Source of the DNA: Flavobacteriales bacterium
Lineage (GTDB): Bacteria; Bacteroidota; Bacteroidia; Flavobacteriales_E; Vicingaceae
DNA: 39,208 nucleotides
NCBI GenBank assembly: GCA_013359255.1
Contig: JABWCF010000021.1
Location: forward strand, 1-39,208
Direction of reading: 5' to 3'
Shown here: one piece after another, positions 1-39,208 of the stretch
How the letters are laid out: the number at the start of each line of letters is the position of its first letter
How positions within the stretch are numbered: position 1 is the first letter of the stretch
Notes under the pieces: generated by a model
What the model was told of the DNA's origin: nothing
What the model saw: only the letters and a program-made list of their open reading frames with translations
The model's database searches: none
Translations under genes and position numbers: made by a program

Positions 1-1770
1 CGGGAAACTCCAGTTAAGCGAAACAATGCCTCCCGGAGTAGTATTAGTAAAGGAAGTAGATTGATTAGGGCAAGCTACTACCGAAGTAAATGATGGTACC
101 GGCACGGGGTTAACTGTTATGTCTACTATATCAAGTGAGGGAGGACAAACACCGTTTGTTATGGTCCATTGAAACTGATTTATTCCAACTCCCATTCCGT
201 TAACCCCCGATGTAGGAGAATTTGGAGAAACAATTGTGCCTGAGCCTCCTACTATCGACCATAAGCCGTTTCCAACTAATGGAGTATTTCCGGCAAGAGT
301 GGTACTATTTGTGCAAAGTTGTTGGTTAGGACCAGCATTAGCAATACTAGGTTGAGCATCAACGGTTATGGTTACAATAATGGGTAAACCCACACAACCG
401 TTGGCAGAGGGGGTAATGGTATAGGTTGCAGTTCCCCCACCGGCAGAGGTAAGTGTTTGAGTAATATTATTTCCGGTTCCGTTGCTAGCTCCTGTAACAC
501 CGACTTGAACAACTGTCCAGTTAAAAGTAGTTCCGGGAACATTTGAAGTCAAAGCAATAGATGTATTATTCCCAGAACAAATAGTTTGATTGGCTGGTGT
601 GGCTGTTGCAACAGGAGTGGGTTTTACAGTTACACAAACCTGATTGGAATATACGGTAGTTCCACAACTTGTTACGGCAGCCCTAAAACAAGTGGTAGTT
701 GTAAGGGCAGATGTGTTGTAAGTCGCATTAATGGCTCCGGGAATGTTATTCCAAGTAGAGCCTCCATCGGTTGAAGCCTGCCATTGAATGGTTCCAGTTG
801 ATCCAGTTAATGTGAGTAAAGAGGAGTCTCCTTCGCAAATAGATAAAGGGGCGGCAGTTACTGTTCCGGCAATAGGTAAAGAACAACCACCATATACTAC
901 TAAAACAGACCACTGGTGATTATCTTGCCCTCCACCATTATGTTGGAATCCAACAGTTACAGTAGTGCTATTGTTTGGAATTAAAGCCATAGAATTACTT
1001 AATGCATCGTATTGATTAACACCTTGATTTGCATTGTCATCGCCCAAAGAGGTTAAAGCGTTATTTTGGTAGTACATATTTCCTAAGGTACCTGTACATC
1101 CACCCGAATTCAAATCGTTATTTCCTGTCATTCCGAGTAAAGTCCCGTTAACATATACTCTTTCTGCATCACCGGCCATATTGCACTGATATGAATTAAA
1201 GAATGAAAAAGCCACATCGGAGCCGGAATTGATGGGAACTACAAAACTTAAATTCCATACATGATTGGGTTGGTTTAAATTATCAGTATTAATAAATAAG
1301 GCCGTATTAACCGTTGGGTATAAATTATTTTGATAGTAAACAATCAGTTTAAAATCTTGAAAAATACTGGAACCTTGAGCAGGTGCTACTAGGGTATAGT
1401 TATTTACTAAAGGATTAATATTTGCAGTTACATCAATAACATGTACGGCAGATAATCCGCCACCACCGTAAAGTGATGTGAAAGTGGTAATTTGATTTAA
1501 AAGGGAAAAAGCATGTGGTGTTCCGTTTAATGTTACGGTATAATTTGGAGAACCACCTCCAAGCCTTGAAGCAATTAAATATGCTTTTAGAATGGTGCTT
1601 CCTGGTGCAATGTTAATAGAGAAATTTCCGGTACCCGAACCATAAACATTAGGCGACCAACCTCCGGAAGTTACCCCCCCGTTAAAACTTACTTCATAAT
1701 ATTTGAGTTGTGCATTAGTTACACTATAGAGTACAATAAGTAATGCAAAAAGTGAAATAATTTTTTTCAT
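1..1770 (-). CDS. Large secreted surface protein with Ig/PKD-like domains (C-terminus off the window)
   Basis: The frame is open from an ATG at 1768-1770 to the left edge, giving 590 residues without a stop. The first ~20 residues are a Sec signal peptide (MKKIISLFALLIVLYSVTNA). Residues ~20-300 form a Gly/Asn/Thr-rich beta domain that I do not recognise. After this comes a chain of Ig/PKD-like units, each starting near a Cys-Pro or Ile-Cys motif (SICEGDSS, TICSGNNTS, ACPNQSTSF), with typical core Trp residues (WQAS, FNWTV, LNWSF). Such chains are common in Bacteroidota surface adhesins that end in a T9SS sorting domain, so I infer T9SS export, but the C-terminus is not visible. It starts 9 bp after the small secreted protein upstream on the same strand and is probably cotranscribed with it. 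Specific function unknown. Confidence 0.85.
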   Translation of the reverse strand, partial: MKKIISLFALLIVLYSVTNAQLKYYEVSFNGGVTSGGWSPNVYGSGTGNFSINIAPGSTILKAYLIASRLGGGSPNYTVTLNGTPHAFSLLNQITTFTSLYGGGGLSAVHVIDVTANINPLVNNYTLVAPAQGSSIFQDFKLIVYYQNNLYPTVNTALFINTDNLNQPNHVWNLSFVVPINSGSDVAFSFFNSYQCNMAGDAERVYVNGTLLGMTGNNDLNSGGCTGTLGNMYYQNNALTSLGDDNANQGVNQYDALSNSMALIPNNSTTVTVGFQHNGGGQDNHQWSVLVVYGGCSLPIAGTVTAAPLSICEGDSSLLTLTGSTGTIQWQASTDGGSTWNNIPGAINATYNTSALTTTTCFRAAVTSCGTTVYSNQVCVTVKPTPVATATPANQTICSGNNTSIALTSNVPGTTFNWTVVQVGVTGASNGTGNNITQTLTSAGGGTATYTITPSANGCVGLPIIVTITVDAQPSIANAGPNQQLCTNSTTLAGNTPLVGNGLWSIVGGSGTIVSPNSPTSGVNGMGVGINQFQWTITNGVCPPSLDIVDITVNPVPVPSFTSVVACPNQSTSFTNTTPGGIVSLNWSFP

Positions 1771-1779
1771 AAGATAGGG

Positions 1780-2256
1780 TTACTTTACAGGTTCTAAATA
1801 AAATCCAATTTGGGTATCGTTGCCAACTAATCGAATAAATGCCATGCCGTTAACAGGTTCAGGTTCTTCTATGTAAAATAGAAGTGTTTTCGAACTTGTA
1901 TTAAAAAGAGTAAAGGGGGCAATCTGATACGTGATCTCTTTCAAATTCTCATCAGTAAAGAAGATAGTCCAATCACCATGTTCTTTTGCCAAGATAGAGA
2001 ACTTGTAGTTTGGTTTGTCTAGTAATACTTCCGTAAAAGGAATTTTTACAGGTTTGCTGATGCCCATTTCTCCCAGTTCAATTTTTTGATCGAAGGGGAA
2101 ATACTCGCCCCAAAATTTTTGATTTTGTACAATATGTTTTTGGAATTCTATTTTATAGAAGATCCCATCAATTTCATTCTTTGCAGTATATTTTTCCTGT
2201 GAAAACAAAGTAATTGATAAAAAGAAGAGAATGATAAAAGAAGATACTTTTTGCAT
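1780..2256 (-). CDS. Small secreted protein of unknown function
   Basis: 158 residues from the ATG at 2256. The N-terminus (MQKVSSFIILFFLSITLFSQ) is a clear signal peptide ending in the S-Q cleavage context common in Bacteroidota. An upstream in-frame ATG at 2292 would add 12 polar residues before the signal peptide. A TATATTTA box at 2322-2329 sits better for that longer start, so it cannot be excluded. The mature part (~138 aa) looks beta-rich, with alternating hydrophobic and charged residues and no cysteines or recognisable catalytic motif. It lies 9 bp upstream of the large surface protein gene, so the two probably share a transcript. I do not recognise the family. Confidence 0.75.
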   Translation of the reverse strand: MQKVSSFIILFFLSITLFSQEKYTAKNEIDGIFYKIEFQKHIVQNQKFWGEYFPFDQKIELGEMGISKPVKIPFTEVLLDKPNYKFSILAKEHGDWTIFFTDENLKEITYQIAPFTLFNTSSKTLLFYIEEPEPVNGMAFIRLVGNDTQIGFYLEPVK

Positions 2257-2484
2257 AATGTCTTTATTTTGGTGCACCGCTAACAGACGCATAATTTTAA
2301 TTAGAGTTGCTTAGTGAGGCGTAAATATATGTAAAATAAACAGATCTGTGTATTAGTGAGTTAAAATTAAATTTTACGTTAACTCATCTTTCTCAAAATT
2401 TATTATCAAAAAGAATAATGCATTTCTATTCTTTAAATAACTTCGCAAGCAATTAACCACATAATCAATCTAAAAAATATTAAT

Positions 2485-3417
2485 ATGAAAGTTACCATTG
2501 TAGGTGCAGGAAATGTAGGAGCAACCTGTGCCGATGCCCTAGCTCATCGCAGAATTGCCTCTGATGTTGTATTATTAGATATTCGCGAAAACTTTGCCGA
2601 AGGCAAGGCACTAGATATGATGCAAACAGCTACATTAAACGGTTTTAATACTCGTATTATAGGAAGTTCAAACGATTATACTAAAACAACAAATAGCGAT
2701 GTGGTGGTAATTACCAGTGGTATTCCACGTAAACCAGGTATGACACGAGAAGAATTGATAGGCATCAATGCGGGAATAGTAAAAAATGTTTCCGAAAGTT
2801 TGTTAAAACATTCGCCCAATGCCGTTTTTGTAATTGTAAGCAATCCCATGGATACAATGACGTATCTTGCGTTGAAGGAAACTAAACTTCCTAAAAACAG
2901 AATTATTGGCATGGGCGGAATTTTAGATAGTGCCCGTTTCAGATGTTATTTATCTTTGGCTCTAAATAGCCCGGCAAACGATGTTGATGCTATGGTTATT
3001 GGTGGTCATGGAGATACTACCATGATTCCTTTAACTCGTTTAGCATCATACAAAGGTATTCCTGTTTCTCAGTTTTTAAATGCAGATCAGTTAAAGAAAG
3101 TTTCGGCCGATACTATGGTAGGTGGAGCTACACTTACCGGAATGTTAGGCACCTCGGCATGGTATGCTCCAGGAGCGGCTGTAGCTACTTTGGTAGATAG
3201 TATTATAAACGACCAAAAACGATTATTCACTTGTTGCGTTTATCTTGATGGAGAATATGGCCAAAAAGACATTTGTCTTGGAGTTCCCGTAATTGTAGGT
3301 AAAAATGGATGGGAAAAAATAGTGGATGTTAAATTAAATGATGAAGAAAAAGCCTCGTTTGCAAAAAGTGCGGAGGCCGTGAGAAATATGAATAATGTAC
3401 TTAGTACTATTGCATAA
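2485..3417 (+). CDS. mdh: Malate dehydrogenase (NAD-dependent)
   Basis: 310 residues, normal for the LDH-like bacterial malate dehydrogenases. It interconverts malate and oxaloacetate with NAD in the TCA cycle, in the cytoplasm. The Rossmann motif GAGNVG is at residues 7-12. Asp32 at the end of the second strand fits NAD rather than NADP preference. IPRKPGMTREE (80-90) carries Arg82 and Arg88, which bind the substrate carboxylate and mark malate rather than lactate specificity. Asp148/Arg151 (LDSARF) and His175 (GGHGDTTM) complete the catalytic set. It is followed by a strong terminator shared with the convergent dihydrolipoyl dehydrogenase gene. Aconitase is encoded about 5.5 kb downstream but not in the same operon. 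Confidence 0.97.
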   Translation: MKVTIVGAGNVGATCADALAHRRIASDVVLLDIRENFAEGKALDMMQTATLNGFNTRIIGSSNDYTKTTNSDVVVITSGIPRKPGMTREELIGINAGIVKNVSESLLKHSPNAVFVIVSNPMDTMTYLALKETKLPKNRIIGMGGILDSARFRCYLSLALNSPANDVDAMVIGGHGDTTMIPLTRLASYKGIPVSQFLNADQLKKVSADTMVGGATLTGMLGTSAWYAPGAAVATLVDSIINDQKRLFTCCVYLDGEYGQKDICLGVPVIVGKNGWEKIVDVKLNDEEKASFAKSAEAVRNMNNVLSTIA

Positions 3418-3435
3418 ATGAATATAGCGTAATGT

Positions 3436-3466
3436 AAAAAAGCCCCGAAATTTTTGGGGCTTTTTT
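3436..3466. terminator. Bidirectional intrinsic terminator between mdh and lpdA
   Basis: A-tract, GCCCC stem, short A/T loop, GGGGC stem, then a T-tract. The hairpin reads equally well on both strands and lies between convergent genes. Confidence 0.85.
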
Positions 3467-3479
3467 ATGTTTAGTTAAT

Positions 3480-4868
3480 TTACAAATGAATTACTTCTCC
3501 GTAGGCTGCAGCTGCGGCCTCCATAATAGCTTCGCTCATGGTAGGGTGCGGATGAACTGTTTTAATGAGTTCTTGTCCGGTGGTTTCTAATTTTCTTATC
3601 GCTACTATTTCAGCTATCATTTCGGTTACATTGTAACCAATCATGTGAGCACCTAATAATTCTCCATATTTGGCATCAAAAATTAATTTAACAAAACCAT
3701 CTTTATGCCCAGCGGCACTTGCTTTACCAGAGGCAGAGAATGGAAATTTTCCTATTTTAATTTCATATCCCGCTTCCTTTGCCCCTTTTTCAGTATATCC
3801 TACAGAGGCCACCTCCGGGGTGCAATAAGTACAACCCGGAATGTTTTTATAGTCTAAGGGTTCGGGGTTATGCCCCGCAATTTTCTCTACACAAATAATT
3901 CCTTCGGCCGATGCTACATGAGCCAGGGCATGGCCAGGCACTACATCGCCAATGGCATAATACCCAGGTATATTAGTACGGTAGTGTTTATCTACATTTA
4001 TTTTTCCTTTTTCGGTAATAATTCCTACTTCCTCTAATCCAATGTTTTCTATATTGGGAGTAATGCCTACAGCTGATAAAACTATATCGCATTCAATTAC
4101 CTCAATTCCTTTTTTTGTTTTTAAAGCAACTTTACAACCATTGCTTTTAGTATCTACTTCAGTAACTTCGGTGTTGGTAAGCACGTTGATGCCCATTTTT
4201 TTAAAAGAGCGTTCCAATTGCTTAGATACTTCCTCGTCTTCTAATGGAACAATATTGGGCAAGTATTCCACAATGGTTACCTCTGTACCCATAGCTTTAT
4301 AGAAGTAGGCAAACTCTACTCCAATAGCTCCGGAACCTACCACTACCAGTTTTTTTGGTTGTTTTTTCAGAGTCATGGCTTCGCGGTACCCTATAATTTT
4401 TTGTCCGTCTTGCTTTAGGTTTGGAAGTTCGCGAGAGCGAGCCCCGGTTGCAATAATTATATGTTGGGCTTCTATTAGGTTGGTTTTTCCTTCGGAATCG
4501 GTTACTTCTACTTTTTTTCCAGGCTTTACTTTTCCGTAGCCTTTTATAATTTCAATTTTATTTTTTTTCATTAAAAAGTTCACCCCGTTGCTCATACCGC
4601 TGGCAACCTCCCGGCTTCTCTTTATGATGCCTTCAAAATCGGCTCTATGCCCTGCTACCTGTATTCCAAAGTCGGCTGCATGGTTGATGTATTCAAATAC
4701 CTGTGCACTTTTTAAAAGAGCTTTGGTAGGTATACAACCCCAGTTTAAACAAACACCTCCCAGTTCGGCTTTTTCTACAACAGCTGTTTTTAAACCTAAT
4801 TGAGAAGCACGAATGGCAGTAACATATCCTCCCGGTCCACTCCCTATAACTATTACATCGTAATTCAT
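3480..4868 (-). CDS. lpdA: Dihydrolipoyl dehydrogenase (E3)
   Basis: 462 residues from the ATG at 4868, the usual length. A longer frame upstream adds an implausible 17-residue Phe/Asn-rich leader, so I use the internal Met, which directly precedes the FAD-binding strand. This FAD enzyme reoxidises dihydrolipoamide of the pyruvate and 2-oxoglutarate dehydrogenase complexes. The FAD motif GSGPGG is near residues 9-14. The redox-active disulfide is Cys40/Cys45 (GGVCLNWGCIPTK). The NAD-binding motif GSGAIGVEF lies in the middle and the second FAD motif YAIGD later. The catalytic pair His441/Glu446 is in HPHPTMSE near the C-terminus. It stands alone, without E1 or E2 genes beside it. Confidence 0.96.
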   Translation of the reverse strand: MNYDVIVIGSGPGGYVTAIRASQLGLKTAVVEKAELGGVCLNWGCIPTKALLKSAQVFEYINHAADFGIQVAGHRADFEGIIKRSREVASGMSNGVNFLMKKNKIEIIKGYGKVKPGKKVEVTDSEGKTNLIEAQHIIIATGARSRELPNLKQDGQKIIGYREAMTLKKQPKKLVVVGSGAIGVEFAYFYKAMGTEVTIVEYLPNIVPLEDEEVSKQLERSFKKMGINVLTNTEVTEVDTKSNGCKVALKTKKGIEVIECDIVLSAVGITPNIENIGLEEVGIITEKGKINVDKHYRTNIPGYYAIGDVVPGHALAHVASAEGIICVEKIAGHNPEPLDYKNIPGCTYCTPEVASVGYTEKGAKEAGYEIKIGKFPFSASGKASAAGHKDGFVKLIFDAKYGELLGAHMIGYNVTEMIAEIVAIRKLETTGQELIKTVHPHPTMSEAIMEAAAAAYGEVIHL

Positions 4869-4954
4869 AAATATATTTTTAAAATTAAAGAATGACTGCG
4901 AATTTAGTAAAAAATACAAGTTTTATAATATAAAACCAATTAATGCAAATTTTG

Positions 4955-4984
4955 TTTGTATCGTTCAAAACAAACGTAAAATTG
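4955..4984 (+). promoter_or_regulatory. Predicted promoter of the M61 peptidase gene
   Basis: TTTG (4955-4958), an 18-bp spacer and TAAAATTG (4977-4984), one mismatch from the Bacteroidota -7 consensus TAnnTTTG. It would give a leader of about 16 nt before the ATG at 5007. Confidence 0.45.
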
Positions 4985-5006
4985 CAATGTATAATACTGA
5001 GAGTTT

Positions 5007-6746
5007 ATGACGCACTATTCTTTTTCGGCATCCAATCCGAATAATCATTTTTTAGAAATAAAATTTATAGCTCACACAAATGGAGCAGAAGAAATGGTTT
5101 TGCAACTTCCGGCATGGAGGCCAGGCCGATACGAACTTGGAAATTTTGCAAAAAATGTAAGAGATTTTTTTGTTTCAGACGAAAATGGAAATGCTCTTTT
5201 GTTTCAAAAGATAACCAAAGATTCGTGGAAGGTTTTCACCAAAAAGGCAAATCAAATTAGTGTAAGCTACACTTATTATGCAGACGAACTTAATGCAGGT
5301 TCTACCTTTGTAGATAAGAATATGATGTATGTAAACCCGGTGAATTGCTGCTTATATATTGCCGAACGTGAAGAAGAACCTTGCGAAATAAAGTTAAATG
5401 TACCCGAAAACTACAACTTGGCCTGCGGTTTAAATTCGAATGCAGAATTTTTGATGCACGCAAAAAACTTTCATGAATGGGTAGATTCTCCTTTTATTGC
5501 TTCAGAGGCAATGCAACACTTTTCCTTTTTGGAGAAGGGTGTTCTTTTTCATATTTGGATAAATGGTCTTTGTAAGCTAAACCAACCAAAAGTGGAAAAT
5601 CATTTTAGAGCCTTTGCCTCTGCACAAATAGAGGCATTCGGACAATTTCCTGTGCCTGAATACCATTTTTTATTACACATTTTACCTTACAACGCATACC
5701 ATGGTGTAGAGCATGGTAATAGCACCGTTATAACTCTTGGCCCCTCATACGATATAATGAACGAAGAGGGCTTATACCATGAATTGCTTGGAGTAAGTTC
5801 ACACGAATTATACCATACATGGAATGTAAAACAAATACGCCCTTCGGAAATGTGGCCGTATAATTATACCAAAGAAAATTATAGCAGAATGGGTTATTTG
5901 TACGAGGGAGCAACTACTTACTATGGTGATGTTTTTTTACTTCGTTCGAATTGTTTTACCGAGCAGGAATATTTTAAAACATTCAATCAGTTACTCGATA
6001 GGCATTTTTCAAATTTCGGCAGGTTTCATTTATCGGTAGCCGATTCCTCCTTTGATACATGGCTTGATGGCTATGTTAAAGGCATACCCGAAAGAAAAAC
6101 ATCTATTTACACTGAAGGAGCCCTTGTTACTTTTATGTTAGATGTTTTAATACGTAGGAATACACAAAATAAATGTTCGTTTGACGATGTAATGAGAACC
6201 TTCTATAGTGGATATGCCTGCAAGAATAAACCGGTAAACGAAGAAGTGTACAAACAAGTGATTGAACGATTTGCCCAACAAGAGTTAAGCGATTTTTTTA
6301 ATCATTACATTTACGGTACTAAAGATTATGAACCTGTATTAATTGCTTGTTTCGATTATTTGGGGTGGGAAATGATAAAGCAACCTTCTCCTTTTTTTAA
6401 TGAAGCCTTTTTGGGTTTTAGAACCATTGAACAATCAGGAAATACGCAAGTTTTAACAGTGTGTCCGGGTTCAATTGCTGACAAGGCCGGCTTAGCTGTT
6501 AATGATTTTATTTTAGCCGTTAACCATTGCAAAGTGGCAGCCGATTTACACCACTGGTGTCGCTTTTTTGGCAACGATACCATTTCTCTTACGGTAAAAC
6601 GAGAGCCCGGAGTAATAAGGAACATTGAACTTATTGCGGGTAAAGAAACATACTATTACAACTATTCGGTTAGATTGGCCGAAAAGAGATCGGAAGCACA
6701 AAAAGAAAACTTTTCCTTATGGAAAATCGGAGCTTCCAAAATATAA
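5007..6746 (+). CDS. M61 family metallopeptidase with C-terminal PDZ domain
   Basis: 579 residues. The zinc site is HELYH at 266-270 followed by Glu300 in YEGATTYYGD, the gluzincin arrangement typical of M61 (glycyl-aminopeptidase-like) enzymes, as is the WNVKQIRP segment just after the HExxH. The N-terminal ~150 residues (for example LQLPAWRPGRYELGNFAKN) match the conserved M61 N-terminal beta domain. Residues ~480-560 form a PDZ-like domain (PGSIADKAGL, then NDFILAVN). No signal peptide is visible, so it is probably cytoplasmic. It is transcribed divergently from lpdA with its own candidate promoter. Substrates are unknown; family members act as aminopeptidases preferring Gly or Ala. Confidence 0.92.
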   Translation: MTHYSFSASNPNNHFLEIKFIAHTNGAEEMVLQLPAWRPGRYELGNFAKNVRDFFVSDENGNALLFQKITKDSWKVFTKKANQISVSYTYYADELNAGSTFVDKNMMYVNPVNCCLYIAEREEEPCEIKLNVPENYNLACGLNSNAEFLMHAKNFHEWVDSPFIASEAMQHFSFLEKGVLFHIWINGLCKLNQPKVENHFRAFASAQIEAFGQFPVPEYHFLLHILPYNAYHGVEHGNSTVITLGPSYDIMNEEGLYHELLGVSSHELYHTWNVKQIRPSEMWPYNYTKENYSRMGYLYEGATTYYGDVFLLRSNCFTEQEYFKTFNQLLDRHFSNFGRFHLSVADSSFDTWLDGYVKGIPERKTSIYTEGALVTFMLDVLIRRNTQNKCSFDDVMRTFYSGYACKNKPVNEEVYKQVIERFAQQELSDFFNHYIYGTKDYEPVLIACFDYLGWEMIKQPSPFFNEAFLGFRTIEQSGNTQVLTVCPGSIADKAGLAVNDFILAVNHCKVAADLHHWCRFFGNDTISLTVKREPGVIRNIELIAGKETYYYNYSVRLAEKRSEAQKENFSLWKIGASKI

Positions 6747-6802
6747 AAAATGAATTGGGAAATAAACATTAATTTTGGGTAAAGTATTTAATTTCTTTGT
6801 GT

Positions 6803-7573
6803 ATGAAAAGCGTTTTTGCCCCCTTATTTTTTCTTGTTTCGTTTAGCATATATTCGCAAACGGCAACTAACTTTAGTTGCAAAGACTGTGATAATGTAAA
6901 CCATGATTTTTTTGCCGAGTTAGATGCCGGAAAAGTAATTATTATAGACTGGGTAATGCCCTGTAGTTCTTGTACTCCTGCTACTGTTAAGGCACACAAT
7001 ATTGTAAATAATTTCGCACAAAGTAATCCCGGAAAAGTATTTTTATACATAGTAGATGATTACGCCAACACCAATTGTTCCAACTTAAAAGCATGGGCCG
7101 ATGCCTATGGGATTAGTAATGCCACTTTTTTTTCTAATGCAGCTATAAAAATGAGCGATTATGGTACAGCAGGTATGCCTAAAATCATTGTGGCCGGTTG
7201 TTATAATCATCAGGTTTTTTACAACGAAAAAAATACCGCAATAGATTCAGCTGCTATCGTAAATGCTGTAAATGCCGCATTAGGCTGTGCTACAGGACTA
7301 GAGGAGGCTCCAACCTTATTGCAAAATGTAAATGTTTATCCCAATCCTACAACAGATGTTTTTACGCTTTCATTTACACTTTCTGCTTCGGCAAATATTA
7401 CGGTTTATGTAAGCAATGTGTTGGGCCAAAAAATGGCGGAAGTTTTTACCGGAAAAAAAACAGAAGGAAATATAACTATAGAATTTGACTCTAGTGTTTT
7501 GCCAAGGGGTATGTACCTGATTCGTTACATGATAAACGATGAGGTTTTTACAAAATCTGTATTTAAGCAATAG
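6803..7573 (+). CDS. Secreted thioredoxin-like protein with T9SS C-terminal sorting domain
   Basis: 256 residues from the ATG at 6803; a TTG two codons earlier is an unlikely start. Residues 1-19 are a signal peptide ending in YSQ. The body looks like a thioredoxin fold: IIIDWVMPCSSC places a CxxC pair at Cys54/Cys57 at a helix start, and GTAGMPKIIV gives the expected cis-Pro (126). A second pair, Cys26/Cys29 (SCKDC), precedes it. Residues ~170-256 are a type A T9SS sorting domain (NVYPNPTTDVF, VLGQKM, LPRGMYLIRY and a basic tail), so the protein should cross the outer membrane through the type IX system. A disulfide-exchange role at the cell surface is inference. It ends 4 bp from the convergent permease gene. 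Confidence 0.85.
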   Translation: MKSVFAPLFFLVSFSIYSQTATNFSCKDCDNVNHDFFAELDAGKVIIIDWVMPCSSCTPATVKAHNIVNNFAQSNPGKVFLYIVDDYANTNCSNLKAWADAYGISNATFFSNAAIKMSDYGTAGMPKIIVAGCYNHQVFYNEKNTAIDSAAIVNAVNAALGCATGLEEAPTLLQNVNVYPNPTTDVFTLSFTLSASANITVYVSNVLGQKMAEVFTGKKTEGNITIEFDSSVLPRGMYLIRYMINDEVFTKSVFKQ

Positions 7574-7577
7574 CAAG

Positions 7578-8822
7578 CTATTCGTACCGAAGAGCCTCAA
7601 TAGGATCTAGTTCGGCAGCTTTAGAGGCGGGGTAATAGCCCGAAATAACTCCTACTACAAAACAGAGACTTACTCCCAAAAACATCCAGTTCCAGGGTAT
7701 AATAAATCCGGCATCTATAATAGCCGAAGTAATGTTGCCAATTAAAATACCCAGCACAATTCCTGCAATGCCTCCCATTTGGCAAATGACAATAGCTTCG
7801 GTTAAAAACTGATTGCGAATCATATTTGCACTTGCTCCCAATGCCTTACGGGTTCCTATTTCTTTGGTGCGTTCAGTAACAGTAACCATCATAATATTCA
7901 TTAAACCAATGGCTGCACCTAGCAAAGTAATAATTCCTATAATGGTAGCCGCAATACTAACATATTTAATATTCTCAATTAAAATAGAAGCCAAACTATC
8001 GCTACGAGCCATTTCAAAACTGTTTTCATCTCCTGGCGATATTTTGCGTACTACCCGCATTAAAGAAATGGCTTCGGCAATTGCAGGGTCTAACTGTTCG
8101 GGGCCTTGGGTTAACACACTCACTACATACGATAAATTAGCTGTTTCGTAGCTGTTTCGCAATTTATTTAACGGAATAATGGCATTTCGGTCTCCGCCAA
8201 ACCCCATACTGCTGCCTTTGGGTTTAAGAATGCCCACCACTTTATATTTTTCTGCACCGATGGAGATGATACAGTCAACTGGATTTTCTTTCCCCGGAAA
8301 CAAAACGGTGGCAATTTCCATCCCTATAATACACACATTACTTCCTGTATTAATTTCTACCGATGAAAAATTGCGACCTTCCAGTAATTCAAAACCGCCA
8401 CACAAAAGATAGTTTTCATCGCCTCCAAAAACCGTAATGTTGGGGTTGGTTTTTAGGTTTCCGTATTTTAAAGTTGCAGCCATGGTAGCTAATCCCGAAA
8501 TAGAAACTGTGGAAGGAAATTTATACTCTTTTTTAAATTCAGAGGCTTCTCTGTAGCTTATATTCTTGTACGTTTTGGGTTTACTTCCTCCTTTTCCTAT
8601 TTGCACATTCATTCCTCTGTTTCGTATTGTAAATGTGTTGGCACCCATACTGGAAAAGTTGCTATTGATAGAGTTCTCAATTGCATCAATAGCCGTTAAT
8701 ATTCCTACCAATGCACTAATGCCTATGCCAATAATAAATACGGTTAGCAAGGTCCTTAACGCTTGTGAACGAATGGCTTTTAGAGCTTCAAAAATATTTT
8801 CTAATAGAATTTTGCTTTTCAT
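7578..8822 (-). CDS. MacB/FtsX-type ABC transporter permease
   Basis: 414 residues with the four-TM MacB layout. TM1 is at ~20-45 ([17 protein letters not shown]). A large periplasmic MacB-PCD domain follows ([16 protein letters not shown]), then three C-terminal TM segments starting at ~290 (FtsX domain). The C-terminus carries the family signature [19 protein letters not shown]. In E. coli MacB an ATPase is fused to the same chain; here only the permease is present and no ATPase gene adjoins, so the partner must be elsewhere. Such permeases serve efflux, lipoprotein export or mechanotransmission; the substrate cannot be told from sequence. Convergent with the thioredoxin-like gene. Confidence 0.9.
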
Positions 8823-8889
8823 TCGGAAAAATGAATGGTAAAATTCGGTAATTAATATTCTTGTAATGCACCATTCGTCATAATTGTTT

Positions 8890-8919
8890 TTGCGTAAAGG
8901 GTGTTTTTGTTTAATTTCG
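8890..8919 (+). promoter_or_regulatory. Predicted promoter of the aconitase gene
   Basis: TTG (8890-8892), 19-bp spacer, TAATTTCG (8912-8919), one mismatch from TAnnTTTG. The implied start site is about 20 nt before the ATG at 8946, which supports that ATG over the in-frame GTG at 8901. Confidence 0.4.
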
Positions 8920-8945
8920 CTGCGTATAAAAAAAATAAATCAACC

Positions 8946-11210
8946 ATGGCATTCGATATTGAAATGATTAAGGAAGTTTACAAAAATCTTCCTGCAAAAA
9001 TTGAGGCAGCTCGCAAATTGGTTGGCCGCCCGCTTACCTTAACCGAAAAAATTCTTTATTCGCATTTGCATAAAGATCAACAACAAGAAGTGTTTTCCAG
9101 AGGAAAATCATACGTAGATTTTGCTCCCGACCGTGTGGCTATGCAAGATGCAACCGCTCAAATGGCACTGCTTCAGTTTATGCAAAGTGGCAGACCTAAA
9201 GTAGCCGTACCCTCTACCGTACATTGCGACCACCTTATTACGGCAAAAAATGGAGCAACAGAAGATTTAGCTTTTGCAAACAATGAAAGCAAAGAAGTGT
9301 ACGATTTTTTAGGTTCTGTTTCTAATAAATATGGTATTGGTTTTTGGAAACCCGGTGCAGGAATTATTCATCAGGTGGTGTTAGAAAATTATGCATTTCC
9401 GGGTGGTATGATGATAGGTACCGATTCGCATACCGTAAATGCAGGAGGATTGGGTATGATTGCCATTGGTGTGGGTGGTGCCGATGCCTGTGATGTAATG
9501 GCAGGTTTAGCTTGGGAATTAAAAATGCCTAAATTAATAGGAGTGAAATTAACCGGTAAACTAAACGGTTGGACAGCCCCTAAAGACGTGATATTAAAAG
9601 TAGCAGGTATTCTTACCGTAAAAGGAGGAACCGATGCCGTGGTAGAGTATTTTGGTGAAGGTGCTACTTCCATGAGTTGTACGGGCAAAGGAACCATCTG
9701 TAATATGGGAGCAGAAATTGGAGCCACAACATCTACGTTTGGTTACGATGCTTCTATGGAACGTTACCTAAAGGCAACCGGTAGAACCGATGTGGCTGAG
9801 TTGGCAAATGCTGTAAAAGAACATTTAACAGCCGATGCTGAGGTATATGCAAATCCATCAAACTATTTCGACCAAGTAATAGAAATTAATTTATCGGAAT
9901 TAGAACCCCATGTGAATGGTCCATTTACCCCCGATTTAGCAACACCCATTTCTAAACTAAAAGAAGTAGCCATTAAAAATGGCTGGCCTTTAAAAATATC
10001 GGTTGGGTTAATTGGTTCTTGCACCAATTCCTCTTACGAAGATATTTCGCGTGCAGTAAGTGTAGCCAAACAAGTTTCCGAAAAAGGATTAAAAGCCAAG
10101 GCAGAGTACTGCATCAACCCGGGTTCGGAACAAATTCGATATACCATTCAACGCGATGGATTTATTGATATTTTTAATCAAATAGGTGCAAAAGTTTTTA
10201 CCAATGCTTGTGGCCCATGCATAGGAATGTGGGATAGGATGGGAGCCGAAAAACAAGAAAAAAATACCATCATACATTCTTTTAATAGAAATTTTGCAAA
10301 GCGTGCAGACGGAAATCCAAATACCTATGCATTTGTAGCATCGCCCGAATTGGTAACCGCTATGGCTATTGCGGGCGATTTAACATTTAATCCGCTTACC
10401 GATACTCTTACCAATGAAAATGGAGACAAGATAAAATTAGATGCACCTTGTGGAGATGAACTTCCTAAAAAAGGTTTTGCTGTTGAAGATGCCGGTTTTC
10501 AAGCTCCGGCTACCGATGGCAGTAAACTTACGGTAAATGTTTCGCCAACCTCCAATCGATTACAGATACTTGAACCTTTTACTGCTTGGGAAGGCAGTGA
10601 TTTGAAAGGATTAAAATTATTAATTAAAGCAAAAGGAAAATGCACTACCGACCATATTTCTATGGCAGGTCCTTGGTTAAAATATCGCGGACACTTAGAT
10701 AACATTTCTAACAATATGCTAATTGGTGCAGTAAACTATTTTAACGAAAAAACAGATGCTGTAAAAAATCAGTTAACCGGAGCGTACGAAAGTGTTCCAA
10801 AGGTACAGCGCCAATATAAGGAGGAAGGAATAGGCTCTCTGGTGGTTGGCGATGAAAATTATGGAGAAGGTTCATCGCGTGAACACGCTGCAATGGAGCC
10901 TCGACATCTTGGTGTTCGTGCCGTATTGGTAAAATCATTTGCTCGTATTCACGAAACCAATTTAAAAAAACAAGGAATGTTGGCTTTAACATTTGCCGAT
11001 AAAAATGATTACGAAAAAATACAGGAAGACGATACTATAGACATTATTGGTTTAACTTCTTTTGCTCCCAATACTTCGTTAAGCGTAGTGTTGAACCATG
11101 CTGATGGCAGTAAACAAGAAATAAAGGCTAACCATAGTTACAATGCTCAACAAATTGAATGGTTTAAAGCAGGCGGGGCTTTAAATATCATTAGAGCAGC
11201 AATAGCATAA
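8946..11210 (+). CDS. acn: Aconitate hydratase (mitochondrial-type aconitase)
   Basis: 754 residues from the ATG at 8946. The frame extends upstream to a GTG at 8901, which overlaps the predicted promoter and is rejected. The enzyme isomerises citrate to isocitrate in the TCA cycle using a [4Fe-4S] cluster. Cluster ligands are Cys359 ([11 protein letters not shown]) and Cys422/Cys425 ([10 protein letters not shown]), at almost the same numbering as in mitochondrial aconitase. Other signatures are [11 protein letters not shown] and, in the swivelling C-terminal domain, [19 protein letters not shown]. Length and motif spacing fit the mitochondrial-type subfamily rather than AcnA/IRP or AcnB. 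A strong terminator follows immediately, so it is monocistronic. Confidence 0.97.
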
Positions 11211-11212
11211 TA

Positions 11213-11247
11213 AAAAAAAGAGGCAGCTGTAGCTGCCTCTTTTTTTT
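11213..11247 (+). terminator. Intrinsic terminator after acn
   Basis: A near-perfect palindrome: A-tract plus GAGGCAGCT, a 2-nt loop, AGCTGCCTC and a T-tract. It can work in both directions. Confidence 0.9.
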
Positions 11248-11258
11248 AAGAGAACCTT

Positions 11259-11441
11259 CTATTTCTCCACCAACATTTTTTTAGTGTCCACCACTTTACC
11301 ATCTACCACAATGCTGTATTGGTAAATGCCCTGAGAAAGATGGACGGGGAATGGAGTTGTTCCAAGTGTTTTGAGGTACAAAAAACAGATTGAGAAGAGA
11401 AAAAGGGTTACTTCGTTTCCAATTGTTCTCGATACGCTCTG
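11259..11441 (-). pseudogene. Severed C-terminal end of a T9SS-sorted protein (gene remnant)
   Basis: Read on the minus strand from 11342 to the TAG at 11259-11261, the frame encodes HLSQGIYQYSIVVDGKVV followed by DTKKMLVEK. This is the last strand pair and Lys-rich tail of a Bacteroidota T9SS sorting domain. Upstream, the frame stays open only to a stop at 11442-11444 and holds no plausible start and no recognisable protein; the sorting domain's own N-terminal part (YPNP motif) is missing. I read this as the surviving 3' end of a deleted or recombined surface-protein gene. The stretch 11248-11606 contains nothing else coding. Confidence 0.65.
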
Positions 11442-11466
11442 CTACTCGAACGGACAAAGAAACGAA
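11412..11466. repeat. Palindromic intergenic element
   Basis: TTCGTTTC (11412-11419) pairs perfectly with GAAACGAA (11459-11466). Inside lies a second, imperfect inverted part (TTGTTCTCGATA ... TACTCGAACGGACAA). The arrangement resembles the short palindromic repeats scattered between genes in Bacteroidota genomes. Only one copy is in this window, so its repeat status is inferred. Confidence 0.45.
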
Positions 11467-11606
11467 ATCATTAAAAATAATTATTGCTTTGAGTAACCGA
11501 GCGTTTGCAAAGTGAATCGTGAAGCAAGGTAGTTTGGTCTTTAAATTATAAATTTCAACCTTTCAAAATTCTTTCTACCTTTACATAAACCAAAAAACTA
11601 ATTATT

Positions 11607-12059
11607 ATGCATTTTATTATTGCCATTTCAGTAGCAGCTCTTCTATTTATGACGGGTGTTTTTCTACTTTTAAAAGTTAAGAAAGAAAATTTAGGTTGGT
11701 TTTTTAAACTGGCCGCTTATAAAGCCATGGTGGCCGGAATGGTTTTTATAACGGCTTCTTTGTGTATGGGTATTTGTAAGCTTTCTCACTGCGGAGGTTC
11801 GGCATGTGCTAAACAAACTTGCATTCAATCTTGTGGTGGTTCTGAGCATTCGGGCACTTGCTCAACAAAAGCAGAATGTGGTAAATCTGAAGCAGGATGC
11901 TGTTCTAAAAAGGAAGATAAAAAATGCCATTCCAACCCAACCGAAAAAGCATCTTGTAAAAACGAAGGGGGCGATTGTAAAAATGGCTGCCAATGCGAAG
12001 AAGATTGTAATTGTGAACATTGCATGGAAAAGGAAAAAGATGCCGAAATTAAGCCGTAA
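11607..12059 (+). CDS. Small membrane protein with an 18-cysteine C-terminal tail
   Basis: 150 residues. Residues 1-23 (MHFIIAISVAALLFMTGVFL) and ~32-55 (FFKLAAYKAMVAGMVFITA) are two hydrophobic segments that would put both ends on the same side of the membrane. The remaining ~95 residues are hydrophilic, rich in Lys/Glu/Ser/Gly and hold all 18 cysteines as spaced pairs and singles, for example CMGIC, SHCGGSAC, GCC, GCQCEEDCNCEHC. This looks like a metallothionein-like metal-binding tail or a redox-rich low-complexity region. I do not recognise the family. It has its own terminator downstream. An overlapping +1-frame reading (11806-12090) is Lys-rich nonsense and is not called. Metal binding is inference. 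Confidence 0.8.
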   Translation: MHFIIAISVAALLFMTGVFLLLKVKKENLGWFFKLAAYKAMVAGMVFITASLCMGICKLSHCGGSACAKQTCIQSCGGSEHSGTCSTKAECGKSEAGCCSKKEDKKCHSNPTEKASCKNEGGDCKNGCQCEEDCNCEHCMEKEKDAEIKP

Positions 12060-12115
12060 TTATTTGCTTAAAGGAGAACCGAAAAATTGAGTTTTAGATA
12101 ATCTCCTCTTAAAAC

Positions 12116-12147
12116 AAAAAAAGCCCGATTTTCAAATCGGGCTTTTT
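12116..12147. terminator. Bidirectional intrinsic terminator
   Basis: A-tract, GCCCGATTT, 2-nt loop, AAATCGGGC, T-tract. It lies between the Cys-rich protein gene and the convergent T9SS protein gene. Confidence 0.9.
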
Positions 12148-12165
12148 TATTTTGGCTAGAAAGAA

Positions 12166-13371
12166 TTACAATACGTTAATTTTAATAACCTGTGTGTTGT
12201 TTTCTGCTTTTACTTTTACAAAGTACACACCCGAATTGATTCCTGAAAGATCAAGGGCTTTAAAGTATGTTCCTGTATTTAATGTTTCGTTTACAAAAAC
12301 TTTTACTTCTTTTCCTGTAATGTCGAATAAAGAAATTTCAACATTTCCGACTTTTTCTAATTCAACTTTTATGTTAGCAAAACTTTTCTCAACCGGATTT
12401 GGGTATACACTGGTTTTAAAACCAAATGAACTGTTTTCTGATATACCAACTGCAGAAGTAATTTTATAGTCCATATCCAAGTGGTAGAAGCCCGAATTGT
12501 AAGCTAATCCGGGAATAAATTGCCCGTTCCATCCTTGTTGATTGATGTTATAGCGAACCGTATTCACTAACATTTGTCCGTGGTTATAATACCCTTGGTC
12601 TATTGTTTTGTCATTATCTCTGAACTGATATAAAAGGAAGGTATTACGTTTAACAAAAGGCTGAGGAGTCATGTAAGGATCCAAGGTATCACCTAAATTA
12701 GTGGGGTTTCCGTTTTTATAGAATGCTGTAACAGCAACCACTTCACCGGCTCCTGCCGTAAAATTTGATGTGGCAAGTTGAATGGCATTTTGGTAATACA
12801 TAGAAGTGTCATTGCCTGTGAGTAATACTTTTACTTCAGCAAAATCTCCCGTTCCTTCGTTTTTGGTATAATCGTATGCAATTCGTGCATTCGAACGCCC
12901 GTCATTACTCCATCCTGTGGGGTTGTAAGTCATAGCATTGTGTTTGTACATTTGAATGTGTAAAGTATCAGGATTTGCATTTTGGTAACGGAAATAACGA
13001 TACCAAATTCGAATAGAATCTACCTTATAAGTTTCGGTATTTAACAGGGGGCCTCCATTTCCGCTCAATGCCCAGTAAGCACTGTACGGATCTAAAACTT
13101 GGCCCAAACCATGTACCCACACAGGTCCCATGCCATTGCTAAATTCTACCTGAACCGTAGTATCCGGAAACATGTGGTAGCGAAAATACGATACATCTCC
13201 ACCTTGGTCGTAAACGGTTTGGCCGTAATTAAACCAAGCAGAAAGTACTTTTTGCTTAGTAGTACTTCTTTCAAATGAAACCGACACACTGTTGTACGGT
13301 TCCGTTGTACTCTGTGCGTAGGTCTGAATAGCAAGACCCGCAAGGAATAAAGAAAATAAAAATCTTTTCAT
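12166..13371 (-). CDS. Secreted T9SS-sorted protein of unknown function
   Basis: 401 residues. Residues 1-19 (MKRFLFSLFLAGLAIQTYA) form a signal peptide. The last ~85 residues are a type A T9SS sorting domain (SVYPNPVEKSF, ISLFDITGKEV, INSGVYFVKVKAE). The ~300-residue body is rich in Tyr, Trp, Asn and Asp, predicted beta, with clustered aromatic stretches (RIWYRYFRYQN, SYFRYHMFPD) and only polar connectors. I recognise no catalytic motif or known domain; a carbohydrate- or surface-binding beta-sandwich is possible but unproven. It ends at a terminator shared with the Cys-rich protein gene and has a clean TACCTTTG -7 box upstream. Confidence 0.88.
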   Translation of the reverse strand: MKRFLFSLFLAGLAIQTYAQSTTEPYNSVSVSFERSTTKQKVLSAWFNYGQTVYDQGGDVSYFRYHMFPDTTVQVEFSNGMGPVWVHGLGQVLDPYSAYWALSGNGGPLLNTETYKVDSIRIWYRYFRYQNANPDTLHIQMYKHNAMTYNPTGWSNDGRSNARIAYDYTKNEGTGDFAEVKVLLTGNDTSMYYQNAIQLATSNFTAGAGEVVAVTAFYKNGNPTNLGDTLDPYMTPQPFVKRNTFLLYQFRDNDKTIDQGYYNHGQMLVNTVRYNINQQGWNGQFIPGLAYNSGFYHLDMDYKITSAVGISENSSFGFKTSVYPNPVEKSFANIKVELEKVGNVEISLFDITGKEVKVFVNETLNTGTYFKALDLSGINSGVYFVKVKAENNTQVIKINVL

Positions 13372-13396
13372 AATAAATAATTTTATGGTTACTGTT

Positions 13397-13404
13397 CAAA
13401 GGTA
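13397..13404 (-). promoter_or_regulatory. -7 promoter box of the T9SS protein gene ending at 12166
   Basis: On the minus strand this reads TACCTTTG, an exact TAnnTTTG match, giving a leader of about 19 nt. No clear -33 TTG is seen at the usual distance. Confidence 0.4.
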
Positions 13405-13483
13405 ATAAAAATGTAATTTGTTTAATAGCATACGAATTAATAATTTAGGCACGTAATTTGTCAATACAATGAAAATTTATTCT

Positions 13484-14674
13484 ATGAAAAAGATACAATT
13501 TATTGCGGTGTGTGTGGTTTTTTCCACTTTTAGCATAAAAGCTCAAACGAATTTAGTTATGAATGGAAGCTTCGAAGATATTGGAAAAAAGAAACCTAAA
13601 GAATTAGGGCAAATAGAAGTAACCCATAATTGGAAATCGCCAACATTGGCAAAAGCCGATTTGTATATGACGGGAAATAAAAATCCCGACATTTCTATTC
13701 CCGCAAATACCTTAGGCGAGGAAAGCCCTGCATCAGGTCAACTATATGCAGGTATCCGTGCCTTTTCATACAAATCTAAAGATCCAAGATCCTATCTTCA
13801 GGCAAGGCTGAGTACTCCGCTTGAGGCCGGCAAAAAGTATTGCATTAAATTCAGTGCAAGTCTTTCTGATTTGTCCAAGTATGCCATAAATAATTTAGGA
13901 GCTTATCTTTCGTCCGATCCGGTTTCGGCTGAAAATACTGATATTTTAAAGTTTAAAGCACAAGTAATTAAAAAAGAAAATCCTGCCATTGATAAGTTGG
14001 CCATGTGGGAAGATATTTGTGCTGTTTTTAAAGCCAGCGGTGGAGAGGAGTACATTACTATCGGCAATTTTAGCGAAGATGCACAAACCCTTCAAACAAA
14101 GGTAAAACGCCCTGTTGGTTTTAATAAACCGCAAATTGCGCAAGCTTACTATTATATTGATGATGTTTCGGTTTATTCGCTCGAAGAGGTGGGAACCTGC
14201 CTCTGTGGTAAACTTATCGGATTGGAAAAAGCAGAAACGATTGAAAGAAACTTTCAAAGCGATACCTCTAAGAAAGCAATGCAAGATGAATTAGAAAGAG
14301 AAAAAAGAGAAAAGGCTGCTGCGGCAGCAGCCCTTGCCAATAAAAATGCAAGTGCACTTATTTTAGATTTTGATGTAAATAAATTTGCAATGCCGGCAGG
14401 TGCAGAATTTGATATTGATCCGATAGTAGAAGACATGAAGAAAAAAGAAAATGCTTCGGTTAAAATAGAGGTTATATCACATATCGACAAATCGGAGCCC
14501 GAGCCATTATCCGATAAACGGGCATCGGTAGTTCAAAAATACATTCAATCCAAAGGAATTGCGAAAGAAAGAATTATAATCAAATCAATGAAGGCGGCAC
14601 AGCCCATAGATACCGGCACAAGTGATGAAGCCAAGCAAAAAAATGCAAGGGTAGAACTGAAATTAATTAAATAA
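13484..14674 (+). CDS. Secreted protein with N-terminal jelly-roll-like domain and C-terminal OmpA-like domain
   Basis: 396 residues from the ATG at 13484; an ATG five codons earlier (13469) is also possible but sits almost on the likely transcription start. Residues 1-20 are a signal peptide (MKKIQFIAVCVVFSTFSIKA). Residues ~25-215 resemble a jelly-roll carbohydrate-binding-like domain (NLVMNGSFEDIG at the start, YYIDDVSVYSLEE at the end). A charged Ala-rich helix (~255-285) leads to an OmpA-like domain: ALILDFDVNKFAMPAG, LSDKRASVVQKYIQSKGI, KNARVELKL. The Arg of the peptidoglycan-binding signature (SDKRA) is kept, while the usual GHTD is altered (SHIDKSEP). It may tether something to the cell wall; partner unknown. 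Confidence 0.87.
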   Translation: MKKIQFIAVCVVFSTFSIKAQTNLVMNGSFEDIGKKKPKELGQIEVTHNWKSPTLAKADLYMTGNKNPDISIPANTLGEESPASGQLYAGIRAFSYKSKDPRSYLQARLSTPLEAGKKYCIKFSASLSDLSKYAINNLGAYLSSDPVSAENTDILKFKAQVIKKENPAIDKLAMWEDICAVFKASGGEEYITIGNFSEDAQTLQTKVKRPVGFNKPQIAQAYYYIDDVSVYSLEEVGTCLCGKLIGLEKAETIERNFQSDTSKKAMQDELEREKREKAAAAAALANKNASALILDFDVNKFAMPAGAEFDIDPIVEDMKKKENASVKIEVISHIDKSEPEPLSDKRASVVQKYIQSKGIAKERIIIKSMKAAQPIDTGTSDEAKQKNARVELKLIK

Positions 14675-14688
14675 ACATTTCACTCTTT

Positions 14689-14723
14689 AAAAAAGGCTGC
14701 TCTCTTTAGGGCAGCCTTTTTTA
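14689..14723 (+). terminator. Intrinsic terminator after the OmpA-like gene
   Basis: A-tract, GGCTGC, 10-nt loop, GCAGCC, T-tract, just downstream of the stop codon at 14674. Confidence 0.85.
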
Positions 14724-14758
14724 TTTATATAGTACATTCGTTTTTTATTTCAGTTCAC

Positions 14759-17137
14759 TTGAATTATAAAAGTTGCATATTCATTTTCTCATTTTTTTTG
14801 TACAACACTCTTTGTGTATGGGCACAAAACAGCTTTATAGAGAAAACATTTGATGAACAAAAATTAACCACCTTGCTATATGAAAAAGTAAACGCTTTCA
14901 GAATCGAAAATAACTTACCGTTATTCGAATTAACAAAAGAACTGGAGAATGCATCAGCTTTGCATGCTACATACATGAAAAAGACAAGAAAGATACAGCT
15001 TATTCAGTCTTTAAAAGCTAAAAAAGATACATTTAAAAGAGTAAAAAAATCAAAGGGAAAATATGCCCAAGTAGCAGAAAATATTTTTTCTTATACCTTG
15101 CCAGATGCTAAGAAAATAGGAAAAAGTAAAAACACGGTAAATTCTTATAACGATTTGGTGGAAATTATTTTTCAGACATGGATAAATGACAAAAAAACGC
15201 GAGCCATAATACTCAACAACAGCTATTATAAAACCGGTTTGGCCGCTACTTTCGATTATAAAAAAAGAACGGTATACCTCTCTCAGGTTTACGCTTCGGA
15301 AGCATTCGATTTTAAAGAGCTAACAAAACAAAACAAAAAAGACTTTCACATCAAACCATACTCAAAAACGAAGTGTAACGCCTTTTTAATAAATAATCCA
15401 AACCTTGCCGAACTGCTCGCTAATAATATAGAGGTGGTAAATAATGAAATTTATTTATACTACCACGATGCTTCCTTTTTTAAAAATAATTTCAAAAAAA
15501 ATAAAGATGCACTTGCCGTAGACGTAGTGTTACGGAAGCAATATGAATGTAGTACAGGAAATAAATTATACCCTTCAGAAGTACACGATGGAGTACTTCT
15601 AAAGCCAGTACGAAAGGCTAAATGGTTTGCAGCAAATCCTCTTAAAAAAACCGGAGAATTATATGTTAAATTGGGTAAAATGCCATCAGGCCTCGATTCT
15701 ACTAATTCCGAAATAAACCTGCTTATTATAAAGGAAGGTTGCCTCTGTCAAACTATTTTTTTCAATAACCTCGATGGAGAAAATCTTTCACTACTTGGAT
15801 TGCCTTTGGTCATGGATACGCTCTCCCTTCAGTCAAAACCCGATTCCATTAAGAAGTATATTTCTTTTACGGTTCCTTTTCCAAGAAATAAGTGGAATTT
15901 TAATGAAGAGGATATAAAACCCTTTTTAGATTCACTGGAACTGAACCGATATAATATTAAAAGAATTGATATTACTGCTTTTTCCTCAATTGAGGGCGAT
16001 TCCGTTAAAAACGTATTGTTGCAAATGAATAGGGCTAACTCTATTTTACAGGTTATAGAACAATACAATTTGCAAAAAGTAGCAACAGAAATAAAAACGA
16101 AAGAGAATTGGGAGGGTTTTTTCGAATCACTCAAAGGTTCGCCCTACGCAAATAAATTACAAGGATTAACCGAACCACAAATAAGAGCAATGCTTTTATC
16201 CGATTCGCTTGGCTTTTTGATAGAACCTTATCTCGAAGACCAACGAAAGGCAGAAGTATTTCTTACCGTAGAATCTATTTTTGTAGATTCTATACAACCA
16301 CAGAGTATTGCTAAAAAAATTACAGAAGTTATAAAACAAAAAAATATCGATAAAGCAAAAGCTCTTCAAGCCTTGCTTTACCGCTATGCCATTGAAGAAA
16401 AAATAGAACATCAATACACCTATCAATTCTCTATTTCTAGGCAAAAAGAACATATTCCATTGCTGAATAATTTGCTCGTATTCAAAGAGTGTTTTTATGA
16501 ACAAAGCCATACCGATAGTTTTCGCCAACAATTAAAAGAAGAATTTTTAGCTCTGTATTTTACCGACCCTGCGAATCCCTACGTACTATACAATAAACTT
16601 CTAATGGAATTGGAGTTTTGGGAAAAAGATATTCTTAAAATACCCGATCCGGAACCTTTGCTGAAAGAAATGAAAAAATTATACTCTACCCGAATCGAAA
16701 ACTGGAGAATCAATCGTCTGATACTAAACTATCATATTTTAGCAGCCGACTATTACTACGAGAAAAAAGATTTTGCAAAACGAGAAAAAGAACTGAAAGA
16801 AGTACGAAAATTTATTTTTAGCTCAAAATTAGACATGGAGCAAACGTATGCCATGGCTCGTTACTTTATCTTTCAGTTGCGTGTAGATTGGGCAATAGAA
16901 TTAATGTTGCCTTGGATAAAAAGTAAAAATTACGATGAAGATTTTTTGTTTATTTTTTTAAGTATTGCCATTTACGATGCAAAAAAAATACCCGAGCAGG
17001 ACTATGCCAATTTAATGAAACAGGCATTGCACCTTAATAAAGATAGATATTGTAAATTATTCGGACATCCCAACATGAGTTTTCAGTTACTAAAAAATAA
17101 CACAATAAAATCCGAATATTGTAAGCATTGCAACTAA
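14759..17137 (+). CDS. Secreted CAP-domain protein with OmpA-like and helical C-terminal regions
   Basis: 792 residues starting at TTG (14759). No in-frame ATG or GTG lies upstream, and the first downstream Met would remove the signal peptide (MNYKSCIFIFSFFLYNTLC). A TACATTCG box at 14733-14740 fits this start with a short leader. Residues ~35-180 resemble a CAP/SCP domain (LLYEKVNAFRIENNLPLFEL, ASALHATYM, AQVAENIF, TWINDKKTRAIILNNSYYKTG). Residues ~400-500 look OmpA-like (IDITAFSSIEGDS, MNRANSILQVIEQY, RKAEVFLTVE). The C-terminal ~270 residues are charged, helical and TPR-like. No sorting domain is seen, so it is probably periplasmic or attached to the envelope. Six bp separate it from the MFS gene. 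Confidence 0.82.
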   Translation: MNYKSCIFIFSFFLYNTLCVWAQNSFIEKTFDEQKLTTLLYEKVNAFRIENNLPLFELTKELENASALHATYMKKTRKIQLIQSLKAKKDTFKRVKKSKGKYAQVAENIFSYTLPDAKKIGKSKNTVNSYNDLVEIIFQTWINDKKTRAIILNNSYYKTGLAATFDYKKRTVYLSQVYASEAFDFKELTKQNKKDFHIKPYSKTKCNAFLINNPNLAELLANNIEVVNNEIYLYYHDASFFKNNFKKNKDALAVDVVLRKQYECSTGNKLYPSEVHDGVLLKPVRKAKWFAANPLKKTGELYVKLGKMPSGLDSTNSEINLLIIKEGCLCQTIFFNNLDGENLSLLGLPLVMDTLSLQSKPDSIKKYISFTVPFPRNKWNFNEEDIKPFLDSLELNRYNIKRIDITAFSSIEGDSVKNVLLQMNRANSILQVIEQYNLQKVATEIKTKENWEGFFESLKGSPYANKLQGLTEPQIRAMLLSDSLGFLIEPYLEDQRKAEVFLTVESIFVDSIQPQSIAKKITEVIKQKNIDKAKALQALLYRYAIEEKIEHQYTYQFSISRQKEHIPLLNNLLVFKECFYEQSHTDSFRQQLKEEFLALYFTDPANPYVLYNKLLMELEFWEKDILKIPDPEPLLKEMKKLYSTRIENWRINRLILNYHILAADYYYEKKDFAKREKELKEVRKFIFSSKLDMEQTYAMARYFIFQLRVDWAIELMLPWIKSKNYDEDFLFIFLSIAIYDAKKIPEQDYANLMKQALHLNKDRYCKLFGHPNMSFQLLKNNTIKSEYCKHCN

Positions 17138-17143
17138 TCTATA

Positions 17144-18433
17144 ATGTTGGAGAAAAGTAATAAAAAAACAATCAATGCATGGGCTTTTTACGATTGGGCG
17201 AACTCATCCTATCCACTGGTAATTACCACAGCTATATTCCCTATATTTTACGAGGCTATTACTACTTCAACACTTGCCAATGGAACTTCTTCTGACGAAG
17301 TATTATTTTTTGGCAGGCATTATATTAATACCGCTTTAATTTCTTACGTAAGTGCCTTTATGTTTTTGCTTGTTTCTGTACTCATTCCTTTGCTTTCCGG
17401 CATTGCCGATTATATGGGTAATAAAAAAAGTTTTCTGAAAGGGTTTTGTTATTTAGGGGCTTTTTCTTGCATCCTGCTTTATTTTTTTGATGTTCGTTTT
17501 TTAGAGTTGGGTATTTTAACGTACATAATGGCAGGTATTGGCTTTTGGGGAAGTTTGGTGTTTTATAATGCGTATCTGCCCGAAATTGCACACGAAAGTG
17601 AACATGACCGCATTAGTGCAAAAGGATATGCATTAGGATATATAGGCAGTGCCCTTTTATTAATAGTTTGTTTGGTATTCATTTTAACCGAAACACTTCC
17701 TGCAAAGTGGGCTTTTGTTTTTACCGGAATATGGTGGTTAGGTTTTGCACAATACACATTTATGCATTTGCCAAATGGAGGTGCTAAAACAGTTGTAAAA
17801 GAAAAACTTCTGCTAAAGGGATTTAACGAATTAAAAAATGTATGGAAACAAATTCAAAATAATACGGTTTTAAAACGCTATTTACGGGCATTTTTTGTTT
17901 ACAGCATGTCGGTACAAACCATTATGTTAATGGCAGTGTATTTCGGAACCAAAGAAATAACTTGGCCAAAAGAAGATGATGCAAAAACAGGATTAATAAT
18001 TAGCGTTTTGTTAATTCAGTTTTTAGCCATACCCGGAGCTTATGGTTTAAGCTGGCTTTCTTCAAAAATCGGAAATATTAAAGCACTTGTATTTGTGGTA
18101 TTTTGCTGGATTGTTATCTGTATTTCGGCATTGTGGGTATATACCCCCAATCAATTTTATGGTATAGCCGCAGCAGTAGGTTTGGTTATGGGAGGTATTC
18201 AATCTTTAAGTCGCTCAACGTATTCAAAATTATTACCCGAAACAAAAGATACCTCATCGTATTTTTCGTTTTACGATGTGTCGGAAAAAATTGGAATTGT
18301 GGTGGGCGTTTTTGCATACGGATTTATTGAAGAATTAACAGGAAGTATGCGAAATTCTATTTTTCTTTTGGCCGCATTTTTTGCTTTAGGAATTGCTCTT
18401 TTACTTTTTATTCCAAGAGAAAAAAAGAAATAG
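17144..18433 (+). CDS. UMF1-type MFS transporter
   Basis: 429 residues with about 12 TM segments. The N-terminal motif INAWAFYDWANSSYP is the hallmark of the UMF1/Atg22-like branch of the major facilitator superfamily. SGIADYMGNKKSFLK matches the loop 2-3 MFS motif and GGIQSLSRSTYSKLLPE the second-half signature of this branch. It sits in the inner membrane; the substrate in bacteria is not established. It begins 6 bp after the CAP-domain gene and is probably cotranscribed with it. The next gene (LhgO) has its own -7 box in the 40-bp gap. Confidence 0.92.
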   Translation: MLEKSNKKTINAWAFYDWANSSYPLVITTAIFPIFYEAITTSTLANGTSSDEVLFFGRHYINTALISYVSAFMFLLVSVLIPLLSGIADYMGNKKSFLKGFCYLGAFSCILLYFFDVRFLELGILTYIMAGIGFWGSLVFYNAYLPEIAHESEHDRISAKGYALGYIGSALLLIVCLVFILTETLPAKWAFVFTGIWWLGFAQYTFMHLPNGGAKTVVKEKLLLKGFNELKNVWKQIQNNTVLKRYLRAFFVYSMSVQTIMLMAVYFGTKEITWPKEDDAKTGLIISVLLIQFLAIPGAYGLSWLSSKIGNIKALVFVVFCWIVICISALWVYTPNQFYGIAAAVGLVMGGIQSLSRSTYSKLLPETKDTSSYFSFYDVSEKIGIVVGVFAYGFIEELTGSMRNSIFLLAAFFALGIALLLFIPREKKK

Positions 18434-18445
18434 TAGTATTTGTTT

Positions 18446-18453
18446 TAAATTTG
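18446..18453 (+). promoter_or_regulatory. -7 promoter box of lhgO
   Basis: TAAATTTG, an exact TAnnTTTG match, 20 nt before the ATG at 18474. No good -33 element is visible. Confidence 0.4.
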
Positions 18454-18473
18454 TCAACGTTATAAATTAATCC

Positions 18474-19682
18474 ATGTTCGATATTACCATAGTGGGAGGC
18501 GGAATTGTTGGTGCAGCCACTGCCTATAAAATACAAAAGGAATTTCCGGAGTTAAAAATCCTTATCATCGAAAAAGAAAAAAAACTGGCAAACCACCAAA
18601 CCGGCAATAATTCCGGAGTTATTCACTCCGGATTGTATTACAAACCGGGTTCTAAAAAAGCAATTAATTGTGTGCTGGGAAGAAAGGAACTAGTAGCCTT
18701 TGCAAAAGAGCATAAAATAGCACACGATGTGTGTGGTAAAGTAGTGGTGGCTGTTTCCGAAAGCGAATTACCCTTTATGGATAAGATTTTTCAAAACGGC
18801 ATTGAAAATGGAGTAGAGGGTATTGAAAAAATAAATGCACAACGCATTAAAGAAATTGAACCTTTTTCTGAAGGAATAGCAGGTATTTGGGTGCCTTGTA
18901 CAGGTATAATAGATTATAGGGGCACTACAGAAAAGCTGGTGGAACTTACTTTAAATATACAGTCGGGAAGTAAAATAGTTATGAGCGAAGAGGTGTTGGA
19001 TTTTGAGAATATTTCGGCTACCGAGAAAAAAGTAATAACCGATAGAAATTTTTATAATACAAAATTCGTAATTGTATGCGGTGGCTTACAAGCCGATAGA
19101 TTGGCAAAAAAAGATGGAGTGAAAATAAAAGAAAAAGTAGTAGGCTTTAGAGGCGATTATTACGAACTTACTCACGAAGCCAAACACAAAGTTAAAAACT
19201 TAATATATCCGGTACCTAATCCGGATTTTCCCTTTTTAGGAGTGCACTTTACACGCATGGTTGATGGTGAAATTGAATGTGGCCCTAATGCTGTTTTTAC
19301 TTTCAAAAGAGAGGGGTACGGCAAAACCGATTTTTCTTTGAAAGATACTTTTGATGCCCTTACGTATTCAGGTACTTGGCGTTTGTTTTTCAGTAATATG
19401 AAATTTGGGATAGACGAATATAGAAGAGCATTCTCAAAAACGTTATTTCTAAAAACATTGCAACGCATTATTCCTTCACTAACCATGGATGATATAAAGC
19501 CTGGCAGGAGCGGGGTAAGAGCTCTGTTACTTCGTGAAGACGGAGATACCCGTGATGACTTTCGGATTGAATATAAGCAAAACAGCATTCATGTTTTAAA
19601 CGCCCCATCGCCAGCGGCTACAGCCTGCTTAGCAATTGGTAATGATATAAAAGAAATGGCAAAACAACATTTTAAGTTGTAA
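18474..19682 (+). CDS. lhgO: L-2-hydroxyglutarate oxidase
   Basis: 402 residues, the family's normal length. This FAD enzyme oxidises L-2-hydroxyglutarate to 2-oxoglutarate, clearing a side product of 2-oxoglutarate metabolism. The N-terminal FAD motif is IVGGGIVGAATAY, followed by IIEKEKKLANHQTGNNSG, VIHSGLYYKPGSKKA and, near the C-terminus, GRSGVRAL; these are the DAO-family positions characteristic of LhgO. It follows the MFS gene with a 40-bp gap and may be transcribed both from upstream and from its own -7 box. It converges, stop to stop, with the gene at 19684. Confidence 0.94.
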   Translation: MFDITIVGGGIVGAATAYKIQKEFPELKILIIEKEKKLANHQTGNNSGVIHSGLYYKPGSKKAINCVLGRKELVAFAKEHKIAHDVCGKVVVAVSESELPFMDKIFQNGIENGVEGIEKINAQRIKEIEPFSEGIAGIWVPCTGIIDYRGTTEKLVELTLNIQSGSKIVMSEEVLDFENISATEKKVITDRNFYNTKFVIVCGGLQADRLAKKDGVKIKEKVVGFRGDYYELTHEAKHKVKNLIYPVPNPDFPFLGVHFTRMVDGEIECGPNAVFTFKREGYGKTDFSLKDTFDALTYSGTWRLFFSNMKFGIDEYRRAFSKTLFLKTLQRIIPSLTMDDIKPGRSGVRALLLREDGDTRDDFRIEYKQNSIHVLNAPSPAATACLAIGNDIKEMAKQHFKL

Positions 19683-19683
19683 A

Positions 19684-20223
19684 CTATACCAACGTATATT
19701 TTTCTGTTACCCCTTCCCAATTCCACATAAAATGCTCCATGGCTTCATCGAGGCGTTTTAAAAATAATGGGTTCGGACTATTCAGGTTTTTAAAATACTC
19801 ATCTTGGTATATACTAAGATTGTATTTAAAAAATACTCCTTTAGACAGGGAATATAGAGTGTTTTTAGAAGGAAAATTTACTTTGGCTAAAAAACTCTTG
19901 TAATCATTTATTAGAAGGGTAAGTTCCGTTTTCTCTATACCAAAAGTAAAAGAAGCTGCGTTTAAAATTTCGTCTATTACTTTTTGATCGGTATGAACAT
20001 TTAGATGATTCGGAATTTCGGTAATGTTTCCCGCTAACACAATCATTAAAAACTGGTCAGAATCATTTTCCTGTATATTCGGACAATGAACAAACTCCGG
20101 TGATTCGTTTATTAAAGAGGCTATTTCCGGAAACCCTTTTTCTACTGTTTCTATAATGGTATTTACAAAAATGTTGGCCATTTTGGACGCCTCCATTTTT
20201 TTCTTTCCGAATAAAGTAAACAT
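19684..20223 (-). CDS. Conserved-looking protein of unknown function
   Basis: 179 residues, no signal peptide or TM segment, mixed alpha/beta composition, probably cytoplasmic. It begins MFTLFGKKKMEASKM and contains FVHCPNIQENDSDQFLMIVL and an aromatic C-terminal helix ending HFMWNWEGVTEKYTLV. I recognise no domain. A clean TAGCTTTG -7 box lies 25 nt upstream, and the frame is intact next to convergent lhgO, so it is likely a real gene. Confidence 0.78.
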   Translation of the reverse strand: MFTLFGKKKMEASKMANIFVNTIIETVEKGFPEIASLINESPEFVHCPNIQENDSDQFLMIVLAGNITEIPNHLNVHTDQKVIDEILNAASFTFGIEKTELTLLINDYKSFLAKVNFPSKNTLYSLSKGVFFKYNLSIYQDEYFKNLNSPNPLFLKRLDEAMEHFMWNWEGVTEKYTLV

Positions 20224-20247
20224 GCGTTACATTAAAATTGGTACGTG

Positions 20248-20255
20248 CAAAGCTA
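20248..20255 (-). promoter_or_regulatory. -7 promoter box of the gene ending at 19684
   Basis: The minus strand reads TAGCTTTG, an exact TAnnTTTG match, with a leader of about 18 nt before the start codon at 20223. Confidence 0.4.
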
Positions 20256-20371
20256 AAATTAACCTATTCTTATGACAGTGTTAAATCGCTATGCTTTTCA
20301 ACAAAGTTATTAACGGAAATTTTATGGATACATCTTAAAGCATTGTACTTACAGATAAAAAGAAGGGAAAG

Positions 20372-22609
20372 TTATTTGATAACAGTAAACTTTTTTGTTT
20401 TATAAAAAGTGTTTCCGTTTTGTGTAAGCACAAAAATGTAAGAGCTCGGCTGAAGTGATGTAATGTCAATGCCCGAACCGTTTAGGTGGCCATGCAAGAC
20501 TTCTTGCCCCAGCAAATTATAAATTTTATATGTGTGTTTAAGGTATTGAAATGCGTAGTTATCAAAAGACACATTTAGCCGATTGAAGGAAGGTACCGGG
20601 TATAAAATAAAATCCAGCTCACTAAAATATTCATTGTTTACTGAATTAAAATAATCACCTGTAAATAATGTAACGCCACCGGTATAATTTCCTATAATTA
20701 CATCATACAGCGTATCGTTTCCTACAAAATGGGCTCCGCAAACAGTAGCTCTACTTCCAACTTTAATGTTCATATATGCAGAGTCAACCAAGTTAAATGA
20801 GCCTGTTAAGTTTTGGTCTATGTTATCGTAAAACTTAAGAAAACCGCCCATGCAGCCTAAAATTAATTGGGTGCTGCCATTGCTTTTGTAAAAATGCGGA
20901 TAACTAAAACCTATGTAATTCCACCATTCTTTAGCATTTACTTTTCCTAATGAATCGGTAACGAACGTATAAGTTGGAACGGTTTTACTGCCCGTATTCT
21001 GGTAATAGTTTACATTTCCGTTTCTTTCGCCAATTATTAAATCAAGAAGGGTATCGCCATCTAAATCGAAAAGTTGAGGAGTAGCAAATTCGCCCACATT
21101 AATAGATGAGTAATTTGCTTGTGCTAGAGAAAATACTCCGTTGTTATTTTCAAACAAGTGAATATTTCCGTGAACATCTCCTAATATCATTTCGGCAAAT
21201 CCATCGTTGTCAATGTCGCCAAAAGTTGGAGCAATTCCACGTATAGGGGAGTTAAAAGGTGAAATGTTATAAGATGGAATATTCGCAAAATTCCGGGTGA
21301 TGAGAGTAAACTGGGGTACATCTTTATTTCCGGTATTCTTGTAGAAGGAGAGCATTCCTCCTGTACTGTCGTAATAACTGTAATTTCCAATGATAAGATC
21401 TAGAAGGGAGTCTCCGTCAATATCATATAAGGTGGGATTGGCTCCTTCGCCTACTTCAATGGTTCCACTTTGAATAAAGTTTTTTTCTTGTAACACAAAG
21501 TTGGGTTGGTTGTTTTGCCCTATATTGTTGTACCGCCAAACGCTGTAAAAATTTTCTTGTTCTAAAGTGCCGGAATTATTAGGGCTAACAATTAAATCTT
21601 TTTTTGTATTGTTGTTTACATCTAGGTAAAAACCACAAGGGAATATTTCCATATCTATGGGAATAGTGTTGCTGTTGTGATTTTTCGGGAAGAGAGTGTC
21701 TTTCGAAATAATTTTACTATTTGAGTTTGGAACATTTCCTCCGTTTTGCAAAAAGGTGAGATAACGACAACCAATATCACCCACAATCATTTCAGAAGCT
21801 GTGTTGGTATTTGTTTCCATGGTTAAAACACAAGAGCCTGAGTGCTTATTGCCTTGGTTTCCATGTCCTTTTCTTTCAGGGCTGGGAACATTGAAGGGAC
21901 ACTGGTAATCTAAGATAATGTCGCAATTTAATTGATTTTCGCGGAACAGCCCCCAACACTGGTTCTTTAAAACATAGTGCAGTGTGTCGCAATTTCCTTT
22001 GGTTTCCATGCTCATATTACGGTGATATTCAACGGTACTTCCAAAAATTTCGTAGGTCATAATGTCTAAATCCCCATCCCCGTCAATATCATCAATAGCC
22101 GGAATATCTACACTTGTAACGTATAAGTTGATTACATTCGGCTGGTAATTAGATAGTAATAAGTTGGTTACAAGTTCAAAACTTAAATAATTTACAGAGG
22201 TATTCTTGTACACTTTAATTCCACCCGGTGCATAGCTGAAAATATCCATTTTACCATCGCAATTGTAGTCTCTTAAAAGGGCCCAATGCTCTAAAAATGG
22301 AAAATTTCCAATGTATTCAGGATTGTATTTATAATCGGGTTGGTTGGGCGTACCCTTGTTTATAAAGGGATTAATACGGTTTCCTGTTCGGTCAAAAATC
22401 ATGAGGTCTTTGATACCGTCTAAATTTAAGTCTATTTCGGAAACCTGAACAGAATTAAGCCCACCCGCCCAAGGGTTATTTAATGGAACAGCATTTTCAA
22501 TAACCAGAATGGTATCGTTGTATTTTAGTTGATAGATTTGAGAAGTTGCATAAAAGGAAACTGATATAAATATTATGAAGAGAACGAAATATTTAAATTT
22601 TTTCGACAT
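20372..22609 (-). CDS. FG-GAP/VCBS-repeat beta-propeller protein with T9SS sorting domain
   Basis: 745 residues from the ATG at 22609, which is followed directly by a signal peptide (MSKKFKYFVLFIIFISVSFY). An in-frame ATG at 22633 would add eight polar residues. The body has repeated calcium-binding-type blades such as DLDGDTLLDLIIGERNGNV, DIDNDGFAEMILGDVHGNI, DIDGDSLLDLIIGNYSYYD and DIDGDGDLDIMTYE, the FG-GAP/VCBS pattern of beta-propellers. The last ~80 residues are a T9SS sorting domain (LYPVPSFNRLNVSF, IYNLLGQEVLHG and a short basic end). It should be displayed on or released from the cell surface. Ligand unknown. Confidence 0.92.
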   Translation of the reverse strand: MSKKFKYFVLFIIFISVSFYATSQIYQLKYNDTILVIENAVPLNNPWAGGLNSVQVSEIDLNLDGIKDLMIFDRTGNRINPFINKGTPNQPDYKYNPEYIGNFPFLEHWALLRDYNCDGKMDIFSYAPGGIKVYKNTSVNYLSFELVTNLLLSNYQPNVINLYVTSVDIPAIDDIDGDGDLDIMTYEIFGSTVEYHRNMSMETKGNCDTLHYVLKNQCWGLFRENQLNCDIILDYQCPFNVPSPERKGHGNQGNKHSGSCVLTMETNTNTASEMIVGDIGCRYLTFLQNGGNVPNSNSKIISKDTLFPKNHNSNTIPIDMEIFPCGFYLDVNNNTKKDLIVSPNNSGTLEQENFYSVWRYNNIGQNNQPNFVLQEKNFIQSGTIEVGEGANPTLYDIDGDSLLDLIIGNYSYYDSTGGMLSFYKNTGNKDVPQFTLITRNFANIPSYNISPFNSPIRGIAPTFGDIDNDGFAEMILGDVHGNIHLFENNNGVFSLAQANYSSINVGEFATPQLFDLDGDTLLDLIIGERNGNVNYYQNTGSKTVPTYTFVTDSLGKVNAKEWWNYIGFSYPHFYKSNGSTQLILGCMGGFLKFYDNIDQNLTGSFNLVDSAYMNIKVGSRATVCGAHFVGNDTLYDVIIGNYTGGVTLFTGDYFNSVNNEYFSELDFILYPVPSFNRLNVSFDNYAFQYLKHTYKIYNLLGQEVLHGHLNGSGIDITSLQPSSYIFVLTQNGNTFYKTKKFTVIK

Positions 22610-22647
22610 ATTACGATTGTTTTTAGTGCCCATTGGGAGATGTATCG

Positions 22648-22655
22648 CAAATTTA
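22648..22655 (-). promoter_or_regulatory. -7 promoter box of the FG-GAP protein gene
   Basis: The minus strand reads TAAATTTG. The implied start site at about 22641 leaves a ~32-nt leader to the ATG at 22609, but only ~8 nt to the one at 22633. Confidence 0.4.
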
Positions 22656-22829
22656 AAAAATTACTTCCTTAATTCGGGGTTTCTTTGCAATTTATCATAG
22701 ACGAGTATAGCAACAAGCATGATAAAGTAAAACGCACATCGTCCTTGTTAATTTTGGTATAAATGGTACTTAATAGTGTGCATAAAATACGTAATAAAGC
22801 AAAATTTTAGTACTCAGTGTAATAATAAA

Positions 22830-22860
22830 TTGGTAATAATAACAGTAAATTCTATATTTG
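22830..22860 (+). promoter_or_regulatory. Predicted promoter of secDF
   Basis: TTG (22830-22832), 20-bp spacer, TATATTTG (22853-22860), an exact TAnnTTTG match. The leader to the ATG at 22900 would be about 33 nt. Confidence 0.5.
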
Positions 22861-22899
22861 CAGGCTCAAAAAAAATGAGTAGTATTAAATTTTAAGCAA

Positions 22900-25800
22900 A
22901 TGCAAAACAGAGGAGCAATATTAACATTTACCATTTTACTGGCATTGGCCTGTATTTACCAACTTTCATTCACTTGGATAGCAAACAGTGTAGAAAATGA
23001 CGCCAAAACATTTTCAGGCGGAGACCTGCTTTTAGAAGAAAGATATTTAGATTCTATAGGACCAGAAAAGGTTTATCCCTTGTTTGGATTTACTTTTGAC
23101 GAAGTAAAGAAAAACGAGTTAAACCTTGGCTTGGATTTAAAGGGCGGTATGAACGTAATTCTTGAAGTATCTGTTGAAGATGTGTTAAAAGGTCTTGCCA
23201 GTGATGCAAAAGATGAAGTGTTTGTAAAAACCCTTTCAGAAGCTAAAAAAGCAAAGGAAAAAAGCCAAAAAGATTTAGTAACTCTTTTTGGTGAAGCATT
23301 TACAAAATCTCAACCCAACGGAAGATTAATTTCCTTGTTTTACTCTGTTGAAACCAAAGATAAGCTAACGAGAGATGCAGCTAACGAAGATGTGCTTACT
23401 TTTCTTCGTGAGGAAGCCAATGATGCGATAGATCGTTGTTACCAAGTGTTAGACATACGTACCAAACAATTTGGAGTTGCACAACCCAATATTCAGAAAC
23501 TAGAAGCTACCGACCGTATTATGGTGGAACTACCCGGAGTAAAAAATAAGGAACGAGTTAGAAGATTACTACAAGGTACTGCAAAGCTCGAATTTTGGGA
23601 AACATACGAAAATGCCGAAATCTATCCTAAACTAGTTGATGTAAATAAGAAATTAGCTTCGGTTCTTCATGGTATTACAGAAAAAGATACCACCGCAGTA
23701 ACCGATTCTACTAAAACAAATGAAAGTGCTGCCAATACAGCCGACTCAACGCTAAAAGATTCTGCCAATCAGGAAAAGTCGTTGTTAGAGCAGTTAGCTT
23801 CAGAAAGTGACAGTTCAAACACCGATTCTACTCAACAATCGCTAGAAGACTTTACTAAAGAGAATCCGCTGTTTGCGTACTTACGTCCTGCCGTTTTTCA
23901 AAACGAACAACAGCAGTATTACCCTGGCGAAGGACCGGTAATTGGTTTTGTAGCCATAAAAGATACAGGTAAAATAAATCAGTATTTTTCAATGCCTCAG
24001 GTAAAAGCCGTATTACCAAACAACATTCGCTTATTGTGGGCAGCCAAACCGTATGATACTGAAAAAAGATTCTTACAATTAGTGGCTATTAAAGTAAAAG
24101 GCCGCGAAGGAAAAGCACCTTTAGAGGGTGATGCCATAGTTAATGCAAGTCAGCAATTTGGGCAATTTGGTGGCCGTCCGGAAGTAGAACTTAAAATGAG
24201 TCCTTCAGGAGCCAATACATGGAAGCTGCTAACCAGAGAAAATATTGGCAAAAGCATAGCCATTGTGTTAGATAATAGAGTGTATTCTTTTCCTACAGTA
24301 CAAGGCGAAATAGCAGGTGGTATTTCGCAAATTACCGGAAACTTTACCATAGATGAAGCACAGGATTTAGCCAACATCTTAAAATCAGGAAAACTGCCTG
24401 CACCTGCTCATATTGTGCAAGAAGCAGTGGTAGGGCCATCCTTAGGAAAAGAGTCTATTAGTTCCAGTTTAAGTTCATTTTTATTAGCCTTAATTATTGT
24501 GCTTGCCTACATGATATTCTATTACAACCGTGCCGGTATTGCGGCCAATGTGGCTTTGTTGGCAAACCTCTTTTTTATTATTGGAGTATTAGCCTCTACT
24601 AATATCGCTTTAACATTGCCGGGTATAGCGGGTATTGTGCTTACCATAGGTATGTCGGTAGATGCTAATGTGCTTATATTTGAAAGAATTAGGGAAGAGC
24701 TAACAGCCGGAAAAAGTTTAAGACTTGCGGTTACCGATGGATATAAAAACGCTTATTCCTCTATTATTGATAGTAATATTACCACCCTGCTTACCGGTAT
24801 GATTCTTTGGTTTTTTGGAACAGGCCCCATTGAAGGATTTGCTAAAACATTAGTAATAGGTATTATTACTTCATTGTTTTCGGCTATTTTTATTACCCGC
24901 CTCATTTTTACGAGTCGTTTAGACAAAGGAAAAGACCTTACTTTTTCAACCAAACTAACACAGGGATTGTTTAAGAATATAAATATTCCATTCTTAGCTA
25001 GAAGAAAAGTTTTTTATGCTATTTCATCGCTTATTATTGTGGCAGGAGTAGCGTCTATTTTTACAAGAGGATTTAGTTATGGGGTAGATTTTTCTGGTGG
25101 AAGAACGTATATTGTTCGCTTCTCGGATCCGGTTTCTCCGGAAAAAATTAGCACTACTTTGCGTTCGTATTTTGTGGGCGAAGATGGTAAGCCATCTAGT
25201 ACAGAAGTTAAAACTTTTGGTAGTTCCAATCAGGTGAAAATTACTACTTCGTTTTTAATAGATAGCGAAGCTCCTGGAACCGATGAAATAGTTGAAACAA
25301 AATTAACCGAGGGCTTAAGTTCGGTTGCTCCAAATTTCGAAATGTTAGAATCTCAAAAAGTAGGGCCAACCATTGCCGATGATATTAAAACTTCTGCTAT
25401 TTGGTCTATAGTCTTGTCTTTATTTGTAATCTTCTTGTATATTTTGTTCCGTTTTAAAAAATGGCAATTTGGTTTAGCGGCACTTATAGCCCTTTCTCAC
25501 GATGTATTAATTGTGCTTTCGGTTTTCTCTATTCTTTATTCTGTAATGCCTTTTTCTATGGAAATAGATCAGGCTTTTATTGCGGCTATACTTACCGTTG
25601 TGGGATATTCTATTAACGATACGGTGGTAATTTTTGACAGAATAAGAGAGTTTTTAGGGGCATTTAAAAAACGCGAAATGAACGAAGTGGTAAACGAAGC
25701 CATTAACAGTACATTGAGCAGAACCATCAATACTTCGATGACAACCTTTATCGTATTATTAATGATATTTATTTTTGGAGGCGATGTAATACGTGGTTTT

Positions 25801-25902
25801 ATTTTCGCTTTACTAATAGGTGTTGTAGTGGGTACGTATTCATCGGTATGTATTGCCACACCTATTATAATGGATTTAACCAACAAAAAGAAACTAGAGT
25901 AA
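22900..25902 (+). CDS. secDF: Protein translocase SecDF (fused SecD and SecF)
   Basis: 1000 residues, the single-chain SecDF usual in Bacteroidota. It uses proton motive force to help release proteins exported through SecYEG. The SecD half has LNLGLDLKGGMNVILEV near residues 75-90, a P1 head domain and the conserved TM region GIVLTIGMSVDANVLIFERI. The SecF half begins near residue 725 (SYGVDFSGGRTYIVRF) and has its own TM block (VGYSINDTVVIFDRIRE). A Ser/Thr/Asp-rich insert at ~265-310 interrupts the SecD periplasmic region. The protein is placed well to serve the many secreted proteins in this window. Monocistronic, with a strong terminator. Confidence 0.97.
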   Translation: MQNRGAILTFTILLALACIYQLSFTWIANSVENDAKTFSGGDLLLEERYLDSIGPEKVYPLFGFTFDEVKKNELNLGLDLKGGMNVILEVSVEDVLKGLASDAKDEVFVKTLSEAKKAKEKSQKDLVTLFGEAFTKSQPNGRLISLFYSVETKDKLTRDAANEDVLTFLREEANDAIDRCYQVLDIRTKQFGVAQPNIQKLEATDRIMVELPGVKNKERVRRLLQGTAKLEFWETYENAEIYPKLVDVNKKLASVLHGITEKDTTAVTDSTKTNESAANTADSTLKDSANQEKSLLEQLASESDSSNTDSTQQSLEDFTKENPLFAYLRPAVFQNEQQQYYPGEGPVIGFVAIKDTGKINQYFSMPQVKAVLPNNIRLLWAAKPYDTEKRFLQLVAIKVKGREGKAPLEGDAIVNASQQFGQFGGRPEVELKMSPSGANTWKLLTRENIGKSIAIVLDNRVYSFPTVQGEIAGGISQITGNFTIDEAQDLANILKSGKLPAPAHIVQEAVVGPSLGKESISSSLSSFLLALIIVLAYMIFYYNRAGIAANVALLANLFFIIGVLASTNIALTLPGIAGIVLTIGMSVDANVLIFERIREELTAGKSLRLAVTDGYKNAYSSIIDSNITTLLTGMILWFFGTGPIEGFAKTLVIGIITSLFSAIFITRLIFTSRLDKGKDLTFSTKLTQGLFKNINIPFLARRKVFYAISSLIIVAGVASIFTRGFSYGVDFSGGRTYIVRFSDPVSPEKISTTLRSYFVGEDGKPSSTEVKTFGSSNQVKITTSFLIDSEAPGTDEIVETKLTEGLSSVAPNFEMLESQKVGPTIADDIKTSAIWSIVLSLFVIFLYILFRFKKWQFGLAALIALSHDVLIVLSVFSILYSVMPFSMEIDQAFIAAILTVVGYSINDTVVIFDRIREFLGAFKKREMNEVVNEAINSTLSRTINTSMTTFIVLLMIFIFGGDVIRGFIFALLIGVVVGTYSSVCIATPIIMDLTNKKKLE

Positions 25903-25922
25903 ATAAATAGACTTGTATTAGC

Positions 25923-25957
25923 AAAAAAAGGGTTTCAAATTTGAAACCCTTTTTTTT
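25923..25957. terminator. Bidirectional terminator between secDF and tRNA-Lys
   Basis: GGGTTTCAAA followed directly by its complement TTTGAAACCC, flanked by A- and T-tracts: a perfect palindrome usable on both strands. Confidence 0.9.
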
Positions 25958-25959
25958 AG

Positions 25960-26032
<73 letters not shown>

Positions 26033-26174
26033 ATTACATTTTTAAAAATTGAACCGCCACAATTTTACGACTTTTTAAATAGGATTTAATCTTTTTAGGC
26101 AGTTCCCATTTTTTAAAAAGATTTAAAAGAGAATAGAAGGGCAATTGAATTTAATATGAAAAAACAAGATTATA

Positions 26175-26190
26175 AGTGATAGAAGTCATA
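26175..26190 (+). promoter_or_regulatory. Candidate CRP/FNR-family operator upstream of the nos operon
   Basis: AGTGA-N6-TCATA matches the CRP-type consensus TGTGA-N6-TCACA at 8 of 10 positions. Its centre lies about 44 bp upstream of the start site implied by the promoter at 26194-26220, a normal place for an activator of this family. Chance occurrence is possible in this AT-rich gap. Confidence 0.35.
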
Positions 26191-26193
26191 CAA

Positions 26194-26220
26194 TTGCCAA
26201 ATTCATTAGGAGTAGATTTG
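26194..26220 (+). promoter_or_regulatory. Predicted promoter of the nos operon
   Basis: TTG (26194-26196), 16-bp spacer, TAGATTTG (26213-26220), an exact TAnnTTTG match; the leader to the ATG at 26243 is about 16 nt. The same -7 sequence is used by the membrane-protein gene at 34439. Confidence 0.5.
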
Positions 26221-26242
26221 TGAAATACAAAAATTAATAAAT

Positions 26243-26719
26243 ATGAAAAAAGCAATATTCATTTTAATAGTGCTAAGTTCTTCACTTTTTATTTTCTCAT
26301 GCGGAGGTGATGGAAATACTAATGAAAATAATCAAGAAAAAACCGTAGAGGGGGGAACAGAAGACTATGACCCTAAACGAGGAGAGGGGAAGTTCTCTGC
26401 CGAAAATTTAGTCGTAGGAGCATCGATAGACGTAGATATGGCAACTAAAGGAGAGGCCATTTCAGGTACAAAGTGTACATCATGCCATAAACTTTCTGAA
26501 GAGAAATTAGTAGGTCCCGGTTGGAAAGGGGTAACTAAAAAAAGAGAATTATATTGGATTATGAATTTTATAACCAATCCGGATCCGATGATTGAAAAAG
26601 ACCCAGAAATACAAGCCCAGTTGGAACTATGTTTAGTTAGAATGCCTAATCAAAATTTAAGTGATGAAGAGGCAAGAAGCATAGTAGAATTTATGAGAAA
26701 AAATGATGAAGCAAAATAA
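26243..26719 (+). CDS. Lipoprotein c-type cytochrome, likely electron donor to NosZ
   Basis: 158 residues. The signal peptide ends in a lipobox with Cys20 (LFIFSCGG), so the mature protein should be lipid-anchored. Heme is bound at Cys78-Thr-Ser-Cys81-His82, and Met134 (LVRMPNQNLS) is the probable sixth ligand: a single-heme class I cytochrome c. An acidic linker (~25-55) separates anchor and heme domain. It is the first gene of the operon, 19 bp before nosZ. Clade II nos clusters commonly encode c-type cytochromes beside nosZ. Electron delivery to the CuA site is inference from position. Transcription is probably from the promoter at 26194-26220. Confidence 0.93.
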   Translation: MKKAIFILIVLSSSLFIFSCGGDGNTNENNQEKTVEGGTEDYDPKRGEGKFSAENLVVGASIDVDMATKGEAISGTKCTSCHKLSEEKLVGPGWKGVTKKRELYWIMNFITNPDPMIEKDPEIQAQLELCLVRMPNQNLSDEEARSIVEFMRKNDEAK

Positions 26720-26738
26720 CCTTTAAAAACAATATATT

Positions 26739-28718
26739 ATGAAAATTATATCTAAAACAATATTAATATCAGCGTCCTTTGGCTTGTTAGCATTTGTTGC
26801 ATGTAAGCCAAAAAATACAAGCAATGCAGTATCAGGAGATGCCTCCTCGAAGGCGTATGTTGCCCCCGGAAAGTATGATGAATTTTATAATTTCGTATCG
26901 GGTGGTTTTAACGGTCAGTTAAGTGTTTATGGTTTACCTAGTGGGCGATTATTTCGTTCAATTCCCGTTTTCTCTGTTGATCCTGAAAAAGGATGGGGTT
27001 TTAGTGAAGAATCTAAACCAATGCTGAATACTTCGCATGGATTTATTCCTTGGGATGATGCTCATCATCCTGAATTGTCACAAACCAATGGCGAGGTAGA
27101 CGGGAGATGGGTATTTATAAATGCCAACAATACGCCTAGGGTTGCTCGCATTGATTTAAAGACCTTTAAAACTGCAGAAATAATCGAACTGCCAAATAGC
27201 GCAGGAAACCACTCTTCTCCTTTTATTACAGAGAATAGTGAATATGTTGTAGCAGGTACTCGATTTGCGGTTCCTGGCGATTATGAGAATGGTGATGTTC
27301 CAATTAATACCTATAAAGAAACATTCAAATCGCACATGAGTTTTATCTCTGTTGGAAAAGAAGGTGAAATGGATATAGCCTTTCAATTGAGGCTGCCAGG
27401 AATTGATTTTGATAAGGCACACGGAGGAAAAGGCCCTTCACATGGTTGGTTTTTCTTTTCTTGTTATAACGTAGAGCAAGCTCACACTCTTTTAGAAGTA
27501 AATGCTTCGCAAAAAGATAAAGACTTTATAATGGCAGTAAATTGGAAAAAAGCCGAGGAGTATATTAAAGCCGGAAAAGGAAAAAAAGAAACTGTTAGTT
27601 ATGCTCATAACACATGGAATGAAAGTACTCACACAGGTAATTCTGTATTAAAAAACGAGGTTTTAGTATTAGATGCAACCGAGTTTAAAGATATCTGCTA
27701 TTTTTTACCTTGTCCAAAGTCTCCTCACGGAACAGATGTAGACCCTTCAGGTGAATACATTTGTGGAAGTGGAAAATTGGCAGCGTTAATTCCGGTATTT
27801 AGTTTTTCAAAAATGGTAAAGGCAATTGAAAACAATGAATTCGAAACCGATTACGAAGGTATACATGTATTAAAATATGAGTCTGTGTTACACGGAGAAG
27901 TTAAGAAACCAGGATTAGGACCTTTACATACTGAGTTTGATGGAGAAGGAAATGCATATACTAGTTTCTTCGTATCATCAGAAATTGTAAAATGGAGTTT
28001 AAAAACACTAGAAGTTTTAGATCGGGTTCCTACCTATTACTCAGTTGGACACTTAATGATTCCTGGGGGAGATACTAAAAAGCCTTTTGGAAAATATTTA
28101 GTAGCATATAATAAAATAACTAAAGATAGATATTTACCAACAGGTCCTGAATTAACACAATCGGCACAGTTGTACGATATTAGTGGTGGTAAAATGCAAC
28201 TGATATTAGATTTTCCAACTATTGGCGAACCGCATTATGCACAAGCCGCACCAGCTGATTTGATTAGAAATAACGGTCAATTAAAATTCTATAAAATAGA
28301 AGACAATAAACACCCTTATGCAGCCAAAGGTGAACAAGAATCTAAAGTAGTTCGAGAAGGGAATAAAGTACACGTTTATATGACTTGTGTTCGTTCGCAT
28401 TTTGCTCCGGATAATATTGAAGGAATTAAAAAGGGTGATGAAGTATATTTTCATGTTACTAATCTTGAACAAGATTGGGATGTGCCACATGGATTTTCTG
28501 TAAAAGGGGCTCAAAATGCAGAGTTACTTATTATGCCTGGTGAAACCGCAACATTAAAATGGACTGCCGATAGAGTTGGTATTATCCCATTCTATTGCAC
28601 CGATTTTTGTAGTGCATTACATCAGGAAATGCAGGGATATGCAAGAGTTTCTCCAGCAAATAGTAATGTGCCTATTTCGTTTAGTTTAGGAAACAATACA
28701 CCGGGGTCATTAAAATAA
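26739..28718 (+). CDS. nosZ: Nitrous oxide reductase, clade II (Sec-dependent lipoprotein type)
   Basis: 659 residues. It reduces N2O to N2 in the periplasm. The N-terminus is a lipoprotein signal (LAFVACK, Cys22) with no twin-arginine motif, as in Sec-exported clade II enzymes. All seven CuZ histidines are present by motif: His109/110 (DDAHHPE), His158 (GNHSSPF), His330 (KSPHGTD), His397 (GPLHTEF), His438 (VGHLMIP) and His499 (EPHYAQA). The C-terminal cupredoxin domain has the CuA ligands His584 (VPHGFSV), Cys620, Cys624, His628 and Met631 (CTDFCSALHQEM). It is preceded by the cytochrome gene and followed by an intrinsic terminator before the accessory genes. The enzyme should be active if copper maturation works. 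Confidence 0.97.
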   Translation: MKIISKTILISASFGLLAFVACKPKNTSNAVSGDASSKAYVAPGKYDEFYNFVSGGFNGQLSVYGLPSGRLFRSIPVFSVDPEKGWGFSEESKPMLNTSHGFIPWDDAHHPELSQTNGEVDGRWVFINANNTPRVARIDLKTFKTAEIIELPNSAGNHSSPFITENSEYVVAGTRFAVPGDYENGDVPINTYKETFKSHMSFISVGKEGEMDIAFQLRLPGIDFDKAHGGKGPSHGWFFFSCYNVEQAHTLLEVNASQKDKDFIMAVNWKKAEEYIKAGKGKKETVSYAHNTWNESTHTGNSVLKNEVLVLDATEFKDICYFLPCPKSPHGTDVDPSGEYICGSGKLAALIPVFSFSKMVKAIENNEFETDYEGIHVLKYESVLHGEVKKPGLGPLHTEFDGEGNAYTSFFVSSEIVKWSLKTLEVLDRVPTYYSVGHLMIPGGDTKKPFGKYLVAYNKITKDRYLPTGPELTQSAQLYDISGGKMQLILDFPTIGEPHYAQAAPADLIRNNGQLKFYKIEDNKHPYAAKGEQESKVVREGNKVHVYMTCVRSHFAPDNIEGIKKGDEVYFHVTNLEQDWDVPHGFSVKGAQNAELLIMPGETATLKWTADRVGIIPFYCTDFCSALHQEMQGYARVSPANSNVPISFSLGNNTPGSLK

Positions 28719-28738
28719 TTAGAGTTGTCTTTTTAGAT

Positions 28739-28774
28739 TAAAAAGGGGCAACCGTAGAGGTTCGCCCCTTTTTT
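28739..28774 (+). terminator. Intrinsic terminator inside the nos operon, after nosZ
   Basis: A-tract, GGGGC-AACC, 5-nt loop, GGTT-c-GCCCC, then T6. It lies 20 bp after the nosZ stop and before the NosL-fusion start at 28792. Partial read-through would give more nosZ than accessory mRNA. Confidence 0.85.
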
Positions 28775-28791
28775 GTAAATGAAATGTGCTT

Positions 28792-29808
28792 ATGAAAACG
28801 AATAGAATATCTTTGTTATCTAAAGTATTACTTATTATTGCAAGTATTATTTTAGTAGTATCCATTTTTGTTCCAATATGGCGAATAGAATTGGATGCAC
28901 CACAATACCCGGAAGGTTTAGGGTTACTCATTTATGCAAATGAAATAGGAGGAGATGTGGATATTATAAATGGTCTAAATCACTATATAGGAATGCAAAC
29001 ACTTCATACTGAAAACTTCATTGAGTTTACCTTATTACCATACATTATTGCCGGGTATGCACTCCTGTTTTTAATAAATATATTAATTGCCAGAAAAAAA
29101 GTTTTATACTTTACCTTTGCAGCATTTGTGTTGTTTGGCATTATAGCAATGGTTGATTTTTGGCGATGGGAATATAATTACGGGCATAACCTTGATCCAA
29201 ATGCCGCAATTATTGTTCCGGGAATGGCATACCAACCCCCTTTAATTGGCTTTAAACAACTTCTAAACTTCGGAGCATATTCTGTTCCCGATTTAGGTGG
29301 ATGGCTTTTTATTATTTGTGGATTGTTATTGCTGTTTGCCGTTTTGTTTGAAACAGGGGTATTGAATCGTTTCAGAATGTCGAAACCAACAGCCGTTACT
29401 CTTGCTCTTTTTTTCTCAATATCATTCATTTCATGTTCAAATTTAGATTCTGAACCAATAAAATTAAACAAGGATAATTGCGAATATTGTAAAATGACCA
29501 TAACAGATGGAAGATTTGCCTCAGAACTTATAACTAAAAAAGGGCGAGTATATAAGTTTGATGATTTAAGATGTATGATTAATTATAAAAGCGACAACAG
29601 TAATGTAGAATGTAAGATACATTTTGTAAATGAATTTACATCTAACAATCTGTTAATCCCAGCAGAAAATGCATTCTTTGTTCATTCAGAGTCTATAAGA
29701 AGTCCTATGGGAGGAAATATTGCCGCATTTTCTGAAAATAAAAAAGCCCAAGAATTCGCTAAAGAGAGAAACACATCTCTTAAAACGTGGAAAGAAATCA
29801 ATCAATAA
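28792..29808 (+). CDS. Fusion of a NosB-like membrane domain with the copper chaperone NosL
   Basis: 338 residues from the ATG at 28792 (a GTG two codons earlier is possible). Residues ~1-190 hold four TM segments (~9-30, 79-100, 104-124, 169-189) with a periplasmic loop; clade II clusters usually carry such a membrane gene (nosB) after nosZ. Residues 196-215 (MSKPTAVTLALFFSISFISC) are a textbook lipoprotein signal with lipobox Cys215. After it comes NosL: CEYCKMTITDGRFA (Cys230, Cys233, Met235), YKFDDLRCM (Cys261, Met262) and SPMGGNIAAFS. Four preceding TMs put this signal N-in, so NosL faces the periplasm. NosL delivers Cu(I) to NosZ. Whether LspA cleaves the chain in two is unknown. NosD starts 9 bp downstream. 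Confidence 0.88.
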   Translation: MKTNRISLLSKVLLIIASIILVVSIFVPIWRIELDAPQYPEGLGLLIYANEIGGDVDIINGLNHYIGMQTLHTENFIEFTLLPYIIAGYALLFLINILIARKKVLYFTFAAFVLFGIIAMVDFWRWEYNYGHNLDPNAAIIVPGMAYQPPLIGFKQLLNFGAYSVPDLGGWLFIICGLLLLFAVLFETGVLNRFRMSKPTAVTLALFFSISFISCSNLDSEPIKLNKDNCEYCKMTITDGRFASELITKKGRVYKFDDLRCMINYKSDNSNVECKIHFVNEFTSNNLLIPAENAFFVHSESIRSPMGGNIAAFSENKKAQEFAKERNTSLKTWKEINQ

Positions 29809-29817
29809 TTTCTTTTA

Positions 29818-31050
29818 ATGAGGGTATTATTATTTTCTATATTACTCTTTTCCTCTTTCATAATAGATGCAAAAACCTTTCAAGTTGGAAATAATAATTT
29901 TTATAAGAAAATTAAATCAGCCTTAAATGATGCAGTAAATGGAGATACCATTATTGTTGAAAAAGGTTTTTATAAGGAAGGAAATATTGTTATTGATAAA
30001 TCCGTTTCCTTATTAGGAAAAGATTTTCCGGTTTTAGACGGAGAAAAAAAATTTGAAGTACTTACCGTAAAAGCAAATTATGTTACCATTAAGGGTTTTA
30101 TTATACAACATTCAAGTTACGCTGTATTAGATGACCCTGGGGGTATAAAAATTTATAACTCCCGTTATGTTACCATTCAAAACAATCAGTTATTCGATAA
30201 TTTTTTTGGAATATATATTCAGGAAAGTAAACATTGCATAGTAAAAGATAATAAAATAAGTGCTTTAATAAAAACAGAACAAGAAATTGGAAATGGGGTG
30301 CATTGTTGGAAAAGCGATAGTTTGCAAGTTATAGGAAATAATATTTCAGGTAATAGAGACGGGATTTATTTTGAGTTTGTAACGAATTCAATCATTTGGA
30401 GAAATATTTCTTGTAATAACCTTCGGTACGGTTTGCACTTTATGTTTTCTCATAATGATTCCTACATTACTAATATTTTTAAAAACAATGGTGCCGGTGT
30501 TGCTGTTATGTTTACCAAAAATGTAACCATGATGAATAATACATTTGAAAACAACTGGGGCGATTCCTCTTATGGTCTTTTATTAAAAGATATTTCTGAT
30601 AGTTATATAGCTACAAATAAATTTTATAATAATACATCAGGAATTTATATTGAGGGTTCAAATAGGCTACATATTGAAAAAAATATTTTTGAAGCGAATG
30701 GATGGGGCATGAAAATACAAGCTAGTTGTATGGATAATTATATTGAAAAAAATAATTTTATTGGAAATACATTTGATGTTAGCACGAATGGAACGCTGGT
30801 TTTAAATACATTTAATGAAAATTATTGGGATAAATATGAAGGGTACGATTTGAATAAGGATAATATTGGTGATGTTCCTTATCATCCCCTTAGTTTATTT
30901 TCGGTAATTGTCGAAAATTGCCCACCTGCCATGTTAATTTATAGAAGTTTTATTGTAACACTATTAGATAAATCAGAAAAAATATTACCAAGTTTAACAC
31001 CTAAAAATTTTATTGATAATAAACCGTTAATGAGAGCAATAAAGTTATGA
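29818..31050 (+). CDS. nosD: NosD, periplasmic copper-site maturation protein
   Basis: 410 residues. Residues 1-18 are a signal peptide (MRVLLFSILLFSSFIIDA). The body is a right-handed parallel beta-helix of the NosD/CASH type, with regular turns such as IYNSRYVTIQNNQLFDNFFG, IYIQESKHCIVKDNKI, YIEGSNRLHIEKNIFEANG and, near the end, FNENYWDKYEGYDLNKD, a signature of NosD C-terminal turns. With NosF and NosY it supports assembly of the CuZ centre of NosZ. It begins 9 bp after the NosL fusion and overlaps nosF by 4 bp (ATGA), indicating translational coupling. Confidence 0.95.
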   Translation: MRVLLFSILLFSSFIIDAKTFQVGNNNFYKKIKSALNDAVNGDTIIVEKGFYKEGNIVIDKSVSLLGKDFPVLDGEKKFEVLTVKANYVTIKGFIIQHSSYAVLDDPGGIKIYNSRYVTIQNNQLFDNFFGIYIQESKHCIVKDNKISALIKTEQEIGNGVHCWKSDSLQVIGNNISGNRDGIYFEFVTNSIIWRNISCNNLRYGLHFMFSHNDSYITNIFKNNGAGVAVMFTKNVTMMNNTFENNWGDSSYGLLLKDISDSYIATNKFYNNTSGIYIEGSNRLHIEKNIFEANGWGMKIQASCMDNYIEKNNFIGNTFDVSTNGTLVLNTFNENYWDKYEGYDLNKDNIGDVPYHPLSLFSVIVENCPPAMLIYRSFIVTLLDKSEKILPSLTPKNFIDNKPLMRAIKL

Positions 31051-31754
31051 TTGAGTTAAAAAATGTTTCTAAAAAATTTGGTCGTTTAAGTGTTTTAAAT
31101 AACATCAATCTTTTATTTGAAGAAGGACAATGTGTAGCATTAATAGGACCTAACGGTTGTGGCAAAACAACATTAATTAAATCAATATTAGGTATGGTGT
31201 TGCAAGATGGTGGCGATATTATATTTAAAGGAAAGAATATTAAAAATGATTATGAATACCGAAAACATATAGGGTATATGCCTCAAATTGGCAGATACCC
31301 CGAAAATATGAGTATTGGTCAAGTAATAGAAATGATTAAAAATATACGTCAATCCAATAACAATATTGATGAAGAACTTCTTAATCAATTCCAGTTGACT
31401 CAAATGTTTTATAAACAAATGCGTACACTTAGCGGAGGAACTACTCAAAAAGTAAGCGCTACCCTTGCCTTTTTATTTAATCCTGATGTGCTTATTTTAG
31501 ATGAACCTACGGCTGGTTTAGATCCACTATCTTCAGAAATTTTGAAGGAGAAAATTCTAAAAGAAAAACAAAACGGGAAGTTAATACTCATCACTTCACA
31601 TTTATTAAGTGAGTTAGACGAGTTGGTTTCTCACCTTATTTTTATGCAAGAAGGGAAAATAAATTTTTATCAGAGTATTGAAACACTTAAAAGAGAAACA
31701 GGCGAAGATAAAATCTCAAAAGTTATTTCTAAAATTTTAAAACAACAGAATTAA
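31047..31754 (+). CDS. nosF: NosF, ABC transporter ATPase
   Basis: 235 residues, a single ABC ATPase domain. Walker A is GPNGCGKTT (34-42), the signature motif LSGGTTQKVS (128-137), Walker B DVLILDE (147-153), then the D-loop TAGLDP and the switch His in ITSHLLSE. It pairs with NosY in the inner membrane and with periplasmic NosD. The transported compound, thought to be a sulfur species for CuZ, is not settled. The start overlaps nosD by 4 bp, and the stop shares a base with the nosY start (TAATG). Confidence 0.95.
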   Translation: MIELKNVSKKFGRLSVLNNINLLFEEGQCVALIGPNGCGKTTLIKSILGMVLQDGGDIIFKGKNIKNDYEYRKHIGYMPQIGRYPENMSIGQVIEMIKNIRQSNNNIDEELLNQFQLTQMFYKQMRTLSGGTTQKVSATLAFLFNPDVLILDEPTAGLDPLSSEILKEKILKEKQNGKLILITSHLLSELDELVSHLIFMQEGKINFYQSIETLKRETGEDKISKVISKILKQQN

Positions 31755-32521
31755 TGAACAGAATTATTAAATTTATAATTCTTGATATTTTTAAAAATAA
31801 AATTGTATTAGCCTATACCATTCTATTGGCTGCATTTTCATGGAGTGCTTTTAGTTTAGAAGATAGCTCTACCAAAGGGGTACTTACCATTCTAAATATT
31901 ATTTTATTAATTGTGCCTTTAGTTTCTATTTTATTTGCTACAATATATATTTATAATAGCTCGGAATTTATAGAACTATTATTAAGTCAACCCATACATC
32001 GCAATAAAATATGGCTGAGTTTGTTCATTGGATTATCGATTAGTTTACTAAGTGCTTTTTTAATGGCAGCAGGAATTCCTTTAATATTATTTGCAGAATC
32101 TTTAGTAGGTTTTATGATGATTGTGGTAGGATGCTTAATTTCAGCTGTATTTATTGCTATCGCATTCCTTAGCTCTATTCTTAGTCGTGATAAAGCCAAG
32201 GGCATAGGTATTTCCATTCTATTATGGTTATATTTTGCTTTATTATTTGATGGATTAGTTTTGTTCCTTTTATTTCAATTTTCCGATTATCCAATAGAAA
32301 AAATGATGGTAGGTATTACAGCCAGTAGCCCTATTGATTTAGCAAGGATTCTTATCTTGTTGCATTTAAATGTATCTGCAATGATGGGATACTCCGGAGC
32401 AATTTTTAAAGATTTTTTTGGTTCAAATCTTGGGCTTTTTGTTGCCTTTATGTTATTAATATGTTGGATTCTATTTCCTTTTCTCCTATCACTTAAAATT
32501 TTCAATAAAAAAGACTTGTAA
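31754..32521 (+). CDS. nosY: NosY, ABC transporter permease
   Basis: 255 residues with about six TM segments (for example LTILNIILLIVPLVSILFAT, ALLFDGLVLFLLFQF and LFVAFMLLICWILFPFLLSL). The segment SSEFIELLLSQPIHRNKIWL is the cytoplasmic coupling region typical of ABC-2/NosY permeases. It is the last gene of the nos operon, starts on the final base of nosF and is followed by a strong terminator. Confidence 0.93.
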   Translation: MNRIIKFIILDIFKNKIVLAYTILLAAFSWSAFSLEDSSTKGVLTILNIILLIVPLVSILFATIYIYNSSEFIELLLSQPIHRNKIWLSLFIGLSISLLSAFLMAAGIPLILFAESLVGFMMIVVGCLISAVFIAIAFLSSILSRDKAKGIGISILLWLYFALLFDGLVLFLLFQFSDYPIEKMMVGITASSPIDLARILILLHLNVSAMMGYSGAIFKDFFGSNLGLFVAFMLLICWILFPFLLSLKIFNKKDL

Positions 32522-32530
32522 ATGAATAAT

Positions 32531-32561
32531 AAAAAAAGCCGACAAGTTGTCGGCTTTTTTT
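32531..32561. terminator. Bidirectional terminator at the end of the nos operon
   Basis: A-tract, GCCGACAA, 1-nt loop, TTGTCGGC, T-tract, between nosY and the convergent FAS1 gene. Confidence 0.92.
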
Positions 32562-32578
32562 ATTATTTAACATATCAT

Positions 32579-33148
32579 TTATTTAGCTGGTGGTAAAAGC
32601 ACTTCGTTAATTACGTGAATTATGCCATTAGAGGTTGGAATAGAGGCAACAATTTCAGCCACATCGTTCACAAAAACTTTTCCGTCTTTTTTCGTAATCT
32701 TTATTTTTTGACCACTCACTTGCTCATATTCCTGCCCATCATTCATGTATTCAATTTTAAGAACGCCCACATATGTATGGTATTCTAAAATATGTTGTAA
32801 ATCGGCTTTCTTTTCAGGCTTAAGTAAGCCTTCTACGGTTCCTGCAGGCAGTTTATCGAATGCCGCATTTACAGGGGCAAAAACAGTAAAAGGACCTGCA
32901 TTACTTAGTGCGTCTACCAAACTAGCTGCTTTTACTGCTGCAACAAGTGTAGTGTGGTCTTTACTCCCTACTGCAACTTGTACAATATTTGGATTTGAAA
33001 CGTCATCTATAACTCCAGATTGCCCAACTGTTTCTGTTGGAGTATTTTCAACTAAATTGCTTTCGTTTTTATTCTCAGAACCGGATCCGCCACATGCCAT
33101 AGCGTGTAGTAAGATGATTGCTGCCGGGTATATTAGTTTGTTTTTCAT
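32579..33148 (-). CDS. FAS1 (fasciclin) domain lipoprotein
   Basis: 189 residues. The signal peptide ends in a lipobox (HAMACGGS, Cys19), followed by a Glu/Asn/Thr-rich linker and one FAS1 domain from ~70 to the end. Signatures are TLVAAVKAASLVDALSNAG, FTVFAPVNAAFDKLPAGTVE and NGIIHVINEVLLP. FAS1 proteins mediate adhesion, and some bind small ligands. The gene follows the 12-TM protein gene by 31 bp on the same strand, probably in one operon, and faces the nos operon across a shared terminator. A link to N2O respiration is suggested only by position. Confidence 0.93.
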   Translation of the reverse strand: MKNKLIYPAAIILLHAMACGGSGSENKNESNLVENTPTETVGQSGVIDDVSNPNIVQVAVGSKDHTTLVAAVKAASLVDALSNAGPFTVFAPVNAAFDKLPAGTVEGLLKPEKKADLQHILEYHTYVGVLKIEYMNDGQEYEQVSGQKIKITKKDGKVFVNDVAEIVASIPTSNGIIHVINEVLLPPAK

Positions 33149-33179
33149 AATAAATTGTTTTAGTCAAAGTACTTTTTAT

Positions 33180-34439
33180 CTACGAATTCAATAAATGATT
33201 ATCATCATGTTTAAATTTATTTATTAGTAGATTTTTTAATTGAGAAAAATACATTAAAAATATTCCGAACAGTATCAATAAAGAAATACCCAACAGTATT
33301 CCGTTTATGCCGGGTACTACAGTGTAGCTAAAAGAAGCGATGCCTTGAACTGCTAGCATTATTTCGTTTAAATAAACTCCAATAACAAAAAGTATAATAC
33401 CACTTATACTTAAATAATTAATTTTAATCTTTTGAGTAGCATAGATATATGTTATAAGAAATACAGATGTAATAGCCAGTAAAGCCAAATGCAGGTACGC
33501 AATAACAATAGGCCTAAACCCAAAGGCTAGTTTGCTAATAGCGGGAACTGTTGACCCCAGTTGTAAACTTAACTTAATCGCTAATGCTATTCCTAATATA
33601 ATAAATAGCAATACACTTAATTTATTGGAACGAATATTTTCTAAAAACTTATATTTTCTTAAACGTATTAACATAATAATACCCCCAAGGTATTGGGCAA
33701 TAGCCGCTAAAATAATAAGGACATATAGTACAAGGGGTATTTTAAGCCAAAGAACGGAAAGTCCGTATGCCGGTATGCAACTAATTGCAAAAAGCCAAAA
33801 CACAACCATCGATACTTTAAATTGCTTTACTACAGATTGTACATATCCTAAAAACAAACCTATGCATGCAAACAAATACCAACCATTGTACTGAAAATGT
33901 AGATACCAATACACAGAGGCTAAATAGTTATGTTGTGGAATTTTTTTAGTAATCATCATATATACCAAAGCAAAAGTGCCCAAAGAAGAAATAATATTAA
34001 AAAATAAAGCAGCCCCAAACCATCTTCGAATTTGTTTACTTTTTATCAGGTTTAAATTTTTAAAATAACAGTACGAAAATAAAAATGAGGTTAGAATAGA
34101 AATACTGGAAAAAATAATCGAAGATAAACTGTATCCACTAATGGCAAATGATATGAGCATTCCGTATGCAGCCATTAAGTTTGAAAAGAGAAGTAATTTA
34201 TAGAGTTTGAGTCTATGTTTTGTTAACTCTTTACTAATTAACATAACCATTAGTATCATAATGGTTTGGGAAATCCATCCGGTAAAAGCAAAGTGAGAGT
34301 GTGCATGTTGTAAATTCTTTTGGTCGAAATAATTAAACTCGAAACCAATTTTATATCGCATTAACACACCTAATAAAGCAACTACTAGTAGGTTTAATAA
34401 AGAAATACGAATAAACATTTTATCTATAGAACTATCCAT
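33180..34439 (-). CDS. 12-TM membrane protein with heme-copper-oxidase-subunit-I-like histidines
   Basis: 419 residues, about 12 TM segments covering nearly the whole chain. Histidines occur within the membrane at His45/47/49 (QHAHSHFAFTGW, TM2), His181 (YWYLHFQYNGW, TM6) and His317 (AYLHLALL, TM10). These positions are reminiscent of subunit I of heme-copper oxidases and of NnrS proteins. The consecutive His-His pair that helps bind CuB in oxidases (TM7) is absent, so it is probably not a terminal oxidase; a heme-binding or NO-related role is possible. A strong promoter resembling that of nos lies just upstream, and the FAS1 gene follows by 31 bp. Family assignment is tentative. Confidence 0.85.
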   Translation of the reverse strand: MDSSIDKMFIRISLLNLLVVALLGVLMRYKIGFEFNYFDQKNLQHAHSHFAFTGWISQTIMILMVMLISKELTKHRLKLYKLLLFSNLMAAYGMLISFAISGYSLSSIIFSSISILTSFLFSYCYFKNLNLIKSKQIRRWFGAALFFNIISSLGTFALVYMMITKKIPQHNYLASVYWYLHFQYNGWYLFACIGLFLGYVQSVVKQFKVSMVVFWLFAISCIPAYGLSVLWLKIPLVLYVLIILAAIAQYLGGIIMLIRLRKYKFLENIRSNKLSVLLFIILGIALAIKLSLQLGSTVPAISKLAFGFRPIVIAYLHLALLAITSVFLITYIYATQKIKINYLSISGIILFVIGVYLNEIMLAVQGIASFSYTVVPGINGILLGISLLILFGIFLMYFSQLKNLLINKFKHDDNHLLNS

Positions 34440-34461
34440 AACACCTAAAAATGGTAAACAG

Positions 34462-34489
34462 CAAATCTATAAATACTTGTGTATGTCAA
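34462..34489 (-). promoter_or_regulatory. Predicted promoter of the 12-TM protein/FAS1 operon
   Basis: On the minus strand: TTG (34489-34487), 17-bp spacer, TAGATTTG (34469-34462), an exact match to the TTG-N17-TAnnTTTG consensus. The implied start is about 16 nt before the start codon at 34439. Upstream, TGATAATAGTATT resembles TGATAGAAGTCAT at the nos promoter. Confidence 0.6.
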
Positions 34490-34595
34490 AAAATACTATT
34501 ATCATAAAAAAAATTATTTTTTGATATATTCTTATATAGGAAGAAACAAACAAATAAATGATGTTTTTAATTTCATTTACTTGCAAGGAGAAAAA

Positions 34596-35714
34596 TTATA
34601 AAAGCTTCTCCAAGTTTGTGTACAGTTCACTATATTCCCAATACCCAACGTGTGCAATACCCCACTTATCATATTTATTTCCAAAGGTGCATTTAACATT
34701 TTCATCTACGGTGTAAAAATCAAGTCGGCCACTTACCGGATCGTTGCTATGGTATAAGTTTAGCCACACGATATTCTCGTCAATAAAAGGCGTTATTGGG
34801 TTTTTAATGCCAAGAGGCCACTGGGTACGATTATAAATTCTAAACGAGTGTAAATTTTCGGTTATCTGACCGCGTATATATTGCTCGTTTGAAGTTCGTT
34901 CATTAAAGAAAAAATAAATTTTATCCAAAGGAGAACCAAAGGTTAAAAGTCCGCCAATTTTTTTAGCGTTTTGTTTTACATCTTCTTTTAATGTAGCTTC
35001 TGTTTGTATCTTGTTTAATGTATCGTAGGCAATAACACTTCCCAGCGAATGTCCGGCAACAATTACTTTTTGGTAATATGGTTTTGAAATAATTTCTTTC
35101 AGTAAATTAATGGAGCCCGAAAGAATAGAAGAACGCACATTAAAGTTTTTTGATTTAACGTCCATGCCGGTATAGATGGCAATATCGCCCACATAACCTA
35201 TTAAAATATATTCCGATTGTTGCTGTATCCAGTTTTTTAAACCGATTAGCCATTTTGGGATAAGTAAATTTACAAAACGCAAAAGGCGATAAACTAACAT
35301 TCCTTTATACAGTAAATCGGTAAGTTTATACCAATAATCTTTTTTTTGGTTGGCTACAATGGAATTCAGTTCAGGTGTATTTTTAAAAGCATTTTTAGCT
35401 CCCTTTAGCGTGGTAGAAATCCACTCGCCAATTTCGGCTGTTGTAATTTGCCTTTCAGTTAAGTTAGCCCAGTAGTATTCGTGAATATCAATAAAAGTGG
35501 CTTCGCCCATTTTTTGGGAAAGGTGTAACCGAATAAAACTATCGATGTATTTTTCACCTTTGTTATTTGAAAAAGGAGCCAGCACATGCTCTATGTGTTT
35601 TAATTTTGCTCCTAAGTGTGTGGCTAAACCACGACCAAAACTATCTAATGTTTCAAAAGGATTTTGCTGCCCTATACCGTGAATAATTACAACAGCGGTG
35701 CCTTTTTCCTGCAT
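34596..35714 (-). CDS. Alpha/beta hydrolase, lipase-like
   Basis: 372 residues, no signal peptide. VVIIHGIGQQNP near residue 15 supplies the oxyanion-hole strand, and VIVAGHSLGSVIAYD places the nucleophile Ser223 in the GxSxG elbow. Plausible acid and base are the Asp in YHSNDPVSG and the His in IAHVGYWE near the C-terminus, giving Ser-Asp-His order. A ~160-residue helical insert lies between the first strand and the nucleophile. It resembles predicted intracellular lipases/esterases; substrate unknown. Six bp separate it from the M3 peptidase gene, so it is the last gene of a probable three-gene operon. Confidence 0.87.
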   Translation of the reverse strand: MQEKGTAVVIIHGIGQQNPFETLDSFGRGLATHLGAKLKHIEHVLAPFSNNKGEKYIDSFIRLHLSQKMGEATFIDIHEYYWANLTERQITTAEIGEWISTTLKGAKNAFKNTPELNSIVANQKKDYWYKLTDLLYKGMLVYRLLRFVNLLIPKWLIGLKNWIQQQSEYILIGYVGDIAIYTGMDVKSKNFNVRSSILSGSINLLKEIISKPYYQKVIVAGHSLGSVIAYDTLNKIQTEATLKEDVKQNAKKIGGLLTFGSPLDKIYFFFNERTSNEQYIRGQITENLHSFRIYNRTQWPLGIKNPITPFIDENIVWLNLYHSNDPVSGRLDFYTVDENVKCTFGNKYDKWGIAHVGYWEYSELYTNLEKLL

Positions 35715-35720
35715 GGCCGT

Positions 35721-37439
35721 TTATATTTTTATGAGTTCTGCTTTAACAAAATCGGCAAGTTCTTTCACGTATTCTGGCGAAAAATCAAATCGGATTCCGG
35801 CTGTTTGGTATATTTCTCCGATTGATTTTGTGTAACCCAAACTCAATGCAGCCATGTATTGGTCTAGGGCTTTTTCTTTATTTTGTTTAAAGTTTCTCCA
35901 TACGGCAATAGCTCCCAACTGAGCAAAGCCATATTCTATGTAGTAAAAAGGCACTTCGAAAAGATGTAATTGTTTTTGCCATGTATTAGCATATTCTTCT
36001 TCTAATCCGGAATAATCAACTACGTTACTTCCAAAACCATTCATCAGGTTTTTCCATGTGGCGTATCTTTCTTCAACAGAATGTGTTGGATTTTCGTAAA
36101 TCCAATGTTGAAATTTATCAATGGTGGCAACCCAAGGCAATGTTTCTAATACTTTTTGCAATTGTTCGCGTTTCGCACGTTTTAACTCCTCTTCATTTTC
36201 AAAGAATATATCCCAATGTTCCATGCTCAGTAATTCCATACTCATAGAAGCTAGCTCAGCTACTTCCGATGGAAGACTTTTAAAAGGAGTTAATTCTAAA
36301 TCTTTAGTAAGAAAAGAATGAATGGCATGCCCACCTTCGTGAACCATCGTTACCAAGTCGCGATGTGTGCCAACGGCATTCATGTATATAAACGGAACCC
36401 CAATTTCGTAGAGTGGGTAGTTAAAACCCCCGGGGGCTTTTCCTTTTTTCGATTCTAAATCAAGATGCCCCATCTCTTTCATTATGCTTAAGCATTCACC
36501 AAAGTAGGGACGAAGTTTGGTAAAACATTGAATGGTTTTTTCTAGCAAATCGTTTCCGTTTTCAAAAGGCTTAAGAGGTTCTTTGCCGGAAGTGTCTACT
36601 TCTAAATCCCATGGGCGTAGCGATTCCTGTTTTAATTTTTCTTTTCTTTCTGCATCAAATTGGTTGGTTATGGGAATAATATTCTGTTTCACTGCTGTGT
36701 GAAAGCTAAAGCAATCTTGCACCGTATAATCGAAACGCCCCATTGAGAGAAACATATAATCGCGAAAATTTTTAAAGCCGGCATTTTGTGCTACCTGATG
36801 GCGAATAGAAATTAAATCGGTGTACAAATGGTTTAGTGCAGTTTTGTCTTGCAATCTTCTCTGTTGAATTTTTCTATAAGCTTCTTCGCGTTTTTCTCTT
36901 TCGTTTAGTTTTAGGTAACGGGCTGCTTTTTGCAGAGTCATTTCTTCCTCATCAAGAGTAACCGTCATTGCAGCCGAAATACTGCCGAATTTTTGCGATT
37001 CGGTTTGTAGTTTGGTCAATAGGGGAATATTTTCCTCGCGAAAAATTTCTATTTCTTTTTTTACACTTCTCAGATAGATATGATATTGTTCCGGATCTAA
37101 ATTTTTAATAAACGGAGAGTTGATAAGTTTACGGTTAAATTTATCTTCGTAAGGGGCAATGTGGGGCTGAATTTCGTTTATAAAAAAGAGAAAGGAGTTT
37201 TCTAGTTCCTTATTGGTAGTATCAATATTCATTTTTATGTACCGCCATCCTAAATCTTCTTCCAACACAGCTTCCAATTCACTGCGGTGTTGAAGCCAGT
37301 TTTCTAGTTCATGGAGGTTATTAATTTCTCTTTTTTCTAAATCAAGAAAATAGGTTTCTAGTTTTTTCCAACTGTTTATTTCTAACGTGTCGGGCAAAAA
37401 TATTCTAGGCTTTCTAGTAGGAATAGCTATCGTGTTCAT
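35721..37439 (-). CDS. M3 family oligoendopeptidase (PepF-like)
   Basis: 572 residues, typical of bacterial M3B oligoendopeptidases. The zinc motif is HEGGH at 367-371 with the third ligand Glu395 (SEVAELASMS). The C-terminal YIEYGFAQLGAIAVWRN and the N-terminal helical region fit the family. No signal peptide, so cytoplasmic, degrading short peptides. It lies 31 bp after the DUF5606 gene and 6 bp before the hydrolase gene on the same strand, and is probably cotranscribed with both. Confidence 0.94.
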   Translation of the reverse strand: MNTIAIPTRKPRIFLPDTLEINSWKKLETYFLDLEKREINNLHELENWLQHRSELEAVLEEDLGWRYIKMNIDTTNKELENSFLFFINEIQPHIAPYEDKFNRKLINSPFIKNLDPEQYHIYLRSVKKEIEIFREENIPLLTKLQTESQKFGSISAAMTVTLDEEEMTLQKAARYLKLNEREKREEAYRKIQQRRLQDKTALNHLYTDLISIRHQVAQNAGFKNFRDYMFLSMGRFDYTVQDCFSFHTAVKQNIIPITNQFDAERKEKLKQESLRPWDLEVDTSGKEPLKPFENGNDLLEKTIQCFTKLRPYFGECLSIMKEMGHLDLESKKGKAPGGFNYPLYEIGVPFIYMNAVGTHRDLVTMVHEGGHAIHSFLTKDLELTPFKSLPSEVAELASMSMELLSMEHWDIFFENEEELKRAKREQLQKVLETLPWVATIDKFQHWIYENPTHSVEERYATWKNLMNGFGSNVVDYSGLEEEYANTWQKQLHLFEVPFYYIEYGFAQLGAIAVWRNFKQNKEKALDQYMAALSLGYTKSIGEIYQTAGIRFDFSPEYVKELADFVKAELIKI

Positions 37440-37470
37440 CTGAAATTAAATAAAAAAAAATAGTAATATT

Positions 37471-38025
37471 TTAACCGGCCTTGCGTGGAGTAACCGATTT
37501 AACCGAACCGCCTTTTTTAGCGGTTGAGGTTTTTATTTTGGCATTATCGCTTGTTTTCTTTACGGCCGTTTTTTTGTTACTCTCTTTTTTAACGAGGTCT
37601 TTTACAGCTTTGGTTTCTTCGCTACTTTCGGCTGTTGGTTCTTCCTTTTTATCTAAAAGGCCTTTAGAAACAAGGGTGTTGAACCATTGTAGTAGTTTTT
37701 TTACATCAGAGTTGTAAACTCTTTCTTGGTCGTAATCTACCACAGAAGCTAAGTAATTGCGTAATTCGTTAGGTTCCGATTTAGCGTTAACGGCTTCTTT
37801 GCCTCCTGTTTTTTCATATATTTTTTCAAAAACTTCTTTCAAGGGCATATCATCGCCTTTGGTGTAGAGACTAATGTCTTCGAGCGAACTAACTTTTTCG
37901 GAAGCGAAAACAGGATAGCGTTTTCCATCATCAATAGATTCCACAAGCAATCCGTTCTTGGTTTGAGAAATTACTTTGTATAAGCCGGGTTTTCCGGTAA
38001 TTGAAATAATACCACTAATGTCCAT
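37471..38025 (-). CDS. DUF5606 domain protein with a Lys-rich tail
   Basis: 184 residues. Residues 1-~125 match the Bacteroidota-specific DUF5606 family (ISGIISITGKPGLYKVISQ, SSLEDISLYTKGDDMPLKEV). Residues ~130-184 are a low-complexity tail rich in Lys, Thr, Ser and Ala (KKTAVKKTSDNAK, TAKKGGSVKSVTPRKAG), likely disordered and resembling histone-like tails. The function of the family is not established. It is the first gene of the operon with the M3 peptidase and has a TATCTTTG -7 box 21 nt upstream of its start. Confidence 0.92.
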   Translation of the reverse strand: MDISGIISITGKPGLYKVISQTKNGLLVESIDDGKRYPVFASEKVSSLEDISLYTKGDDMPLKEVFEKIYEKTGGKEAVNAKSEPNELRNYLASVVDYDQERVYNSDVKKLLQWFNTLVSKGLLDKKEEPTAESSEETKAVKDLVKKESNKKTAVKKTSDNAKIKTSTAKKGGSVKSVTPRKAG

Positions 38026-38045
38026 TATGCTTTTTTTAAGAGGGT

Positions 38046-38053
38046 CAAAGATA
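38046..38053 (-). promoter_or_regulatory. -7 promoter box of the DUF5606-M3 peptidase operon
   Basis: The minus strand reads TATCTTTG, an exact TAnnTTTG match, with a leader of about 14 nt. No clear -33 TTG. Confidence 0.45.
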
Positions 38054-38156
38054 ATAAAAAGTGTGAGTTTTATACATTTTCGGTTGTTAAGTAAGATTAT
38101 TAATAGATAGAGAGTAAAACAGCCTCTTCATAATAGGATACGTCTTTAAAATTCTC

Positions 38157-38196
38157 CTGCATTTCAAACCCCTGAAATGGGCCAAATAAAATGCAG
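38157..38196. other. Mutually exclusive hairpins in a non-coding gap
   Basis: CATTTCA (38160-38166) can pair with TGAAATG (38173-38179), while the overlapping CTGCATTT (38157-38164) can pair with AAATGCAG (38189-38196). The rest of the 38026-38480 gap holds a -7 box, a direct repeat and AT-rich sequence, with no gene I can support. Confidence 0.35.
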
Positions 38197-38301
38197 TGTT
38201 TTCGGCACTTTCATTATTTTATCATAGCTGTTTTGTTTTTTGAAATCTTCTGAATTCCCTTTATTTATAAGGATTGTACAAGCTCTAATAATTCATTCAT
38301 A

Positions 38302-38411
38302 AATTCTATTGCAACGAATTGACAATGAAAATACAAATTAAAATATTGAAATACAGATAGATAAAAAAATATACCATGCAATATATACTCAATTCTATTG
38401 CAACGATTTGA
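38302..38411. repeat. Direct repeat pair of 21 bp
   Basis: AATTCTATTGCAACGAATTGA begins at 38302 and recurs with one change (GATTTGA) at 38391, 89 bp apart. The first copy contains the inverted repeat AATTC-N9-GAATT. It lies 70-180 bp upstream of the SBBP-type gene. Confidence 0.6.
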
Positions 38412-38480
38412 AAAAAGTGTTACAAAAAAATTGAAAAAGCAATTTGAAATTCGTACCATAAATTTTAAAATCTTATTTTT

Positions 38481-39208
38481 ATGAAAAATCTAATTAAGGT
38501 AAAATACGTTTTTACCATGCTCATTTTTTTACACACCTTAAGTAACTACGCACAGTTAGCCAAAAAAACCGTGTTTCAAGACTGGGTTGGAAACAATGGC
38601 TCTCAGGCCTTTTTTCAAAAATCGGTGGTACGTTCCGATGCATCGGGCAATGCACATATTGCAGGTGCTACCCTTAACCAAAACGGAAACTACGATTTGT
38701 ATCTTGCCAAATACAACGCCTCAGGTATTTTGCTGTGGGATGTAGTGTATGCTGGTGCTGGAGGTTGGCACGATGCCGCTGCCGACCTGCGGGTTGATGC
38801 CTCCGGCAATGTATATGTTACCGGCTCGGTTTTTACTTCTTCTAACGACAGCAACGATGTAATTACCCTAAAATACAATTCATCCGGGGTGTTGCAATGG
38901 GACGAAATTTACAACGGTTCTTCCTCTCTTAACGATGGAGGCACTTCCCTGCAATTAGATGCTTCGGGTAACGTGTATGTGAGTGCGTTTACGCAAGATG
39001 CAAACAACGGCTCCGATTTTTTATTGCTGAAGTACAATAACTCCGGCACGCAACTTTGGGCCAAGGTATTCGATTTAAACAATGCCCACGATGTACCCGT
39101 ATCGCTGCGCATTACCTCTACCCGTGTTACCATTGCAGGGGCTACGCAGGTAGGTGCGGTTGATTGGGATTATCTTTCGGTAGCCTATAACCCCTCCAGC
39201 GGAAACTA
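38481..39208 (+). CDS. Secreted SBBP-type beta-propeller protein (C-terminus off the window)
   Basis: The frame is open from the ATG at 38481 to the right edge, giving 242 complete codons. The N-terminus is a signal peptide (about residues 1-28, ending SNYAQ). The rest consists of ~45-55-residue repeats, each with a DASGNVYVTG-like strand and a LLKYNNSGTQLW-like strand, the SBBP/beta-propeller pattern frequent in Bacteroidota extracellular proteins. Such proteins usually end in a T9SS sorting domain, which would lie outside the window. G+C appears somewhat higher than in the AT-rich gap before it. Function unknown. Confidence 0.88.
   Translation, partial: MKNLIKVKYVFTMLIFLHTLSNYAQLAKKTVFQDWVGNNGSQAFFQKSVVRSDASGNAHIAGATLNQNGNYDLYLAKYNASGILLWDVVYAGAGGWHDAAADLRVDASGNVYVTGSVFTSSNDSNDVITLKYNSSGVLQWDEIYNGSSSLNDGGTSLQLDASGNVYVSAFTQDANNGSDFLLLKYNNSGTQLWAKVFDLNNAHDVPVSLRITSTRVTIAGATQVGAVDWDYLSVAYNPSSGN

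Follow-up and report, generated by a model that had tools for sequence, protein, structure and literature searches.

An internal lipoprotein signal is conserved in the fused NosB-NosL proteins of Bacteroidota and may direct their processing

Nitrous oxide is a greenhouse gas that is destroyed by nitrous oxide reductase, and NosB and NosL are helper proteins of this system. In a 39,208-nucleotide stretch of DNA from a Flavobacteriales bacterium of the Vicingaceae (assembly GCA_013359255.1, contig JABWCF010000021.1; hereafter the window), both proteins are specified by one gene, and the predicted lipoprotein signal of the NosL part lies within the deduced chain, behind the four helices of the NosB part. 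LspA is the enzyme that removes N-terminal lipoprotein signals. The question raised by this locus is whether the fused chain is an error of the assembly, a membrane tether for NosL or a precursor that is cut again at its internal signal.

The locus represents a clade II nos cluster, the features of which are compiled in Table 1. The reading frame of NosB-L runs without interruption from its ATG to the stop codon at 29806-29808 and places the NosB domain ahead of NosL between nosZ and nosD; it is the only match to this gene in the source genome. The first-pass annotation had described one uninterrupted frame joining a four-helix domain to a full NosL, and this description is borne out by the open reading frame, the Pfam family PF05573, the helix scan and the AlphaFold2 models. 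The source genome also contains an LspA gene and two Lgt-like genes that exceed the Pfam cut-off (G000 C16:56491-57219 and C23:99562-100248). The hairpin between nosZ and nosB-L was absent from the output of a terminator scan that returned 2 sites in positions 26000-33300, compared with 3.8 expected. Comparable hairpins were detected 5' of nosB in 98 of 216 loci versus 7 of 216 shuffled sequences and 19 of 216 coding controls, with GGAGCAG- and CTGCTCC-like arms in 22 of the 98 hairpin-bearing upstream regions, and the hairpin may set the ratio of nosZ to the maturation genes. Directly 5' of nosZ, a cytochrome c whose start resembles that of a lipoprotein, the lipobox being assigned by eye, is encoded at 26243-26719 and is perhaps the electron donor of NosZ.

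Table 1. Features of the nos cluster and of the fused nosB-nosL gene in the window
Feature	Position	Strand	Basis
nosZ, clade II (Sec-type) nitrous oxide reductase	26739..28718	+	TIGR04246, 919.6 bits vs cut-off 625
Strong terminator-like hairpin with a terminal T run, nosZ/nosB-L intergenic region	28740..28773	+	-20.5 kcal/mol, z -4.1
Fused nosB-nosL gene (NosB-L), 338 aa	28792..29808	+	Single open frame
NosB half (residues 1-189) of four helices, with strands in the segments joining 1-2 and 3-4	28792..29358	+	AlphaFold2 models
Short loop and positively charged n-region, residues 190-198, ending R-F-R-M-S-K	29359..29385	+	Sequence
ATG of Met196, candidate for internal initiation, probably unused	29377..29379	+	Met not conserved in fused forms
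Hydrophobic stretch and lipobox F-I-S, residues 199-214	29386..29433	+	Sequence
Cys215 codon, residue predicted to be lipidated and to begin mature NosL	29434..29436	+	Conservation
NosL half, residues 215-338, motif C230-x-x-C233-x-M235	29434..29805	+	PF05573, fold of solved NosL
nosD	29818..31050	+	TIGR04247, 423.5 bits vs cut-off 300
ABC ATPase, nosF by position	31047..31754	+	PF00005 over cut-off
ABC-2 permease, nosY by position	31754..32521	+	PF12679 over cut-off

The distribution of the fusion was deduced from several sets of genomes. A first scan of genome contigs was limited to the 80 best among 160 relatives and favoured the fused state (79 fused, 1 split). Of 395 Bacteroidota genomes drawn evenly, 133 matched, the window's own included; a draw of 100 closer relatives yielded a match in 33, and 100 further regions were added to the locus set. 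The resulting 228 loci comprised 118 fused genes and 98 split pairs, both numbers including near-copies (L066, L075 and L084, for example, share the joint), as well as 12 nosB genes with no NosL detectable nearby by profile. The fusion that was to be looked for in other Bacteroidota nos clusters was thus found, and the suspicion that homologues are always split at this point proved false, since the even phylum sample, in which 130 of the 133 loci were read (without G004, G062 and G164), contained 30 fused genes besides 88 split pairs and 12 loci without a detected NosL. These 12 loci are L207-L211, L214 and L220-L225, of which L221 forms a very long branch on the NosB tree. Most split pairs are broken at the joint. 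The two genes overlap as ATGA in 20 of the 84 pairs that were measured, and the distance from the NosB stop to the NosL start, taken as the nearest upstream Met, has a median of 6.5 bases (range -56 to 347); in some pairs, such as L053, the halves even share a frame and are separated by nothing but stops. Additionally, nine plasmid records matched, of which those of Hymenobacter, Tunicatimonas and Gemmatirosa were examined and were all split, and a search for plasmid DNA near-identical to the window found none.

These data bear on the possibility that a sequencing or assembly error had joined two genes, to which we assign a negligible probability. Split homologues do exist, but no support for such an error was found: the contig search of relatives revealed the gene L002, which is 97% identical to that of the window and also fused, and the joint is read through in both L002 and L111, which are both 97% identical to the window gene and possibly come from one genome. 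A stop codon or frameshift hidden near 29377, as considered in the first-pass annotation, is consequently very unlikely, and the 97% identical fused gene in another assembly, along with more than half of the loci being fused, speaks against the error.

The NosB half specifies a four-helix membrane protein beside nosZ in a clade II cluster, and it carries the motifs LNHYIGM (residues 62-68) and YGHN (residues 130-133), which are the same as the NosB motifs given in the available part of PMC9697520. A hydropathy scan placed the helices at residues 12-30, 77-95, 97-115 and 168-186, with a further segment at residues 200-218, where the signal lies, and the AlphaFold2 models contained long helices at residues 8-24, 78-99, 102-132 and 168-188 along with a helix at residues 198-211 of low confidence (blocks of 62-66 pLDDT). 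Residues 1-195 alone yielded no Pfam or NCBIfam match at E 0.1, and a search with 59 members revealed no NosB model among the Pfam and NCBIfam families listed (for Pfam, 25 of 38 families); the weak matches of these members concerned the unrelated models DUF4131 (17 of 59, best E 8e-4) and MFS_1 (one member, E 2.5e-4). The residues N63, H64, Y65, G67, M68 and E78 are identical in all 168 NosB rows, and the invariant H64, M68 and E78 are possible metal ligands. The predicted fold of the NosB half (28792-29370) resembles claudin-type four-helix proteins, including claudins, TARPs, GSG1L, DUOXA1 and a designed claudin, with Z values of at most 9.7, an rmsd of 5.0 and 149 aligned residues among the matches listed, which is below the trusted level for helical bundles. 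The best E value obtained with Foldseek was 0.004, and among the matches listed from the open-access literature none mentioned NosB and claudin together.

The NosL half was recognized by the Pfam model PF05573 over residues 226-337 (E 2.8e-14, 54 bits versus a cut-off of 24), and it matched NosL chains in the PDB by sequence with an E value of 2e-4, or 6e-8 with the family profile. Among the matches listed, the predicted model aligned with 7og7 over 122 residues (Z 16.5, rmsd 2.2). C230, C233 and M235 of the CxxCxM motif are invariant in the 59 aligned sequences used for folding, a set without L030. The fold and the metal motif are accordingly common to the window protein and the solved NosL lipoproteins (PDB 7og7, 7osf and 7znq), whereas the latter are separate proteins and the signal of the window protein is internal. 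Variation of the motif was observed elsewhere: nine split NosL-like neighbours of NosB (L146, L148, L169, L177, L185, L189, L190, L192 and L194) are devoid of CxxCxM and have a longer spacer behind a lipobox-like Cys, and the first Cys of the motif is lost, as in GAYCRM, in the fused proteins L102, L103, L106, L107, L108 and L110 and in the split protein L153.

A bacterial lipoprotein signal consists of a charged n-region, an uncharged h-region and a lipobox with a small residue at position -1. At the joint of the window protein, helix 4 is followed by R-F-R-M-S-K, 16 uncharged residues that end in F-I-S, and Cys215. This order provides the charge, the uncharged h-region and the small -1 residue and fits a PS51257-like pattern. 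In the wording of the first-pass annotation, a textbook lipoprotein signal with Cys215 is present behind the four helices; the signal and Cys215 stand, and only the word textbook is slightly strong, since Phe instead of Leu occupies position -3, as it does in 31 of the 118 fused forms. The N-in orientation claimed for the signal is supported by the predicted topology: with the N-terminus inside, four helices would return the chain to the cytoplasm, so that the segment would be oriented as a normal signal.

The occurrence of such a signal by chance was assessed with open reading frames of at least 150 aa in the flanks of the loci L001-L081 (806 after removal of overlaps), the thresholds being our own choice. 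Two of the 144 other proteins that had four helices or more carried a positively charged n-region followed by a hydrophobic stretch and a lipobox behind three or more helices, and none of the 144 carried such a signal without any later helix, although these loci are mutually related and the 144 proteins are not independent. By comparison, the internal signal was found in 76 NosB-L proteins, of 77 that were scored as four-helix proteins. The internal signal of NosB-L is more than chance.

The lipobox Cys is present in all 118 fused forms, a result that holds when the site is picked again without a preference for A, G or S at position -1, and in 79 of 79 fused forms of the first alignment (without L030 and L053). 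In the alignment of 59 sequences, C215 is nearly invariant (at least 90%), the shortfall being attributed to gap placement in the variable linker, as the anchor search finds the Cys in all sequences. Thinning at 80% identity provided a non-redundant set of 86 fused, 76 split and 6 other rows. A, G or S precedes the Cys in 116 of the 118 fused forms and in 84 of the 86 non-redundant ones, compared with 26% in the preceding hydrophobic stretch, the rows being treated in this test as independent though they are related. The two exceptions are L100 and L035; in the latter the Cys was placed by hand and the -1 residue is itself Cys. The linker columns are variable, with 2.5-3.9 bits at positions -28 to -2, 1.4 bits at position -1 and 0 at the Cys. 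The n-region preceding the hydrophobic stretch is positively charged in 97% of the 118 fused forms, and 112 of these fit the PS51257-like pattern, with 6 misses. Mere descent is an unlikely reason for the retention of Cys215, as the start Met and the remaining linker positions have changed and the Cys and the -1 residue have not. In the split NosL proteins the script located the lipobox site in 90 of 98, with A, G or S at position -1 in 89; in the remaining eight, a Cys behind a hydrophobic stretch was recognized by eye, two of them (L177 and L190) with a poor -1 residue.

A different pattern was obtained for the start codon. Of the 86 non-redundant fused forms, 31 have a Met ahead of the lipobox, where about 47% would be expected by chance, versus 65 of 72 split forms (72 of 76 rows, L146, L169, L185 and L190 being dropped since the script did not find the Cys). 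The frequency of this Met in the fused forms does not exceed chance, so it is the signal that selection has maintained and not the start codon, and the decay of the start codon after fusion, set against the persistence of the lipobox, is the strongest sign that the signal is used in the fused chain. The same numbers bear on a second ribosome start at Met196, which would provide a separate NosL besides the fusion. The ATG at 29377 exists as the first-pass annotation had stated and recurs in the near copy L002, but an internal start fails as a general mechanism, and we consider it very improbable in the window gene as well.

NosB-L is probably a polyprotein-like precursor that is lipidated by Lgt and cut by LspA into NosB and the lipoprotein NosL. 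The chain would be inserted with its N-terminus inside and helix 4 would end at the cytoplasm. Together, the R-F-R-M-S-K loop and the hydrophobic residues behind it would then serve for export of the NosL part in the manner of an ordinary lipoprotein signal. Lipidation of Cys215 by Lgt would be followed by cleavage before this residue by LspA, yielding a NosB in which the used signal remains as helix five and, as the second product, an ordinary lipid-anchored NosL, which could pass copper to NosDFY and NosZ. These products would equal those of the split genes, and the benefit of the fusion may be an equal supply of NosB and NosL. The lipid-anchored N-terminal Cys of the NosL half is predicted from a lipobox that is present and conserved, and its occurrence in every fused homologue likewise supports cutting by LspA, which had been put forward as a possibility at the outset.

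Cutting by LspA requires A, G or S at position -1 more than lipidation by Lgt does. The near-constancy of this residue argues against a chain that is lipidated at Cys215 but left uncut, with NosL covalently tied to NosB and anchored twice, and so does the frequent change between fused and split genes, which suggests that the covalent link is not needed. Retention of the site would also suit an uncut chain, and the hydrophobic stretch is slightly longer in the fused forms (median 16 versus 13 residues in split forms, p 2e-7), as a lasting fifth helix would want. This counts against cutting, as the 20-25 residues that are reached in some fused forms are enough to stay in the membrane as a helix. 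We regard the lipidated but uncut chain as unlikely. Less probable still is a five-helix protein that is neither lipidated nor cut, exposes NosL as a periplasmic domain and keeps the Cys for another purpose such as copper binding. A membrane-anchored chaperone beside NosB is plausible, and the low-confidence helix at residues 198-211 would fit it, but such a tether leaves unexplained the small -1 residue (84 of 86), the positive n-region and the correspondence of this Cys to the lipobox Cys of split NosL.

The relationship of fused and split forms was deduced from a quick, unrooted NosB tree of 168 rows, from which L227 was excluded as too short. The two states interdigitate, with at least 20 changes on the tree compared with a mean of 53.9 for shuffled labels; 9 changes are forced at a branch support of at least 95, 14 at 90 and 18 at 80. 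The window gene sits in a group of 65 rows, 60 of which are fused, and the close pair L096 (fused) and L175 (split) is joined with a support of 100. Since the tree is unrooted, fusion is not separable from fission among these changes. Such interdigitation is expected if the end products are equal, and it is moderately likely that NosB-L is a bacterial polyprotein that is cut by LspA inside a five-helix chain with release of NosL, and that Bacteroidota have switched many times between one gene and two because the end products are the same.

Many Bacteroidota make NosB and NosL as one chain that is probably cut again into the two usual proteins. If LspA cuts NosB-L, N-termini alone do not suffice to predict its substrates, and the NosL of fused clusters escapes any search restricted to N-terminal signals. 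Among the matches listed from the open-access literature, which leaves most subscription journals outside, there was no description of LspA cutting behind several helices (PMC9360617 being available in part), no precedent for an internal lipobox or an LspA-cut polyprotein, and no account of the internal signal of NosB-L; the LspA step may consequently be unprecedented. Bacteroidota are among the main nosZ carriers in one wastewater survey (PMC11409646, available in part), and NosB is essential in Wolinella, with a role described as unsettled in the accessible text of PMC9697520, where a possible copper role of NosB is derived from the fusion. The recurrence of the fusion closely links NosB with NosL and fits this copper role already in print. 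What deserves further attention is the conserved signal within the chain and the processing that it probably undergoes.

Among the proteins of nos clusters, NosC2 is a cytochrome. A NosB-NosC2 fusion, mentioned in the available part of PMC11409646, is likewise a NosB fusion in clade II nos clusters, with NosC2 instead of NosL as the partner. The NosB-NosL fusion itself is already published, so that the initial notion of a rare or unreported arrangement is not supported, and the window locus adds another case. In the available part of PMC9697520, NosB-L was inferred for Flavobacterium azooxidireducens, F. denitrificans and F. crocinum, and a NosB-NosL of Dyadobacter fermentans is cited there (van Spanning 2011, Hein 2017). 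These Flavobacterium proteins agree with the window protein in domain order, in the site between nosZ and nosD and in both NosB motifs, and split relatives occur at the same place in both cases. The main text of that paper does not contain the word lipoprotein, and its available part leaves the internal signal, its cutting and its conservation undiscussed. A further comparison is provided by a precursor from another system. FbcH of Bradyrhizobium, the cytochrome b/c1 precursor, resembles NosB-L in uniting a membrane protein and an exported protein in one chain with an internal signal; this signal is cut by signal peptidase I and not by LspA, and the exported part is not a lipoprotein, unlike that predicted for NosB-L.
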